The notes under the pieces: generated by a model
What the model was told of the DNA's origin: nothing
Seen by the model: only the letters and a program-made list of their open reading frames with translations
Databases searched by the model: none
Shown: positions 1 through 45,824 of the stretch, piece after piece
Numbering within the stretch: the stretch's first letter is position 1
How the letters are laid out: every line of letters starts with the position of its first letter
Translations under genes and position numbers: made by a program
Source: Sphingobacteriaceae bacterium
Lineage (GTDB): Bacteria; Bacteroidota; Bacteroidia; Sphingobacteriales; Sphingobacteriaceae
DNA length: 45,824 nt
Direction of reading: 5' to 3'
Assembly (NCBI GenBank): GCA_947479815.1
Contig: CANKAT010000018.1
Coordinates: forward strand, 1-45,824

Positions 1-231
1 GGGTCTTTCCTTTTAGGTTCAATACTAAAATTTATTCTTTTAAAATACCTACATGTTTTAGCAAGTCTTTTATGTCCATTTGGTGTAGAATGAATTCTAC
101 ATCCTACTCATTCAGTGCTGACACCCGCACCAACCTTATCATTAAAAATGGTACCAATGACATCATGTGTGTTTTTTTATTTTGGCCAAGCCATTAAGAC
201 TTCCTAATTCACCTCATAGTTGGCAGTAAAA
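1..231. other. Gene-free left edge
   Basis: This is AT-rich sequence downstream of the nitrilase-family gene. I see no convincing open reading frame. A short inverted repeat lies at 84-101 (arms TGTAGAA and TTCTACA around a 4-base loop), but no T-run follows on either strand, so I do not call it a terminator. Confidence 0.5.
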
Positions 232-1242
232 TTATAAGGCTTTCCCCAATTGTTTTTTTCTAAACATTCTAGAACGGTCAAAATAAGTATCAAGAAGTTC
301 AATATCGAATTCTTTAACCATCTGTTGGGCGCTTATGGCTTTATCTTCACTAGAAATCATTATTGAGCCCACTTTTCCGGGATCATGAATACTAACTGCA
401 TCTCCATATTTCGCCTTTAGCTTCTTAAGTTTATCCCAGTTATAATCCAGATGGGCTAATTCATAATCTAAGTTAATGGTGGCAAGGGTATAATTGAAAT
501 AATTGGTACTGCTTGCTACAATTTCTCCAAGCGGATTTAGAACTTCAGAAGGCAATTGTACAACTCCTATGGCACTTACAAAATAAGAACGGCAGGAATA
601 AGCCCATGTGCTTTGCATCAATCCGCCATGGTAAACTGAGGAAAAGAGGATGATATCTGGCTGTTGTTGTGCATATTTTGCACGCAATTCATCATAATTC
701 AAATCAAAACATATTGCCATTCCGACCGTGCCAAAATCACATTTTATAATTGTTGTTTGATCGCCGGGGATAACTCCTTGTTCCATTTCATTGATGACTG
801 GAAAGTTCTTATGATAGGTCCCTGCAATTTTTCCGGCCCTGTCCAGTAAAATCAGGGAATTGCGAAGACCCTTATCTGTATTATGTAATGATCCAAATGC
901 GATATAGCAATTATTTTCCCGGGCTATTTTGGCAAAAAAGTCTGAAAGCTTGTTTTTCTTTGCTTCGACATAAATTTTTTGCTCTGAAGTACTCATGCCG
1001 ACCGGCACATCACAAATTTCGGGTAATACAATCAAATCCAGTTTAGAATTAAGAACCTGATTGAGCTGGCCCTGCCAAAAACCAATCATCTGTTCGACTA
1101 AGGCCTCTGGCGACTGATTTTTATTGATGGAAGGGGAAGCCCCGATCGTTGCGATTCTTACAGGTTTAGAAGCCTGAGCAAGTGGTGCCAAAAATAATAA
1201 TAGGAGTAGGCTAACGATGGTAAACTTTGATAGGTTTTTCAT
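232..1242 (-). CDS. Exported carbon-nitrogen hydrolase (nitrilase superfamily)
   Basis: The 336-residue product opens with a hydrophobic signal peptide (about residues 1-24, ending near AQAS), so it is predicted to be exported. The nitrilase Glu-Lys-Cys triad is visible as E75 in VLPEICD, K145 in TYHKNFP and C178 in MAICFDLNYDELR. Family members cleave non-peptide C-N bonds in nitriles, amides or carbamoylated compounds; the substrate cannot be read here. Most bacterial members are cytoplasmic, so the signal peptide is unusual. The gene stands alone, with a 1.1 kb repeat-rich stretch upstream. The family call is firm and the substrate unknown. Confidence 0.9.
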   Translation of the reverse strand: MKNLSKFTIVSLLLLLFLAPLAQASKPVRIATIGASPSINKNQSPEALVEQMIGFWQGQLNQVLNSKLDLIVLPEICDVPVGMSTSEQKIYVEAKKNKLSDFFAKIARENNCYIAFGSLHNTDKGLRNSLILLDRAGKIAGTYHKNFPVINEMEQGVIPGDQTTIIKCDFGTVGMAICFDLNYDELRAKYAQQQPDIILFSSVYHGGLMQSTWAYSCRSYFVSAIGVVQLPSEVLNPLGEIVASSTNYFNYTLATINLDYELAHLDYNWDKLKKLKAKYGDAVSIHDPGKVGSIMISSEDKAISAQQMVKEFDIELLDTYFDRSRMFRKKQLGKAL

Positions 1243-1460
1243 GAGCTTGTTTTTATTTTATTTTTTAATTGACAGTCGTCAAATTTGAAGTATTCTCTTT
1301 TTCCTGCATCTGGGTATTTAATTTACAGGGAGCTTAAATTTAGGTTTTACATAAACAATATAGGTCTTTCTATTGATAATTGGAATTTAAAAGACTAAAA
1401 TCAATCTAAATTGAATGTTATGCCAGATTACCGTATGCGGGCCGAAACTTGTAACAAAGG

Positions 1461-1490
1461 CACGCGCGCCACGCGCGCGCCAGCATATGG
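1461..1490. repeat. GC-rich 30-base repeat, copy 1
   Basis: A CACGCG-rich block ending GCGCCAGCATATGG. It matches the block at 2285-2314 at 25 of 30 positions in the same orientation. Its composition contrasts sharply with the AT-rich surroundings. Confidence 0.65.
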
Positions 1491-1504
1491 TTATTAAAGG
1501 TCTG

Positions 1505-1672
1505 TGTCCGTAGGACTCCTTTGGAGCGGTAGAAGCATCGTTCTTTCTTGATTTACTCAGTATTTTTATTGTTTTTTTTAGGTTTTCGTGGTCTCAGCGC
1601 AAGGGCGCTTCGGCATTGGTGCCTTTTGTTTCAAGACAAAAGACACTAGCCACTCCCGCGGCGATGAGCGGG
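1505..1672 (-). repeat. Dispersed repeat element, arm 1 of an inverted pair
   Basis: Read on the minus strand it runs from CCCGCTCATCGCCGCGGG, through a hairpin (CTTTTGT / ACAAAAG), to GAGACCACGAAAACC followed by an A-rich stretch with AACAATAAAAA, and on to CTACCGCTCC. The same order of blocks occurs on the plus strand at 1823-1957, so the two are diverged copies in opposite orientation about 150 bases apart. Copy boundaries are approximate. Confidence 0.6.
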
Positions 1673-1822
1673 TAAAACAAACTATCATTCAAACAACAAA
1701 GTTCCTTCACTTTGTTCAGGATGACGCGTGCACAACGCTTTAAAATTTTTCTTAAAAAATCAATTATGGACCCCGGAATTTTTGTAGTGCTTGGTGTTAC
1801 CAAGCATGTATAAAATTTCATT

Positions 1823-1957
1823 CCGCTCATAGCCGCGGGGGCTTAGTTCTTTTTCTGTAGCAAAAAAGAACCAAGCCGAGGCGGTACGACGAGACCATGA
1901 GGGCCTTTAAAAAACAATAAAAAAACAGCGAATAACCGCTACCGCTGCGCCTGCTGC
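1823..1957 (+). repeat. Dispersed repeat element, arm 2 of an inverted pair
   Basis: It has the same block order as arm 1: CCGCTCATAGCCGCGGGG, an imperfect hairpin (GGCTTAGTTCTTTTT with AAAAAAGAACCAAGCC), GAGACCATGAGGGCC, an A-rich run with AACAATAAAAAAACAG, then CTACCGCTGCGCC. The hairpin has changed sequence relative to arm 1 while remaining a hairpin, which suggests that the structure rather than the exact bases is what is shared. Confidence 0.6.
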
Positions 1958-2284
1958 TATGAAAGGTTCTGCGAGGGCTGGGGTTGTAATTGCCGCACCA
2001 GTCAATGCGGAAGAGAGGTGAACGGAGGTTCAGTGAATGGACGATTTGTTTAACATTGATATAAATTCTCCTGTGCCTGGAGTTAGCTGCCTACCTTTTA
2101 TAAAACTGCTCCCGATAGTTATCGCGACGGGAGTGTATTGTCCTAAAAAAATTAATATCAAATCTAAATCCAATGTCATCCCGAAACCTGCTCTTCGGCA
2201 GGTGAGGGACCTTCGTGAAAATAAGCACAGATTTGTTAATTAAAAGACAAATCAGAGGGGGAATAATAATAGTTTAGGAAAAAG

Positions 2285-2314
2285 CACACGCGACACGCAC
2301 GCGCCAGCAATTGG
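2285..2314. repeat. GC-rich 30-base repeat, copy 2
   Basis: This is the second copy of the CACGCG-rich block (ending GCGCCAGCAATTGG), 25 of 30 positions identical to 1461-1490. It sits 50 bases beyond the 3' end of gltX. The two copies bracket the repeat island. Confidence 0.65.
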
Positions 2315-2363
2315 GAAATTTCAAACGCCAAAGGCCTGGGCTATAAAATCTGCTTTGCGTTTT

Positions 2364-3902
2364 TTAGTTTTCAGTAAAAGCGATCAAGGCTTTCTGAATC
2401 CTGCTGATCGTTTCCTTTTTTCCAATAAGTAAAGCAATATCAAATACGCCTGGACCGAATTTCCCGCCAACCAACATGACTCTAAATGGAAGCATCAATT
2501 CGCCAGGTTTGATATCTTTTTGTTCAGATAAGGTTTTGAAAATAGTCTCCAGATTCACTACCTCCCAGTCTCCAGATCCTGAGATCGCCTCATAAGTTTT
2601 GATGAGTTCAAGAAAGAATTCGGTCTTAGCATCTGACCATTTTGGTTTCACCGCATTCAAGTCATAATCAATAGGTTGTTCAAAGAAGAATGATGCCTGC
2701 TCCCAGAAATCCTGCAGAAAGATCATGCGCTCTTTCACAAGCGATAAAACTTTTATAAAATAGTCATCATTTGCAATTTGAACACCTTTTTCTTGAAGAA
2801 TAGTAAAAACCTGATCTTTAATATCTGCTACTTCAGACTTTTTAATGTATTCATGGTTAAACCATTTTGCTTTTTCGAAATCAAATTTTGCACCTGCCTT
2901 ACTAACCCTTTCAATACTGAATTTTTCAATCAGTTCATCCATCGTGAAAATCTCCTGTTCCGTTCCGTCGTTCCATCCCAAAAGTGCCAGCATATTTACG
3001 AATGCTTCAGGAAGATAGCCCATCTCACGAAAACCACGCGTTGTTTCTTCAGTTTTTGGATCTTTCCAGTTCATTGCATAAACCGGGAATCCAAGCCTGT
3101 CACCATCACGTTTACTCAGCTTTCCATTTCCATCGGGTTTAAGAATCAGCGGAAGATGCACCCATTCCGGCATATCTGCTTTCCATCCAAGGTATTCCCA
3201 CAGAAGGATATGAACCGGAGCTGATGGAAGCCATTCTTCACCTCTGAATGCATGACTGATTTTCATTAAATAATCATCAACAACTACTGCCAGATGGTAG
3301 GTTGGCATACCGTCGGCTTTTAATAATACTTTATCATCAACCAGATTGGTATCAAAACTGACATCGCCACGAATCATATCAAAAAAGTGCAGGGTTTCAT
3401 CTGCAGGAACCTTGATACGAATCACATACGGAATTCCTTGATCAAGCAATGCTTGTGTTTCTTCTACGCTTAGATTTAATGAATTCCGCAGAAAATTTCG
3501 GTTTTCATGGCCGTAACGAAAGTTGGGTGTTATTTGTCTTTGTTCATCCAGTTCTTCAGTAGTATCAAATGCATAATAGGCATACCCATCTCTAATCAGT
3601 TGTTCTGCATAGATTCTGTAATTTGCCTTACGCTCGCTCTGACGATAAGGAGCAAATGGACCACCATTTTTTGGGCCTTCATCTGGATTTAATCCGCACC
3701 ATGCAAGACAATCTAAAATATAGCGTTCTGCACCTTCTACATAACGGTTTTGGTCAGTATCTTCAATTCTCAGGATAAAATCGCCGCCATGTTTACGGGC
3801 AAACAAATAATTAAATAATACAGTTCTAACTCCTCCCAAGTGTAAACCACCGGTAGGACTTGGGGCAAAACGTACTCTTACTTTTTTAGTGATATCAGGC
3901 AT
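2364..3902 (-). CDS. gltX: Glutamate--tRNA ligase
   Basis: This class I aminoacyl-tRNA synthetase charges tRNA-Glu with glutamate in the cytoplasm. The 512 residues are normal for the family. The class I HIGH signature appears as HLGG at residues 21-24 within APSPTGGLHLGG, and the KMSKS signature as KLSKR at 261-265; the C-terminal third is the anticodon-binding region. The only gltX-like gene in the window is complete and shows no lesion. A match to the Bacteroidota -7 box lies within a dozen bases of the start codon, implying a very short or absent leader. It diverges from the sensor kinase at 4063. Confidence 0.97.
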   Translation of the reverse strand: MPDITKKVRVRFAPSPTGGLHLGGVRTVLFNYLFARKHGGDFILRIEDTDQNRYVEGAERYILDCLAWCGLNPDEGPKNGGPFAPYRQSERKANYRIYAEQLIRDGYAYYAFDTTEELDEQRQITPNFRYGHENRNFLRNSLNLSVEETQALLDQGIPYVIRIKVPADETLHFFDMIRGDVSFDTNLVDDKVLLKADGMPTYHLAVVVDDYLMKISHAFRGEEWLPSAPVHILLWEYLGWKADMPEWVHLPLILKPDGNGKLSKRDGDRLGFPVYAMNWKDPKTEETTRGFREMGYLPEAFVNMLALLGWNDGTEQEIFTMDELIEKFSIERVSKAGAKFDFEKAKWFNHEYIKKSEVADIKDQVFTILQEKGVQIANDDYFIKVLSLVKERMIFLQDFWEQASFFFEQPIDYDLNAVKPKWSDAKTEFFLELIKTYEAISGSGDWEVVNLETIFKTLSEQKDIKPGELMLPFRVMLVGGKFGPGVFDIALLIGKKETISRIQKALIAFTEN

Positions 3903-3906
3903 GCGA

Positions 3907-3914
3907 CAAAGATA
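3907..3914 (-). promoter_or_regulatory. Candidate -7 box for gltX (TATCTTTG on minus strand)
   Basis: The plus strand reads CAAAGATA, the complement of TATCTTTG, which fits the Bacteroidota TAnnTTTG box. It lies 4 bases upstream of the gltX ATG, so transcription would begin at or next to the start codon. No convincing -33 TTTG lies at the expected distance, so this rests on one box. Confidence 0.4.
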
Positions 3915-3922
3915 GGGAATAG

Positions 3923-4020
3923 TTAAGAATTGAGAATTGAGAGTTGAGAATTGATTTTCAATGAACCACTACATACCTAACAACCAACCAACTAACCAAC
4001 TAACATCAACTATCCAACTA
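3923..4020. repeat. Two simple tandem repeats in the gltX/kinase divergent region
   Basis: At 3923-3954 a 9-base-like unit (variants of GAGAATTGA) is repeated about four times. At about 3977-4020 a CAACCAACTA-type unit recurs several times. Both lie upstream of the start I choose for the sensor kinase. Reading the second array in frame would give an odd Asn/Gln/Thr/Pro-rich N-terminus, which is one reason I start the kinase downstream of it. Confidence 0.7.
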
Positions 4021-4062
4021 AATTCCTACCTTTCAATTTCCTTTTGTAATTTGCTGAAATAT

Positions 4063-5289
4063 ATGAATCCATACGATAGGAAACGCCGCTGGAAGTTTAT
4101 TTTAATAGCATTTGCACTAATTATTGTGGGTGCATCGCTATGGTATACCGACTATTTGGTAAGGAATATATCTACTGCAGAGCGTACACGAGCTGAATTA
4201 TGGGCAAGAAGTACCCGTAATATAATTGCCATGCCCGATGTGAATGATGAATATATAACCTTTATCTACAGCATGCGCGATAGTTTGGCAGTGCCGGCAA
4301 TCGTGGTTGATTCTGCTGATAATATTATTACCTGGCGTGGGCTTGACAGTACAAAAACAAATTTTGACCTGGAGGCTGATTCTAAGAAAAAGTACGATCC
4401 TAAATATTTTAAATCTCAGCTCAAAGAGATGAAATCTCAGCATCCGCAACCAATAATCCTTGAATTAAACAATCGGAATAACGAGAAATGGTATGTCTAT
4501 TATAAGGATTCTACTTTATTAACTCAATTGAGGGCTTTTCCTTACTTACAATTGTCGATTATCGCGATCTTTCTACTGCTTGCCTATGGGGTTTTCAATT
4601 CTTCCAGAAAATCGGAGCAGGACCAGGTTTGGGTAGGTCTGGCTAAAGAAACAGCCCATCAGTTAGGCACACCAATTTCTTCATTAATGGCCTGGGTAGA
4701 GCTTCTTAAATCTAAGTTTAATGCTCCCGATGACCCCTTGATTATTGAAATGGAGAATGATGTCAAGCGACTTGAAATGGTTGCTGATCGATTTTCCAAG
4801 ATCGGTTCAAAGCCCATTCTGCATAATCATGTGGTGTATGATGTGGTTTCAGAATTTGTCAATTATTTCAAGGTTAGGGTAAGTGATAAGATCGAATTCA
4901 TTTTATCAGGAGATAAGCAGGTTGAGGCACTGGTTAATGTGCCTTTATTTGACTGGGTCATCGAAAATATACTTAAAAATGCTGTGAATGCCATTGAGGG
5001 ACAAGGAAGTATTAAGCTTGAGATCAAAGAGAATCTGGTAAAAGAACAGGTTTTCATTGATATCACAGATACGGGTGCGGGTATTCCTAGATTAAAATTT
5101 GATGCAGTTTTTCAACCCGGATATACTACCAGAAAACGAGGATGGGGACTTGGTCTTTCGCTCACCAAGCGAATTGTTGAGAATTACCATCAGGGCAGTG
5201 TTTTTATAAAAGATTCTGAATTAGGAAAGGGTACAACCTTCCGGATAGTTTTAAAAAGTAATATGATTTATGAAGCGACCAAAAGCTGA
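4063..5289 (+). CDS. Membrane sensor histidine kinase
   Basis: I start at 4063 rather than the first in-frame ATG (3961) because the first 34 codons would translate the tandem repeat, and MNPYDRKRRWKF followed by a membrane helix is a normal N-terminus. In this numbering (408 residues) transmembrane segments lie near 10-31 and 161-178, flanking an extracytoplasmic sensor of about 130 residues. The phosphoacceptor is probably H199 in KETAHQLGTPIS. The ATPase domain shows the N box (NILKNAVNAIEG), G1 (DTGAGIP) and G2 (GWGLGLSLTKRI). No response regulator lies nearby, so the partner is unknown. Its end overlaps the DinB gene by 20 bases, suggesting coupled expression. Confidence 0.9.
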   Translation: MNPYDRKRRWKFILIAFALIIVGASLWYTDYLVRNISTAERTRAELWARSTRNIIAMPDVNDEYITFIYSMRDSLAVPAIVVDSADNIITWRGLDSTKTNFDLEADSKKKYDPKYFKSQLKEMKSQHPQPIILELNNRNNEKWYVYYKDSTLLTQLRAFPYLQLSIIAIFLLLAYGVFNSSRKSEQDQVWVGLAKETAHQLGTPISSLMAWVELLKSKFNAPDDPLIIEMENDVKRLEMVADRFSKIGSKPILHNHVVYDVVSEFVNYFKVRVSDKIEFILSGDKQVEALVNVPLFDWVIENILKNAVNAIEGQGSIKLEIKENLVKEQVFIDITDTGAGIPRLKFDAVFQPGYTTRKRGWGLGLSLTKRIVENYHQGSVFIKDSELGKGTTFRIVLKSNMIYEATKS

Positions 5290-5776
5290 AGAATTCTCCC
5301 TTTTTTATAAAGGATATGTTGATACGGTTAGCGATGATGTATTGACTGAGCTGGAACAGCAGATGGAATTATTTTCCGCTTTGTTAAGTAGTGTTCCTGG
5401 TGAAAAGGCATCATTTGCCTATGCTCCAGGAAAATGGACCATACAGGAACTGGCCGGGCATGTAATTGATACTGAGCGGATAATGGCCTACCGTGCTTTG
5501 CGCATTGCCCGAAATGACGCTACCCCATTGCCGGGTTTTGATGAAAATGATTACGTGTCAAATGCTCATTTTGCAGACCGGAGTTTAGAAAGCCTCGCAG
5601 ATGAATTTGCAGCTTTGCGAAAGGCTAATATGTATCTGATCAGGTCGCTGAATGCGATTGAGATTGATCGATCAGGAATTTCAAATAATAAACCAATAAG
5701 TGTAAGAGCCCTGATCTTTATTATGGCCGGGCATGTAAACCATCATGTTGCTATTTTGAAGCAACGGTATTTATGA
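5270..5776 (+). CDS. DinB family protein (DinB_2)
   Basis: A 168-residue four-helix protein of the DinB/YfiT superfamily. The metal-binding histidines expected for the fold are visible in ELAGHVIDTERI and near the C-terminus in MAGHVNHHVAILKQRY. No signal peptide is evident, so it should be cytoplasmic. Superfamily members include thiol transferases and many proteins of unknown role, sometimes damage-inducible; a specific reaction cannot be assigned. It starts inside the last codons of the sensor kinase gene, in another frame, so the two are very probably one transcript. It is one of four members of this fold in the window. Confidence 0.88.
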   Translation: MKRPKAEEFSLFYKGYVDTVSDDVLTELEQQMELFSALLSSVPGEKASFAYAPGKWTIQELAGHVIDTERIMAYRALRIARNDATPLPGFDENDYVSNAHFADRSLESLADEFAALRKANMYLIRSLNAIEIDRSGISNNKPISVRALIFIMAGHVNHHVAILKQRYL

Positions 5777-5823
5777 TCTGGTCAAGAGAGTATACGGTTG
5801 AGGAACTTTTTGGCAGAAGCTAG
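5773..5823 (+). pseudogene. Possible truncated start of a lost downstream gene
   Basis: An ATG overlaps the DinB stop (ATGA) and opens only 16 codons, reading MIWSREYTVEELFGRS, before a stop. The opening is reminiscent of the N-terminus of small hotdog-fold thioesterases of Bacteroidota, but that is recollection rather than a measured match. Either it is a remnant of an operon gene or chance. Confidence 0.2.
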
Positions 5824-5830
5824 CATTCCA

Positions 5831-5860
5831 AGTCTATTCAGTAAGTGAATGGACTGTTTT
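5831..5860 (+). terminator. Intrinsic terminator after the DinB gene
   Basis: Arms AGTCTATTCA (5831-5840) and TGAATGGACT (5846-5855) pair over 10 bases with one G-U, around the loop GTAAG, and GTTTT follows. It lies between convergent genes and could serve both, though the T-tract favours the plus strand. Confidence 0.6.
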
Positions 5861-5869
5861 ATCTGACAC

Positions 5870-7573
5870 TTAAAACGCATTATTTTCCAAAGCCTTTTTG
5901 TTGAATCGCTGCAGAATACTTGCAATCAGAACAACTAGTACACATCCTACCACATTTAACCATAGAAAAGCCATGATGTTCATCATCCAGCAACTGAATA
6001 CAATTACCTCAGTAATTAAGGCTGCAATAAATGTTGCAGAGCCTCCAACCTTTTTCAGGTAAAAGCCAACAATAAAAATTCCGAGTATCGTGCCATAGAA
6101 CAGAGACCCTAAAATATTAACTGCTTCTAGTAGATTACCCATTTTACTAGCAAAAAGTGCCATAAGGAGGCTTAATAGTCCCCACATAATGGTAATCCAT
6201 CGGGATACCGAAAGATATTTTTTATCCGAAGCATTTTTATTGATCAAGCGTTTGTAGATATCCACTACGGTGGTTGAAGCCAGCGAATTTAGAGCACTGG
6301 CTGTTGATCCCATAGAAGCTAAAAAGATGATTGCGATAAGTAATCCAATCAAACCCTGAGGTAGGTAGCGTGTCACAAAGCTTAGAAATACGTAATTATT
6401 ATCGTTTGTTTCTGCTTCAGGATCATTCTTTTTCATCAGGTCAACCGCTTGCTGCCTGATCGCTTTTGTTTTTTTATCAGCCGCTTCGAGAATTATTCTG
6501 TGGGCATTTATGGCCTGCTCATCATGAGCATCAAGTGCCAGTTCTAGCTGGCGTATCTCAGCCTGTTTCTTAATAAATGCATCTGAATAGTCTGCTTTGA
6601 TTTTTTCAAGATCCTTCCCGTATGCGCTTTTCTCTAATTTTCCTAACTCATAACTGTTAAAGAAAACCGGAGGTTGAGTGTATTGATAAAATGTAAAAAC
6701 TAGTACTCCAATGAGTAGTATTAGGAATTGCATAGGGATCTTCACCAGGCCATTCATTAATAAACCCAAACGACTTTGTGCTACCGATGAGCCTGTGAGA
6801 TAACGTCCTACCTGACTCTGGTCGGTTCCGAAATAAGATAATTGAAGGAAAAATCCACCGATCAGACCACTCCAAACGGTGTATTGATTATTCCAGTCGA
6901 ATGAAAAATCAATGGCATTGGTACGCCCCATTTTACCGGCTATTTGAAGGGCTTTCCCAAATCCGACACTTTCAGGAAGCAGTTGTACTACTAATATTCC
7001 GGCAACTAGCAAGCCCGAGAATATGACCGTCATTTGGAGCATTTGAGTATAAGATACCGCCTTTGTCCCACCATAAACGGTATAAGTAACCACAAGCCCA
7101 CCAATAAATAGCGTGGTATAGGTAGTATCAATATCCAGGATCGTTGACAGAATAATTGATGGAGCATAAATGGTAATTCCGGTTGAAAGTCCGCGCTGTA
7201 CAAGAAACAGAAAAGTTGTTAGTGCTCTTGTTTTTAGGTCAAAGCGATTCTCCAGAAATTCGTAGGCGGTATAAACTTTTAGTTTGTGGAAAATGGGCAC
7301 GAACGTAATACAAAGCACGATCATTGCCAAAGGCAGTCCAAAATAGAATTGTACAAATGACATTCCGGATGAAAATGCCAGTCCCGGAGCAGAAAGAAAA
7401 GTAATGGCACTGGCCTGAGTAGCCATCACCGAAAGCGTTACACTATACCAGGGAAATGATTTATTACCTAGCAGATAACCGTCGATGTTCTTTGTCCCCC
7501 GGCTTTTATAAATGCCATAAGCTACAATTATAAATAGGGTGGCAAATAGTACTATCCAATCTATCCCGCTCAT
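5870..7573 (-). CDS. Sodium:solute symporter (SSS family)
   Basis: A 567-residue integral membrane protein with about 13 hydrophobic helices and SSS-type features near the N-terminus (an inner half with SVMATQASAITFLSAPG and, later, TVYGGTKAV and FGTDQSQVGRYL). SSS proteins couple Na+ entry to uptake of sugars, amino acids, nucleosides or sialic acid; the substrate is not deducible here. Residues about 306-393 form a hydrophilic, charged, probably helical insertion between membrane segments, unlike a minimal SSS protein. Its ATG overlaps the stop of the 41-codon gene upstream (ATGA). The operon begins with a secreted PIG-L deacetylase, so the substrate may be a deacylated amino sugar or glycoconjugate fragment (inference). 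Confidence 0.92.
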   Translation of the reverse strand: MSGIDWIVLFATLFIIVAYGIYKSRGTKNIDGYLLGNKSFPWYSVTLSVMATQASAITFLSAPGLAFSSGMSFVQFYFGLPLAMIVLCITFVPIFHKLKVYTAYEFLENRFDLKTRALTTFLFLVQRGLSTGITIYAPSIILSTILDIDTTYTTLFIGGLVVTYTVYGGTKAVSYTQMLQMTVIFSGLLVAGILVVQLLPESVGFGKALQIAGKMGRTNAIDFSFDWNNQYTVWSGLIGGFFLQLSYFGTDQSQVGRYLTGSSVAQSRLGLLMNGLVKIPMQFLILLIGVLVFTFYQYTQPPVFFNSYELGKLEKSAYGKDLEKIKADYSDAFIKKQAEIRQLELALDAHDEQAINAHRIILEAADKKTKAIRQQAVDLMKKNDPEAETNDNNYVFLSFVTRYLPQGLIGLLIAIIFLASMGSTASALNSLASTTVVDIYKRLINKNASDKKYLSVSRWITIMWGLLSLLMALFASKMGNLLEAVNILGSLFYGTILGIFIVGFYLKKVGGSATFIAALITEVIVFSCWMMNIMAFLWLNVVGCVLVVLIASILQRFNKKALENNAF

Positions 7574-7695
7574 TCAAAAGTTTTAGTGAACAGATAGCAG
7601 GATACAATCAGAAAGGCCAGCCATATGATCAAAAGATAATAAAACTGGTTCCAGGTTTTAAAGAAAGGAATATGTTCCTGATTAGGCTTCTTCAT
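7570..7695 (-). CDS. 41-residue single-span membrane protein between PIG-L and SSS genes
   Basis: This short frame starts MKKPNQEHIPFFKTWNQF, continues with a hydrophobic span (YYLLIIWLAFLIVSCYLF) and ends TKTFE. It starts inside the last codons of the 60-residue gene (14-base overlap) and its TGA overlaps the ATG of the symporter (ATGA). It therefore fills the otherwise empty gap between two same-strand genes exactly. One transmembrane helix, N-terminus polar. I do not recognise a family. The position argues for a small accessory subunit of the symporter or for translational coupling. The overlaps at both ends make a chance frame unlikely. Confidence 0.7.
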   Translation of the reverse strand: MKKPNQEHIPFFKTWNQFYYLLIIWLAFLIVSCYLFTKTFE

Positions 7696-7864
7696 TCTTC
7701 TGAACAACATTTCTCCAGAATCCTGCTGAAAGAAGTCCAAATACTGCACCCAATACCATATGGAATGAGGTTCCAGACACTACGCATGCTGTAAATACGC
7801 CACATAATACAGCTGGAATAATATAATAAATACTATTGCTTGTTTTACTTTTTTCGGTTTTCAT
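7682..7864 (-). CDS. 60-residue membrane protein of unknown function
   Basis: The product has a short polar start (MKTEKSKTSN) and two hydrophobic segments (about 11-29 and 33-48), ending in a charged tail (VQKNEEA). No family is recognised. It begins at the base immediately after the PIG-L stop codon and overlaps the following 41-residue gene, so it is clearly part of the deacetylase-symporter operon. A role as a small membrane accessory protein is inferred from position only. Confidence 0.75.
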   Translation of the reverse strand: MKTEKSKTSNSIYYIIPAVLCGVFTACVVSGTSFHMVLGAVFGLLSAGFWRNVVQKNEEA

Positions 7865-10306
7865 TTATTTTTTATTAGTGATCAAATTTACAAATAATCT
7901 ATATGCACCGGGTATTCCTGCTGGTAATTCCCTGAAAAATACTAGTGATGTATAAACAAATCTTCCCTTGCCATATTCTGCAACCAGTAATGATCCATCT
8001 TTTGCAGGCTCTCCTGCGTCATTCATACTTAAAATACGACTATATTTTGGATCAGCATCAGTTGTGAAATATAAACCTCTTTCCTGAATCCAGCCATTAA
8101 AATCTTTTTGAGTGATCTTATTGGGGTAGTTCAATATTGGATGGTCTTTGTCGAGGAATGTTACCACTGCATTTTCTTCTGTTACTCGGTCGCGTGAGAT
8201 TTTGAACGGATAGGGTCCTATATTTTGCACCAGAACAGGATTATTTACATTATACTGAACCAGGAATGTGCCACCCTTATTTACATAGTCCATAAGTTTT
8301 GGTTGCATCAAATTTAACCGTTCATTCACATTATATGCTCTTACTCCTGAAATAATTGCATCATATTGTGAAAGATCAGCGTTCATGATTTCAGCTTCTG
8401 AAAGTACTTGTACCTGGTATCCAATCTGCTGCAAGGATTCTGGAATCAAATCGCCAGCCCCTTGAAGATAGCCAATTTTTTTACCGCCAGTTATTAGGTC
8501 AATCCGTTCAATTTTGGCTTCAGCTAATGGAAATAATGTTTGAAGCGGGATATGATCATAGTTTATTACTTTGCTTCCGCGGTTAAAGTTTCCTTGGGGT
8601 GTTTCGATATGGAGTGCAAATACACCAGATAAAGAAGCATCACTGGGTGTTATTTTAAATTCAACAGTTTTTTCTGCCCCTTTTTTTAACAGCTCGAATT
8701 TAATTGTTTCTGGTTCAACCTTCCATCCCGATGGTACGGTTGGGATGAGTGTTCCACTGCTTTTATCACGGTATGCTTTTAACTGAATTTGTATCGTTTT
8801 GGAGGTGTTTCCAATAAAAACATAGGCCTTTTCTGTAATACTGGAGGTTACAGGCGGAGCAATGATTAAAGGCTGATATACCTCACCCCGAACCTGATCG
8901 GTATATTTGTAAACTGCAGGACGTTGATAGGATATTTCCATACCAGCGATATTGAAAATGAAGTTTACAATAGCCGGAGCAGGATTTTCTGGATAGCCTA
9001 CTAGATGCATATCGCTAATTGTAAACATCCCATCGGGGTGCTTTTCATTTAGCCAATAAGGTTCTGTTATAGTTTTCGCTAAAGTACTTTCATCTATACT
9101 TTTTAAAGTTCCATTTTTTAGATCAGCAAATTGTTTTTTTCCGTTAGCAGAAACAAGTTTGACAGGTAATTCTGATTGGATAAGAACTTCAGACCGAAGT
9201 TTTATGCTATCACCTAGTGAATAGATAGGCTGAGTTGCATAGGTTTCAAACCAAAGGCTGGCCGCAGCTGCGATCAGATCTTTCAGTTCTTTTGCTTTCA
9301 GCTCCTTCCAATAGCTATTGGGTAGTTTTTCTAGTACTTTCAGAATACTGATCAATGCAGGAACCGATGCTGATGGATTGTCGGCATTGAAATTCTTATC
9401 AGCAAGACCAATCATTCGGCCAATTTCTTCGCCTCCAGAAATACGGTTCCAGTTTGAATTAATATTCTCGAATAGGTCTGCTTTGGCCGAAATCCCCTTT
9501 ATAGGAGTAAAATATTCATAAGACTGACCGCGTTGTTTTGCACTACCAAAGCCCTGACTTTTATGATTTGTTCGGCTTTCTGCTGCAATTTCTCCATATC
9601 CTTTGCCAATCAGGGGGTTAAATGCACCAACATTCAGCTTAAGCTGATCATCAGAGGTGGTGTTTAATCCGCCAAAATTAAAGGTGTTCCAAACAATACG
9701 TTGCGCCGACCAAACCTCAACAAATTTCAGTTGTTCAGGAAAACGCTTTGGATCTGCTGCTGCAATAAATGCCTCACGGGCGATGATTGCAGATGCAGCA
9801 TGCTGACCATGACCGGCGCGCGCGTCTTCTGGAAAGCGTGTGATAATGACATCAGGTTTGAACTTGCGGATTACCCAAACGGCGTCAGCTAGAATTTGTT
9901 CCTTATCCCAAATACGAAAGGTTTCTTCAGAATGTTTGGAGAATCCAAAATCAATTGCCCTAGAGAAAAACTGTTCAGCACCATCGGTTCTCCTTGCAGC
10001 AAGTAATTCCTGGGTACGTATTAGCCCCAGTAATTCTGACTGTTCATTTCCAATTAGGTTTTGGCCGCCATCACCTCTGGTCAGAGATAAATATCCGGTT
10101 CTGTATTTTTTTTCTTTTGCCAGAAAAGCAAGGAGTCTGGTATTTTCATCATCCGGATGAGCTGCGATATATAATGCAGAACCCAGTACATTCAATTTTT
10201 TGAGTCCAAGTTTGATCTCTGCAGAGTTATATTGCACCGATGTTTGCCCGGCAACAAATAAGGGAATAAACAGAAAAATACTAAATCCTAATTGGCGAAA
10301 ATTCAT
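7865..10306 (-). CDS. Exported PIG-L (LmbE-like) family deacetylase, large two-part form
   Basis: An 813-residue protein with a signal peptide (1-20, ending VAGQ). The PIG-L zinc motif is AHPDDE (H50, D52, D53, E54), and the second cluster is AGHGQHAAS (H166, H169). PIG-L enzymes remove acetyl groups from N-acetylglucosamine-type substrates. Much of the remainder is beta-rich, and the last 200 residues (IISGVRAYNVNERL onward) resemble a ThuA/GATase1-like domain. The compact PIG-L enzymes are about 230 residues, so this is the long periplasmic version. It is the first gene of an operon with two small membrane proteins and an SSS symporter. Deacylation outside followed by Na+-coupled import is a reasonable reading but is inferred. 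Confidence 0.9.
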   Translation of the reverse strand: MNFRQLGFSIFLFIPLFVAGQTSVQYNSAEIKLGLKKLNVLGSALYIAAHPDDENTRLLAFLAKEKKYRTGYLSLTRGDGGQNLIGNEQSELLGLIRTQELLAARRTDGAEQFFSRAIDFGFSKHSEETFRIWDKEQILADAVWVIRKFKPDVIITRFPEDARAGHGQHAASAIIAREAFIAAADPKRFPEQLKFVEVWSAQRIVWNTFNFGGLNTTSDDQLKLNVGAFNPLIGKGYGEIAAESRTNHKSQGFGSAKQRGQSYEYFTPIKGISAKADLFENINSNWNRISGGEEIGRMIGLADKNFNADNPSASVPALISILKVLEKLPNSYWKELKAKELKDLIAAAASLWFETYATQPIYSLGDSIKLRSEVLIQSELPVKLVSANGKKQFADLKNGTLKSIDESTLAKTITEPYWLNEKHPDGMFTISDMHLVGYPENPAPAIVNFIFNIAGMEISYQRPAVYKYTDQVRGEVYQPLIIAPPVTSSITEKAYVFIGNTSKTIQIQLKAYRDKSSGTLIPTVPSGWKVEPETIKFELLKKGAEKTVEFKITPSDASLSGVFALHIETPQGNFNRGSKVINYDHIPLQTLFPLAEAKIERIDLITGGKKIGYLQGAGDLIPESLQQIGYQVQVLSEAEIMNADLSQYDAIISGVRAYNVNERLNLMQPKLMDYVNKGGTFLVQYNVNNPVLVQNIGPYPFKISRDRVTEENAVVTFLDKDHPILNYPNKITQKDFNGWIQERGLYFTTDADPKYSRILSMNDAGEPAKDGSLLVAEYGKGRFVYTSLVFFRELPAGIPGAYRLFVNLITNKK

Positions 10307-10418
10307 AATTTATGAGGTATGAATTTCGAAAATAACCAAAAAAGAATGTTTAATCAGGATAACACAAAAAATTTACTTGCCTGGTTTTGCATTCTATGAT
10401 TAACCAAGAGATTTTAAT

Positions 10419-10454
10419 GAAAAAAGCGATCAGATATTGACTATCTGACCGCTT
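10419..10454 (-). terminator. Strong intrinsic terminator (minus strand)
   Basis: On the minus strand AAGCGGTCAGATA pairs with TATCTGATCGCTT over 13 positions with one mismatch, around a 5-base loop (plus-strand arms 10424-10436 and 10442-10454), and a run of T follows. It is oriented to end transcription coming from the S9 peptidase side, or from a small RNA gene in between. Confidence 0.85.
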
Positions 10455-10600
10455 CCCCAAAATTACAATTAAAAACTTGTGTAGCTTAAAGCTTTTATCC
10501 GTCTCTCAGCGTGCAATCTCTGCATGACTAAAAGGCGTTTCACTATTCGTTGAACAAATGCCTTAAGATTGATTAACCTTTATTCTATAAAATTACAAAT
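10455..10600 (-). ncRNA. Possible small RNA upstream of the terminator
   Basis: On the minus strand CTTAAGGC pairs with GCTTTAAG about 85 bases later (8 pairs, one G-U), enclosing an open region and smaller hairpins such as TGCAGAGATTGCA, before the terminator. A long closed stem around a bubble is reminiscent of 6S-type RNAs, and a Bacteroidota 6S variant exists, but I cannot match its sequence. It may equally be an ordinary 3' untranslated region. No perfect TAnnTTTG box was found upstream. Confidence 0.25.
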
Positions 10601-10686
10601 TTTCATTATTGTTCTAAAATAAGTTTTCCACATTTTATTTCTATTTTTCGAAGCTCTGCACATTTAAAACATGCTTTTTAATCATT

Positions 10687-13056
10687 TTACTTATTTTTTA
10701 AGGTATTCTCAAATAGCTTAAAGATGCGTTTATACTCATCTGTCCAGCTCGAAGGCTCAATAAAGCCATGATCTTCAACCGGATAAACCGCAAGTTCCCA
10801 GTTATCCTTTTTTAGCTCAATCAAACGCTGAGATAACCTAACAATATCCTGAAAGTGAACATTTACATCGACCATTCCATGCGCCATCAGCAGGTTTCCT
10901 TTCAATCCTTCAGCAAAATAGATTGGTGAGCTTTTTTTGTATGCTATTTCATCGTTTGCTGGTTCATTAAGAATATTTGCGGTATAACCGTGGTTGTAAT
11001 GAGCCCAGTCAGTAACAGAACGCAAAGCACCACCAGATTTAAACACTTCGGGCGTGGTAAACAATCCCATCAGGGTCATAAAACCACCATATGATCCACC
11101 ATAAATTCCAACATTCGCAGGATTAACCCCATATTTTTCAACTAACATTTTTACTCCGTCAACATGATCTGTCAAGTCTTTTCCACCCATATGTCGATAG
11201 ATCCCGGTACGATGATCACGACCATAGCCTGAACTGGCTGTGTAGTCAATGTCAATCACGGTATAACCGTTATCAGCTAATAAATTATTGAACATATACT
11301 CTCTGAAATACTGGCTCCACCAATAATGAACATTTTGAAGGTATCCGGCACCATGAACAAATACCACTGCTGGTTTAGATGAAGCCGGTTTTTCAGGTTT
11401 GTAAACACGTGCATACACATCTGATCCATAACGGTTGGTAAATTTTACCATTTCAGGCTCTCTCCATGCATACGATTTAAATTCTTCACTTGAAGAATTA
11501 GTGATCTGCTCAACTTTCGCTCCTGCTTTGTTTTCCTGGATAAATAGCTCCCATGGTTTATTGGATGAAGAATGCCTGATGGCCAGCCATTTTTCATCGG
11601 GCGAAAGGCTAACCTCATTTCCACCCTTCATCGAAGTTAGTTTTACAGACGCTCCGCCTTGTGCCGGGATTCTGTAAAAATGGGTGATACCTGGGTGCTC
11701 CATGTTTGCACTTAAGTAAAAGCTTTTCTTGTCATTTGATAGCTGCAGACTTTGCACTTCATATTTTCCTGATGTGATCTGTTTTTTTAATCCCGAACTC
11801 ACATTTAATGTATAAACATGTGAATATCCTGTAGCCTCACTCTGAAAATATATGGTATTACTATCTAGCCATCCAATATTGGCACCGCCAAAAAATCCTC
11901 CTATGCCTGGCCCGCCAATCCATGCTTCATCACGCTGACGATCTAACAGCGATAGCATTCCGCTGGTCTGATCCAGTTTCATGATCCATCGATCCTTATT
12001 GTCTAATGAAGAAACTACAACCACTGCATGTGATCCTTCTGCATTCCAAAACGGACCATTGATTGAAACTTTACGGTCTTCATTCTTTTTTGTACGCTCT
12101 GCGAGTTGTTTGGGATAGTCTTTTACATAGTCAGGGAGGTCTTTAATTCCCGGTATATCTTTAGTAATAATCGGATAGATGGTATCTCTTTTTATATCGT
12201 AAACATAACTTTCATTAACAGCCAATGCATTGCCAACCTTGGTTCGCCCATTGATATCTTCGGTATAACCGCTTTCGGTGACATAATTTGGAACTAGTGT
12301 ATTTTTGTTTCCTTCAGGGCGTTTCATTAAGCGAAAGGCAATGTATTTTTCATCCGGACTTAGACGAACACTCATTAAAAAACTACGCTCATCCAAATAG
12401 AATTCTTTTGGACCCTTTACTGCATCAGCTTTGTTTTTTTCTTCCCTGCTCTTACGATCTTCTTCTCTCTTTTTTATGATCTCAAACTCATTGATTTGGT
12501 CTTGTCTCAGCCACTGATCCTGTTTGTTCAATGGAGTTTCTGGACGTTTCCTTGTACGGGTAAAGTTGCTTAGCTGAACAAGCGTTCCGCCATTTAATGC
12601 CATACTGAATAGGTTGTCGCCGCGTTGAAATAATACTTTACTTTCATCCGAATTAAAAACAGGATTACTTTCCCGGTCCAATGTGCTGGTCAGTGTGCTT
12701 TCTTGCCCAGTGCTGATATTACGGATAAAAATATCTCCGTTTCGTTCAAAAAGAATTTTTGATCTGTCTTTTGAATAGCTTATGGATCCTTTGTTTAATG
12801 ATTTCCTTAAGTCATCGGATGTTTTTTGTGGTTTGCGGTTATCTATACCGATCTGGTAAAGAGGGTCTTCTTTTACGCTTTCCGGATTCCAGTTAAAGTA
12901 AACCGTACGGCTATTGTTATCCCATTCAATATTTGTTGGAGATACTCCCATCCATTTAGGATCGCGCATAATCTTTTCTACACTTAAGGTACCCAGATCC
13001 TGTGCATTTGTGGATAGATGTGTAGTGATCAAAAAGAAGAATACTAGTTTTTTCAT
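10687..13056 (-). CDS. Exported S9 family (prolyl oligopeptidase-like) peptidase
   Basis: A 789-residue protein with a signal peptide (about 1-18), a beta-propeller N-terminal region of WD/PD40-like strands (DGNDIFIRN-type repeats through about residue 520) and a C-terminal alpha/beta-hydrolase domain. The catalytic triad reads S655 in GGSYGGFM, D730 in AHGMVDVNV and H763 in VEDHGF. Such enzymes cleave short peptides after proline or alanine, usually from the N-terminus, in the periplasm. It is a single-gene unit. Family is secure; exact specificity (DPP-IV-like or acylaminoacyl) is not. Confidence 0.93.
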   Translation of the reverse strand: MKKLVFFFLITTHLSTNAQDLGTLSVEKIMRDPKWMGVSPTNIEWDNNSRTVYFNWNPESVKEDPLYQIGIDNRKPQKTSDDLRKSLNKGSISYSKDRSKILFERNGDIFIRNISTGQESTLTSTLDRESNPVFNSDESKVLFQRGDNLFSMALNGGTLVQLSNFTRTRKRPETPLNKQDQWLRQDQINEFEIIKKREEDRKSREEKNKADAVKGPKEFYLDERSFLMSVRLSPDEKYIAFRLMKRPEGNKNTLVPNYVTESGYTEDINGRTKVGNALAVNESYVYDIKRDTIYPIITKDIPGIKDLPDYVKDYPKQLAERTKKNEDRKVSINGPFWNAEGSHAVVVVSSLDNKDRWIMKLDQTSGMLSLLDRQRDEAWIGGPGIGGFFGGANIGWLDSNTIYFQSEATGYSHVYTLNVSSGLKKQITSGKYEVQSLQLSNDKKSFYLSANMEHPGITHFYRIPAQGGASVKLTSMKGGNEVSLSPDEKWLAIRHSSSNKPWELFIQENKAGAKVEQITNSSSEEFKSYAWREPEMVKFTNRYGSDVYARVYKPEKPASSKPAVVFVHGAGYLQNVHYWWSQYFREYMFNNLLADNGYTVIDIDYTASSGYGRDHRTGIYRHMGGKDLTDHVDGVKMLVEKYGVNPANVGIYGGSYGGFMTLMGLFTTPEVFKSGGALRSVTDWAHYNHGYTANILNEPANDEIAYKKSSPIYFAEGLKGNLLMAHGMVDVNVHFQDIVRLSQRLIELKKDNWELAVYPVEDHGFIEPSSWTDEYKRIFKLFENTLKNK

Positions 13057-13600
13057 AATTGCTTGTATAAGTTTTTAAAAATAATTTTCGGTTTTCGTAA
13101 AATTGGCAAGGGGGTAATCATCACTTATTGTAAAACCGAAATGTTCTTTTGGAGATACTTGTGCAAATAAATTATTGATCAGAAAAAGCCTGACGAGCAG
13201 AATAGAAAATTTACACATGAACAATAGGTTAGTGAGTGCAATTTAGTAAGTTCTGCATGATTTGAAAGCAATTATTCCATGATTTAATTGCATTTTCGAC
13301 TATGACTACTATAGTAAATTGCTGCCTGATGGTATTGAATAATTCGTCTGGCGAACCTGTTAGTAGGAATACCGCGAGTATATGGCCTTAGCAAAATGGT
13401 CCAGCGTATCCCTGTTATCTGGTTGCTGTTGGTGCCATTCTAACTATAAACTGATCAACCAACTCCAAGAAAATGCAATAAATACTTACTGCAGGAGTAA
13501 AATTATCCCTTTGAAATTTTAAAAGCAGGACCAAAGAATCTTAACGATAATTGGGTATTTGATTTCTGGGTTAATGGAATGGATATGCGTATTCTATTCA
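13057..13600. other. 544-base gap, possibly decayed coding sequence
   Basis: There is no intact gene. A few interrupted frames look protein-like: on the plus strand one reading EYREYMALAKWSS near 13375-13410, and one ending KAGPKNLNDNWVFDFWV near 13520-13580; on the minus strand PDNRDTLDHFAKAIYSRYS near 13360-13410. Each is broken by stops within 50 codons, and they lie in different frames and strands, so at most one can be genuine. No family is recognised. No IS ends or target duplications were seen. Confidence 0.3.
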
Positions 13601-14146
13601 TTAGAATAATTTTTCATTGGGTGGCTTAATACCTTTCAACCTAAGATAGATCGTTGTTTGCGCACGGTGGTGGGTTTGATGTTCAAAGGCTTTATTTAAC
13701 CATCCAAACTGGTCTGTTTCATAATTTCCCCGTTTTACCAGATTGTCCATTTTTGAAGCATCCATATTTTTTATTGACTCTATCGTATAATCATAACATG
13801 CCATAACAATCTTGGTCAATGCTATTTTATTTTTATACGTATCCATTTTTTCAAGAACTTTCTCCGGAAATATGGGATCGGCCCCGGTACCGATAGTAAT
13901 CATACCAATTGTTCCCTGTGACATATGGAGCATTTGCTCGGCGAAACTTCGAATATCCGGCATAGGTTTAAAATTAATACCATCCTCAGGCATAGCATCT
14001 ATGTATTCTTTGGTGTAGGCTTTAGCTCTTTCCCAATTAACAATCATATTTGCTTTAACAACTTCATTATTAAGGCCCTGCGAAAGAGTGGATTTGCTGA
14101 TTAACAATATCCCAAAGAAAAATAAAAGTGTTTTTAAGCTTTTCAT
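13601..14146 (-). CDS. Exported DinB family protein
   Basis: The 181-residue product has a signal peptide (about 1-22, ending STLSQ), followed by a DinB_2 four-helix domain. Histidines in the expected places are in EQMLHMSQ and FEHQTHHRAQTTIYLRLKG. The latter is the typical C-terminal motif of the family. Being exported is unusual for a DinB protein, since most act in the cytoplasm on thiols or have unknown roles. The FAD oxidoreductase gene lies 37 bases upstream on the same strand and is also exported, so the pair may share a transcript and a compartment. Confidence 0.85.
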   Translation of the reverse strand: MKSLKTLLFFFGILLISKSTLSQGLNNEVVKANMIVNWERAKAYTKEYIDAMPEDGINFKPMPDIRSFAEQMLHMSQGTIGMITIGTGADPIFPEKVLEKMDTYKNKIALTKIVMACYDYTIESIKNMDASKMDNLVKRGNYETDQFGWLNKAFEHQTHHRAQTTIYLRLKGIKPPNEKLF

Positions 14147-14183
14147 CCTAATTGTTTTAAAATTTGCTTTGAATTTTAATGGG

Positions 14184-15416
14184 TCATCTCATTAAATTAC
14201 CGGATAGGTCTACTCGTATATTATAGGGTTGAAGATATTTATCGGCCAGAATGCCAAATTCTTTTCTGTTGATATTTTTTTCAGGATCAAATATGCTGTT
14301 TAGTTTAAAGCTTACCTTCCATCCTTCTTCAATCTCTTTATTAAGCTCATTTCCTCTGTTAGCAATAAATTTAAAAAGGCTAATGGCATCATTAATAGTT
14401 AAGGTATCTTTTTTATTGTCGGCAAACCAAATCTGACTTCTGGTGTAAAACTCTTTCATTGGGCCTCTCAGATCTTCTGCTCTTACAAGTCCGGCTGTGT
14501 CGAATTGTATCTTACCGTTTGTAAAACTAGATTTTATAAGTCCGCTAAGGCCTAGTCGTTGATAAGTAAGAAAATTAGGGTCTTTCAATTCAATATCTGC
14601 AAATGGGATCAGCAATGCATCAAATGCAAGTAATTCGCCTTGAACAATACGCACATTAATAGTCTTGGTACTTGTTTTATAGAAGGCGCAATATGCTGCT
14701 ATAGTACCTCCAGCTTGTCCTGCCGACATTTTTGATACTCTTATTTTACCGCTTGGTTTAGGAATAATAATTAAATTTTCTACGGCCTGAGGTATCAATG
14801 CTCCCATGGGGATTGTAAAAAAAGACCCAGTTTCCTGATATCCAAGTGCAACTGAACTTCTGTATAGCTTATTTTCAAATGGATTAAAAGTAGTACCAGG
14901 GATGACCATCGTTTTTTTAGCATCTATTCCGAGCATAGTGGCAATAGAAAGATTATCGCTTGCATCTACTACTACATCTGCTTTAATATTTTTTCCGCCT
15001 TTTAATCTGATTTCCCAGCTTTTTCCATCTTTTTTAATCTCATCAACCACATTATTATTATTAATGGTCAAATTTTTAACGGTATCACTAATTCCTCTAA
15101 TCAAATTTGAGGCCTGGCTAAGCATTACAGGTATGGCAATGATTGAGTCTTTGGTCTTTGATCTCTTTCTTTCTTTCAGAGAATAATGATTTTTTATACT
15201 TTTTATAAAAGACAGATCTTCTTCAGCAAATATTGGATTAACCGATAAGGATTGCGTCAGGTACATAGTCTTTGCCCCTGAACGTGCAGATTGTATAGAA
15301 GCTGCAACAGCTGCGGGTGTATTGCCAATCACCAAAACACCTGTTTTTATGGTTTGTGCTTGTAAAGTGATACTGGTAATCAGTAGAATAAAAAAACTGG
15401 AAATTCGATTTATCAT
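14184..15416 (-). CDS. Exported FAD-dependent oxidoreductase (FAD_oxidored-like)
   Basis: The 410 residues start with a signal peptide (about 1-20, ending LQAQ) and then a dinucleotide-binding fold, TGVLVIGNTPAAVAASIQSARSG. The glycine motif is degenerate (GNTPAA instead of GxGxxG), as is common in the PF12831 group, where GGTPAG is usual. The C-terminal KYLQPYNIRVDLSGN also fits that group. It may oxidise an organic substrate in the periplasm, but the substrate is unknown. It precedes the exported DinB gene in a likely two-gene operon and diverges from the amidase operon. Confidence 0.75.
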   Translation of the reverse strand: MINRISSFFILLITSITLQAQTIKTGVLVIGNTPAAVAASIQSARSGAKTMYLTQSLSVNPIFAEEDLSFIKSIKNHYSLKERKRSKTKDSIIAIPVMLSQASNLIRGISDTVKNLTINNNNVVDEIKKDGKSWEIRLKGGKNIKADVVVDASDNLSIATMLGIDAKKTMVIPGTTFNPFENKLYRSSVALGYQETGSFFTIPMGALIPQAVENLIIIPKPSGKIRVSKMSAGQAGGTIAAYCAFYKTSTKTINVRIVQGELLAFDALLIPFADIELKDPNFLTYQRLGLSGLIKSSFTNGKIQFDTAGLVRAEDLRGPMKEFYTRSQIWFADNKKDTLTINDAISLFKFIANRGNELNKEIEEGWKVSFKLNSIFDPEKNINRKEFGILADKYLQPYNIRVDLSGNLMR

Positions 15417-15488
15417 ATTTTGTATTATCTGAGGGCTTAATTTACTGTTTCTTTCATTAATTTTATGCTCAACTATAAATAACCTTTT

Positions 15489-17162
15489 ATGAAACTCATT
15501 ACGCGTCGAAATAGTATAATTACCTTGTTATGTTTGATTAGTTTTTCTCTTGGTAGTTTTATCACCCAAAAGGCAGAAGAAGAAAAGATCACTATCCTAC
15601 TAGTTAAACAAGCCCAAAAAATTATGGGCCTAGATTTTACTGATATAGAAGCTGATTCTATGCTCACTGACCTAGAAGGGCAGCGAAAGAGTATGGTAGC
15701 CATACGCAAATTAAATATCCCTAATTCGGTTTCGCCTGCTTTAAATTTTAATCCTCTTCCGGTAGCGTATCAATTTCCAGATAAAGCAAACTATTTTAAG
15801 GCATCTACGCAAGCGAATTTGAAACTGCCTGCATTAAAAGATGAACTGGCTTTTTTTACAGTCAGACAATTAGCTGAACTGATACGTACCAAACAAATTT
15901 CATGTGTTGAATTGACCCGCTTTTTTATTGAGCGGATAAAAAAATATGATTCAAGATTGCAATTTGCCATTACAATCACAGAGGAGCGTGCTTTTAGGAA
16001 TGCTAAAAAGGCCGATGCCGAGATTGCCGCCGGTAAGTACAAGGGATTATTGCATGGAATTCCATTTGGAGCAAAAGATCTGCTGGCAGTAAAGGAATAC
16101 AAAACAACCTGGGGGGCAGTTCCTTATAAAGATCAGAATATTGATGTGGATGCAACCGTTATCACCAAATTGGAGAGTGCTGGAGCTATACTGATTGCAA
16201 AAATGACCTTGGGTGAGTTAGCGATGGGTGATGTTTGGTTTGGTGGAAAAACTAAAAATCCTTGGGATCTGAAACGTGGGTCTAGCGGTTCTTCAGCCGG
16301 ATCTGCTTCAGCAGTGGCCGCAGGATGTATGCCCTTTGCCATCGGTTCTGAAACTCTTGGATCTATTGTATCTCCTTCTTCAGAATGTGGCACAACCGGA
16401 TTGCGTCCAAGTTTTGGTAGAATAAGTAAATATGGCGCAATGGCCCTAAGCTGGAGTATGGATAAGCTTGGTCCAATAACCAGAAGTGTAGAAGATTGTG
16501 CCATCGTATTCAACGTTATTCAGGGCATAGATGATAAAGACCTGAGCTTGATTTCAGCACCGTTTAACTATAGCTCGCCAATTGGATCTAGCTTGAAGGG
16601 ATTTCGAATTGGCTATATCCCATCAGAATTCAATAGGAAATATGCTAATTCAGCAAATGACAGTTTGAGTTTTAAAAAATTAAAGGAAATGGGAGCAGAG
16701 ATGGTTCCAATTGAACTTCCTGTATTGCCCTACAGAGATCTGCTAATTGTTCTTGCTGCTGAATCAGGCGCTGCTTTTGAGGAGCTTTCTTTATCGAATC
16801 GTGACGATTTGATGGTGAAGCAGGATAAAAATGCTTGGCCAAGTGGTTTCAGATCAGCTCATTTCATCCCAGCTATAGATTATATTCAGGCTAATAGAGC
16901 AAGAACTATACTTATTGAACAGCTCAATAAAACAATGAAGGGGATTGATATTTTTATTGCACCGGCATTCGGGCAAAATTTACTGGCTACGAATTTAAGC
17001 GGGCACCCCTGCGTAGTTTTACCCAATGGTTTCAAAAATGGTTTGCCAACAAGCATTACCTTTACCGGACAGTTGTTTGGCGAAGGCAAATTATTGCAAA
17101 TTGCCCAGGCCTATCAAAAATCAACAGACTTTGATCAGAAACATCCGGCTATGAATTTTTAA
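15489..17162 (+). CDS. Amidase (amidase signature family), probably exported
   Basis: The 557-residue product carries the Ser-cisSer-Lys triad: K196 in IPFGAKDLL, the cis-serine at S268 in the GSSAGSASAVAAG stretch and the nucleophile S292 in GSETLGSI. A basic, hydrophobic N-terminus (about 1-26) looks like a signal peptide or anchor, and about 90 extra residues precede the AS domain. Family enzymes hydrolyse amides, including fatty-acid and aryl amides and the glutamine of GatA. This one lacks a GatB/GatC context, so it is unlikely to be the tRNA amidotransferase. First gene of an apparent four-gene operon running to 19966. Confidence 0.9.
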   Translation: MKLITRRNSIITLLCLISFSLGSFITQKAEEEKITILLVKQAQKIMGLDFTDIEADSMLTDLEGQRKSMVAIRKLNIPNSVSPALNFNPLPVAYQFPDKANYFKASTQANLKLPALKDELAFFTVRQLAELIRTKQISCVELTRFFIERIKKYDSRLQFAITITEERAFRNAKKADAEIAAGKYKGLLHGIPFGAKDLLAVKEYKTTWGAVPYKDQNIDVDATVITKLESAGAILIAKMTLGELAMGDVWFGGKTKNPWDLKRGSSGSSAGSASAVAAGCMPFAIGSETLGSIVSPSSECGTTGLRPSFGRISKYGAMALSWSMDKLGPITRSVEDCAIVFNVIQGIDDKDLSLISAPFNYSSPIGSSLKGFRIGYIPSEFNRKYANSANDSLSFKKLKEMGAEMVPIELPVLPYRDLLIVLAAESGAAFEELSLSNRDDLMVKQDKNAWPSGFRSAHFIPAIDYIQANRARTILIEQLNKTMKGIDIFIAPAFGQNLLATNLSGHPCVVLPNGFKNGLPTSITFTGQLFGEGKLLQIAQAYQKSTDFDQKHPAMNF

Positions 17163-17201
17163 ATATCAAATTCGTCTGCTTGAAATCCGTAATTATCCCC
17201 T

Positions 17202-18599
17202 ATGCAGGAAAACATAAACCATTTATTTGAGCAGCAAAGGGCTCATAGCTTAATTTTAAGAAATACCAAAGCACATGAGCGGAAGGAAAAGCTCAAAAAG
17301 CTAAAAGTTCTGATTCAGGATAATGAAAGGCTGATCTTTGATGCACTTGAAAAAGACTTGCGTAAGTGTGAATTTGAAGCCGCTTTAACAGAGGTTTATT
17401 TTGTTTATGCTGAAATAGATTTTGCCATAAAGAACCTTTCCTCCTGGATGAAGCCCAAAAGGGTTTCAGCAAGTATGAGCAGTTTATTCACTAAAAACCG
17501 AATATACTACGAGCCAAAAGGTGTTTCTTTAATCATTTCTCCGTGGAATTATCCCTTTCAGCTGCTCTTGGCCCCATTGGTCTCAGCCATTGCTGCTGGT
17601 AATACAGCCATGCTTAAACCCTCAGAATTAAGTAGTGCAACCGCTGCTCTGGTCACAAAATTGATCAATGATCATTTTGAAAGCAAGGAAGTTGCTTGTT
17701 TTGAAGGCGATGCCAGTGTATCTGAATCTTTACTAAAATTACCATTCGACCATATCTTTTTTACGGGAAGCCCTAAAATTGGAAAGCTGATCATGGAAGC
17801 TGCAGCTAAGCACCTGAGTTCGGTAACACTTGAATTGGGTGGTAAATCTCCTGTAATTATTGCCGAGGATGCTAATCTGGAGAAAGCAGCAGAAAAGGTA
17901 ATCTGGGGAAAGTTTATGAATTCCGGTCAAACCTGTATTGCCCCAGATTATGTTTTAGTTAAAGCTGAGCAAGAGCAGGATTTTATTAGGCTTGCATCAG
18001 AAAAAATCGATCAATTATATCGTAAAAACGGCATTCTTGATCGAACAAGTTATGGAAAGATTATTAGTGCAGGGCATTATAATCGCTTAAAGGATTTGAG
18101 GAATAAAGCCGTTCAAGATGGGGCTTGCATTGTGAAAGGTGGTGCCGACAGCGATGAAGATCATACGCTTGAACCCACTATCTTAACTAAGGTATCACTT
18201 TCGTCTGCAATCATGCTGGAAGAGATTTTTGGCCCCATTTTGCCCATAATTACCTATTCTTCTATTCAGGAAGCCATTGATCTGGTTAATCAAAGGGCAA
18301 AACCATTGGCCTTATATATTTTTTCTGGATCAGATTCAATAGTTCAGGATACGATCAGGCAAACCTCCTCAGGCGGGGCTTGTGTAAATGATGTGGTGCT
18401 GCATATTTCTAATCCTCATCTTCCATTTGGTGGCATTGGCAATAGTGGCAATGGCAGCTGCCATGGTTTCTATGGTTTTAAGGCTTTTTCTCATGAACGT
18501 GGGATCATGTTTCAGTCAAATACCGATTTCAGTAAATTAGCCTATCCTCCATATGGCAATAAGGGTGGGTTGTTAAAATGGTTCAAAAAAATCCTTTGA
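17202..18599 (+). CDS. Aldehyde dehydrogenase family protein
   Basis: A 465-residue NAD(P)-dependent aldehyde dehydrogenase. The general base is E211 in TLELGGKSP and the nucleophile C245 in SGQTCIAPDY; both are intact. The sequence resembles the ALDH3 type (short, with a C-terminal basic and hydrophobic tail NKGGLLKWFKKIL), a type that often oxidises medium- to long-chain or aromatic aldehydes and may be membrane-associated. It sits 39 bases after the amidase and 4 bases before the MDMPI-like gene. An aldehyde released during catabolism of an amide is one possible substrate (inference). Confidence 0.93.
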   Translation: MQENINHLFEQQRAHSLILRNTKAHERKEKLKKLKVLIQDNERLIFDALEKDLRKCEFEAALTEVYFVYAEIDFAIKNLSSWMKPKRVSASMSSLFTKNRIYYEPKGVSLIISPWNYPFQLLLAPLVSAIAAGNTAMLKPSELSSATAALVTKLINDHFESKEVACFEGDASVSESLLKLPFDHIFFTGSPKIGKLIMEAAAKHLSSVTLELGGKSPVIIAEDANLEKAAEKVIWGKFMNSGQTCIAPDYVLVKAEQEQDFIRLASEKIDQLYRKNGILDRTSYGKIISAGHYNRLKDLRNKAVQDGACIVKGGADSDEDHTLEPTILTKVSLSSAIMLEEIFGPILPIITYSSIQEAIDLVNQRAKPLALYIFSGSDSIVQDTIRQTSSGGACVNDVVLHISNPHLPFGGIGNSGNGSCHGFYGFKAFSHERGIMFQSNTDFSKLAYPPYGNKGGLLKWFKKIL

Positions 18600-18603
18600 G
18601 CAC

Positions 18604-19419
18604 ATGATTGATGTATTGCCAATCTTCCCTAAACTTGATGCCTTATTGATTGAAGTGCTATCAGGCTTGAGCCCGCAGCAATGGCATAAGGATACAATTT
18701 GTAAACAATGGAAGGTAAAAGATATTGCAGCACATGTACTAGACGTTGCAATAAGAAGATTGTCAATAGGTAGTGATGCCTATCAAATGCCGGCTGCAGC
18801 GATAAATAAGCAGGGTGAAAATTTAGAATACCTTAATTATTTAAATGCTGGGCGGCTTAGCGCTTACGAAAGGGTAAGTCCCGCATTGTTAATTTCACAA
18901 CTAAAAATAGTTCAGGAAGAATTGCACCTTTATTTTAAGGATTTGGATCCTGCAGGCAAGGCACTATTTCCCGTCTGTTGGGCTGGTGAATATGTATCAG
19001 ACAACCGTTTTGATATTGCCAGAGAATATACTGAAAGATGGTTGCGTCAACAGCAGATCAGACAGGCTGTGGGAGTTGATTCATTGCTTGAGAAACAGTT
19101 TTATAACCCATTTTTGCAGATATGCATGAAGGCTTTACCCTATCATTTTAAAGACCTCAATCCTGCACTTGATACCCTAATTTCTGTAGAGATTGTAGGA
19201 GATGCCGGTGCGCGATGGTCAATAATTAGAAGGGTAGATCAATGGGAATTTACCATTTCGGAAAGTCAGGCTGATGCACATGTTTATATTGATCAGAACA
19301 TTGCATGGATGCTATTCTCAAACGGCATTGATATTCAGGAGTCTAATCAGTACTGGCAGGTAATAGGCGACCAAGACCTGGGTTGCCATGTATTAATGAT
19401 GCGGACATTTATGGTTTAA
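18604..19419 (+). CDS. Maleylpyruvate isomerase N-terminal (MDMPI-like) domain protein
   Basis: The 271-residue product starts with an MDMPI_N/DinB-type helical domain (SPQQWHKDTICKQWKVKDIAAHVLDVAIRR, with the metal-type histidine in AAHVLD) and ends with an alpha/beta region, roughly residues 170-271, in the position where SCP2-like domains usually lie. Known relatives include mycothiol-dependent maleylpyruvate isomerase and other thiol-dependent enzymes. Bacteroidota generally use bacillithiol, so the thiol partner here is inferred. It starts 4 bases after the ALDH stop and is followed 10 bases later by the YfiT-like gene. Confidence 0.8.
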   Translation: MIDVLPIFPKLDALLIEVLSGLSPQQWHKDTICKQWKVKDIAAHVLDVAIRRLSIGSDAYQMPAAAINKQGENLEYLNYLNAGRLSAYERVSPALLISQLKIVQEELHLYFKDLDPAGKALFPVCWAGEYVSDNRFDIAREYTERWLRQQQIRQAVGVDSLLEKQFYNPFLQICMKALPYHFKDLNPALDTLISVEIVGDAGARWSIIRRVDQWEFTISESQADAHVYIDQNIAWMLFSNGIDIQESNQYWQVIGDQDLGCHVLMMRTFMV

Positions 19420-19429
19420 AAAAACGGAT

Positions 19430-19966
19430 ATGAACACAGACATTGAAAAATTAAAATATCCAATTGGTAAGTTTACATTCAAGGAAATTGAAGGAAATGC
19501 TTATTCGATTCTGATTGATAGGCTCGCTGATTTGCCTAACAAACTCAGGTTGGCGGTTTCAAATTTGGATAATTTACAATTGGATACACCGTACAGAGAA
19601 GGAGGATGGACCCTTCGGCAAGTTATTCATCATCTTCCCGATAGCCATGGGAATGCTTATATACGTTTTAAATTAGCATTCACTGAAGAAAATCCTACGA
19701 TCAGGTTGTATCATGAGGAACGTTGGGCCGAATGTGAGGAAGCTAAGTATGGTGATATTATAGATTCTCTCGATCTCCTGGATAGCCTTCACAGAAGATG
19801 GGTTTCTTTTGTTAGAACATTCAAACCTCAGGATTTTGCCAAAACCTATTATCATCCTGAACGAAAAAGAAACTATTCACTGGCCGAAGTTCTCAGTATG
19901 TATGTCTGGCATGGTGAACATCATCTTGCACATATAACTGAGACCAGAAAATGTAGAGCCTGGTAA
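19430..19966 (+). CDS. YfiT-like putative metal-dependent hydrolase / bacillithiol transferase family
   Basis: The 178-residue product matches the YfiT/BstA branch of the DinB fold: YREGGWTLRQVIHHLPDSHGNAY near residues 54-78 is diagnostic, and YVWHGEHHLAHI at the C-terminus supplies the remaining metal histidines. FosB/BstA-type relatives transfer bacillithiol to electrophiles or hydrolyse conjugates. It is the last gene of the amidase-ALDH-MDMPI operon, followed by a terminator. With the preceding gene it makes a pair of related folds side by side, perhaps handling thiol adducts of reactive aldehydes from the upstream enzymes (inference). Confidence 0.88.
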   Translation: MNTDIEKLKYPIGKFTFKEIEGNAYSILIDRLADLPNKLRLAVSNLDNLQLDTPYREGGWTLRQVIHHLPDSHGNAYIRFKLAFTEENPTIRLYHEERWAECEEAKYGDIIDSLDLLDSLHRRWVSFVRTFKPQDFAKTYYHPERKRNYSLAEVLSMYVWHGEHHLAHITETRKCRAW

Positions 19967-19970
19967 GCAA

Positions 19971-20003
19971 GAAGCCTTATTAGAGCAATTTATTGAGGCT
20001 TTT
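19971..20003 (+). terminator. Intrinsic terminator after the YfiT-like gene
   Basis: AAGCCTTA pairs with TTGAGGCTT-type sequence (arms 19971-19978 and 19993-20000, 8 pairs with one G-U) and a T-run follows. It closes the operon starting at 15489. Confidence 0.6.
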
Positions 20004-20115
20004 TAAATATTGTTATTTATTGTACGCTTAATTTTGTTCTTTTCATGATGATCTGTTTATTTCCAATTGGATCGTTTCAAACCTGATGCAAAACAGAATT
20101 AAGGATTAATCAATG

Positions 20116-20123
20116 TACCTTTG
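20116..20123 (+). promoter_or_regulatory. Candidate -7 box (TACCTTTG)
   Basis: An exact match to TAnnTTTG lies 12 bases before the ATG of the epimerase-like gene. No TTTG is present at the usual -33 distance. If used, the leader would be only a few bases long. Confidence 0.45.
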
Positions 20124-20135
20124 AACTGTCAATAA

Positions 20136-20969
20136 ATGGAAAATAAAGTAAAAATAAGTCTTTTGGGTTGCGGATGGCTAGGTTTTCCACTTGCTATCAA
20201 CCTTATTTCAAGAGGATTTCAGGTAAAAGGAAGTACAACAAGCCAAGATAAACTAGCCATTTTTAAAGAAGCAGGAATTGACCCGTTTTTAATACAATTT
20301 AGCACATCTAGCACTGATGCGGATCTGCATGATTTCCTTGATGCAGATATTCTTATTATTTCTGTACCGCCAGGACGAAGAAGTATTGATGGTATTAGCA
20401 ATTACCGCAAAATGGCTAAAACCATTACAGATCAACTAAGAAAATATAAGATTTCAAAACTGATTTTTATAAGTTCTACTTCTGTTTATCCTGATTCTAA
20501 TTCTACCCTGAATGAATTTTCAGCAGTAGATCCTCAAACAGAATCAGGAATAGTTATCAAAGAAACTGAGGACCTATTATCAGGCCTGGATATGAAGGTG
20601 ATTTTATTGAGGCTATCCGGCCTGATTGGACCAAAAAGAATGCCAGGAAGATTTTTTGCAGGTAAAACACATGTTCCAAACGGACTTGCACCAGTAAACA
20701 TGATTCATCAGCATGATGTAATCAATCTGATCAATTGTTTGATCGCATCCGATACTGCAGAAGGCGTGTATATTGGTTGTTCTCCATCTCATCCTAGCAA
20801 AGAAGAGTTTTATACCCTGGCCGCAAGAGCTGAACAACTAGAACCACCCACTTTCATCTCCGAAAAACTTAGGTGGAAACTCATTTCTAGTGAAAGAACG
20901 GAAAGAGAGTTGAATTTTACATATAAATATCCATCCCTGATGGATTGGCTAAGGCAAATTCATACTTAA
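20136..20969 (+). CDS. NAD(P)-dependent epimerase/dehydratase-like protein (YeeZ-like)
   Basis: A 277-residue Rossmann-fold protein with the nucleotide-binding motif LGCGWLGFPLA (G11, G13, G16) at the very N-terminus. It then shows the extended/atypical SDR pattern with FISSTSVYP and a downstream MIHQHDVINLI segment, typical of YeeZ-like sugar-nucleotide epimerase relatives. The signature is that of an NAD(P)H-using epimerase or reductase but the substrate is not known. It stands alone: a terminator precedes it and a perfect hairpin follows. Confidence 0.8.
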   Translation: MENKVKISLLGCGWLGFPLAINLISRGFQVKGSTTSQDKLAIFKEAGIDPFLIQFSTSSTDADLHDFLDADILIISVPPGRRSIDGISNYRKMAKTITDQLRKYKISKLIFISSTSVYPDSNSTLNEFSAVDPQTESGIVIKETEDLLSGLDMKVILLRLSGLIGPKRMPGRFFAGKTHVPNGLAPVNMIHQHDVINLINCLIASDTAEGVYIGCSPSHPSKEEFYTLAARAEQLEPPTFISEKLRWKLISSERTERELNFTYKYPSLMDWLRQIHT

Positions 20970-21105
20970 ACACAATTGTTTTTAGCAATTTAACGTATCA
21001 AAATTGAAAATCAAAGGCTTAAATGCAGGTTTACAAAATTTAACAAGCATGCTTTTTTAATAATTTTTAATATTCTTTGTTTAAATTTATAGATTAAATG
21101 TTAAT

Positions 21106-21144
21106 GAAAATACGTGTAGTCATAGCATGACTACACGTATTTTC
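21106..21144. repeat. Perfect 17-bp inverted repeat directly before the C40 peptidase
   Basis: GAAAATACGTGTAGTCA (21106-21122) and TGACTACACGTATTTTC (21128-21144) are exactly complementary around the 5-base loop TAGCA. It ends 13 bases before the peptidase ATG. A mixed T-rich stretch follows rather than a clean T-run, so it may be an attenuating or protective hairpin in the 5' leader, a terminator for the upstream gene, or an operator. Confidence 0.85.
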
Positions 21145-21157
21145 GACTTATTTTTAT

Positions 21158-22378
21158 ATGAAAAGATTTTTTTTAATTGCGCTTATTCTATCATTCACTT
21201 TGTCTTTAGAAGCGGCTTTGCCTGATTCTATCTTGATCAAGCGTGTGAATGAGTTATCGGCTCAGATTCAAAAAAAATATGCACCTGATAAAAGAACAGA
21301 ATTTTTTCAGCTGAAACTTGAAACAACTAAACCTATAACATTCAATCTACAGGTAACTAAGGCTGAAGCAATTCAGGAATTAAGAGCTTTATTGAAATCA
21401 GAAAATATATCAGCGATTATCACTGATGAGGTACTACCCGCTAAAAATCTGGAAGGAAAGATCTATGGTATTGCCAACCTTTCTGTGATCAATACTCGAT
21501 ACGCTCCAAATCATGCAGCAGAGATGGCAACCCAGGCTACTTTAGGAACTCCGGTTAAAATTTTAAAGAGGGAAAAAGGTCATTTTCTTGTTCGCACTCC
21601 CGATAATTATTTAAGCTGGACTGAAACCGACGGACTTACTCCAATGAATAAAACAGATTATGAAAACTGGCAGGCCGCAGAAAAGGTAGTTTATACAGAC
21701 CTGTTTGGGTTTGCATATTCTGAAGCTTCTGAATCATCCTTAACCATTTCTGATCTTGTTGCAGGCAATATTTTACAAGTTTTATCGGAATCAAACGGGT
21801 TCTATAAAATTGAATTTCCGGATAAACGTATCGCTTACATTTCTATAAAAAGGGCTCAATCTTTTGATCTCTGGAAAAATCGCCCTGATCCTACTGCCGA
21901 GCAAATATTAAAAACTGCTCGTAATTTTTTGGGTATTCCTTATTTATGGGGAGGAACTTCCATTAAGGGGATGGATTGCAGCGGTTTCGCCAAAACCACT
22001 TATCTTCTGAATGGAATTGTACTCCCAAGAGATGCATCGCAGCAGGCTCTGGTTGGCGATAAAGTAGATATACTTGAGAATGATACCTTAAGCATCGCAA
22101 AGGCATTGAAGAATTTGAAACCCGGCGATCATTTGTTTTTTACAGCTGATAAACGGAATATGAGAGTAACCCATACAGCGATTTATATTGGCAATGGTGA
22201 ATTTATTCAGGCTGCCGGACTGGTCAGGATCAATAGCATGATCAGTGGCTCAAAGAATTATGATGATTTTCAATCTAGGACACTAGTAGGTGCCCGACGC
22301 GTATTAACGGCCATAGGTGATCCTGAAATTACGAGGATCGATAAACACCCCTATTACCAGGGTTTGGTAAATCAATAA
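21158..22378 (+). CDS. Exported C40 (NlpC/P60) family peptidase with SH3-like region
   Basis: The 406-residue protein has a signal peptide (about 1-19), a middle region with two SH3b-like segments (NLSVINTRYAPN and DLFGFAYSEAS) and a C-terminal NlpC/P60 domain. The catalytic cysteine is C274 in GMDCSGFAKT and the histidine H339 in VTHTAIYIG; the third residue is probably Q351. Such enzymes cut the D-gamma-Glu to diamino acid link of cell-wall peptides in the periplasm. The architecture recalls DvLysin/YgiS-like murein endopeptidases. Regulation may involve the perfect hairpin directly upstream. Confidence 0.92.
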   Translation: MKRFFLIALILSFTLSLEAALPDSILIKRVNELSAQIQKKYAPDKRTEFFQLKLETTKPITFNLQVTKAEAIQELRALLKSENISAIITDEVLPAKNLEGKIYGIANLSVINTRYAPNHAAEMATQATLGTPVKILKREKGHFLVRTPDNYLSWTETDGLTPMNKTDYENWQAAEKVVYTDLFGFAYSEASESSLTISDLVAGNILQVLSESNGFYKIEFPDKRIAYISIKRAQSFDLWKNRPDPTAEQILKTARNFLGIPYLWGGTSIKGMDCSGFAKTTYLLNGIVLPRDASQQALVGDKVDILENDTLSIAKALKNLKPGDHLFFTADKRNMRVTHTAIYIGNGEFIQAAGLVRINSMISGSKNYDDFQSRTLVGARRVLTAIGDPEITRIDKHPYYQGLVNQ

Positions 22379-22403
22379 AAGAAACTAAACAATTAATAAA
22401 CAT

Positions 22404-22664
22404 ATGAATATTTTCGTTGGAGGCCTTCCATTTAAAGTAGATGAAGGTGAATTAAGAGAAATTTTTGAAAAATACGGTGAACTTACTTCTGTGAAGCTGA
22501 TCATTGATAAACAAAGTGGCCGAAGTAAGGGCTTTGGTTTTGTTGAAATGGATGATGAAGCTGCCGGACAGCAAGCTATTGAAGCACTTGACGGAACAGA
22601 ATTGTACGGCCGAAAAATAGGTGTTCGCATTTCTGAGGATAAAAAACCGGAAAGAAGATTTTAA
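22404..22664 (+). CDS. Small RRM RNA-binding protein
   Basis: The 86-residue product is a single RNA recognition motif: RNP2 IFVGGL at 3-8 and RNP1 KGFGFVEM at 42-49. Such one-domain RRM proteins are common in Bacteroidota and cyanobacteria, and are often implicated in cold response or broad RNA handling. It has no glycine-rich tail here; the end is DKKPERRF. It starts 25 bases after the C40 peptidase, possibly in the same transcript, although long AT-rich sequence follows it. Confidence 0.95.
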   Translation: MNIFVGGLPFKVDEGELREIFEKYGELTSVKLIIDKQSGRSKGFGFVEMDDEAAGQQAIEALDGTELYGRKIGVRISEDKKPERRF

Positions 22665-23048
22665 TAGCTGCATGATCAATAACCTTTACTTCTAAGAAAT
22701 TAGGTAAGGTTTAGGTGGCTGTTTTAGAAATTTTCAATTTTTTTACTGCGTATTTTAATGATATCGTATCGTTAGAGATTGATAAATTCTGGATGGTTTA
22801 GTAATCTCACAGGTAACATTTGAATAACAATTGTTGATTTTTTTAAATCTAACTACCTAAATTATTAATTTTGTTACTTTTAGGTAACTGCAATTTCATT
22901 TATTCTGATTTCAATACTTTTTGGATAATTGAATGCGTAAAACAAAAAAATTAAATTATTAGAAATCCTGCATGAGCCTAATACTCATAAAACGAAATAT
23001 TTTATGTTCATGCATGCTTTATTGCCATTAAAAAACAAATAAATAATT
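22665..23048. other. 384-base AT-rich gap before the DUF1573 gene
   Basis: I see no gene and no convincing terminator after the RRM gene. TAATTTTG near 22864-22874 fits the -7 consensus TAnnTTTG, but no -33 box lies at the right distance. Otherwise the stretch holds only AT-rich leader sequence. Confidence 0.4.
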
Positions 23049-23441
23049 ATGAAAAAGTTAATCATTCTTTGTAGCGTAGTATTTTTATTCGCATCTGTAA
23101 CAGCATTTAAAGTTGAAGAAAAGGCTGAATTTAAGTTTGAAAAAGAAACTCATGATTTTGGAAAGATCCCACAGGGTAAACCAGTTAGTGTTGAGTTTAA
23201 GTTTACAAACACCGGAAATGAACCATTGATCATTACTAATGTAGAAAGTGTTTGTGGTTGTACCGTTCCAAAATACACCAATACACCGGTCTTAAAAGGT
23301 CAAACAGGAACTATTACAGTTACCTACAATGCTGCTGCTCTTGCACCATTCAGTAAGGGCTTAACCATTAGGTCAAACGCAAAAACTCCGATTAAAGTAA
23401 TTTATATCAAAGGTGAAGTAGTTGCATCACCTGCTGGATAA
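23049..23441 (+). CDS. Exported DUF1573 domain protein
   Basis: The 130-residue product has a signal peptide (about 1-19), then the DUF1573 immunoglobulin-like domain: KETHDFGKIPQGKPVSVEFKFTN followed by TNVESVCGCTVPKY. The paired cysteines of CGC and the hydrophobic strands are typical. Members are small periplasmic or outer-membrane-facing proteins of unknown role, abundant in Bacteroidota. It stands alone, with a good terminator after it, and nothing in its neighbourhood suggests a partner. Confidence 0.93.
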   Translation: MKKLIILCSVVFLFASVTAFKVEEKAEFKFEKETHDFGKIPQGKPVSVEFKFTNTGNEPLIITNVESVCGCTVPKYTNTPVLKGQTGTITVTYNAAALAPFSKGLTIRSNAKTPIKVIYIKGEVVASPAG

Positions 23442-23457
23442 AAGGTTTAACAACATT

Positions 23458-23490
23458 AAAAGCCCTTTAATTTTTTTTAAAGGGCTTTTT
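23458..23490 (+). terminator. Intrinsic terminator between convergent genes
   Basis: AAAAGCCCTTTAA pairs with TTAAAGGGCTTTT (13 pairs) and the T-run continues. The sequence is nearly symmetrical, so it may serve both the DUF1573 gene and the SMP-30 gene coming from the right. Confidence 0.9.
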
Positions 23491-23506
23491 TTATGAATGA
23501 ACTTTC

Positions 23507-24442
23507 TCAGATACCCTTTACAATCATTTGTAAGGTGTACACTGCTGTGGTTGATGTTATAAATAGCACATCTCTCTTTTTTCCGCTGAAACAGACATTG
23601 GCAGTCCAACCCGGAATTTCGATATGTTCTATCTGCTTACCTATTGAATTAAAAACAGTCACACCACGGCCGGTAAGATATAAGTTACCTTTATGGTCAA
23701 GTGTCATCCCATCAGAGCCCATTTCTGCAAATAAGGTTCTGTTTACTAATGCTCCATTTTTAGAGATCTCGTATTTATAGGTTTTTTTATTGCCTATATC
23801 TGCTACAAAAAGACTTTTGCCATCTGCCGAACCTACAATTCCGTTTGGTTGTACCAGATCACTGTCAACAATCACTGGCACTGCTGTTCCTTTCGCTAAA
23901 TAATAAACATATTGTCCGTTTAACTCAGTTTTCTTTCTTTCCCAGTACGGGCGCTGATAATAAGGATCTGTAAAATAGATGCCTCCTTTTGGGTCGATCC
24001 ATAGATCATTTGGGCCATTAAATAGCTTTCCTTGATAATTATCTAAAAGAATCGTTATTTTTTTATCGGGACTTATTGACCAGAGCTCATTTTTTTCATC
24101 AGCCGCGGTTAGTAGATTACCTTTTTTGTCGAAATACATTCCGTTTGATCGGCCAGTTTTATCTAGGAATACAGTTAATTGTCCATCGGTACTGTATTTC
24201 CATATTTTATCATTCGGCTGATCAGTGAAAAACACATTACCTTTTTTATCAACTGCCGGGCCTTCGGTAAATTTGAACTGGTTTGAAACTAATTTTGGTT
24301 TAGCATTTTCAGCAATAATTTCAGCTTCATTGTTCTGATATTTTGGTAATCTGCTTGATTCTAATGAGGATATTCCTGCTAAAGAAAAACAGACTGAAAT
24401 TGGTATTAATATGGTATAATGAATGGTGTTGAGCAAATTCAT
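23507..24442 (-). CDS. SMP-30/gluconolactonase family protein, exported
   Basis: A 311-residue beta-propeller lactonase with a likely signal peptide (about 1-24). Metal-site motifs are visible: KFTEGPAVDKKGNVFFTD, GRSNGMYFD, VQPNGIVGS and MGSDGMTLDHKGNLYLTG. Relatives hydrolyse aldonolactones such as gluconolactone or related esters. It starts 3 bases beyond the stop of the SDR gene, so the two form one unit. A lactonase next to an SDR dehydrogenase suggests a sugar-lactone route, although the SDR lacks its canonical catalytic residues (see that entry). Confidence 0.9.
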   Translation of the reverse strand: MNLLNTIHYTILIPISVCFSLAGISSLESSRLPKYQNNEAEIIAENAKPKLVSNQFKFTEGPAVDKKGNVFFTDQPNDKIWKYSTDGQLTVFLDKTGRSNGMYFDKKGNLLTAADEKNELWSISPDKKITILLDNYQGKLFNGPNDLWIDPKGGIYFTDPYYQRPYWERKKTELNGQYVYYLAKGTAVPVIVDSDLVQPNGIVGSADGKSLFVADIGNKKTYKYEISKNGALVNRTLFAEMGSDGMTLDHKGNLYLTGRGVTVFNSIGKQIEHIEIPGWTANVCFSGKKRDVLFITSTTAVYTLQMIVKGI

Positions 24443-24445
24443 GGG

Positions 24446-25231
24446 CTATAATGAAGGTGTTTTTCCGCCATCAACAGGAATATTGATACCATTTATATAA
24501 GATGCAGCCGGACTCGAAAGAAAAGCAACGGCTGCGGCTACCTCAGCTGGTTCGGCAATTCTTCCTGCCGGAATGGTACTAATCATATCATCTTTAACTG
24601 CATCCGTACTTTTACCATCCTTTTGTGCAATGGAATTGATCAGAAATTCCAATCGGCCGGTCATGGTAAATCCGGGTAAGACATTGTTAACAGTAATTCC
24701 AAAAGGGCCTAGTTCTAATGCAAGGGTTTTTGCCCAGCTTGCAACTGCACCACGTATTGTATTGGATACTCCCAAACCTTTTAATGGGGTTTTTACCGAG
24801 GTGGATATGATGTTGATGATCCTGCCAAAATGATTTTTCTTCATTCCGGGAACGATTGCTTGAACAAGAATCTGATTGCAGATCAGATGCATATTAAATG
24901 CATTGATAAATTCATCTGTACCAGCATCTACAGCTTGCCCACCAGTTGGTCCACCAGTGTTATTGATCAGGATATCTACCCTGTTATTGGCAGTATAATT
25001 GCCGATAACGCTTGTAAGAACTATTGGATCTGTAAAATCGGCGATTAGAAAATCATGCAACTGACCATTCTGTAAAGGAAGTTCTTGTAAAACCATCCGA
25101 AGTTTTTCTTCGTTTCGTGCAAGCAGAGTAACACTTGCCCCTAAAAGTGCGAGTTCAATAGCTGTGGCCTTTCCTATTCCTTGTGTACTTCCGCATACCA
25201 GAGCTCTTTTTCCTGTCAGATCTAAATTCAT
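24446..25231 (-). CDS. SDR family protein lacking the catalytic YxxxK
   Basis: A 261-residue Rossmann protein with the NAD(P) motif GSTQGIGKA (14-22) and the second motif NNTGGP (90-95). The Ser-containing strand IINIISTS is present. At the place of Tyr-x-x-x-Lys the sequence is S156-N-T-I-R160, so Tyr is Ser and Lys is Arg. A beta-ketoacyl-ACP-reductase-like SDR subgroup that deviates from the tetrad is known from memory (cd05344), so this is probably a family trait rather than a fresh mutation. It may bind nucleotide without classic catalysis, or use another base. It is cotranscribed with the SMP-30 gene. Confidence 0.88.
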   Translation of the reverse strand: MNLDLTGKRALVCGSTQGIGKATAIELALLGASVTLLARNEEKLRMVLQELPLQNGQLHDFLIADFTDPIVLTSVIGNYTANNRVDILINNTGGPTGGQAVDAGTDEFINAFNMHLICNQILVQAIVPGMKKNHFGRIINIISTSVKTPLKGLGVSNTIRGAVASWAKTLALELGPFGITVNNVLPGFTMTGRLEFLINSIAQKDGKSTDAVKDDMISTIPAGRIAEPAEVAAAVAFLSSPAASYINGINIPVDGGKTPSL

Positions 25232-25762
25232 ATTTAAAAGTATTAAAATTTTGAATTACCGCTTTGTTTTTTATGAACTAAACGATAAATCCAGGACTAT
25301 TAAATGTTAAAACCAATCCGCCTCGATGTATTAGTAGGAGAGCCGGTTTTCAGAGGAAAATGATTTTATATTCAATCCAATTTAGCTGCAATAAAAATGT
25401 CAATTAGAGATCATCTTTTGGTATTATTGATATCGGGGAAGCAGAACAATTATCTTTAATAATTAAATACAATTATAAATTATATTGAATCGAAGAACGA
25501 ATTCGCAGTTTGCCTATTTAAATGGATAATCTTGCCGCTGCAAATTCTGCTTCTTGTGAATTTTCTTTACTGAAACACGCTTTGTTAAGAAAAGCGAATT
25601 AAAATATCCTACATAAATTTACCCTTGTATTTTGTTTTTTCGATATATTGAGCTCGTTATCTTAAATTTTCACAAACATGTTAAATGTGTTGAATGTCAA
25701 TTTGATATTTTTCGTGCTTATGTTTTAAATTTGGTAACAAATTGGCTACTATTTAATCTAAA
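25232..25762. other. 531-base upstream region of the S41 protease
   Basis: No gene is seen. It separates the divergent SDR and S41 genes and is AT-rich throughout. It carries a good two-box promoter for the S41 gene near its right end. Confidence 0.5.
25701..25733 (+). promoter_or_regulatory. Bacteroidota-type promoter for the S41 protease
   Basis: TTTG at 25701-25704 and TAAATTTG at 25726-25733 match the -33 and -7 elements, separated by 21 bases, as expected for the primary Bacteroidota sigma factor. The gene starts 30 bases downstream. Confidence 0.75.
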
Positions 25763-27916
25763 ATGAAGTTAAAATCAGTTAAAGAAATGTTAAAGAGAAT
25801 ATGTCTGGCCATTTTTATTGTTGCAGCTCTATCCTGCCAGGCCGATCCACGGGTAAATATTGTGGTATCAATAAATGACCTGAAGCCTGATATGCAGCAA
25901 TCAGTAGTTGCTAAATCGCTGGTTGAGCTGATAGAGAATTTTCACTATCAGAAAGTTGCAGTTAATGATGCTTTTTCATCTGTTGTTTTCGATGACTATT
26001 TAAAAGCTTTAGATGGTGGCAGAAGTTATTTTTTACAGAGTGATATTACTGATTTTGAAAAATTCCGTCTAACAATGGACGATGATGTACGTAGCGGAGA
26101 CCTGAGTGTACCTTTTTATATATTCAATGTTTATCAAAAGCGTTATAATGATCGGGTAAACTTTGCGTTGAAAGAAATTGAAAAGAAATTCAGTTTTACT
26201 AGCAATGATACCTATACCTATGATCGTGAAAAATTGCCATGGCTGAAGTCAGAAGCTGAGTCAAATAGTCTTTGGTCAAAGCGAATCAAATATGAAATGC
26301 TTAATCTTAAGATTACTGGTACAGAAGAAGCAAAAATCAAGGAAACACTGAAAAAGCGTTATGAAAACCTGATTTCACAATCTACCAAGTTTAATCAGCA
26401 GGATGTTTTTCAGATCTTCATGAATTCCTTTACAGGAACAGTTGATCCTCATACCAGCTATTTTGTTCCTAACAAAGCCCAAGAATTCAATGAAGACCTT
26501 GCCCGTACATTTGAAGGTATTGGCGCCAGATTACAGTTGGATAATGAAGTGGTGAAGATTGCTGAGATCATCCCTGGTGGACCAGCATTTAAATCAAAAG
26601 CCATACAGGCAAACGACCGAATTATTGCTGTGGCACAGGGTAAAAGCGGTGAATTTGTTGATGTTATTGGTTGGAGATTGGATGTAACGGTTACAAAAAT
26701 TAAAGGCCCTAAAGGAACAATAGTTCGTTTAAAGGTTATTCCAGCAGGACAGGAATTATCATCTACTCCTAAAATTGTAGAACTAGTAAGAGATAAAGTT
26801 GTTCTTGAAGATCAGTCAGCAAAAAGAACTATCAAAACGATTACATCGGGAGGTAAATCGTATAAAATCGGAATTATTCAATTGCCTGCATTCTATGCTG
26901 ATTTTAAAGCGATGCAGGCTGGTGATCCTAACTATAAGAGTACTACTCGTGATGTCAGACTTTTACTGGATACCTTAAAGCGCGAAAAGGTTGATGCGGT
27001 TGTTCTGGATCTAAGAAGCAATGGTGGGGGTTCTCTTCCAGAAGCAATCAGCCTTACAGGTTTGTTCATTAAATCTGGTCCGGTTGTACAGGTACGTGAT
27101 AGAAGGAACGAGATTGAGGTCAGTGAAGATGAAGATGAATCCATTGCATGGACTGGTCCACTGGGTGTCTTAGTAGATAGATTCAGTGCTTCGGCATCCG
27201 AAATATTTGCCGGTGCTATCCAGGATTATGGCCGAGGTGTAATTATTGGCAATCAATCTTACGGAAAAGGCACTGTTCAGCAGGGAATAGATATGTCAAG
27301 GGTAATCAGCACTACCGATAAACTAATGCTTAAAGGTGCACAAACTGTAAATACTAAAGGTTCTCAGTCTGATAGTAAAGGAGCAAATGTAACCAGAACC
27401 AATGCCCCTGAATTTGGTCAGATCAACCTCACCATGGCTAAATTCTATCGTGTAAATGGCAGCAGTACCCAACATAAAGGAGTGGTTCCTGATATAGAAT
27501 TTCCAACTGTATTTCCTAAAGATAAATATGGCGAGAGTTCTGAGCCTAGCGCATTATCATGGGATACTATTTCTCCAAGCAAGTTCAGTAGCTTAGCCAG
27601 CCTAGATGAAGTTAAACGTAAACTTATAGCTTTGCATCAGGAGCGCATGAAAACTTCAGTTGGTTTTAAAGACCTTCAAGAAGATATTGCTGAGTTTGCA
27701 AAGCGTGAAGCTGAAACATCCATTACCCTTAATGAGGCTCAGCTGAAAAAGGAACGTGATGAGCAGGAAGCAAAATCTTTACTTCGTGAAAATCAGAAAC
27801 GCGTAGCTAAAGGTTTGGTACCGCTAAAGAAAGGTGAAATAAAACCAAAAGAAGATATCGACTTTATTCGTGATGAAGGTCTGCAGATCATGGCAGATTT
27901 TATCCAGATAAAATAA
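25763..27916 (+). CDS. prc: Carboxy-terminal processing protease (S41, Prc/Tsp type)
   Basis: The 717-residue protein is of the large Prc type. Residues 1-28 look like a lipoprotein signal (LSC at 23-25), and an internal start at M9 (25787) would give the same lipobox. A PDZ domain (about 245-340) precedes the protease core with S477 in RFSASASE, D488 in IQDYG and K502 in SYGKGTVQ, matching S430/D441/K455 of E. coli Tsp by spacing. A C-terminal DUF3340-like segment completes it. It degrades periplasmic proteins from unstructured C-termini. A clear promoter precedes and a strong terminator follows. Confidence 0.92.
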   Translation: MKLKSVKEMLKRICLAIFIVAALSCQADPRVNIVVSINDLKPDMQQSVVAKSLVELIENFHYQKVAVNDAFSSVVFDDYLKALDGGRSYFLQSDITDFEKFRLTMDDDVRSGDLSVPFYIFNVYQKRYNDRVNFALKEIEKKFSFTSNDTYTYDREKLPWLKSEAESNSLWSKRIKYEMLNLKITGTEEAKIKETLKKRYENLISQSTKFNQQDVFQIFMNSFTGTVDPHTSYFVPNKAQEFNEDLARTFEGIGARLQLDNEVVKIAEIIPGGPAFKSKAIQANDRIIAVAQGKSGEFVDVIGWRLDVTVTKIKGPKGTIVRLKVIPAGQELSSTPKIVELVRDKVVLEDQSAKRTIKTITSGGKSYKIGIIQLPAFYADFKAMQAGDPNYKSTTRDVRLLLDTLKREKVDAVVLDLRSNGGGSLPEAISLTGLFIKSGPVVQVRDRRNEIEVSEDEDESIAWTGPLGVLVDRFSASASEIFAGAIQDYGRGVIIGNQSYGKGTVQQGIDMSRVISTTDKLMLKGAQTVNTKGSQSDSKGANVTRTNAPEFGQINLTMAKFYRVNGSSTQHKGVVPDIEFPTVFPKDKYGESSEPSALSWDTISPSKFSSLASLDEVKRKLIALHQERMKTSVGFKDLQEDIAEFAKREAETSITLNEAQLKKERDEQEAKSLLRENQKRVAKGLVPLKKGEIKPKEDIDFIRDEGLQIMADFIQIK

Positions 27917-27918
27917 GA

Positions 27919-27946
27919 AAAGCCCCGGTTCAACCGGGGCTTTTTA
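27919..27946 (+). terminator. Strong intrinsic terminator after prc
   Basis: AAAGCCCCGG and CCGGGGCTTT pair around TTCAA, followed by TTTT. This is a GC-rich, textbook stem 2 bases after the prc stop codon. Confidence 0.92.
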
Positions 27947-28057
27947 TGCAACATTGTTTTTAATACAGATAGCTTGATCACATAAGCCTGTGTCAGAAGT
28001 TAATTGCTGAAACTCTACAAGAAAGAGTTCCAAAAATGACCCTGAGGTATCAAATTC

Positions 28058-28990
28058 TTAAGACTTTTTCTTTTCCTGAGTATCCATAATATTAATACTC
28101 ATCATTTGCTCCATGGTACGTTTCATGCCATCTGAAGAACCATCAAGGAAGATCACGTTGCCTTTGCCATTTTCAGCAAAATGTTTTATAGCTTCTGTCC
28201 ACATGGTAAATAAAATGACAGAGGTGTCAAGATCAGCAGTCTGCATTTCTTTAGCTGCATGAGTCATACCCTTGGCTACCTCTTCACGGAACAGTGCAAT
28301 ACCTTGTCCGCGTAACTGTGCTGCTTCACGTTCTGCATTGGCAGCAATTTTTATCGCATTTCCATCAGCTTCGGCAGCCTTCGTTTTTGTGATAAGAAGT
28401 GCCTGGCCTTCGTTTTCTGCTGCTGCCTTGAGATTATTGGATGCTACAACACGGCTCATTGAAGTAAGGATCACCTCATCAAAAGTAATGTCGTTTATCT
28501 GAAGATCTTGTAAGTGGTAACCCCATGTTTCAAGTATGGTATCTAATTGATCTTTTACGTGATCAACAATATCCTTTCTCAGACTTAAAACTTCTGCTTG
28601 TTTTTTGCTCGCCACAAATGCACGAATAGTTCCTTCAATGGTACGAATAAGGGCCTGCATCAGGTTTTGCTCATTAATAAATTTAAAGGCCACATTTTTT
28701 ATAGTTTCTTCATCAGGATTATTCACTGAATAAAGCACCATGGCTTTGAAATAAACATTTGCTTGGTCAATGGTTACTGCCTGGAATTCCAGCTCCACTG
28801 CACGGTTCTGAATAGATACTCTTGAGTGAATAACTTCAATCAAAGGAATTTTTAAACTCAATCCCGGTTTCAGCAATCTTCGGTATTTCCCAAAAACAGT
28901 TATGACCCCTATGGTGCCTTGTTTAACAGTTACAAAGGAACTGAACAAAATGACTACCCCTAAGAATAATATAATATAGGTTGTGTACAT
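28058..28990 (-). CDS. SPFH/Band 7 (stomatin-like) membrane protein
   Basis: The 310-residue protein has an N-terminal membrane anchor (about 3-22) and then the SPFH domain: TVKQGTIGVITVFGKYRRLLKPGLSLKIPLI and SIQNRAVELEFQAVTID. An alanine/glutamate-rich coiled segment follows (AENEGQALLITKTKAAEADGN). It belongs to the slipin/QmcA group, which organises membrane microdomains and often regulates proteases such as FtsH. An NfeD-type partner commonly sits beside such genes, but none is present here. Confidence 0.92.
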   Translation of the reverse strand: MYTTYIILFLGVVILFSSFVTVKQGTIGVITVFGKYRRLLKPGLSLKIPLIEVIHSRVSIQNRAVELEFQAVTIDQANVYFKAMVLYSVNNPDEETIKNVAFKFINEQNLMQALIRTIEGTIRAFVASKKQAEVLSLRKDIVDHVKDQLDTILETWGYHLQDLQINDITFDEVILTSMSRVVASNNLKAAAENEGQALLITKTKAAEADGNAIKIAANAEREAAQLRGQGIALFREEVAKGMTHAAKEMQTADLDTSVILFTMWTEAIKHFAENGKGNVIFLDGSSDGMKRTMEQMMSINIMDTQEKKKS

Positions 28991-29210
28991 GGATTTAGAT
29001 TTACTGGATGAATTTTTTTGAAGATAGTAAAGAATTTTCTTAGTTATGAAAACTGTTAATTGAAAATACCAGAAATTAAAAATTTAAAAGATTAGTATAC
29101 TTTGTTGGCTTTCAATTTGTAAACTTATTGTAGAGTATCAGGAAAAGAATTTTTGGATCAATACTCAAGTATGGAATACAGCGCTTACCGTATTTAAGAT
29201 AGTTGTAGTA

Positions 29211-29756
29211 CTAGTCTCTGAGTGAGGCAAGTAGTCTGCCTCCTTTGTAGTAATATCTTCTCCAATAGTCTTCATCCAGATCACTGATCATTACTCCTTT
29301 ACTGCTGGAAGCATGTGCAAATTTATTATTGCCTATGTAAACCCCCATGTGAGTAATTGAACGACTACCTATTTTAAAGAAGACCAGATCACCCTCTTTC
29401 AGCTCATCTTTGCTGATCGGGTTAACCATGCTGAATATATTTCTAGAATTATTTCCAATAAGCGTACTAAAAACTTTATTGTATAATTCAAAAGCAAAGC
29501 CTGAACAATCAATTCCTTTTTTTGTTACGCCTCCTAAGCGATAGGGAGTTCCTATCCAATCATAAACGAACTGATAAAGCTTTAAGTTTGATGTAGCAGA
29601 AAGTGCAACTCCCATAATTTGAGAGAAGTATTCAGTGGCCAGATTATCAGGATCCTCAATTTTATCTATAGGTTTTTGATCCTTAATAACGGTTTGTGCC
29701 TGTACAGACACGAAAGAAATCATAAGTAGCAACGCTACAATTACTTTTTTCCCCAT
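29211..29756 (-). CDS. Exported C40 (NlpC/P60) family peptidase, short form
   Basis: A 181-residue protein with a signal peptide (about 1-20, ending VSVQAQT) and one NlpC/P60 domain. C84 lies in KGIDCSGFAFE, H136 in SITHMGVYIG and H148 in KFAHASS, giving the full Cys-His-His set. It resembles the Spr/MepS type, which cuts peptidoglycan cross-peptides. This is the second C40 gene in the window; the longer one at 21158 has SH3-like regions that this one lacks. A well-formed minus-strand promoter lies upstream. Confidence 0.95.
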   Translation of the reverse strand: MGKKVIVALLLMISFVSVQAQTVIKDQKPIDKIEDPDNLATEYFSQIMGVALSATSNLKLYQFVYDWIGTPYRLGGVTKKGIDCSGFAFELYNKVFSTLIGNNSRNIFSMVNPISKDELKEGDLVFFKIGSRSITHMGVYIGNNKFAHASSSKGVMISDLDEDYWRRYYYKGGRLLASLRD

Positions 29757-29833
29757 TTTTAATTGGTTTTGTTCATAGTTTTTAAAGTCAAAACTATCAA
29801 CGTATTCATACTCTTTATATTTTCAGAATAGTA

Positions 29834-29864
29834 CAAAGGTAAGACATTTTCTCTTTTTAAACAA
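29834..29864 (-). promoter_or_regulatory. Promoter for the short C40 peptidase
   Basis: On the minus strand the -7 box TACCTTTG (plus-strand 29834-29841) and a -33 TTG (29862-29864) are separated by 20 bases, the usual Bacteroidota spacing. It is followed by a leader of about 75 bases. Confidence 0.6.
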
Positions 29865-29979
29865 GTTGGATTGCTTTACTGACATTTTAACAACATATTA
29901 AAGAAGTAAAATGACTAGAAAATAAGGATAAATAGTGCAAACAAAACACTTGGCTATTCTTTTTTTAGGAAGATATGGT

Positions 29980-29987
29980 TAGATTTG
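29980..29987 (+). promoter_or_regulatory. Candidate -7 box for pdhA (TAGATTTG)
   Basis: An exact TAnnTTTG match lies 45 bases before the ATG at 30032. It sits inside the extra N-terminal stretch of the longer reading frame, which argues that the longer frame is not translated. The -33 box is not clear. Confidence 0.5.
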
Positions 29988-30031
29988 TCGTCCTTGAAAG
30001 GACTAAACGAGATTTATACATACGATTACGA

Positions 30032-31027
30032 ATGAGTTCAATAGAAATTACGAAAGAAACCTATCTTCAGTGGTACGAATCAATGCTTTTGATGCGCAAA
30101 TTTGAAGAGAAAGCAGGACAACTTTATGGTCAGCAAAAGATCAGAGGATTTTGTCACCTGTATATCGGACAAGAAGCAGTAATGGCTGGCGCAATGTCAG
30201 TTTTAAGACCTGAAGATTCTATGATCACTGCTTATCGCGATCACGCGCACGCACTGGCTAAAGGTATGGGCGCTAATGAAGTTATGGCAGAATTGTATGG
30301 AAAAGCTACCGGATGTTCAAAAGGTAAAGGCGGTTCGATGCACATGTTTAGTAAAGAAAAGAAATTTTTCGGTGGGCATGGTATAGTAGGTGGACAAATT
30401 CCTTTGGGTGCTGGTATTGCCTTTGCAGAGCAATACAACGGAACCGACAATGTATGTGTTTGTTATATGGGTGATGGTGCTGTTCGTCAGGGAGCACTGA
30501 ATGAAACCTTTAATATGGCGATGTTGTGGAAGTTACCTGTAATTTTTGTTTGCGAAAACAACGGTTATGCAATGGGAACATCTGTGGCTCGTACTACCAA
30601 TATGGTGGATATCTATAAAATCGGACTTGGTTTTGATATGCCATGTGCTCCTGTTGATGGTATGGATCCGGTTGCTGTTCACAATGCGATGGACGAAGCA
30701 GTTCAAAGAGCAAGAAGAGGAGATGGCCCTACATTTTTAGAAGCCAGAACTTACCGTTATAAAGGGCATTCTATGTCTGATCCAGCTAAATACCGTACAA
30801 AAGAAGAAGTTGAAATTTATAAGGCAAAAGATCCTATTGAGGTTGTTAAAACTGCAATAGAAGATAAAAAATATGCAGATGAAGCTTGGTTTGAGCAAAT
30901 CAATGATAAAATAAAAGCGATTGTTGATGAATCGGTTAAATTTTCTGAAGAATCACCATGGCCAGATCCATCCGAATTATATAATGATGTGTATGTTCAA
31001 TCTGACTATCCATATATCCGCGACTAA
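30032..31027 (+). CDS. pdhA: Pyruvate dehydrogenase E1 component, alpha subunit
   Basis: I start at 30032 (MSSIEITKETYLQWYESML), giving 331 residues, the normal length; the first in-frame ATG at 29975 would add 19 atypical residues across a promoter-like box. The E1 alpha signature is clear: the thiamine diphosphate motif GDGAVRQGALNE...ENN and the conserved loop YRYKGHSMSDPAKYRTKEE. With E1 beta it decarboxylates pyruvate and hands the acetyl group to the lipoyl domains of E2. The E2 gene follows after 36 bases, but no E1 beta gene lies between or near, so it must be encoded elsewhere. Confidence 0.96.
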   Translation: MSSIEITKETYLQWYESMLLMRKFEEKAGQLYGQQKIRGFCHLYIGQEAVMAGAMSVLRPEDSMITAYRDHAHALAKGMGANEVMAELYGKATGCSKGKGGSMHMFSKEKKFFGGHGIVGGQIPLGAGIAFAEQYNGTDNVCVCYMGDGAVRQGALNETFNMAMLWKLPVIFVCENNGYAMGTSVARTTNMVDIYKIGLGFDMPCAPVDGMDPVAVHNAMDEAVQRARRGDGPTFLEARTYRYKGHSMSDPAKYRTKEEVEIYKAKDPIEVVKTAIEDKKYADEAWFEQINDKIKAIVDESVKFSEESPWPDPSELYNDVYVQSDYPYIRD

Positions 31028-31063
31028 TCAAAACTTTTATACAATACTAATCTGTAAATAATA

Positions 31064-32713
31064 ATGGCTGAAGTAGTTAAAATGCCTAAGATGAGCGATA
31101 CGATGACAGAGGGTGTTATCGCAAAGTGGCATAAAAAAGTTGGTGATAAAATTAGTTCAGGTGAACTGGTTGCTGAAATCGAAACAGACAAAGCCACTAT
31201 GGACTTTGAGTCTTTCCAGGAAGGTACGTTATTATATATAGGTGCTCAAGAGGGTGAAGCAGCGCCGGTTGATTCTGTTATTGCCATTGTGGGCCAAGCA
31301 GGTGAAGATTTTCAATCACTATTAAGCGGAGCAGGTACTCCAGTAGTAAGTGCTCCAGAAGCGAAATTAGCTGAAAGTAAACCTGCTGAAGTTGTTGTAG
31401 CAACAGAAGAAGTTTCAGGTAATAGCGATGCTGATGCAGAAGCAATGGGTGCTACAATTATTCGTATGCCGCTTTTAAGTGATACGATGACTGAAGGGGT
31501 TATTGCAGCATGGCACAAAAAAGTAGGTGATAAAGTAAAAAGTGATGATTCCCTTGCTGATGTAGAAACAGATAAGGCTACAATGGAAGTGATCGGCTAT
31601 GCCGATGGTACATTGTTGTATGTTGGTGTTGAAAAAGGACAGGCTGCAAAAGTTAATGATATCATTGCCATTGTAGGTAAAGAAGGTACCGATGTTTCTG
31701 CCTTGCTTAAGGCGAGCTCAAAGCCAAAAGCTGTTGCAGCTGTAGCGGCAGTTGAAAAGCCTGCAGCAGCTGCAGTAGTTGAATCTGTGCAAGTAGTTCA
31801 TACTGATTCTGATTCATCTTCGCGTGTGAAGGCCTCTCCGCTGGCTCGTAAAATTGCAAAAGATAAAGGTATAGATCTGGCTCAGGTAAAGGGAAGTGCT
31901 GAAGGTGGAAGGATCGTCAAAAAAGATATTGAAGGATTTACTCCTTCGGCTGTAAAATCTACAGTAGGTGCTCCTGCAGAAGCAAAAGCTACTGAAGTTA
32001 CTGCATTACCGGTTCCGCAGTTTACCGGTGTAGAAAAATATACCGAGAAGCCAGTTTCTCAAATGCGTAAGGTTATTGCCAAGCGTCTTTCTGAAAGTTT
32101 GTTTACCGCTCCTCATTTTTATCTGACCATGTCTATTGATATGGATAGTGCAATGCAGGCTCGTGCAAAGATCAATGAATTTGCTTCAGTGAAGATCTCA
32201 TTTAACGATATCGTCCTGAAGGCAGTTGCAGTTGCGCTAAAACAACATCCAAATGTTAATTCTTCTTGGTTGGAAGATAAGATTCGTTATAACGAGCATG
32301 TTAATATAGGTGTTGCAGTTGCAGTAGAAGATGGCCTGCTAGTTCCAGTAGTTCGTTTCGCTGATGGAAAATCACTTTCTCATATTTCTGCAGAAGTAAA
32401 AGATTTTGCACAGCGTGCAAAAACAAAAAAACTGCAGCCTGCAGACTGGGAAGGTTCTACCTTCACTATTTCAAATCTGGGAATGTTTGGTATTGATGAA
32501 TTTACTGCTATTATTAATCCACCAGATGCCTGTATTTTGGCAGTAGGAGGAATACAGCAAGTTCCGGTTGTAAAAAACGGTGCTGTTGTACCTGGTAATG
32601 TAATGAAGGTTACCTTAAGCTGTGATCATCGTGTTGTTGATGGTGCCACTGGATCAGCATTTTTGCAAACATTGAAAGCGTTATTGGAGGAGCCTGTAAG
32701 ACTACTCGTTTAA
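31064..32713 (+). CDS. pdhC: Pyruvate dehydrogenase E2 (dihydrolipoamide acetyltransferase)
   Basis: The 549-residue E2 subunit has two N-terminal lipoyl domains, with lipoylated K43 in ETDKATMDF and K171 in ETDKATMEV. A peripheral subunit-binding domain (about 256-292, ASPLARKIAKDKGIDL) follows, then the catalytic domain ending CDHRVVDG (H522, D526). Alanine/proline-rich linkers join them. It moves acetyl groups from E1 to coenzyme A and holds the complex together. It is cotranscribed with pdhA. The mix of lipoyl count and E1 alpha-E2 gene order is consistent with Bacteroidota. Confidence 0.96.
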   Translation: MAEVVKMPKMSDTMTEGVIAKWHKKVGDKISSGELVAEIETDKATMDFESFQEGTLLYIGAQEGEAAPVDSVIAIVGQAGEDFQSLLSGAGTPVVSAPEAKLAESKPAEVVVATEEVSGNSDADAEAMGATIIRMPLLSDTMTEGVIAAWHKKVGDKVKSDDSLADVETDKATMEVIGYADGTLLYVGVEKGQAAKVNDIIAIVGKEGTDVSALLKASSKPKAVAAVAAVEKPAAAAVVESVQVVHTDSDSSSRVKASPLARKIAKDKGIDLAQVKGSAEGGRIVKKDIEGFTPSAVKSTVGAPAEAKATEVTALPVPQFTGVEKYTEKPVSQMRKVIAKRLSESLFTAPHFYLTMSIDMDSAMQARAKINEFASVKISFNDIVLKAVAVALKQHPNVNSSWLEDKIRYNEHVNIGVAVAVEDGLLVPVVRFADGKSLSHISAEVKDFAQRAKTKKLQPADWEGSTFTISNLGMFGIDEFTAIINPPDACILAVGGIQQVPVVKNGAVVPGNVMKVTLSCDHRVVDGATGSAFLQTLKALLEEPVRLLV

Positions 32714-32734
32714 AAACTAGTTATACTAATTATG

Positions 32735-32768
32735 AAGGTCTTTCAGGATTAGTTGAAAGACCTTTTTA
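32735..32768 (+). terminator. Intrinsic terminator after the pdhA-E2 operon
   Basis: AAGGTCTTTCA and TGAAAGACCTT pair perfectly over 11 bases around an 8-base loop, and a T-run follows. This ends the two-gene pyruvate dehydrogenase transcript. Confidence 0.9.
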
Positions 32769-32977
32769 ATTTAAATCAAAATGGAATTTAGTGCTAAAAA
32801 TAAATTTCATTTCTGTTTACCAATCATCTAGTTTTCCTCCTTCTTTTCATACCAAAATCCTACTATTTCCTAATGATGCGGAATCTGCGTATATAATCAC
32901 TTGGGCAGATTCTGAATATTGAATTTTCTCTGATTTTTAATTCAACTTTCAAGTGATTATCAGTACCATAAATTATG

Positions 32978-32985
32978 TAAATTTG
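32978..32985 (+). promoter_or_regulatory. Candidate -7 box for the M1 peptidase (TAAATTTG)
   Basis: An exact TAnnTTTG match lies 16 bases before the ATG of the M1 peptidase gene. No TTTG is found at the standard -33 spacing. Confidence 0.45.
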
Positions 32986-33001
32986 ATTTTAAATCTTTAA
33001 A

Positions 33002-34858
33002 ATGAGGAAGTTAATTCTATTAATACCAGTATTGTTTGCCCTATCCTGTCAGCAAAAAGCTACAGATAAAAATGTTGCTCTAGCTCTAGTTAAGGATGTT
33101 CATTCATTTGCAAAACCTGAAAAAGCAATTGTGAAGCATCTTGATCTTGATCTTAATGTCGATTTTTCAACGCAATTGATTTCCGGGAAAGCCTCATGGA
33201 CCATAGAAAATACCTCAGGTGGTACTGAAATAATATTTGATAGCCGACAGTTGCAGATCCAAAAGGTAACATTGGGTGTTAATGAGACAGAAACAACATT
33301 CACGCTTGGCGATGAGGTAAAATATCTTGGACAGCCACTACGTGTCAAAATTGATCCATCCACAACAAGAGTTACTATCTACTATTCTGCTTCTAAAGAT
33401 GCAGCTGCCATTCAATGGCTTAATCCACAGCAAACAGCAGGTAAAAAATATCCTTTTCTTTTTACTCAAAGCCAGGCCATACTAGCCCGTACCTGGATAC
33501 CTTGCCAGGATAGTCCAGGAATTCGGTTTACTTATACTGCAAAAATTGGCGTTCCAAAAGATCTGCTGGCTGTAATGAGTGCTGAAAATCCGCAGTCAAA
33601 AAATGCAGAGGGTATCTATAACTTTAAGCAGCCTCATCCTATCCCATCCTATTTGATGGCCTTGGCAATTGGTGATCTTGAATTTAAATCTATTGATGGC
33701 CGTACAGGAGTTTATGCAGAGCCTGTAACCCTAAGCAAAGCAGTTTATGAATTTGCTGATATGGGTAAAATGGTTAATTCGGCCGAGAAGATTTATGGCC
33801 CCTATAAATGGGGCCGTTATGATGTGATTGTACTTCCTCCAAGCTTTCCATTTGGAGGGATGGAAAACCCAATGCTAACATTTCTAACCCCGACTCTGAT
33901 TGCTGGCGACCGTTCTTTAGTAAGTGTTATTGCACATGAACTTGCACATAGCTGGAGTGGCAATTTGGTTACTAATTCTACATGGAATGATTTCTGGTTA
34001 AATGAAGGATTTACAACCTATTTTGAACGTCGTATTGTAGAAGATGTTTATGGAAAGGACGAAGCCGGGATGCAAGAACTTCTAGGCTATGGTGGTTTAC
34101 AGGAACTTATAAAAGAGATGGGCGAAACAAACCCAGATACAAAATTGAAAGGTAATTATGAAGGGCGTGATCCCGATGAAGGTGTGAGTGAAATTGCCTA
34201 TGAAAAGGGATATTCATTTCTAAGAACAATTGAAGGTGCTGTTGGTCGCAAAAGATTCGATATTTTTTTAAATGAATATTTTAATTCTCATGCGTTTAGG
34301 TCAGTTAGCAGTGAAGTGTTCCTTGATGATCTGGAAACTAAACTTTTAAAAGGAGATAAAGTTCTAAAAAATAAAATAGATCCCAACCAATGGGTTTATC
34401 AGCCTGGCCTCCCCTCCAATTCACCTGCAGTTGGATCTGTTAAGTTTAAGGCATTGGATAGTTTAATTGTAAAATGGACAGCTTTATCTAATGCTGGCGT
34501 TTTAAAATCTGCAAAACTCTCGTCAAATGAATCGCTCTACCTGATTAGTCATTTGCCAGAGAACACCACGATTGATCAAATGAAAGTGCTTGATCAGGTC
34601 TTTAAATTTACATCTTCAGGAAATGCAGAAATTCAATCGGCATGGTACACTCTTTCTATCAGAAAAGGATATCAGCCTGCTAATAAAAATATAGAGGCTT
34701 TTTTGACTTCTGTAGGTCGCCGTAAATTCTTAATGCCACTGTATAAAGAATTAGTAAAGACTCCTGAAGGTAAACAATGGGCAAAAAAAATCTATGTTAA
34801 TGCGCGACCAAATTATCATTCAGTTGCTTATAACTCTATAGACGAATTATTGAAATGA
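33002..34858 (+). CDS. M1 family aminopeptidase, LTA4 hydrolase-like
   Basis: A 618-residue lipoprotein (lipobox FALSC, C16) in the leukotriene-A4-hydrolase branch of M1; the stretch SQAILARTWIPCQDSPGIRF is characteristic. The GxMEN peptide-binding motif is GGMEN at 285-289. The zinc site is HELAH (H312, E313, H316) with E335 in WLNEGF. A helical C-terminal domain completes the fold. Such enzymes remove N-terminal residues from peptides, here probably at the outer face of a membrane. Its TGA overlaps the ATG of the next gene (ATGA), so they are translationally coupled. Confidence 0.94.
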   Translation: MRKLILLIPVLFALSCQQKATDKNVALALVKDVHSFAKPEKAIVKHLDLDLNVDFSTQLISGKASWTIENTSGGTEIIFDSRQLQIQKVTLGVNETETTFTLGDEVKYLGQPLRVKIDPSTTRVTIYYSASKDAAAIQWLNPQQTAGKKYPFLFTQSQAILARTWIPCQDSPGIRFTYTAKIGVPKDLLAVMSAENPQSKNAEGIYNFKQPHPIPSYLMALAIGDLEFKSIDGRTGVYAEPVTLSKAVYEFADMGKMVNSAEKIYGPYKWGRYDVIVLPPSFPFGGMENPMLTFLTPTLIAGDRSLVSVIAHELAHSWSGNLVTNSTWNDFWLNEGFTTYFERRIVEDVYGKDEAGMQELLGYGGLQELIKEMGETNPDTKLKGNYEGRDPDEGVSEIAYEKGYSFLRTIEGAVGRKRFDIFLNEYFNSHAFRSVSSEVFLDDLETKLLKGDKVLKNKIDPNQWVYQPGLPSNSPAVGSVKFKALDSLIVKWTALSNAGVLKSAKLSSNESLYLISHLPENTTIDQMKVLDQVFKFTSSGNAEIQSAWYTLSIRKGYQPANKNIEAFLTSVGRRKFLMPLYKELVKTPEGKQWAKKIYVNARPNYHSVAYNSIDELLK

Positions 34859-35589
34859 AAAAGTATTTAATCCTGATCACATTGTTCTATCTTTTTTCTG
34901 CCTGTTCAAACGCAAACGATCCGGATAAGATAATTGACAAAAGCATAGCCTATTATCATATGGATAAGCTCAAGAATGCAAATTTGGAATTTGTTTTCAG
35001 AAATGCGAAGTTCAAGGTAATGCAAAAGGGTGGTCAATTTAAGTATGAACGTACTTTTTCAGATTCAACAGGTAATGTGCACGATATACTTACAAATGAC
35101 GGATTTAGAAGAATATTGAATGGCAAAGAACTAATTCTAGATAGTATTAATTATGCCAAGTATTCACAGTCTTTGAATGCGGTGATCTATTTTCTTTATC
35201 TTCCGCTTAAGTTGAATGATCCTTCAGTAGTAAAAAACTATGTTGCTGAAGTTAGTATTAAAGGAAAAACCTATCATAAACTTCAAATTTCATTTGATCA
35301 GAGTAAGGGCGGAGCTGATCATAATGATATATATTATTACTGGTTTGATACAGAAGATTACAGTATGGATCATTTTGCTTACAGTTCTGGAGGCAATAGA
35401 TTCAGAGAAGTACTCAGGATACAGAATGCAGGTGGAGTTATCTTTCAAGACTATGTAAATTTTCAAATGCCGGTTGATGACTCGATCACTACAATACTAA
35501 AGTATGACAGTTTATATGAGGCTGGAAAGCTTAGGGAATTATCCAGAATTGAATTATTGGATATGGTTTTAACTGAACCTCAGAAATAA
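34855..35589 (+). CDS. Lipoprotein of the DUF6503-like family
   Basis: The 244-residue product has a lipoprotein signal (LFSACSN, C17). The body is beta-rich and fits the DUF6503 pattern seen in Bacteroidota: DPDKIIDKSIAYYHMDKL near the start and repeated YYWFDTEDY / NRFREVLR / YVNFQMPVDD later, reminiscent of LolA/LolB-type lipid-binding folds. Function is unknown. It overlaps the M1 peptidase stop by 4 bases, the classic coupling arrangement. The name is a family guess; a search would settle it. Confidence 0.7.
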   Translation: MKKYLILITLFYLFSACSNANDPDKIIDKSIAYYHMDKLKNANLEFVFRNAKFKVMQKGGQFKYERTFSDSTGNVHDILTNDGFRRILNGKELILDSINYAKYSQSLNAVIYFLYLPLKLNDPSVVKNYVAEVSIKGKTYHKLQISFDQSKGGADHNDIYYYWFDTEDYSMDHFAYSSGGNRFREVLRIQNAGGVIFQDYVNFQMPVDDSITTILKYDSLYEAGKLRELSRIELLDMVLTEPQK

Positions 35590-35620
35590 GTATTTGGCAG
35601 GAATTGTTTTTAATGTAATT

Positions 35621-35634
35621 AGCAGAAAACTGCT
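35621..35634. terminator. Weak hairpin between convergent genes
   Basis: AGCAG and CTGCT pair around AAAA, followed by a TTATTT stretch. It lies between the DUF6503-like gene and the PiT transporter stop codon. A weak candidate for termination of the plus-strand gene. Confidence 0.3.
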
Positions 35635-36693
35635 TTATTTAAGGAAAAGGCTTAGGATATAATATAAGCTTGCTGCTAATGCTGCAGAAACCGGAATGGT
35701 TAAAATCCAGGCCCACATCAGGCTGATTGTGATGCCCCATCTAACCGCTGATACACGTTTGCTTAATCCCACACCAATGATTGCACCTGTGATGGTATGA
35801 GTAGTTGAAACTGGTATTTTAAAATGTTCTGTCATGAACAAGGTAATCGCACCGGCTGTTTCTGCAGCTACTCCTTCTAATGGAGTTACTTTAGTGATTT
35901 TGGTACCCATTGTCTTAACGATCTTCCATCCGCCGCTCATGGTTCCTGCTGCAATTGAGGTATAACATGCAATGGGTATCCATTCTGGGATGTGATTGAT
36001 TTTTACTTTCCCTCCAACTACAGTATAACCAACCTGAAGCCAATGAGCCATGGTATCCATCTCAAGGTGGGCGTCTTTAAGATATACAATGATTGCCGCT
36101 GCGATGATTCCCATTACTTTTTGAGCATCATTTCCACCATGTCCAAGACTAAATAATGCAGATGAAACTAATTGTAATTTTTTGAACCACCATTCTGCAC
36201 GTGATGGATTTGCATAACGACAGATGTTCACAATGATCACAGTAATAAAGTAGGCCATGATCATACCGATTATTGGTGCCAAAACAATAAAGGCTGCAAC
36301 CTTACCGATCACGCCTAAATTAATCACATCCAATCCTCCGTGTGCAACCGCCGCTCCTGCAAATCCTCCAATAAGGGTATGAGATGAACTGGATGGAATT
36401 CCAAACCACCAGGTAAATAAGTTCCAGCAAATTGCTGCTAACACTCCCGCAAGAATTACCACGAGATTGATATTCATGGTATCCGCAGTTTTGGCTACGG
36501 TGTCTGCAACATTTAAACTGAATATCCAGTAAGCAAGAAAATTAAAAAAAGCTGCCCAGATAACGGCCTGAAAAGGGGTTAAAACTTTGGTAGAAACAAC
36601 CGTTGCAATTGAATTGGCTGCATCATGAAATCCATTGATGTAATCAAATACTAATGCTAAAACAATGATTACAATTAAAAGTGTAAATCCCAT
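35635..36693 (-). CDS. pit: Low-affinity inorganic phosphate transporter (PiT family)
   Basis: The 352-residue integral membrane protein has about ten transmembrane helices and both PiT signatures: GFHDAANSIA at 21-30 and GHGGNDAQKVMG at 184-195. PiT proteins import phosphate, usually as a neutral metal-phosphate complex with protons or with sodium. It follows the DUF47 gene by 30 bases in a minus-strand operon. It lies three genes from a PhoR-like kinase, consistent with phosphate regulation (inference). Confidence 0.95.
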   Translation of the reverse strand: MGFTLLIVIIVLALVFDYINGFHDAANSIATVVSTKVLTPFQAVIWAAFFNFLAYWIFSLNVADTVAKTADTMNINLVVILAGVLAAICWNLFTWWFGIPSSSSHTLIGGFAGAAVAHGGLDVINLGVIGKVAAFIVLAPIIGMIMAYFITVIIVNICRYANPSRAEWWFKKLQLVSSALFSLGHGGNDAQKVMGIIAAAIIVYLKDAHLEMDTMAHWLQVGYTVVGGKVKINHIPEWIPIACYTSIAAGTMSGGWKIVKTMGTKITKVTPLEGVAAETAGAITLFMTEHFKIPVSTTHTITGAIIGVGLSKRVSAVRWGITISLMWAWILTIPVSAALAASLYYILSLFLK

Positions 36694-36722
36694 AAGGCAG
36701 ATGTACTATCGTTTTGAGGTTC

Positions 36723-37370
36723 TTAAGCGTTCTTTACAAGAATGGATTCAAGTACATTAGCTGCATCTTCACACATATCAGTAGCGGTTTCCAATGCAGA
36801 AAGTACTTCTTTATATTTGATCAGATTCACGGCATCTTTCTCATTATCAAAAAGATCACCAACTGCTTTATCAAAAACATAATCAGCTTGATTCTCAATG
36901 CTGTTGATACGTACACATGAATCTGCAATCAGACGAATATTTTTTAAATTACGAAGTTCATGAATTGCTTTATGAAGGTCTTGGCAAGCTTGCAAGATTA
37001 GGTTTGAAAGTTCTTTGATGGGAGGAGTAATAATCGTTAAATTATATAGGTCCATACGACTTGCTGACCCATGAATATAGTCAGCAATGTCATCAATAGC
37101 TGCCGCTAATCTGTGTATATCTTCCCTATCAAAAGGGGTGATGAAATTTTTACTAAGTTCTAGGTGTATTTGATGAGTGATCTCATCACCTGTATGCTCC
37201 AGATCTGATATATCTTTAAAAAGTTCTTTACGCCTTGTAAGATCTTCAGTGTTCACTGCTTCTACTAGCTTTTCACCCAATTTTATCAGGTTAGCGCTAT
37301 CTTGTTCAAACAGAGGAAAGAATTTTTTATCCTTAGGAATAAAATATTGAAAAATACTGTTTAATGACAT
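36723..37370 (-). CDS. DUF47 (PhoU-like) family protein, Pit accessory
   Basis: A 215-residue helical protein of the DUF47/TIGR00153 family, related to PhoU (SIFQYFIPKDKKFFPLFEQ at the start, ISDLEHTGDEITHQIHLEL, then AIDDIADYIHGSAS). It often precedes pit genes and is thought to regulate phosphate uptake through the transporter. The pit gene follows 30 bases later, so they are one unit. A perfect 18-bp palindrome lies between its start and the upstream kinase. Confidence 0.93.
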   Translation of the reverse strand: MSLNSIFQYFIPKDKKFFPLFEQDSANLIKLGEKLVEAVNTEDLTRRKELFKDISDLEHTGDEITHQIHLELSKNFITPFDREDIHRLAAAIDDIADYIHGSASRMDLYNLTIITPPIKELSNLILQACQDLHKAIHELRNLKNIRLIADSCVRINSIENQADYVFDKAVGDLFDNEKDAVNLIKYKEVLSALETATDMCEDAANVLESILVKNA

Positions 37371-37412
37371 ATCTATAATTTTAAATATTTCTTAAAGTTA
37401 CGATTGCAATGT

Positions 37413-37430
37413 TAAGTTAATATTAACTTA
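37413..37430. promoter_or_regulatory. Perfect 18-bp palindrome upstream of DUF47-pit
   Basis: The sequence TAAGTTAATATTAACTTA is exactly self-complementary. It sits 43-60 bases upstream of the DUF47 ATG and just after the kinase stop codon. The position suits an operator for a dimeric regulator, but in such AT-rich DNA a chance palindrome or a weak hairpin cannot be excluded. Confidence 0.45.
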
Positions 37431-37440
37431 TTTGAAATGT

Positions 37441-38463
37441 CTAGGCTCTGGCGAGTGTAAAGCCAAAAGTTGATCCAATATTTTCTGTACTTCGAACAGT
37501 AATAGTTTGTTCATGAGCTTCAACAATATGCTTGACAATGGCGAGCCCTAATCCTGATCCTCCAATGTCTCGCGACCGACTTTTGTCGGTACGATAAAAG
37601 CGTTCAAAAAGTCTTGGGAGATACTTCTCTTCAATACCAATTCCATCATCAGTAATTTCAATTAATATCTGATCATGTAACTGGAATGTTTTGATATGGG
37701 TATTACCCGGATTGTTACCGTATTTGAATGAATTGCCCAATAGGTTGACTAAAACCTGTCTGATTTTTTCACGATCAGCATTTACCCAGGTCGGCGTTTT
37801 ATATTTTTCCTGAAAGTGAACGGTTATATTATATTTTTTTGACTTTAACTCAAGTGAATCATTAACCTCATTGATTAGTTCTACCAGATCAAATTTTTCA
37901 TATTCAACGGGTAGTTCACCACTTTCTAGTTTTGAGATTGCATCCAGATCTTTGATGAAAGAAGCAAGCCGGTCTACATTATTGGAAGCCTTTTCAAGAA
38001 AACGCTTTGATAATTCAGGATCTTCAATATCTCCATCTTGTAACACCTCAATATATCCCTGAATTGCGAAGAGAGGTGTTTTTAATTCATGAGAAATATT
38101 AGACAGAAATTCTCTTCTGAATTTTTCCTGTTCTTTCAACTGCTCAATCTCGGTTTTTTTATCTCTAGCCCACTCTTTTACTTCCTGTTCCACATCATTT
38201 ATCGGATCGGCACTTACGTATTCACCTAAAGCATCTTTGAGGTCTTTGCCCAGCTTTAAATTATGGATCAGCTTATAGATCAGCTTGATCTTGCTGTATA
38301 CAAAACGCTCAATCAAATAATAGAAAACGAGGTAACTGGTTACCAGCGAAACAAAAAATGTAATCACTGAATCTAAAATTATCCCCTGAAAATAGAAGTT
38401 GATTATCGATAATGATAATGCAACTGCTAATGCATTGATGAAGACGAGTACCCATAGTTTCAT
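37441..38463 (-). CDS. PhoR-like sensor histidine kinase
   Basis: A 340-residue kinase with two N-terminal membrane helices (about 4-26 and 31-50) and almost no extracytoplasmic loop, as in PhoR. A linker helix leads to the HisKA phosphoacceptor H125 in FLSNISHELKTPL. The ATPase domain shows N (LVNLLGNSFKYG), G1 (DDGIGIEE) and G2 (GSGLGLAIVKHI). It stands directly upstream of DUF47-pit, so phosphate sensing is plausible (inference). No PhoB-like response regulator gene is present in the window, which leaves it an orphan here. Confidence 0.9.
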   Translation of the reverse strand: MKLWVLVFINALAVALSLSIINFYFQGIILDSVITFFVSLVTSYLVFYYLIERFVYSKIKLIYKLIHNLKLGKDLKDALGEYVSADPINDVEQEVKEWARDKKTEIEQLKEQEKFRREFLSNISHELKTPLFAIQGYIEVLQDGDIEDPELSKRFLEKASNNVDRLASFIKDLDAISKLESGELPVEYEKFDLVELINEVNDSLELKSKKYNITVHFQEKYKTPTWVNADREKIRQVLVNLLGNSFKYGNNPGNTHIKTFQLHDQILIEITDDGIGIEEKYLPRLFERFYRTDKSRSRDIGGSGLGLAIVKHIVEAHEQTITVRSTENIGSTFGFTLARA

Positions 38464-38572
38464 TCCGCAAATTACTACATATATTTTTATTGTAATTAGT
38501 TACACTGATTTTATATGGCAATGATTTTAAAATAATGGTGTTTTATTGCCCCAAAAATATACGCTTAACAAC

Positions 38573-39691
38573 CTATATAAAAACCTCACCATGAGTCTTT
38601 TTTACTAAACTTTCTGTTAATGATGGGAATTTGTTTAAGGTATAAACTGCCATGTCTGAAACAAACGTACTACCAAATAATTTTTGTATCAGCCTCCCAC
38701 TTTTCAATCTAAGTGCAAATTGGTTTTCCCATCTATGGGTATAATCCTGTTCCAGGGCTGCTCTGTTAATGGTAGATCCTTTTTTTGCAAAACGCATGAT
38801 ACTTTCGGCGAGTATTTTGCCTGAATGAATGGCTATCGCCATACCATTACCGCAAAGCGGAGTGATCATTCCGGCAGAGTCACCGCAAAAAAGTAAATGG
38901 TTTTCTGTCAGCGTTTTCCGCTCAAAAGATATTTCATTAATTACCTCGGGCTTTTCAAATAGAAATTCCGAATTTTTAAACAGATTGCGCAAATTTGGGT
39001 TCCTAAAAAGTACCTCCTCTTCCATTTCAGGAATACCAGAATATTTTTTGAGATTGGCCGTTTCAGAAAGATAACAAAGGCAGTATTTATCATCTTCAAT
39101 TTTACTTACCCCGCAATACCCGCCCTCAAAATTATCAAGTCGAATTAGATTCCCGGGAAGGTCTGTTTTAATATGGTATTTAACACCCAAATAGGGGCTT
39201 CTTTTGTAAAAAAAGCTGCGGGTTAATTTTTGATCCAGATTAGATCTTTTTCCGTAAGCTGCAATGGCAATGGCTGATTCAAAAACCATGTTTCCGGAGG
39301 TCGAGATTCTGAATTTCTCTTCGGTAAATACAAGGTCAATAACCTTTTCAAAGATAAATTCTACTCCCAAACTTTTGGCATGCTGGTAAAGCAAATGATC
39401 AAGTTTGAAACGACTTATCCCAAATCCTCCAAGGTTAAGATCGGTTTGAAGAATTTTTCCTGAAACAGATGTCACCGCTAAACGATTTATTTGGGAGGTG
39501 CCCAGTTCAGAAATTCGAATATCCTGCGACTCTAAAAATGGTAAAACCTCATTTGATATATACTCGCCGCAAACCCTATGAAATGGATACTTCTTTTTTT
39601 CTATCAATCTGACCTGATATCCATTCTTCTGTAAAAGAATAGCAGAGGTTAAACCTGACAGACCCCCGCCAACAATCAGGATATCACTCAC
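38573..39691 (-). CDS. FAD-dependent oxidoreductase, geranylgeranyl reductase-like
   Basis: The 372-residue flavoprotein starts with a GTG at 39691 that overlaps the methyltransferase stop (8 bases). The FAD motifs are GGGLSG at 8-13, RVCGEYIS at 39-46 and CGDSAGMITPLCGNG at 269-283. The RxCGE motif and overall plan match the geranylgeranyl reductase/hydroxylase group, which either reduces prenyl double bonds or hydroxylates aromatic rings. It ends the operon started by the type III polyketide synthase, so it probably tailors that polyketide or a prenyl group attached to it (inference). The precise reaction is not deducible. Confidence 0.88.
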   Translation of the reverse strand: MSDILIVGGGLSGLTSAILLQKNGYQVRLIEKKKYPFHRVCGEYISNEVLPFLESQDIRISELGTSQINRLAVTSVSGKILQTDLNLGGFGISRFKLDHLLYQHAKSLGVEFIFEKVIDLVFTEEKFRISTSGNMVFESAIAIAAYGKRSNLDQKLTRSFFYKRSPYLGVKYHIKTDLPGNLIRLDNFEGGYCGVSKIEDDKYCLCYLSETANLKKYSGIPEMEEEVLFRNPNLRNLFKNSEFLFEKPEVINEISFERKTLTENHLLFCGDSAGMITPLCGNGMAIAIHSGKILAESIMRFAKKGSTINRAALEQDYTHRWENQFALRLKSGRLIQKLFGSTFVSDMAVYTLNKFPSLTESLVKKTHGEVFI

Positions 39692-40427
39692 CTTTGTTTC
39701 CAGGATTTTTATTTCCTGACTCCATTGTTTTGCTACTTTCTATACATACCTGCCATCTGAATGCCCACATCCATTGGATTGAATAATGTTTAAATCCTCC
39801 ATTTTTGAGCATTTGATTTATTTCTGTCCGTTTAAAACTTCTTAGTACCGAGAGTTTTGAATCGTGCTTAACCATTTCAGACCTTGAAAATACACGGGTA
39901 ATCAGGGCTATGGAATGATAGGCAAACCAATGCCTATGGAGGTCGTTGATCACTACATACGAGCTGGCACAATCGGCCATTTTTTGAATCAAACTGATCC
40001 AGTTGGGATCTGTAAAATGGTGGGTAAATAAACTTGAAATAACGATATCAAATTGATTAGAGACTAGTTTTTTACTCATTACATCGGCCAAAATGTAAGA
40101 AATCTCCGGAAAATCTGTTGATTTTTTTCTTGCATATTCTATAGCTGATTCTGTAGCATCAACACCTACCAGACTGATTTTTAAATTGCGTTTGCGAGCC
40201 CATTTTGCAATTACTCTCAATGAGTCTCCGCCGCCACAACCCCAGTCGCTAATGCACATGCCATCCTTGATTCCAATCTTTTTGAAGGCATTAAAAAAAA
40301 CAGTATAGCCCCCAAGTAGTTTGTTCACCACTTCAAGCTCATCCATTATTGGGTCGATGATGTCATGGCCAAGAGAAAAATCGTCCATCATTTCATCATC
40401 TGAACTTCGGTGTTTGAAATCAGGCAT
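39684..40427 (-). CDS. Class I SAM-dependent methyltransferase of the polyketide operon
   Basis: I start at the ATG 40427 (MPDFKHRS), giving 247 residues; upstream only TTG is available. The SAM-binding glycine motif is DWGCGGGDS at residues 61-69, followed by LVGVDATESAIEYAR and the DIVISSLFTHHF strand. The fold is the standard Rossmann methyltransferase, and the product may methylate an oxygen or carbon of the phenolic ring. It overlaps the polyketide synthase stop by 8 bases upstream and the flavoprotein start downstream, so the three genes are tightly coupled. Confidence 0.9.
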   Translation of the reverse strand: MPDFKHRSSDDEMMDDFSLGHDIIDPIMDELEVVNKLLGGYTVFFNAFKKIGIKDGMCISDWGCGGGDSLRVIAKWARKRNLKISLVGVDATESAIEYARKKSTDFPEISYILADVMSKKLVSNQFDIVISSLFTHHFTDPNWISLIQKMADCASSYVVINDLHRHWFAYHSIALITRVFSRSEMVKHDSKLSVLRSFKRTEINQMLKNGGFKHYSIQWMWAFRWQVCIESSKTMESGNKNPGNKGE

Positions 40428-41541
40428 TTTCAATTCTTTTCAAGATCATTGATTCAACGGTTAAGCCTGGCCCAAAGGCAAAGCCCATTATATTTTCACC
40501 ATCAATTCCCTCAGGGTCCATCATTAATTTTTTTAGAACAAATAGTATTGTTGCAGATGACATATTGCCGTATTCTCTTAAAACTTCGTAGCCAAAACGA
40601 TTAGCCATCATTGAAAATCCTAGAGCACTTTCTGCGGCTTCCAGAATTTTTCTACCTCCCGGATGAACGGCAAATTTGCTGATGTCTGTGAATTCGAGTT
40701 TTGCTTTTTTAAGCAATTCATTAGAAATGGATTGAATATGTTTTAAAATATGCTTGGATACTTTTGATGTCAGTGTCATTTCAAAACCTGCATCGCCAAC
40801 ATACCAGCCCATTTCATTTTTAGCTTCTTTCAGAAATTCAGAATAAAATGTATGAAGTGTAAAGCATTTTTTTTTATTCGTTCTTTCATAACTATTTTCT
40901 ACAATTACCGCTGCAGCACCATCAGAAAACAATGAGTTTGCAACCCAGTTATCTAGTGTGTTTGCCTTTTGAAAGTGTAATGTGCATAGTTCAACAGAAA
41001 CGATCAGAACTTTGGCCTCCTGATCAGCACGACAAATATAATCAGCTACTTTAAGCGCATTTAATGAGCCATAACAACCCATGAAATTTATACAGGTTCT
41101 TTCAACAGTAGGATTTAAACCTAATTTTTCAACCAGTTCAATGTCTATACCTGGTGCATGCATTCCTGTACAGCTTACGGTAATGAGGTGTGTGATCTTT
41201 GACGTTAGGGCTTTGCCATAATCTGAAAAACAATCGTTAACCGCCTCGACTGCTAAATCTGAAGCGGTACCCTGATATAATTGCAAGCGCTCGCGGGTTC
41301 CTGGAAATGGTTCAAAGTTCCCGGTCTTTCCAAAAAAAGTATTCTTGTGACTTTCTGTTTCGCCAAAATCTGGAATCACCGAATACCGGTGTTCGATTCC
41401 AGAATGATCATAGATTTGCTTTAATCTAGCTGCATTTGTAGCATTCAGGTCAAATGCTTTGATCATGAACCTATAGATTTCATTCTGTGGGATCCGGTAT
41501 TTTGGGTTGGCGGTACCAATCGCGCTAATGCAACTACTCAT
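40420..41541 (-). CDS. Type III polyketide synthase
   Basis: The 373-residue synthase has a complete chalcone-synthase-type triad: C156 in NFMGCYGSL, H293 in FAVHPGG and N326 in EYGNMSS, and the GFGP-type loop appears as GFAFGPG near 353-359. Type III enzymes extend an acyl-CoA starter with malonyl-CoA and cyclise the chain to pyrones, resorcinols or phloroglucinols. The starter cannot be read from sequence. The enzyme leads an operon with a methyltransferase and a flavoprotein, and a UbiA prenyltransferase diverges from it, so it is the core of a small biosynthetic locus. Confidence 0.96.
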   Translation of the reverse strand: MSSCISAIGTANPKYRIPQNEIYRFMIKAFDLNATNAARLKQIYDHSGIEHRYSVIPDFGETESHKNTFFGKTGNFEPFPGTRERLQLYQGTASDLAVEAVNDCFSDYGKALTSKITHLITVSCTGMHAPGIDIELVEKLGLNPTVERTCINFMGCYGSLNALKVADYICRADQEAKVLIVSVELCTLHFQKANTLDNWVANSLFSDGAAAVIVENSYERTNKKKCFTLHTFYSEFLKEAKNEMGWYVGDAGFEMTLTSKVSKHILKHIQSISNELLKKAKLEFTDISKFAVHPGGRKILEAAESALGFSMMANRFGYEVLREYGNMSSATILFVLKKLMMDPEGIDGENIMGFAFGPGLTVESMILKRIENA

Positions 41542-41658
41542 AATTCAGTAAAATACTAAATTTTTATCTTTTTGGATTTTAAGAGCAAAAGTTAGACCAT
41601 AATTAATTGATAATAGATCAAGAGCATCCCATTAACGTATTAAATGTTATTTTAGTAA
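41542..41658. promoter_or_regulatory. Divergent promoter region of the polyketide locus
   Basis: The 117-base gap separates the synthase (minus) from the UbiA-family gene (plus), so both are probably controlled from here. A near-match to the -7 box on the minus strand (TAACTTTTG, with 3 instead of 2 spacer bases) lies around 41587-41595. No exact TAnnTTTG was found on either strand. Confidence 0.4.
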
Positions 41659-42543
41659 ATGAATATTCTCAGAAATTTCTTTCCAACTGCATCCGCTTTT
41701 TTGCATTTACGCTTGTTGTTTTCAGTTTTTCTGATGCCCGTTTTTCTCTTTGCACTTTCTCAGGTACCAGAGATCAATTTGCAGAATACTATCTTAACAT
41801 TTATTATTTGGCATTTATTGGTTTACCCTGCCAGCAATGGTTATAATAGTTATTTTGACAAAGATGAAGGCAGTATTGCGCTTATAGAAACACCACCGCC
41901 AGTTGATAAAAGCCTATATTATTTTTCCCTGTTTCTTGATATTTTAGCGCTATTGCTCTCTCTCTATGTTGGTTGGATCTTATTTTTTGCTGTACTATTC
42001 TACGGGGTTATTTCTAAAATGTATAGCCATCCCACCTTCCGATTTAAAAAGTATCCCCTTTCAAGTTTTTTGATCGTATTTATTTTTCAAGGAGCTTTTG
42101 TGTATTGGAGTTCTTATGCTTCAATATCAGGACTAAATACCCTGGAGGGATGGAATTTGAATTTTACCCTTGCCGGATTAATCTGCTCCTGTCTAATTGG
42201 AGCTACTTATCCGCTAACACAGGTTTATCAGCATGAAGAAGATTCAAATCGGGGCGATTTAACCCTGAGTATTGTCTTAGGCATCCGAGGTTCTTTTTAT
42301 TTCTCTGCAATACTGTTTTTGTTCTCTTCTATTCTGCTTTATTTTTATTGGGACAGGTTAGAAATGATCACTAATTTTTGGATTTTTCTTGCTTTGGCTT
42401 CACCTGTTTTTATTCTGTTTAGCAATTGGTTTTTTGCTGTTTACCATGACCCATCTAAGGCAAATTTTAAGAATATGTCGCGCATGACACTTTTGAGCAG
42501 TATCATGATGCTCATCTATTTTGGCTTATTGAATATTATTTAG
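41659..42543 (+). CDS. UbiA-family prenyltransferase
   Basis: The 294-residue protein has about eight membrane helices and both UbiA-type Asp motifs. The first is NSYFD (63-67) followed by KDEGS, and the second EEDSNRGD near 193-200. UbiA enzymes transfer a prenyl chain to an aromatic or lipid acceptor with Mg2+. In other loci relatives make menaquinone, heme O or archaeal lipids. Here it diverges from a type III polyketide synthase operon, so a resorcinol-like polyketide is the likely acceptor (inference). The C-terminus overlaps the convergent GGCT-like gene by 8 bases. Confidence 0.85.
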   Translation: MNILRNFFPTASAFLHLRLLFSVFLMPVFLFALSQVPEINLQNTILTFIIWHLLVYPASNGYNSYFDKDEGSIALIETPPPVDKSLYYFSLFLDILALLLSLYVGWILFFAVLFYGVISKMYSHPTFRFKKYPLSSFLIVFIFQGAFVYWSSYASISGLNTLEGWNLNFTLAGLICSCLIGATYPLTQVYQHEEDSNRGDLTLSIVLGIRGSFYFSAILFLFSSILLYFYWDRLEMITNFWIFLALASPVFILFSNWFFAVYHDPSKANFKNMSRMTLLSSIMMLIYFGLLNII

Positions 42544-42988
42544 ACATGGAAACTACGAACTCAAGGTACTCCTGAGGTAGCTTATGTTCTTTAGCTCCTT
42601 CGGTGATACTTTTTAAATAGTCTTTTGATGGATAAATATTTTCATCATCCTGATCAGATATAAAAGTTAAAGCTGGAACATTACCCGTTTCCGTTTCAAT
42701 AGTAACATTGATTATACGATAGCCGGGCTCTGTAGATAGAAGCGTTTCTTTATATTTATTTTCAATTTCATAAATAGTGCCAAATACATCCTCAGATTCT
42801 GAAACAATGATATTAGCTCTTGCAGAACCTTCTGCATTTTTAAAATTAAAACGAAAGCCGTAATCCAGCAGTCTGCCCTGCCCAAAATTTTGAATGTTAC
42901 TTCCCGTTTTTTGCTCTAGAATACTTTTTTTCAAGTTGCTTGCATAAGCAAAATAGTTAAAGCTGTTAGTGTTTTCCATTCCACTCAT
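42536..42988 (-). CDS. Gamma-glutamylcyclotransferase-like (GGCT/AIG2) protein
   Basis: I place the start at the ATG 42988 (MSGMENTNS), since the longer frame opens with TTG; an ATG at 42979 is also possible. The product is about 150 residues, with the GGCT signature NYFAYASNL near the start (YGSNL in most relatives) and FGTIYEIEN plus a TEPGYRI segment. Such folds cyclise gamma-glutamyl amines or peptides to 5-oxoproline; the catalytic Glu is not certain here. It overlaps the HD-domain gene upstream and its stop overlaps the UbiA gene on the other strand. Confidence 0.8.
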   Translation of the reverse strand: MSGMENTNSFNYFAYASNLKKSILEQKTGSNIQNFGQGRLLDYGFRFNFKNAEGSARANIIVSESEDVFGTIYEIENKYKETLLSTEPGYRIINVTIETETGNVPALTFISDQDDENIYPSKDYLKSITEGAKEHKLPQEYLEFVVSMSK

Positions 42989-43646
42989 TGTAAAATTGTT
43001 CAAGGTATGTTAGCATAAACTGATGCCGCTCTTCTGCGATTCTTAGGCCTGTATCTGTATTCATTTTATCTTTTAATAACAGCAGCTTTTCGTAAAAGTG
43101 GTTAATGGTTGGGGTCTCAGATTTTTTATATTCCTCTTTACTCATAGTTAGTGCGGGAGGAATGTCAGGATTATATAATTCTCTATTTTTGAATCCGCCA
43201 AAGGTAAATGCTCTTGCTATTCCTATCGCCCCAATGGCATCCAGACGATCTGCATCCTGAACTACTTCCATCTCTTTGGAATGGAATTTGACCTGACCTA
43301 AGCTAGCTTTGAATGACATATTCCGTATAATCTGCTGAATATGAATAATGGTTTTTTCTTCTAGTCCTATTGAGTTGAGAAATTCTCCTGCCCGCTGTGG
43401 GCCGATCTCTTCATCACCATCATGGAACTTACTATCTGCAATATCATGAAGCAGGGCGGCAAGTTCGATTATAAAGGTGTCGGCCTGCTCTGTCTTTGAA
43501 ATCAGGATCGCATTGTTCCATACGCGCTGAATATGCCACCAGTCATGTCCACTTTCTGCACCCTGCAGGGTTTGCTTAACAAACTGTACAGTTTGGCTAA
43601 TAATACTCCTATTCTGCAGGTTTTGGCTCTCTTTTGCTACCTTCAT
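42966..43646 (-). CDS. HD domain phosphohydrolase
   Basis: A 226-residue YedJ-like metal-dependent phosphohydrolase. The HD signature is complete: H34 and H38 in GHDWWHIQRV, H67-D68 in LLHDIADSKFHDG, and the distal Asp in VQDADRLDAIGAIGIAR. Such enzymes hydrolyse nucleotides or related phosphate esters; no specific substrate is assignable. It begins 38 bases inside the THUMP methyltransferase gene and ends overlapping the GGCT-like gene, so the three share a transcript. Confidence 0.93.
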   Translation of the reverse strand: MKVAKESQNLQNRSIISQTVQFVKQTLQGAESGHDWWHIQRVWNNAILISKTEQADTFIIELAALLHDIADSKFHDGDEEIGPQRAGEFLNSIGLEEKTIIHIQQIIRNMSFKASLGQVKFHSKEMEVVQDADRLDAIGAIGIARAFTFGGFKNRELYNPDIPPALTMSKEEYKKSETPTINHFYEKLLLLKDKMNTDTGLRIAEERHQFMLTYLEQFYNEWNGKH

Positions 43647-44784
43647 ATAATTCGTATTCCAATAATCTGCAGTCTAGTTTTCCATTATAGAATTCGATCC
43701 TTCGATCAGCTCGGAGTCCGATTTTTTTTGCCAGATCAGGGTTCCCAGTAAAAATATAACCACGGTAACCTTTGCATTTCTGCTTCATAAAATCACCGAT
43801 TCGTTTATAGGTTGCTTCCAATTTTGAATGAACCCCCAGTCGTTCTCCATATTCCGGATTGAACATGACCACACCAGAGCCTTCAGGAACTACCGTATCT
43901 GCGAAATCACAAACCGAAAAATCAATTAGGTGGTCAACACCTGCAGTACGTGCATTTTTAATAGAAATATCAATAGCATCTTCAGAAATATCAGTAGCTA
44001 CGATCCTAAAATCAATTTCACGTTTAGCCTGATCCTTTAATTTGCGTCTTTCAGTAAAGAACACTTCTTCTTCATATCCAATAATATGCATAAAGCTATA
44101 ATTCATACGGAACAAGCCAGGTGTTTTATCGCAGGCGAGTAATGCTGCCTCAATAGCAAGCGTGCCGGATCCGCACATGGGCACTACGAAAGAACTTTTT
44201 TTATCCCAACCTGTTGCCATGATTGTACCTGCTGCCAAGGCTTCAAGCATCGGCGCTTTTCCCGGAATTTTCCGGTAACCATGTTTGGCTAGAGTTTCGC
44301 CAGAGGTATCAATAAATATCTCCGCATCATTTTCTTTCCAGTACAAATGAATCACTGCTTTATTTGCCTCCGGGCCGGTATTAGGCCTAATTTCTTTTTT
44401 TTCCTTGATGCGATCAACAATTGCATCTTTCACTTTTAGGTTTGCAAAAAGTGGTGTGGTGATTGTTTCGTTATCCACAGTAGAGCTAACCGAGAAATAT
44501 CCGGTAAAATCAATGAGTTCTTCCCATGCAATTTCAAGCAACTCTTTGTAAAGTCGGGCAGGGTTTTCGGCTGTGAAGGCCTTTATTGAATATAAAACCT
44601 GACTGGCACAGCGCAGGTTAAGATTTAATGGGATGCAATCATTCAAAGTGCCTTCCAGTTCCAGGCCGGTAGAGAATGTCCTGATTATTTTATAACCCAG
44701 GGCTTCAACTTCCTGCTGCAGATACGCTGATAGGCGATTATTGCAGGTAATGATGATCTTGCTTTTTGTGTGGAAAACTTGCAT
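43609..44784 (-). CDS. THUMP-domain 23S rRNA-type methyltransferase (RlmL N-terminal-like)
   Basis: The start is the ATG at 44784 (MQVFHTKSKII), as the longer frame begins with TTG, giving 391 residues. A THUMP-like RNA-binding region (about 45-155) precedes a class I SAM methyltransferase domain. Its SAM motif is VPMCGSGTLAIEAALLA and the catalytic site is FNPEYGERLG, a variant of NPPYG. Homologues methylate guanine in 23S rRNA (RlmL m2G2445) or tRNA. The target cannot be assigned from sequence alone. It heads the overlapping chain of three minus-strand genes. Confidence 0.9.
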   Translation of the reverse strand: MQVFHTKSKIIITCNNRLSAYLQQEVEALGYKIIRTFSTGLELEGTLNDCIPLNLNLRCASQVLYSIKAFTAENPARLYKELLEIAWEELIDFTGYFSVSSTVDNETITTPLFANLKVKDAIVDRIKEKKEIRPNTGPEANKAVIHLYWKENDAEIFIDTSGETLAKHGYRKIPGKAPMLEALAAGTIMATGWDKKSSFVVPMCGSGTLAIEAALLACDKTPGLFRMNYSFMHIIGYEEEVFFTERRKLKDQAKREIDFRIVATDISEDAIDISIKNARTAGVDHLIDFSVCDFADTVVPEGSGVVMFNPEYGERLGVHSKLEATYKRIGDFMKQKCKGYRGYIFTGNPDLAKKIGLRADRRIEFYNGKLDCRLLEYELYEGSKREPKPAE

Positions 44785-44927
44785 AATAATTTGCGAAGTT
44801 AACAATTAAAAACTGCCTGAATTTTATACTTTTACAAAGTGTATTCGACAACAGTTTTGTGTTGCATACTTTCCTGATCAGCTTCAGGAATTAAAAAATT
44901 GAGTTTGTTCATAAATAGATAAATACA

Positions 44928-45293
44928 ATGGAAGTTAAAGGAAAAGTACATGAAATCTCACAGGTAATTACAGTGAGTGAAAAGTTCAAAAAACGTGAGC
45001 TTATACTGGAATACGCAGAGAATCCTACCTATCCGGAATATGTGAAGTTTGAAGCAGTGCAGGATAAGGTAAATTTGTTCGACAATATTAAAGTTGGCGA
45101 CAATGTTGAATTGTTTTTCAATCTTCGCGGACGTCCATGGACAGATAAAACAGGTAAGACCTCTTATTTTAATACCCTTTCTGTTTGGAGATTAACACCG
45201 CTTGGCGCTGCTGAAGGTGCTTCTGCTGCTCCTGAATACGCTACTCCGGTAGATATCAGTGCAGCTCCGGATGATGATGATCTGCCGTTCTAA
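44928..45293 (+). CDS. DUF3127 domain protein
   Basis: The 121-residue product matches DUF3127: MEVKGKVHEISQVITVSEKFKKRELIL at the start, GDNVELFFNLRGRPW in the middle and YFNTLSVWRL at the end of the domain. The OB-like, strand-rich pattern and the acidic tail ending DDDDLPF resemble single-stranded DNA-binding proteins (SSB tails usually end DDDIPF), although it is not SSB itself. The tail suggests contact with SSB-interacting partners; that is inference. It is a single gene with a good terminator following. Confidence 0.9.
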   Translation: MEVKGKVHEISQVITVSEKFKKRELILEYAENPTYPEYVKFEAVQDKVNLFDNIKVGDNVELFFNLRGRPWTDKTGKTSYFNTLSVWRLTPLGAAEGASAAPEYATPVDISAAPDDDDLPF

Positions 45294-45315
45294 ATAGGAA
45301 GATACTTAAATTTAA

Positions 45316-45352
45316 AAAGCCCCGTTCCTGATTAAGGACGGGGCTTTCTGTT
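45316..45352 (+). terminator. Intrinsic terminator between convergent genes
   Basis: AAAGCCCCGTTCCT pairs with AGGACGGGGCTTT over 13 bases with a one-base bulge; the T-rich tail is interrupted. It lies 23 bases after the DUF3127 stop and could also serve the sorting-domain gene from the other side. Confidence 0.85.
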
Positions 45353-45364
45353 TCTCAAAAACAA

Positions 45365-45823
45365 TTAATTTTTGATAAGTTTTTTAACAAACCATCCATC
45401 ATTCTGTTTGATGCTAATGTAGTAAATGCCATTTTTAGGCAAACTGATTTGCTTCATATAATTTCCAGAAAAATTGGTGGCTTCATCGGTATAAATTTGT
45501 TTTAACTGGCTATCTAAGATTGTTACTTTTACTTGCCCGCGACTTTCCATATTGAATGAAAGTCCGAGTTTGCCGGTTGAAAAATTAGGGAAAAGCGTAA
45601 GGTCTTCCACATTCAATGCAGATGTCATGCTTTCACTACCCGTGATCTTCTTCAGTTGGTCTTTGTCAGCGTCACTTAAACGTAGATTCATCCTGCTAGA
45701 AATTCCATCTTTATCAATTTGATTGTAATTTAAGGAAGATGAATTTTTTCTTTCTTCTGCTCCGGGCATATTGCCTCGTTCAAAACCCGTTGGTGGAATA
45801 GTTCGTCCATTTATCCCAGGTTC
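45365..45823 (-). CDS. Partial T9SS type A sorting domain protein
   Basis: The frame is open to the right window edge without a start, so only the C-terminal 152 residues are present; an internal ATG at 45769 is not taken as the true start. The end (KNGIYYISIKQNDGWFVKKLIKN) is a type A Por-secretion C-terminal domain, which directs export by the type IX system and attachment at the surface. The preceding part is polar and rich in Asp and Lys (MNLRLSDADKDQLKK). The cargo function lies outside the window. Confidence 0.85.
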   Translation of the reverse strand, partial: EPGINGRTIPPTGFERGNMPGAEERKNSSSLNYNQIDKDGISSRMNLRLSDADKDQLKKITGSESMTSALNVEDLTLFPNFSTGKLGLSFNMESRGQVKVTILDSQLKQIYTDEATNFSGNYMKQISLPKNGIYYISIKQNDGWFVKKLIKN

Positions 45824-45824
45824 A

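Follow-up and report, generated by a model that had tools for sequence, protein, structure and literature searches.

A type III polyketide synthase operon with a divergent UbiA-family gene in Bacteroidota

A type III polyketide synthase (T3PKS) operon of a Sphingobacteriaceae bacterium is flanked by a divergent UbiA-family gene, the product of which is very probably a partner in the T3PKS pathway. The locus lies in the window, the whole 45,824-nucleotide stretch of contig CANKAT010000018.1 that was analysed, and comprises genes for the T3PKS, a methyltransferase (MT), a flavoprotein and the UbiA-family protein (Table 1). The MT and flavoprotein genes overlap by 8 bases; the T3PKS and MT genes overlap by 8 bases when counted from the ATG of the MT gene and by 14 when counted from its TTG. 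Because the genes overlap, we infer that the three form a single, translationally coupled operon. The layout given by an earlier, sequence-only reading is confirmed, including the coordinates, the overlaps (the one between T3PKS and MT from the ATG) and the gap to UbiA, and its assignment of the operon to the srs type is supported.

Table 1. Features of the T3PKS-UbiA locus, in window coordinates.
Feature	Position	Strand	Remarks	Source
Flavoprotein gene	38573-39691	-	GTG start	ORF list
MT gene	39684-40433	-	TTG start; in-frame ATG at 40427 is the likely start	
T3PKS gene	40420-41541	-		ORF list
T3PKS-UbiA intergenic region	41542-41658		117 bases; presumed divergent promoters	
UbiA-family gene	41659-42543	+	Divergent from the T3PKS-MT-flavoprotein operon	ORF list

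Conservation of the gene set

All four genes occur together in 62 of 80 T3PKS loci compared by synteny, so their grouping is not due to chance. UbiA is present in 68 of the 80 loci and is divergent in every one (68/68). In seven of the 12 remaining genomes it lies elsewhere, away from the T3PKS locus, one of the seven (L011) being interrupted by a contig end; linked or unlinked, the gene is thus found in 75 of the 80 genomes. It was not found in the other five T3PKS genomes, all of them labelled Mucilaginibacter.

Among 395 Bacteroidota genomes, T3PKS matches of at least 427 bits and UbiA matches of at least 268 bits fall in an identical set of 26 genomes from 18 genera, with thresholds chosen post hoc from gaps in the scores, narrow for T3PKS (427 versus 409) and wide for UbiA (268 versus 151). 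As the genomes are related, this match does not represent 26 independent events. The two genes adjoin in 20 of these genomes and lie apart in six; the flavoprotein gene accompanies them in all 26 and the MT gene in 24, no MT being found in the other two. Being a conserved neighbour that also co-occurs when unlinked, UbiA belongs with the T3PKS operon, and the co-occurrence on which the sequence-only reading had staked its proposal is found in both genome sets.

In a quick tree of 88 T3PKS rows, flagged for long branches, the UbiA-type synthases cluster in a fork of 45 rows, including one Psychrobacter plasmid row (SH-aLRT 90). The rows represent the window, 18 of the 80 loci, 25 of the 30 loci from the 395-genome search, 40 fetched regions and four plasmid rows; a duplicate of the window, four f24 rows and the five UbiA-less Mucilaginibacter loci were left out.

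A second operon type lacks UbiA; besides a related MT and flavoprotein, it contains dehydratase, ketosynthase, ACP and PPTase genes. Its T3PKS scores about 200 bits, versus 427-632 bits for the UbiA-type synthases, and is placed apart in the quick tree; because the T3PKS clades differ, the two operon types are not simple swaps. Deinococcus and Microvirga likewise have the T3PKS-MT-flavoprotein combination, and the annotation of the 6-kb flanks of their cassettes shows no UbiA; for the Psychrobacter cassette, none was found nearby or on the whole plasmid. A distant row of the quick tree, with an end branch of 3.32, is the T3PKS of a Streptomyces plasmid (L180), located in a cluster with amino-acid adenylation and enoyl-CoA hydratase genes.

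The encoded proteins

The T3PKS, the only one found in a search of the genome, is a member of the chalcone synthase superfamily, with both Pfam domains (Chal_sti_synt_N, 107.3 bits, and Chal_sti_synt_C, 77.8 bits; cut-off 27) and a Cys-His-Asn triad. The triad, read as intact from the sequence, is indeed unvarying as C156, H293 and N326 across 24 of 24 aligned homologue rows. Position 150 is variable, the catalytic cysteine being C156. The nearest NCBIfam model is DpgA, the 3,5-dihydroxyphenylacetyl-CoA synthase (NF042429), an identity rejected at 173.9 bits against a cut-off of 425. Trp246 is also unvarying in the 24 rows and occupies what we take to be the position of Gly256 in CHS and Trp281 in ArsB. 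The ArsB residue has been linked to resorcinol formation (PMC9927152). Since 86 of the 88 aligned T3PKSs carry a tryptophan there, it is not a clean resorcinol marker; it is a weak sign for the predicted identity of the enzyme as an alkylresorcinol synthase of the ArsB/SrsA/PkqA type. The MT matches Methyltransf_25 above the Pfam cut-off (52.0 bits) and PRK06202 of NCBIfam below it (145.4 bits, cut-off 243), and is a class I SAM methyltransferase that probably O- or C-methylates the polyketide ring.

The UbiA protein is a member of the UbiA prenyltransferase superfamily, both by its PF01040 match (68.7 bits, cut-off 34.2) and by its fold: the AF2 model (pLDDT 91.6) superimposes on 4tq4 with a Z-score of 22.9 and an rmsd of 3.2 over 267 residues. 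It is predicted to be a membrane prenyltransferase. The canonical motifs of the family, NDxxDxxxD and DxxxD, are absent from the protein and from 20 aligned rows; in their place are NxxxDxD and QHxED, and residues N63, D67, D69, Q191, H192, E194, D195, G199 and D200 are invariant in the 20 rows. Judged by this alignment, the protein represents a subfamily with fixed but non-canonical Asp motifs. In published descriptions, NDxxD and NxxxDxxxD are given as UbiA-type motifs (PMC3227686, PMC4044012). The only NCBIfam matches at E ≤ 0.001 are PRK12884 (34.5 bits) and PRK12882 (26.8 bits), far under cut-off. Elsewhere in the genome, three more members of the family exceed the thresholds for ubiA_other (MqnP-like), CtaB and EboC, all missed here, and the protein was rejected as a menaquinone enzyme and as a heme O or Ebo prenyltransferase. 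Searches with the single sequence and with a profile gave no match among PDB sequences, nor was there a match on plasmids, and hhalign of the profile against the ubiA_other/MqnP-like and EboC proteins gave no useful alignment.

By its FAD_binding_3 domain (37.5 bits, Pfam cut-off 22) and its fold (AF2 model, pLDDT 89.5), the flavoprotein falls in the PHBH-type flavin hydroxylase/halogenase superfamily. It is an FAD-dependent oxidoreductase of the geranylgeranyl reductase (GGR)/halogenase/hydroxylase superfamily, predicted to act as a ring hydroxylase.

Proposed pathway, known systems and alternatives

As its genes are described, agqABCD of the actinomycete Actinoplanes missouriensis, a host from another phylum than Bacteroidota, resembles the locus in combining a T3PKS (AgqA, with agqB-agqD) and a UbiA-type prenyltransferase, its alkylresorcinol being then prenylated and hydroxylated (PMC10896814, PMC7692728, PMC3227686). 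The UbiA-like AgqD is reported to O-prenylate an alkyl-methoxyhydroquinone (PMC7692728, PMC3227686, PMC10896814), and the products are given as alkyl-O-dihydrogeranyl-methoxyhydroquinones. With four matching protein families (T3PKS, MT, a predicted hydroxylase and UbiA), the locus is a candidate agq-type prenylated phenolic-lipid cluster. In srsABC of Streptomyces and pkqABC of Mycobacterium smegmatis/Streptomyces, T3PKS, MT and hydroxylase/oxidoreductase share a single operon that is described, unlike the locus here, as a three-gene set without UbiA; an alkylresorcinol is converted to a methylated benzoquinone, pkqA-C yielding polyketide quinones (PMC9927152). The hierridin genes hidABC of cyanobacteria and a Planctomycetota operon, with alkylresorcinol-type products, are described with MT, oxidoreductase and T3PKS in a single operon, in another gene order; a prenyltransferase, the rule here, is the exception there, being included in one Raphidiopsis hierridin-like cluster (PMC8086630, PMC10896814). 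Planctomycetal T3PKSs, mostly from the MT-oxidoreductase-T3PKS operon, are reported to make alkylresorcinols upon expression, namely pentadecyl- and heptadecylresorcinols (PMC10896814). UbiA, T3PKS, MT and FAD oxygenase genes adjoin in Gephyromycinifex as they do here, but the MT is of the isoprenylcysteine carboxyl type, unlike ours, and its describers suggest an involvement in making an angucycline (PMC8779670). The gene set is therefore not undescribed, as had been supposed: as far as these accounts go, agqABCD is close in kind and Gephyromycinifex has the same combination (PMC7692728, PMC3227686, PMC10896814, PMC8779670). It is an uncharacterised relative of a described actinomycete pathway and no new kind of system. 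Two features depart from the described cassettes: the non-canonical Asp motifs fixed in this UbiA subfamily, and the existence of the second operon type.

The gene set, which is small, well conserved and present in many Bacteroidota, probably makes a fatty phenol or quinone bearing an isoprenoid group. More specifically, we lean towards a Bacteroidota branch of the T3PKS phenolic-lipid cassettes (srs, pkq, hid, agq) that makes a methylated, ring-hydroxylated and prenylated alkylresorcinol. The T3PKS would use malonyl units to lengthen a fatty acyl starter, giving a 5-alkylresorcinol. The MT would methylate either a hydroxyl or the ring itself, ring hydroxylation by the flavoprotein would yield a hydroquinone, oxidisable to a quinone, and the membrane-embedded UbiA would attach the isoprenoid group. 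The end product would be located in the membrane, as an alkyl-hydroquinone or quinone that is both prenylated and methylated; we infer these reactions and their order, as well as starter length, prenyl length and cellular role. Of the chemistry first proposed, the srs-type operon with a UbiA partner is supported, while saturation of the prenyl group by the flavoprotein is not.

It is quite unlikely that the T3PKS, like DpgA, instead assembles a small ring out of nothing but malonyl units and leaves UbiA to provide the sole lipid tail, the product being a polyketide-headed isoprenoid quinone made along UbiA/UbiG/UbiH-like lines. DpgA, its top NCBIfam match, uses malonyl-CoA alone, but the score is far under the cut-off. 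The second operon type, lacking UbiA but equipped with dehydratase, ketosynthase, ACP and PPTase genes, looks as if there were two sources of the tail; against this, the operon types differ in T3PKS clade, and the planctomycetal T3PKSs reported to make long-chain resorcinols come from comparable operons. We also regard it as unlikely that UbiA is simply inherited together with the operon and acts on a different substrate, or that it keeps the UbiA fold but has lost prenyl transfer. Its non-canonical Asp motifs lower our claim of prenyl transfer, and the failure to match PDB sequences even by profile, the five Mucilaginibacter-labelled genomes that retain the T3PKS without it and the Psychrobacter, Deinococcus and Microvirga cassettes with no UbiA nearby point the same way. 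However, the 26-genome match includes six genomes with T3PKS and UbiA apart, seven more (counting the contig-end case) have UbiA off the T3PKS locus, the altered motif residues are themselves unvarying, the modelled fold is that of UbiA and other genes of the genome pass the cut-offs of the three named families.

The flavoprotein had been read as GGR-like and as possibly saturating the prenyl chain. The superfamily is the same, but GG-red-SF (TIGR02032), the best single NCBIfam match, reaches 97.0 bits and misses its cut-off of 158.8, and halogenases and hydroxylases head both profile and fold neighbours. In the profile comparison CmlS (68.4 bits) is ahead of GGR 3oz2 (35.8 bits); for the model, PltA (Z 36.6) and 3-hydroxybenzoate 6-hydroxylase (34.3) precede 3oz2 (32.0), a lag of less than five Z units that makes the fold comparison by itself not decisive. 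At 370 bits or more, the flavoprotein is found in 58 of the 395 Bacteroidota genomes, all with a T3PKS match and 32 without a UbiA match; in 15 of these 32, among the matches listed with coordinates, 714-880 bases separate T3PKS and flavoprotein. At two loci (L117 and L178), its slot is occupied by FAD_binding_3 proteins of 199.6 and 168.6 bits (versus 37.5 here). Because the flavoprotein joins the T3PKS in the 32 genomes without this UbiA, and because a stronger protein of the aromatic-hydroxylase family takes its slot elsewhere, the hydroxylase reading is preferred; the protein resembles a hydroxylase more closely than it does a GGR, and the latter assignment is not supported. That it is a true prenyl reductase, saturating the UbiA-attached chain to give a dihydro- or perhydro-prenyl lipid, appears highly doubtful, even though GG-red-SF is its top single match, the agq product is reported with a dihydrogeranyl group, and Cys41, within a CGE motif unvarying in 20 rows, is at the place where GGRs bear their Cys motif.

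Genome mining predicted T3PKS clusters in all Mucilaginibacter species (PMC9843747), and the accounts returned by our literature search yielded no product for Bacteroidota T3PKS clusters. Through the tight T3PKS-UbiA partnership, a so far anonymous annotation becomes a four-enzyme pathway that can be tested. The partnership also distinguishes the cassette from the second type, which brings acyl-carrier genes of its own, and draws attention to a UbiA subfamily whose active-site motifs are unusual yet fixed. Mycobacteria employ polyketide quinones as an alternative membrane redox carrier. It would be a long shot to propose that much of Bacteroidota makes a second quinone beside menaquinone, polyketide-headed and prenylated, in such a role; its makers would be the T3PKS, the MT, the flavin hydroxylase and an unusual UbiA subfamily in which the diphosphate-binding motifs are altered. 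Should the product prove to be a redox lipid, the quinone profiles on which the classification of Bacteroidota with the cassette draws would be incomplete.

Also in favour of the proposed pathway, a YceI-family gene is located directly upstream of the T3PKS gene in 29 of the 80 loci (Pfam match of 112.6 bits on L014); the YceI family binds polyisoprenoids.

Gene arrangement and conservation of the set

The genes for the type III polyketide synthase (T3PKS), methyltransferase (MT) and flavoprotein, claimed by the sequence-only reading to form an operon with a diverging UbiA-family gene, were confirmed in that arrangement from open reading frame coordinates and Pfam domains. Taking the MT start at the in-frame ATG, the MT and T3PKS genes overlap by 8 bases, as do the flavoprotein and MT genes; 117 bases separate the T3PKS and UbiA-family genes. 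An AIG2-like gene (42536-43003) lies on the strand opposite UbiA, in a convergent 8-base overlap with its 3' end.

Features of the locus in the window and of two loci of the second operon type
Feature	Position	Strand	Basis
T3PKS	40420-41541	minus	ORF; domains above Pfam cut-offs
MT	39684-40433 counted from TTG; in-frame ATG at 40427	minus	ORF; Pfam above cut-off
Flavoprotein	38573-39691	minus	ORF; Pfam above cut-off
UbiA-family gene	41659-42543	plus	ORF; Pfam above cut-off
Second operon type (family f1)	L151:5220-10540		related flavoprotein and MT; among the matches listed
Second operon type (family f4)	L154:3754-10091		related flavoprotein and MT; among the matches listed

One T3PKS copy and five UbiA-family genes were found in this genome. 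Three of the other four UbiA-family genes pass NCBIfam cut-offs: ubiA_other (with MqnP-like hits too), CtaB and EboC. The EboC-like protein (L085:1192-3063) scores 400 bits against a cut-off of 250; a frame beside its gene resembles a TatD-type hydrolase by eye, and the region is perhaps an ebo locus. The UbiA-family protein at L086:1249-2127 falls below every NCBIfam cut-off (best 32.7 bits).

Among 162 T3PKS relatives in genome contigs, the best 80 loci were analysed. The complete four-gene set is present in 62 of these; ten are without UbiA alone, three without the flavoprotein alone, three contain only T3PKS and UbiA and two only T3PKS; contig ends truncate some of the loci. UbiA, present in 68 of the 80, is always divergent, at up to 250 bases in 43 loci and at 251-900 bases in 25. 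For seven of the 12 genomes with a UbiA-free locus, a close UbiA lies elsewhere in the genome (310-473 bits; for one of them, L011, the contig stops within the locus); a search at E <= 1e-10 yielded none in the other five, all Mucilaginibacter-labelled. The order on the T3PKS strand is T3PKS-MT-FAD in 34 of the 80 loci (35 counting one with a split FAD gene), T3PKS-FAD-MT in 32 and FAD-T3PKS-MT in five, with fewer genes in eight. Gene order thus varies and the overlaps are not universal, though the set is widely kept.

In 395 Bacteroidota genomes, evenly drawn from a larger group and used for both profiles, matches at E <= 1e-20 were obtained in 179 for T3PKS and in 60 for UbiA. The top tiers (T3PKS at least 427 bits, UbiA at least 268 bits) are the identical 26 genomes, from 18 genera and seven families, with thresholds set after the gaps were visible (below them T3PKS scores resume at 409 bits and UbiA scores at 151). 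As genomes are related, these are not 26 independent events, but families f2 and f5 include genomes matching neither profile (G007, G017, G037), and both genes have been retained where they are no longer linked. The two are side by side in 20 genomes (13 divergent and seven tandem, by coordinates) and apart in six (G146, G190, G387, G072, G166 and G158). All 26 carry the flavoprotein, and 24 the MT (not G190 and G371). The remaining 34 UbiA matches are weaker (110-151 bits) and all in family f24 (L157, L158, L159 and 31 further); a T3PKS is present in them as well, at 345-409 bits, and adjoins UbiA in none of the 34. In a quick tree of 88 T3PKS rows, one fork of 45 (SH-aLRT 90) holds all 44 T3PKSs of UbiA-type loci and one Psychrobacter plasmid sequence. 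Locus conservation and phyletic profile together support the proposed operon and its UbiA partnership.

A YceI-family gene lies 4-123 bases upstream of T3PKS, on the same strand, in 29 of the 80 loci (in L014, at 7447-7980, with a Pfam score of 112.6 bits). These loci are mostly Mucilaginibacter-labelled and include all five from the genomes in which UbiA was not found. Polyisoprenoid binding is a property of YceI proteins. Downstream, many of the 80 loci are accompanied by genes for a histidine kinase, a PhoU-like protein and a phosphate transporter, which are probably mere neighbours. An extra frame between the flavoprotein and MT genes (L035:10278-10808, L041:10222-10797) has a start resembling HAD-type phosphatases by eye.

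Predicted roles of the flavoprotein and the UbiA protein

The flavoprotein reads as GGR-like (geranylgeranyl reductase) because its best NCBIfam match is TIGR02032, at 97.0 bits, below the cut-off of 158.8. A PDB search with a profile of 20 orthologues ranked CmlS (68.4 bits), Mpy16 (66.2) and PltA (53.7) before the GGR 3oz2 (35.8). The nearest folds to its AlphaFold model (pLDDT 89.5) are PltA and ChlB4 (Z 36.6, rmsd 2.8-2.9, 357-358 residues), with 3-hydroxybenzoate 6-hydroxylase at Z 34.3 and GGR at Z 32.0; a reductase is therefore compatible with the fold alone. Distribution says more. At E <= 1e-60 the flavoprotein occurs in 82 of the 395 genomes, all among the 179 with a T3PKS match; at 370 bits or more it occurs in 58, of which 32 are without a UbiA match at E <= 1e-20. 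In all 15 of those 32 that have T3PKS coordinates among the matches listed, it lies 714-880 bases from T3PKS. FAD_binding_3 is a family of many aromatic hydroxylases, and in L117 (family f24) and L178 (Deinococcus radiodurans) the flavoprotein slot is occupied by FAD_binding_3 proteins (199.6 and 168.6 bits; 43 and 32 bits to the flavoprotein profile), matching that family more strongly than the window's flavoprotein does. Distribution and slot replacement fit a predicted hydroxylase of the polyketide ring, and would fit poorly a reductase of a UbiA-borne chain. Chain saturation by the flavoprotein, as suggested earlier, is thus not supported.

The UbiA protein matches its Pfam family at 68.7 bits, and its model (pLDDT 91.6) shares the fold of the Archaeoglobus enzyme with DMAPP and Mg (Z 22.9). 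The canonical UbiA motifs are NDxxDxxxD and DxxxD. Their sites hold the fixed motifs N63-S-Y-F-D67-x-D69 and Q191-H192-x-E194-D195-x-x-R-G199-D200 (R nearly invariant), and PDB chains searched with sequence and profile gave no sequence match. Prenyl transfer is therefore the likely predicted activity. The motif forms NDxxD and NxxxDxxxD are described in two sources (PMC3227686, PMC4044012).

Known systems and a second operon type

The set is a widespread Bacteroidota form of an already known pathway type. Cassettes of T3PKS, MT and FAD genes are known as srs, pkq, hid and planctomycetal operons. The srs and pkq cassettes yield alkyl-benzoquinones, those of pkq serving as electron carriers (PMC9927152), and hid and planctomycetal operons yield alkylresorcinol-type lipids (PMC8086630, PMC10896814). 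A lipid/isoprenoid-binding protein, of interest beside the YceI-family gene, is also named in one planctomycetal T3PKS operon (PMC10896814). Pairing of T3PKS with a UbiA-type prenyltransferase is likewise known: examples are the Actinoplanes missouriensis cluster agqABCD, with AgqD acting as O-prenyltransferase on an alkyl-methoxyhydroquinone (PMC3227686, PMC7692728), and a Gephyromycinifex locus (PMC8779670); near losA, too, there is a UbiA gene (PMC7587189). The novelty claimed for the gene set was therefore overstated. Bacteroidota T3PKS genes have been reported through genome mining (PMC9843747, PMC12565237); a literature search, mainly outside subscription journals and in partial texts, found no Bacteroidota product or description of the four-gene set.

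The 32 genomes with a close flavoprotein and no UbiA match (families f4, f1 and f10) represent a second T3PKS operon type. In L151 and L154, the two loci listed, the order is FAD, MT and T3PKS, followed by genes for a dehydratase, a ketosynthase, an ACP and a PPTase (Pfam was run on these four in L154), with one extra frame following T3PKS in L154. The dehydratase is FabA-like. Their T3PKSs (217 and 209 bits) belong to a clade different from the UbiA type.

On plasmids from Psychrobacter, Deinococcus and Microvirga, the T3PKS gene is likewise adjoined by MT (158, 122 and 128 bits to the MT profile) and FAD genes (57, 32 and 90 bits to the flavoprotein profile). On Psychrobacter urativorans plasmid 5 (L177) the FAD and MT genes lie next to T3PKS on the opposite strand, and no UbiA was found on the plasmid. 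In the quick tree its T3PKS groups within the fork of Bacteroidota UbiA-type sequences, a placement that may reflect transfer between phyla.
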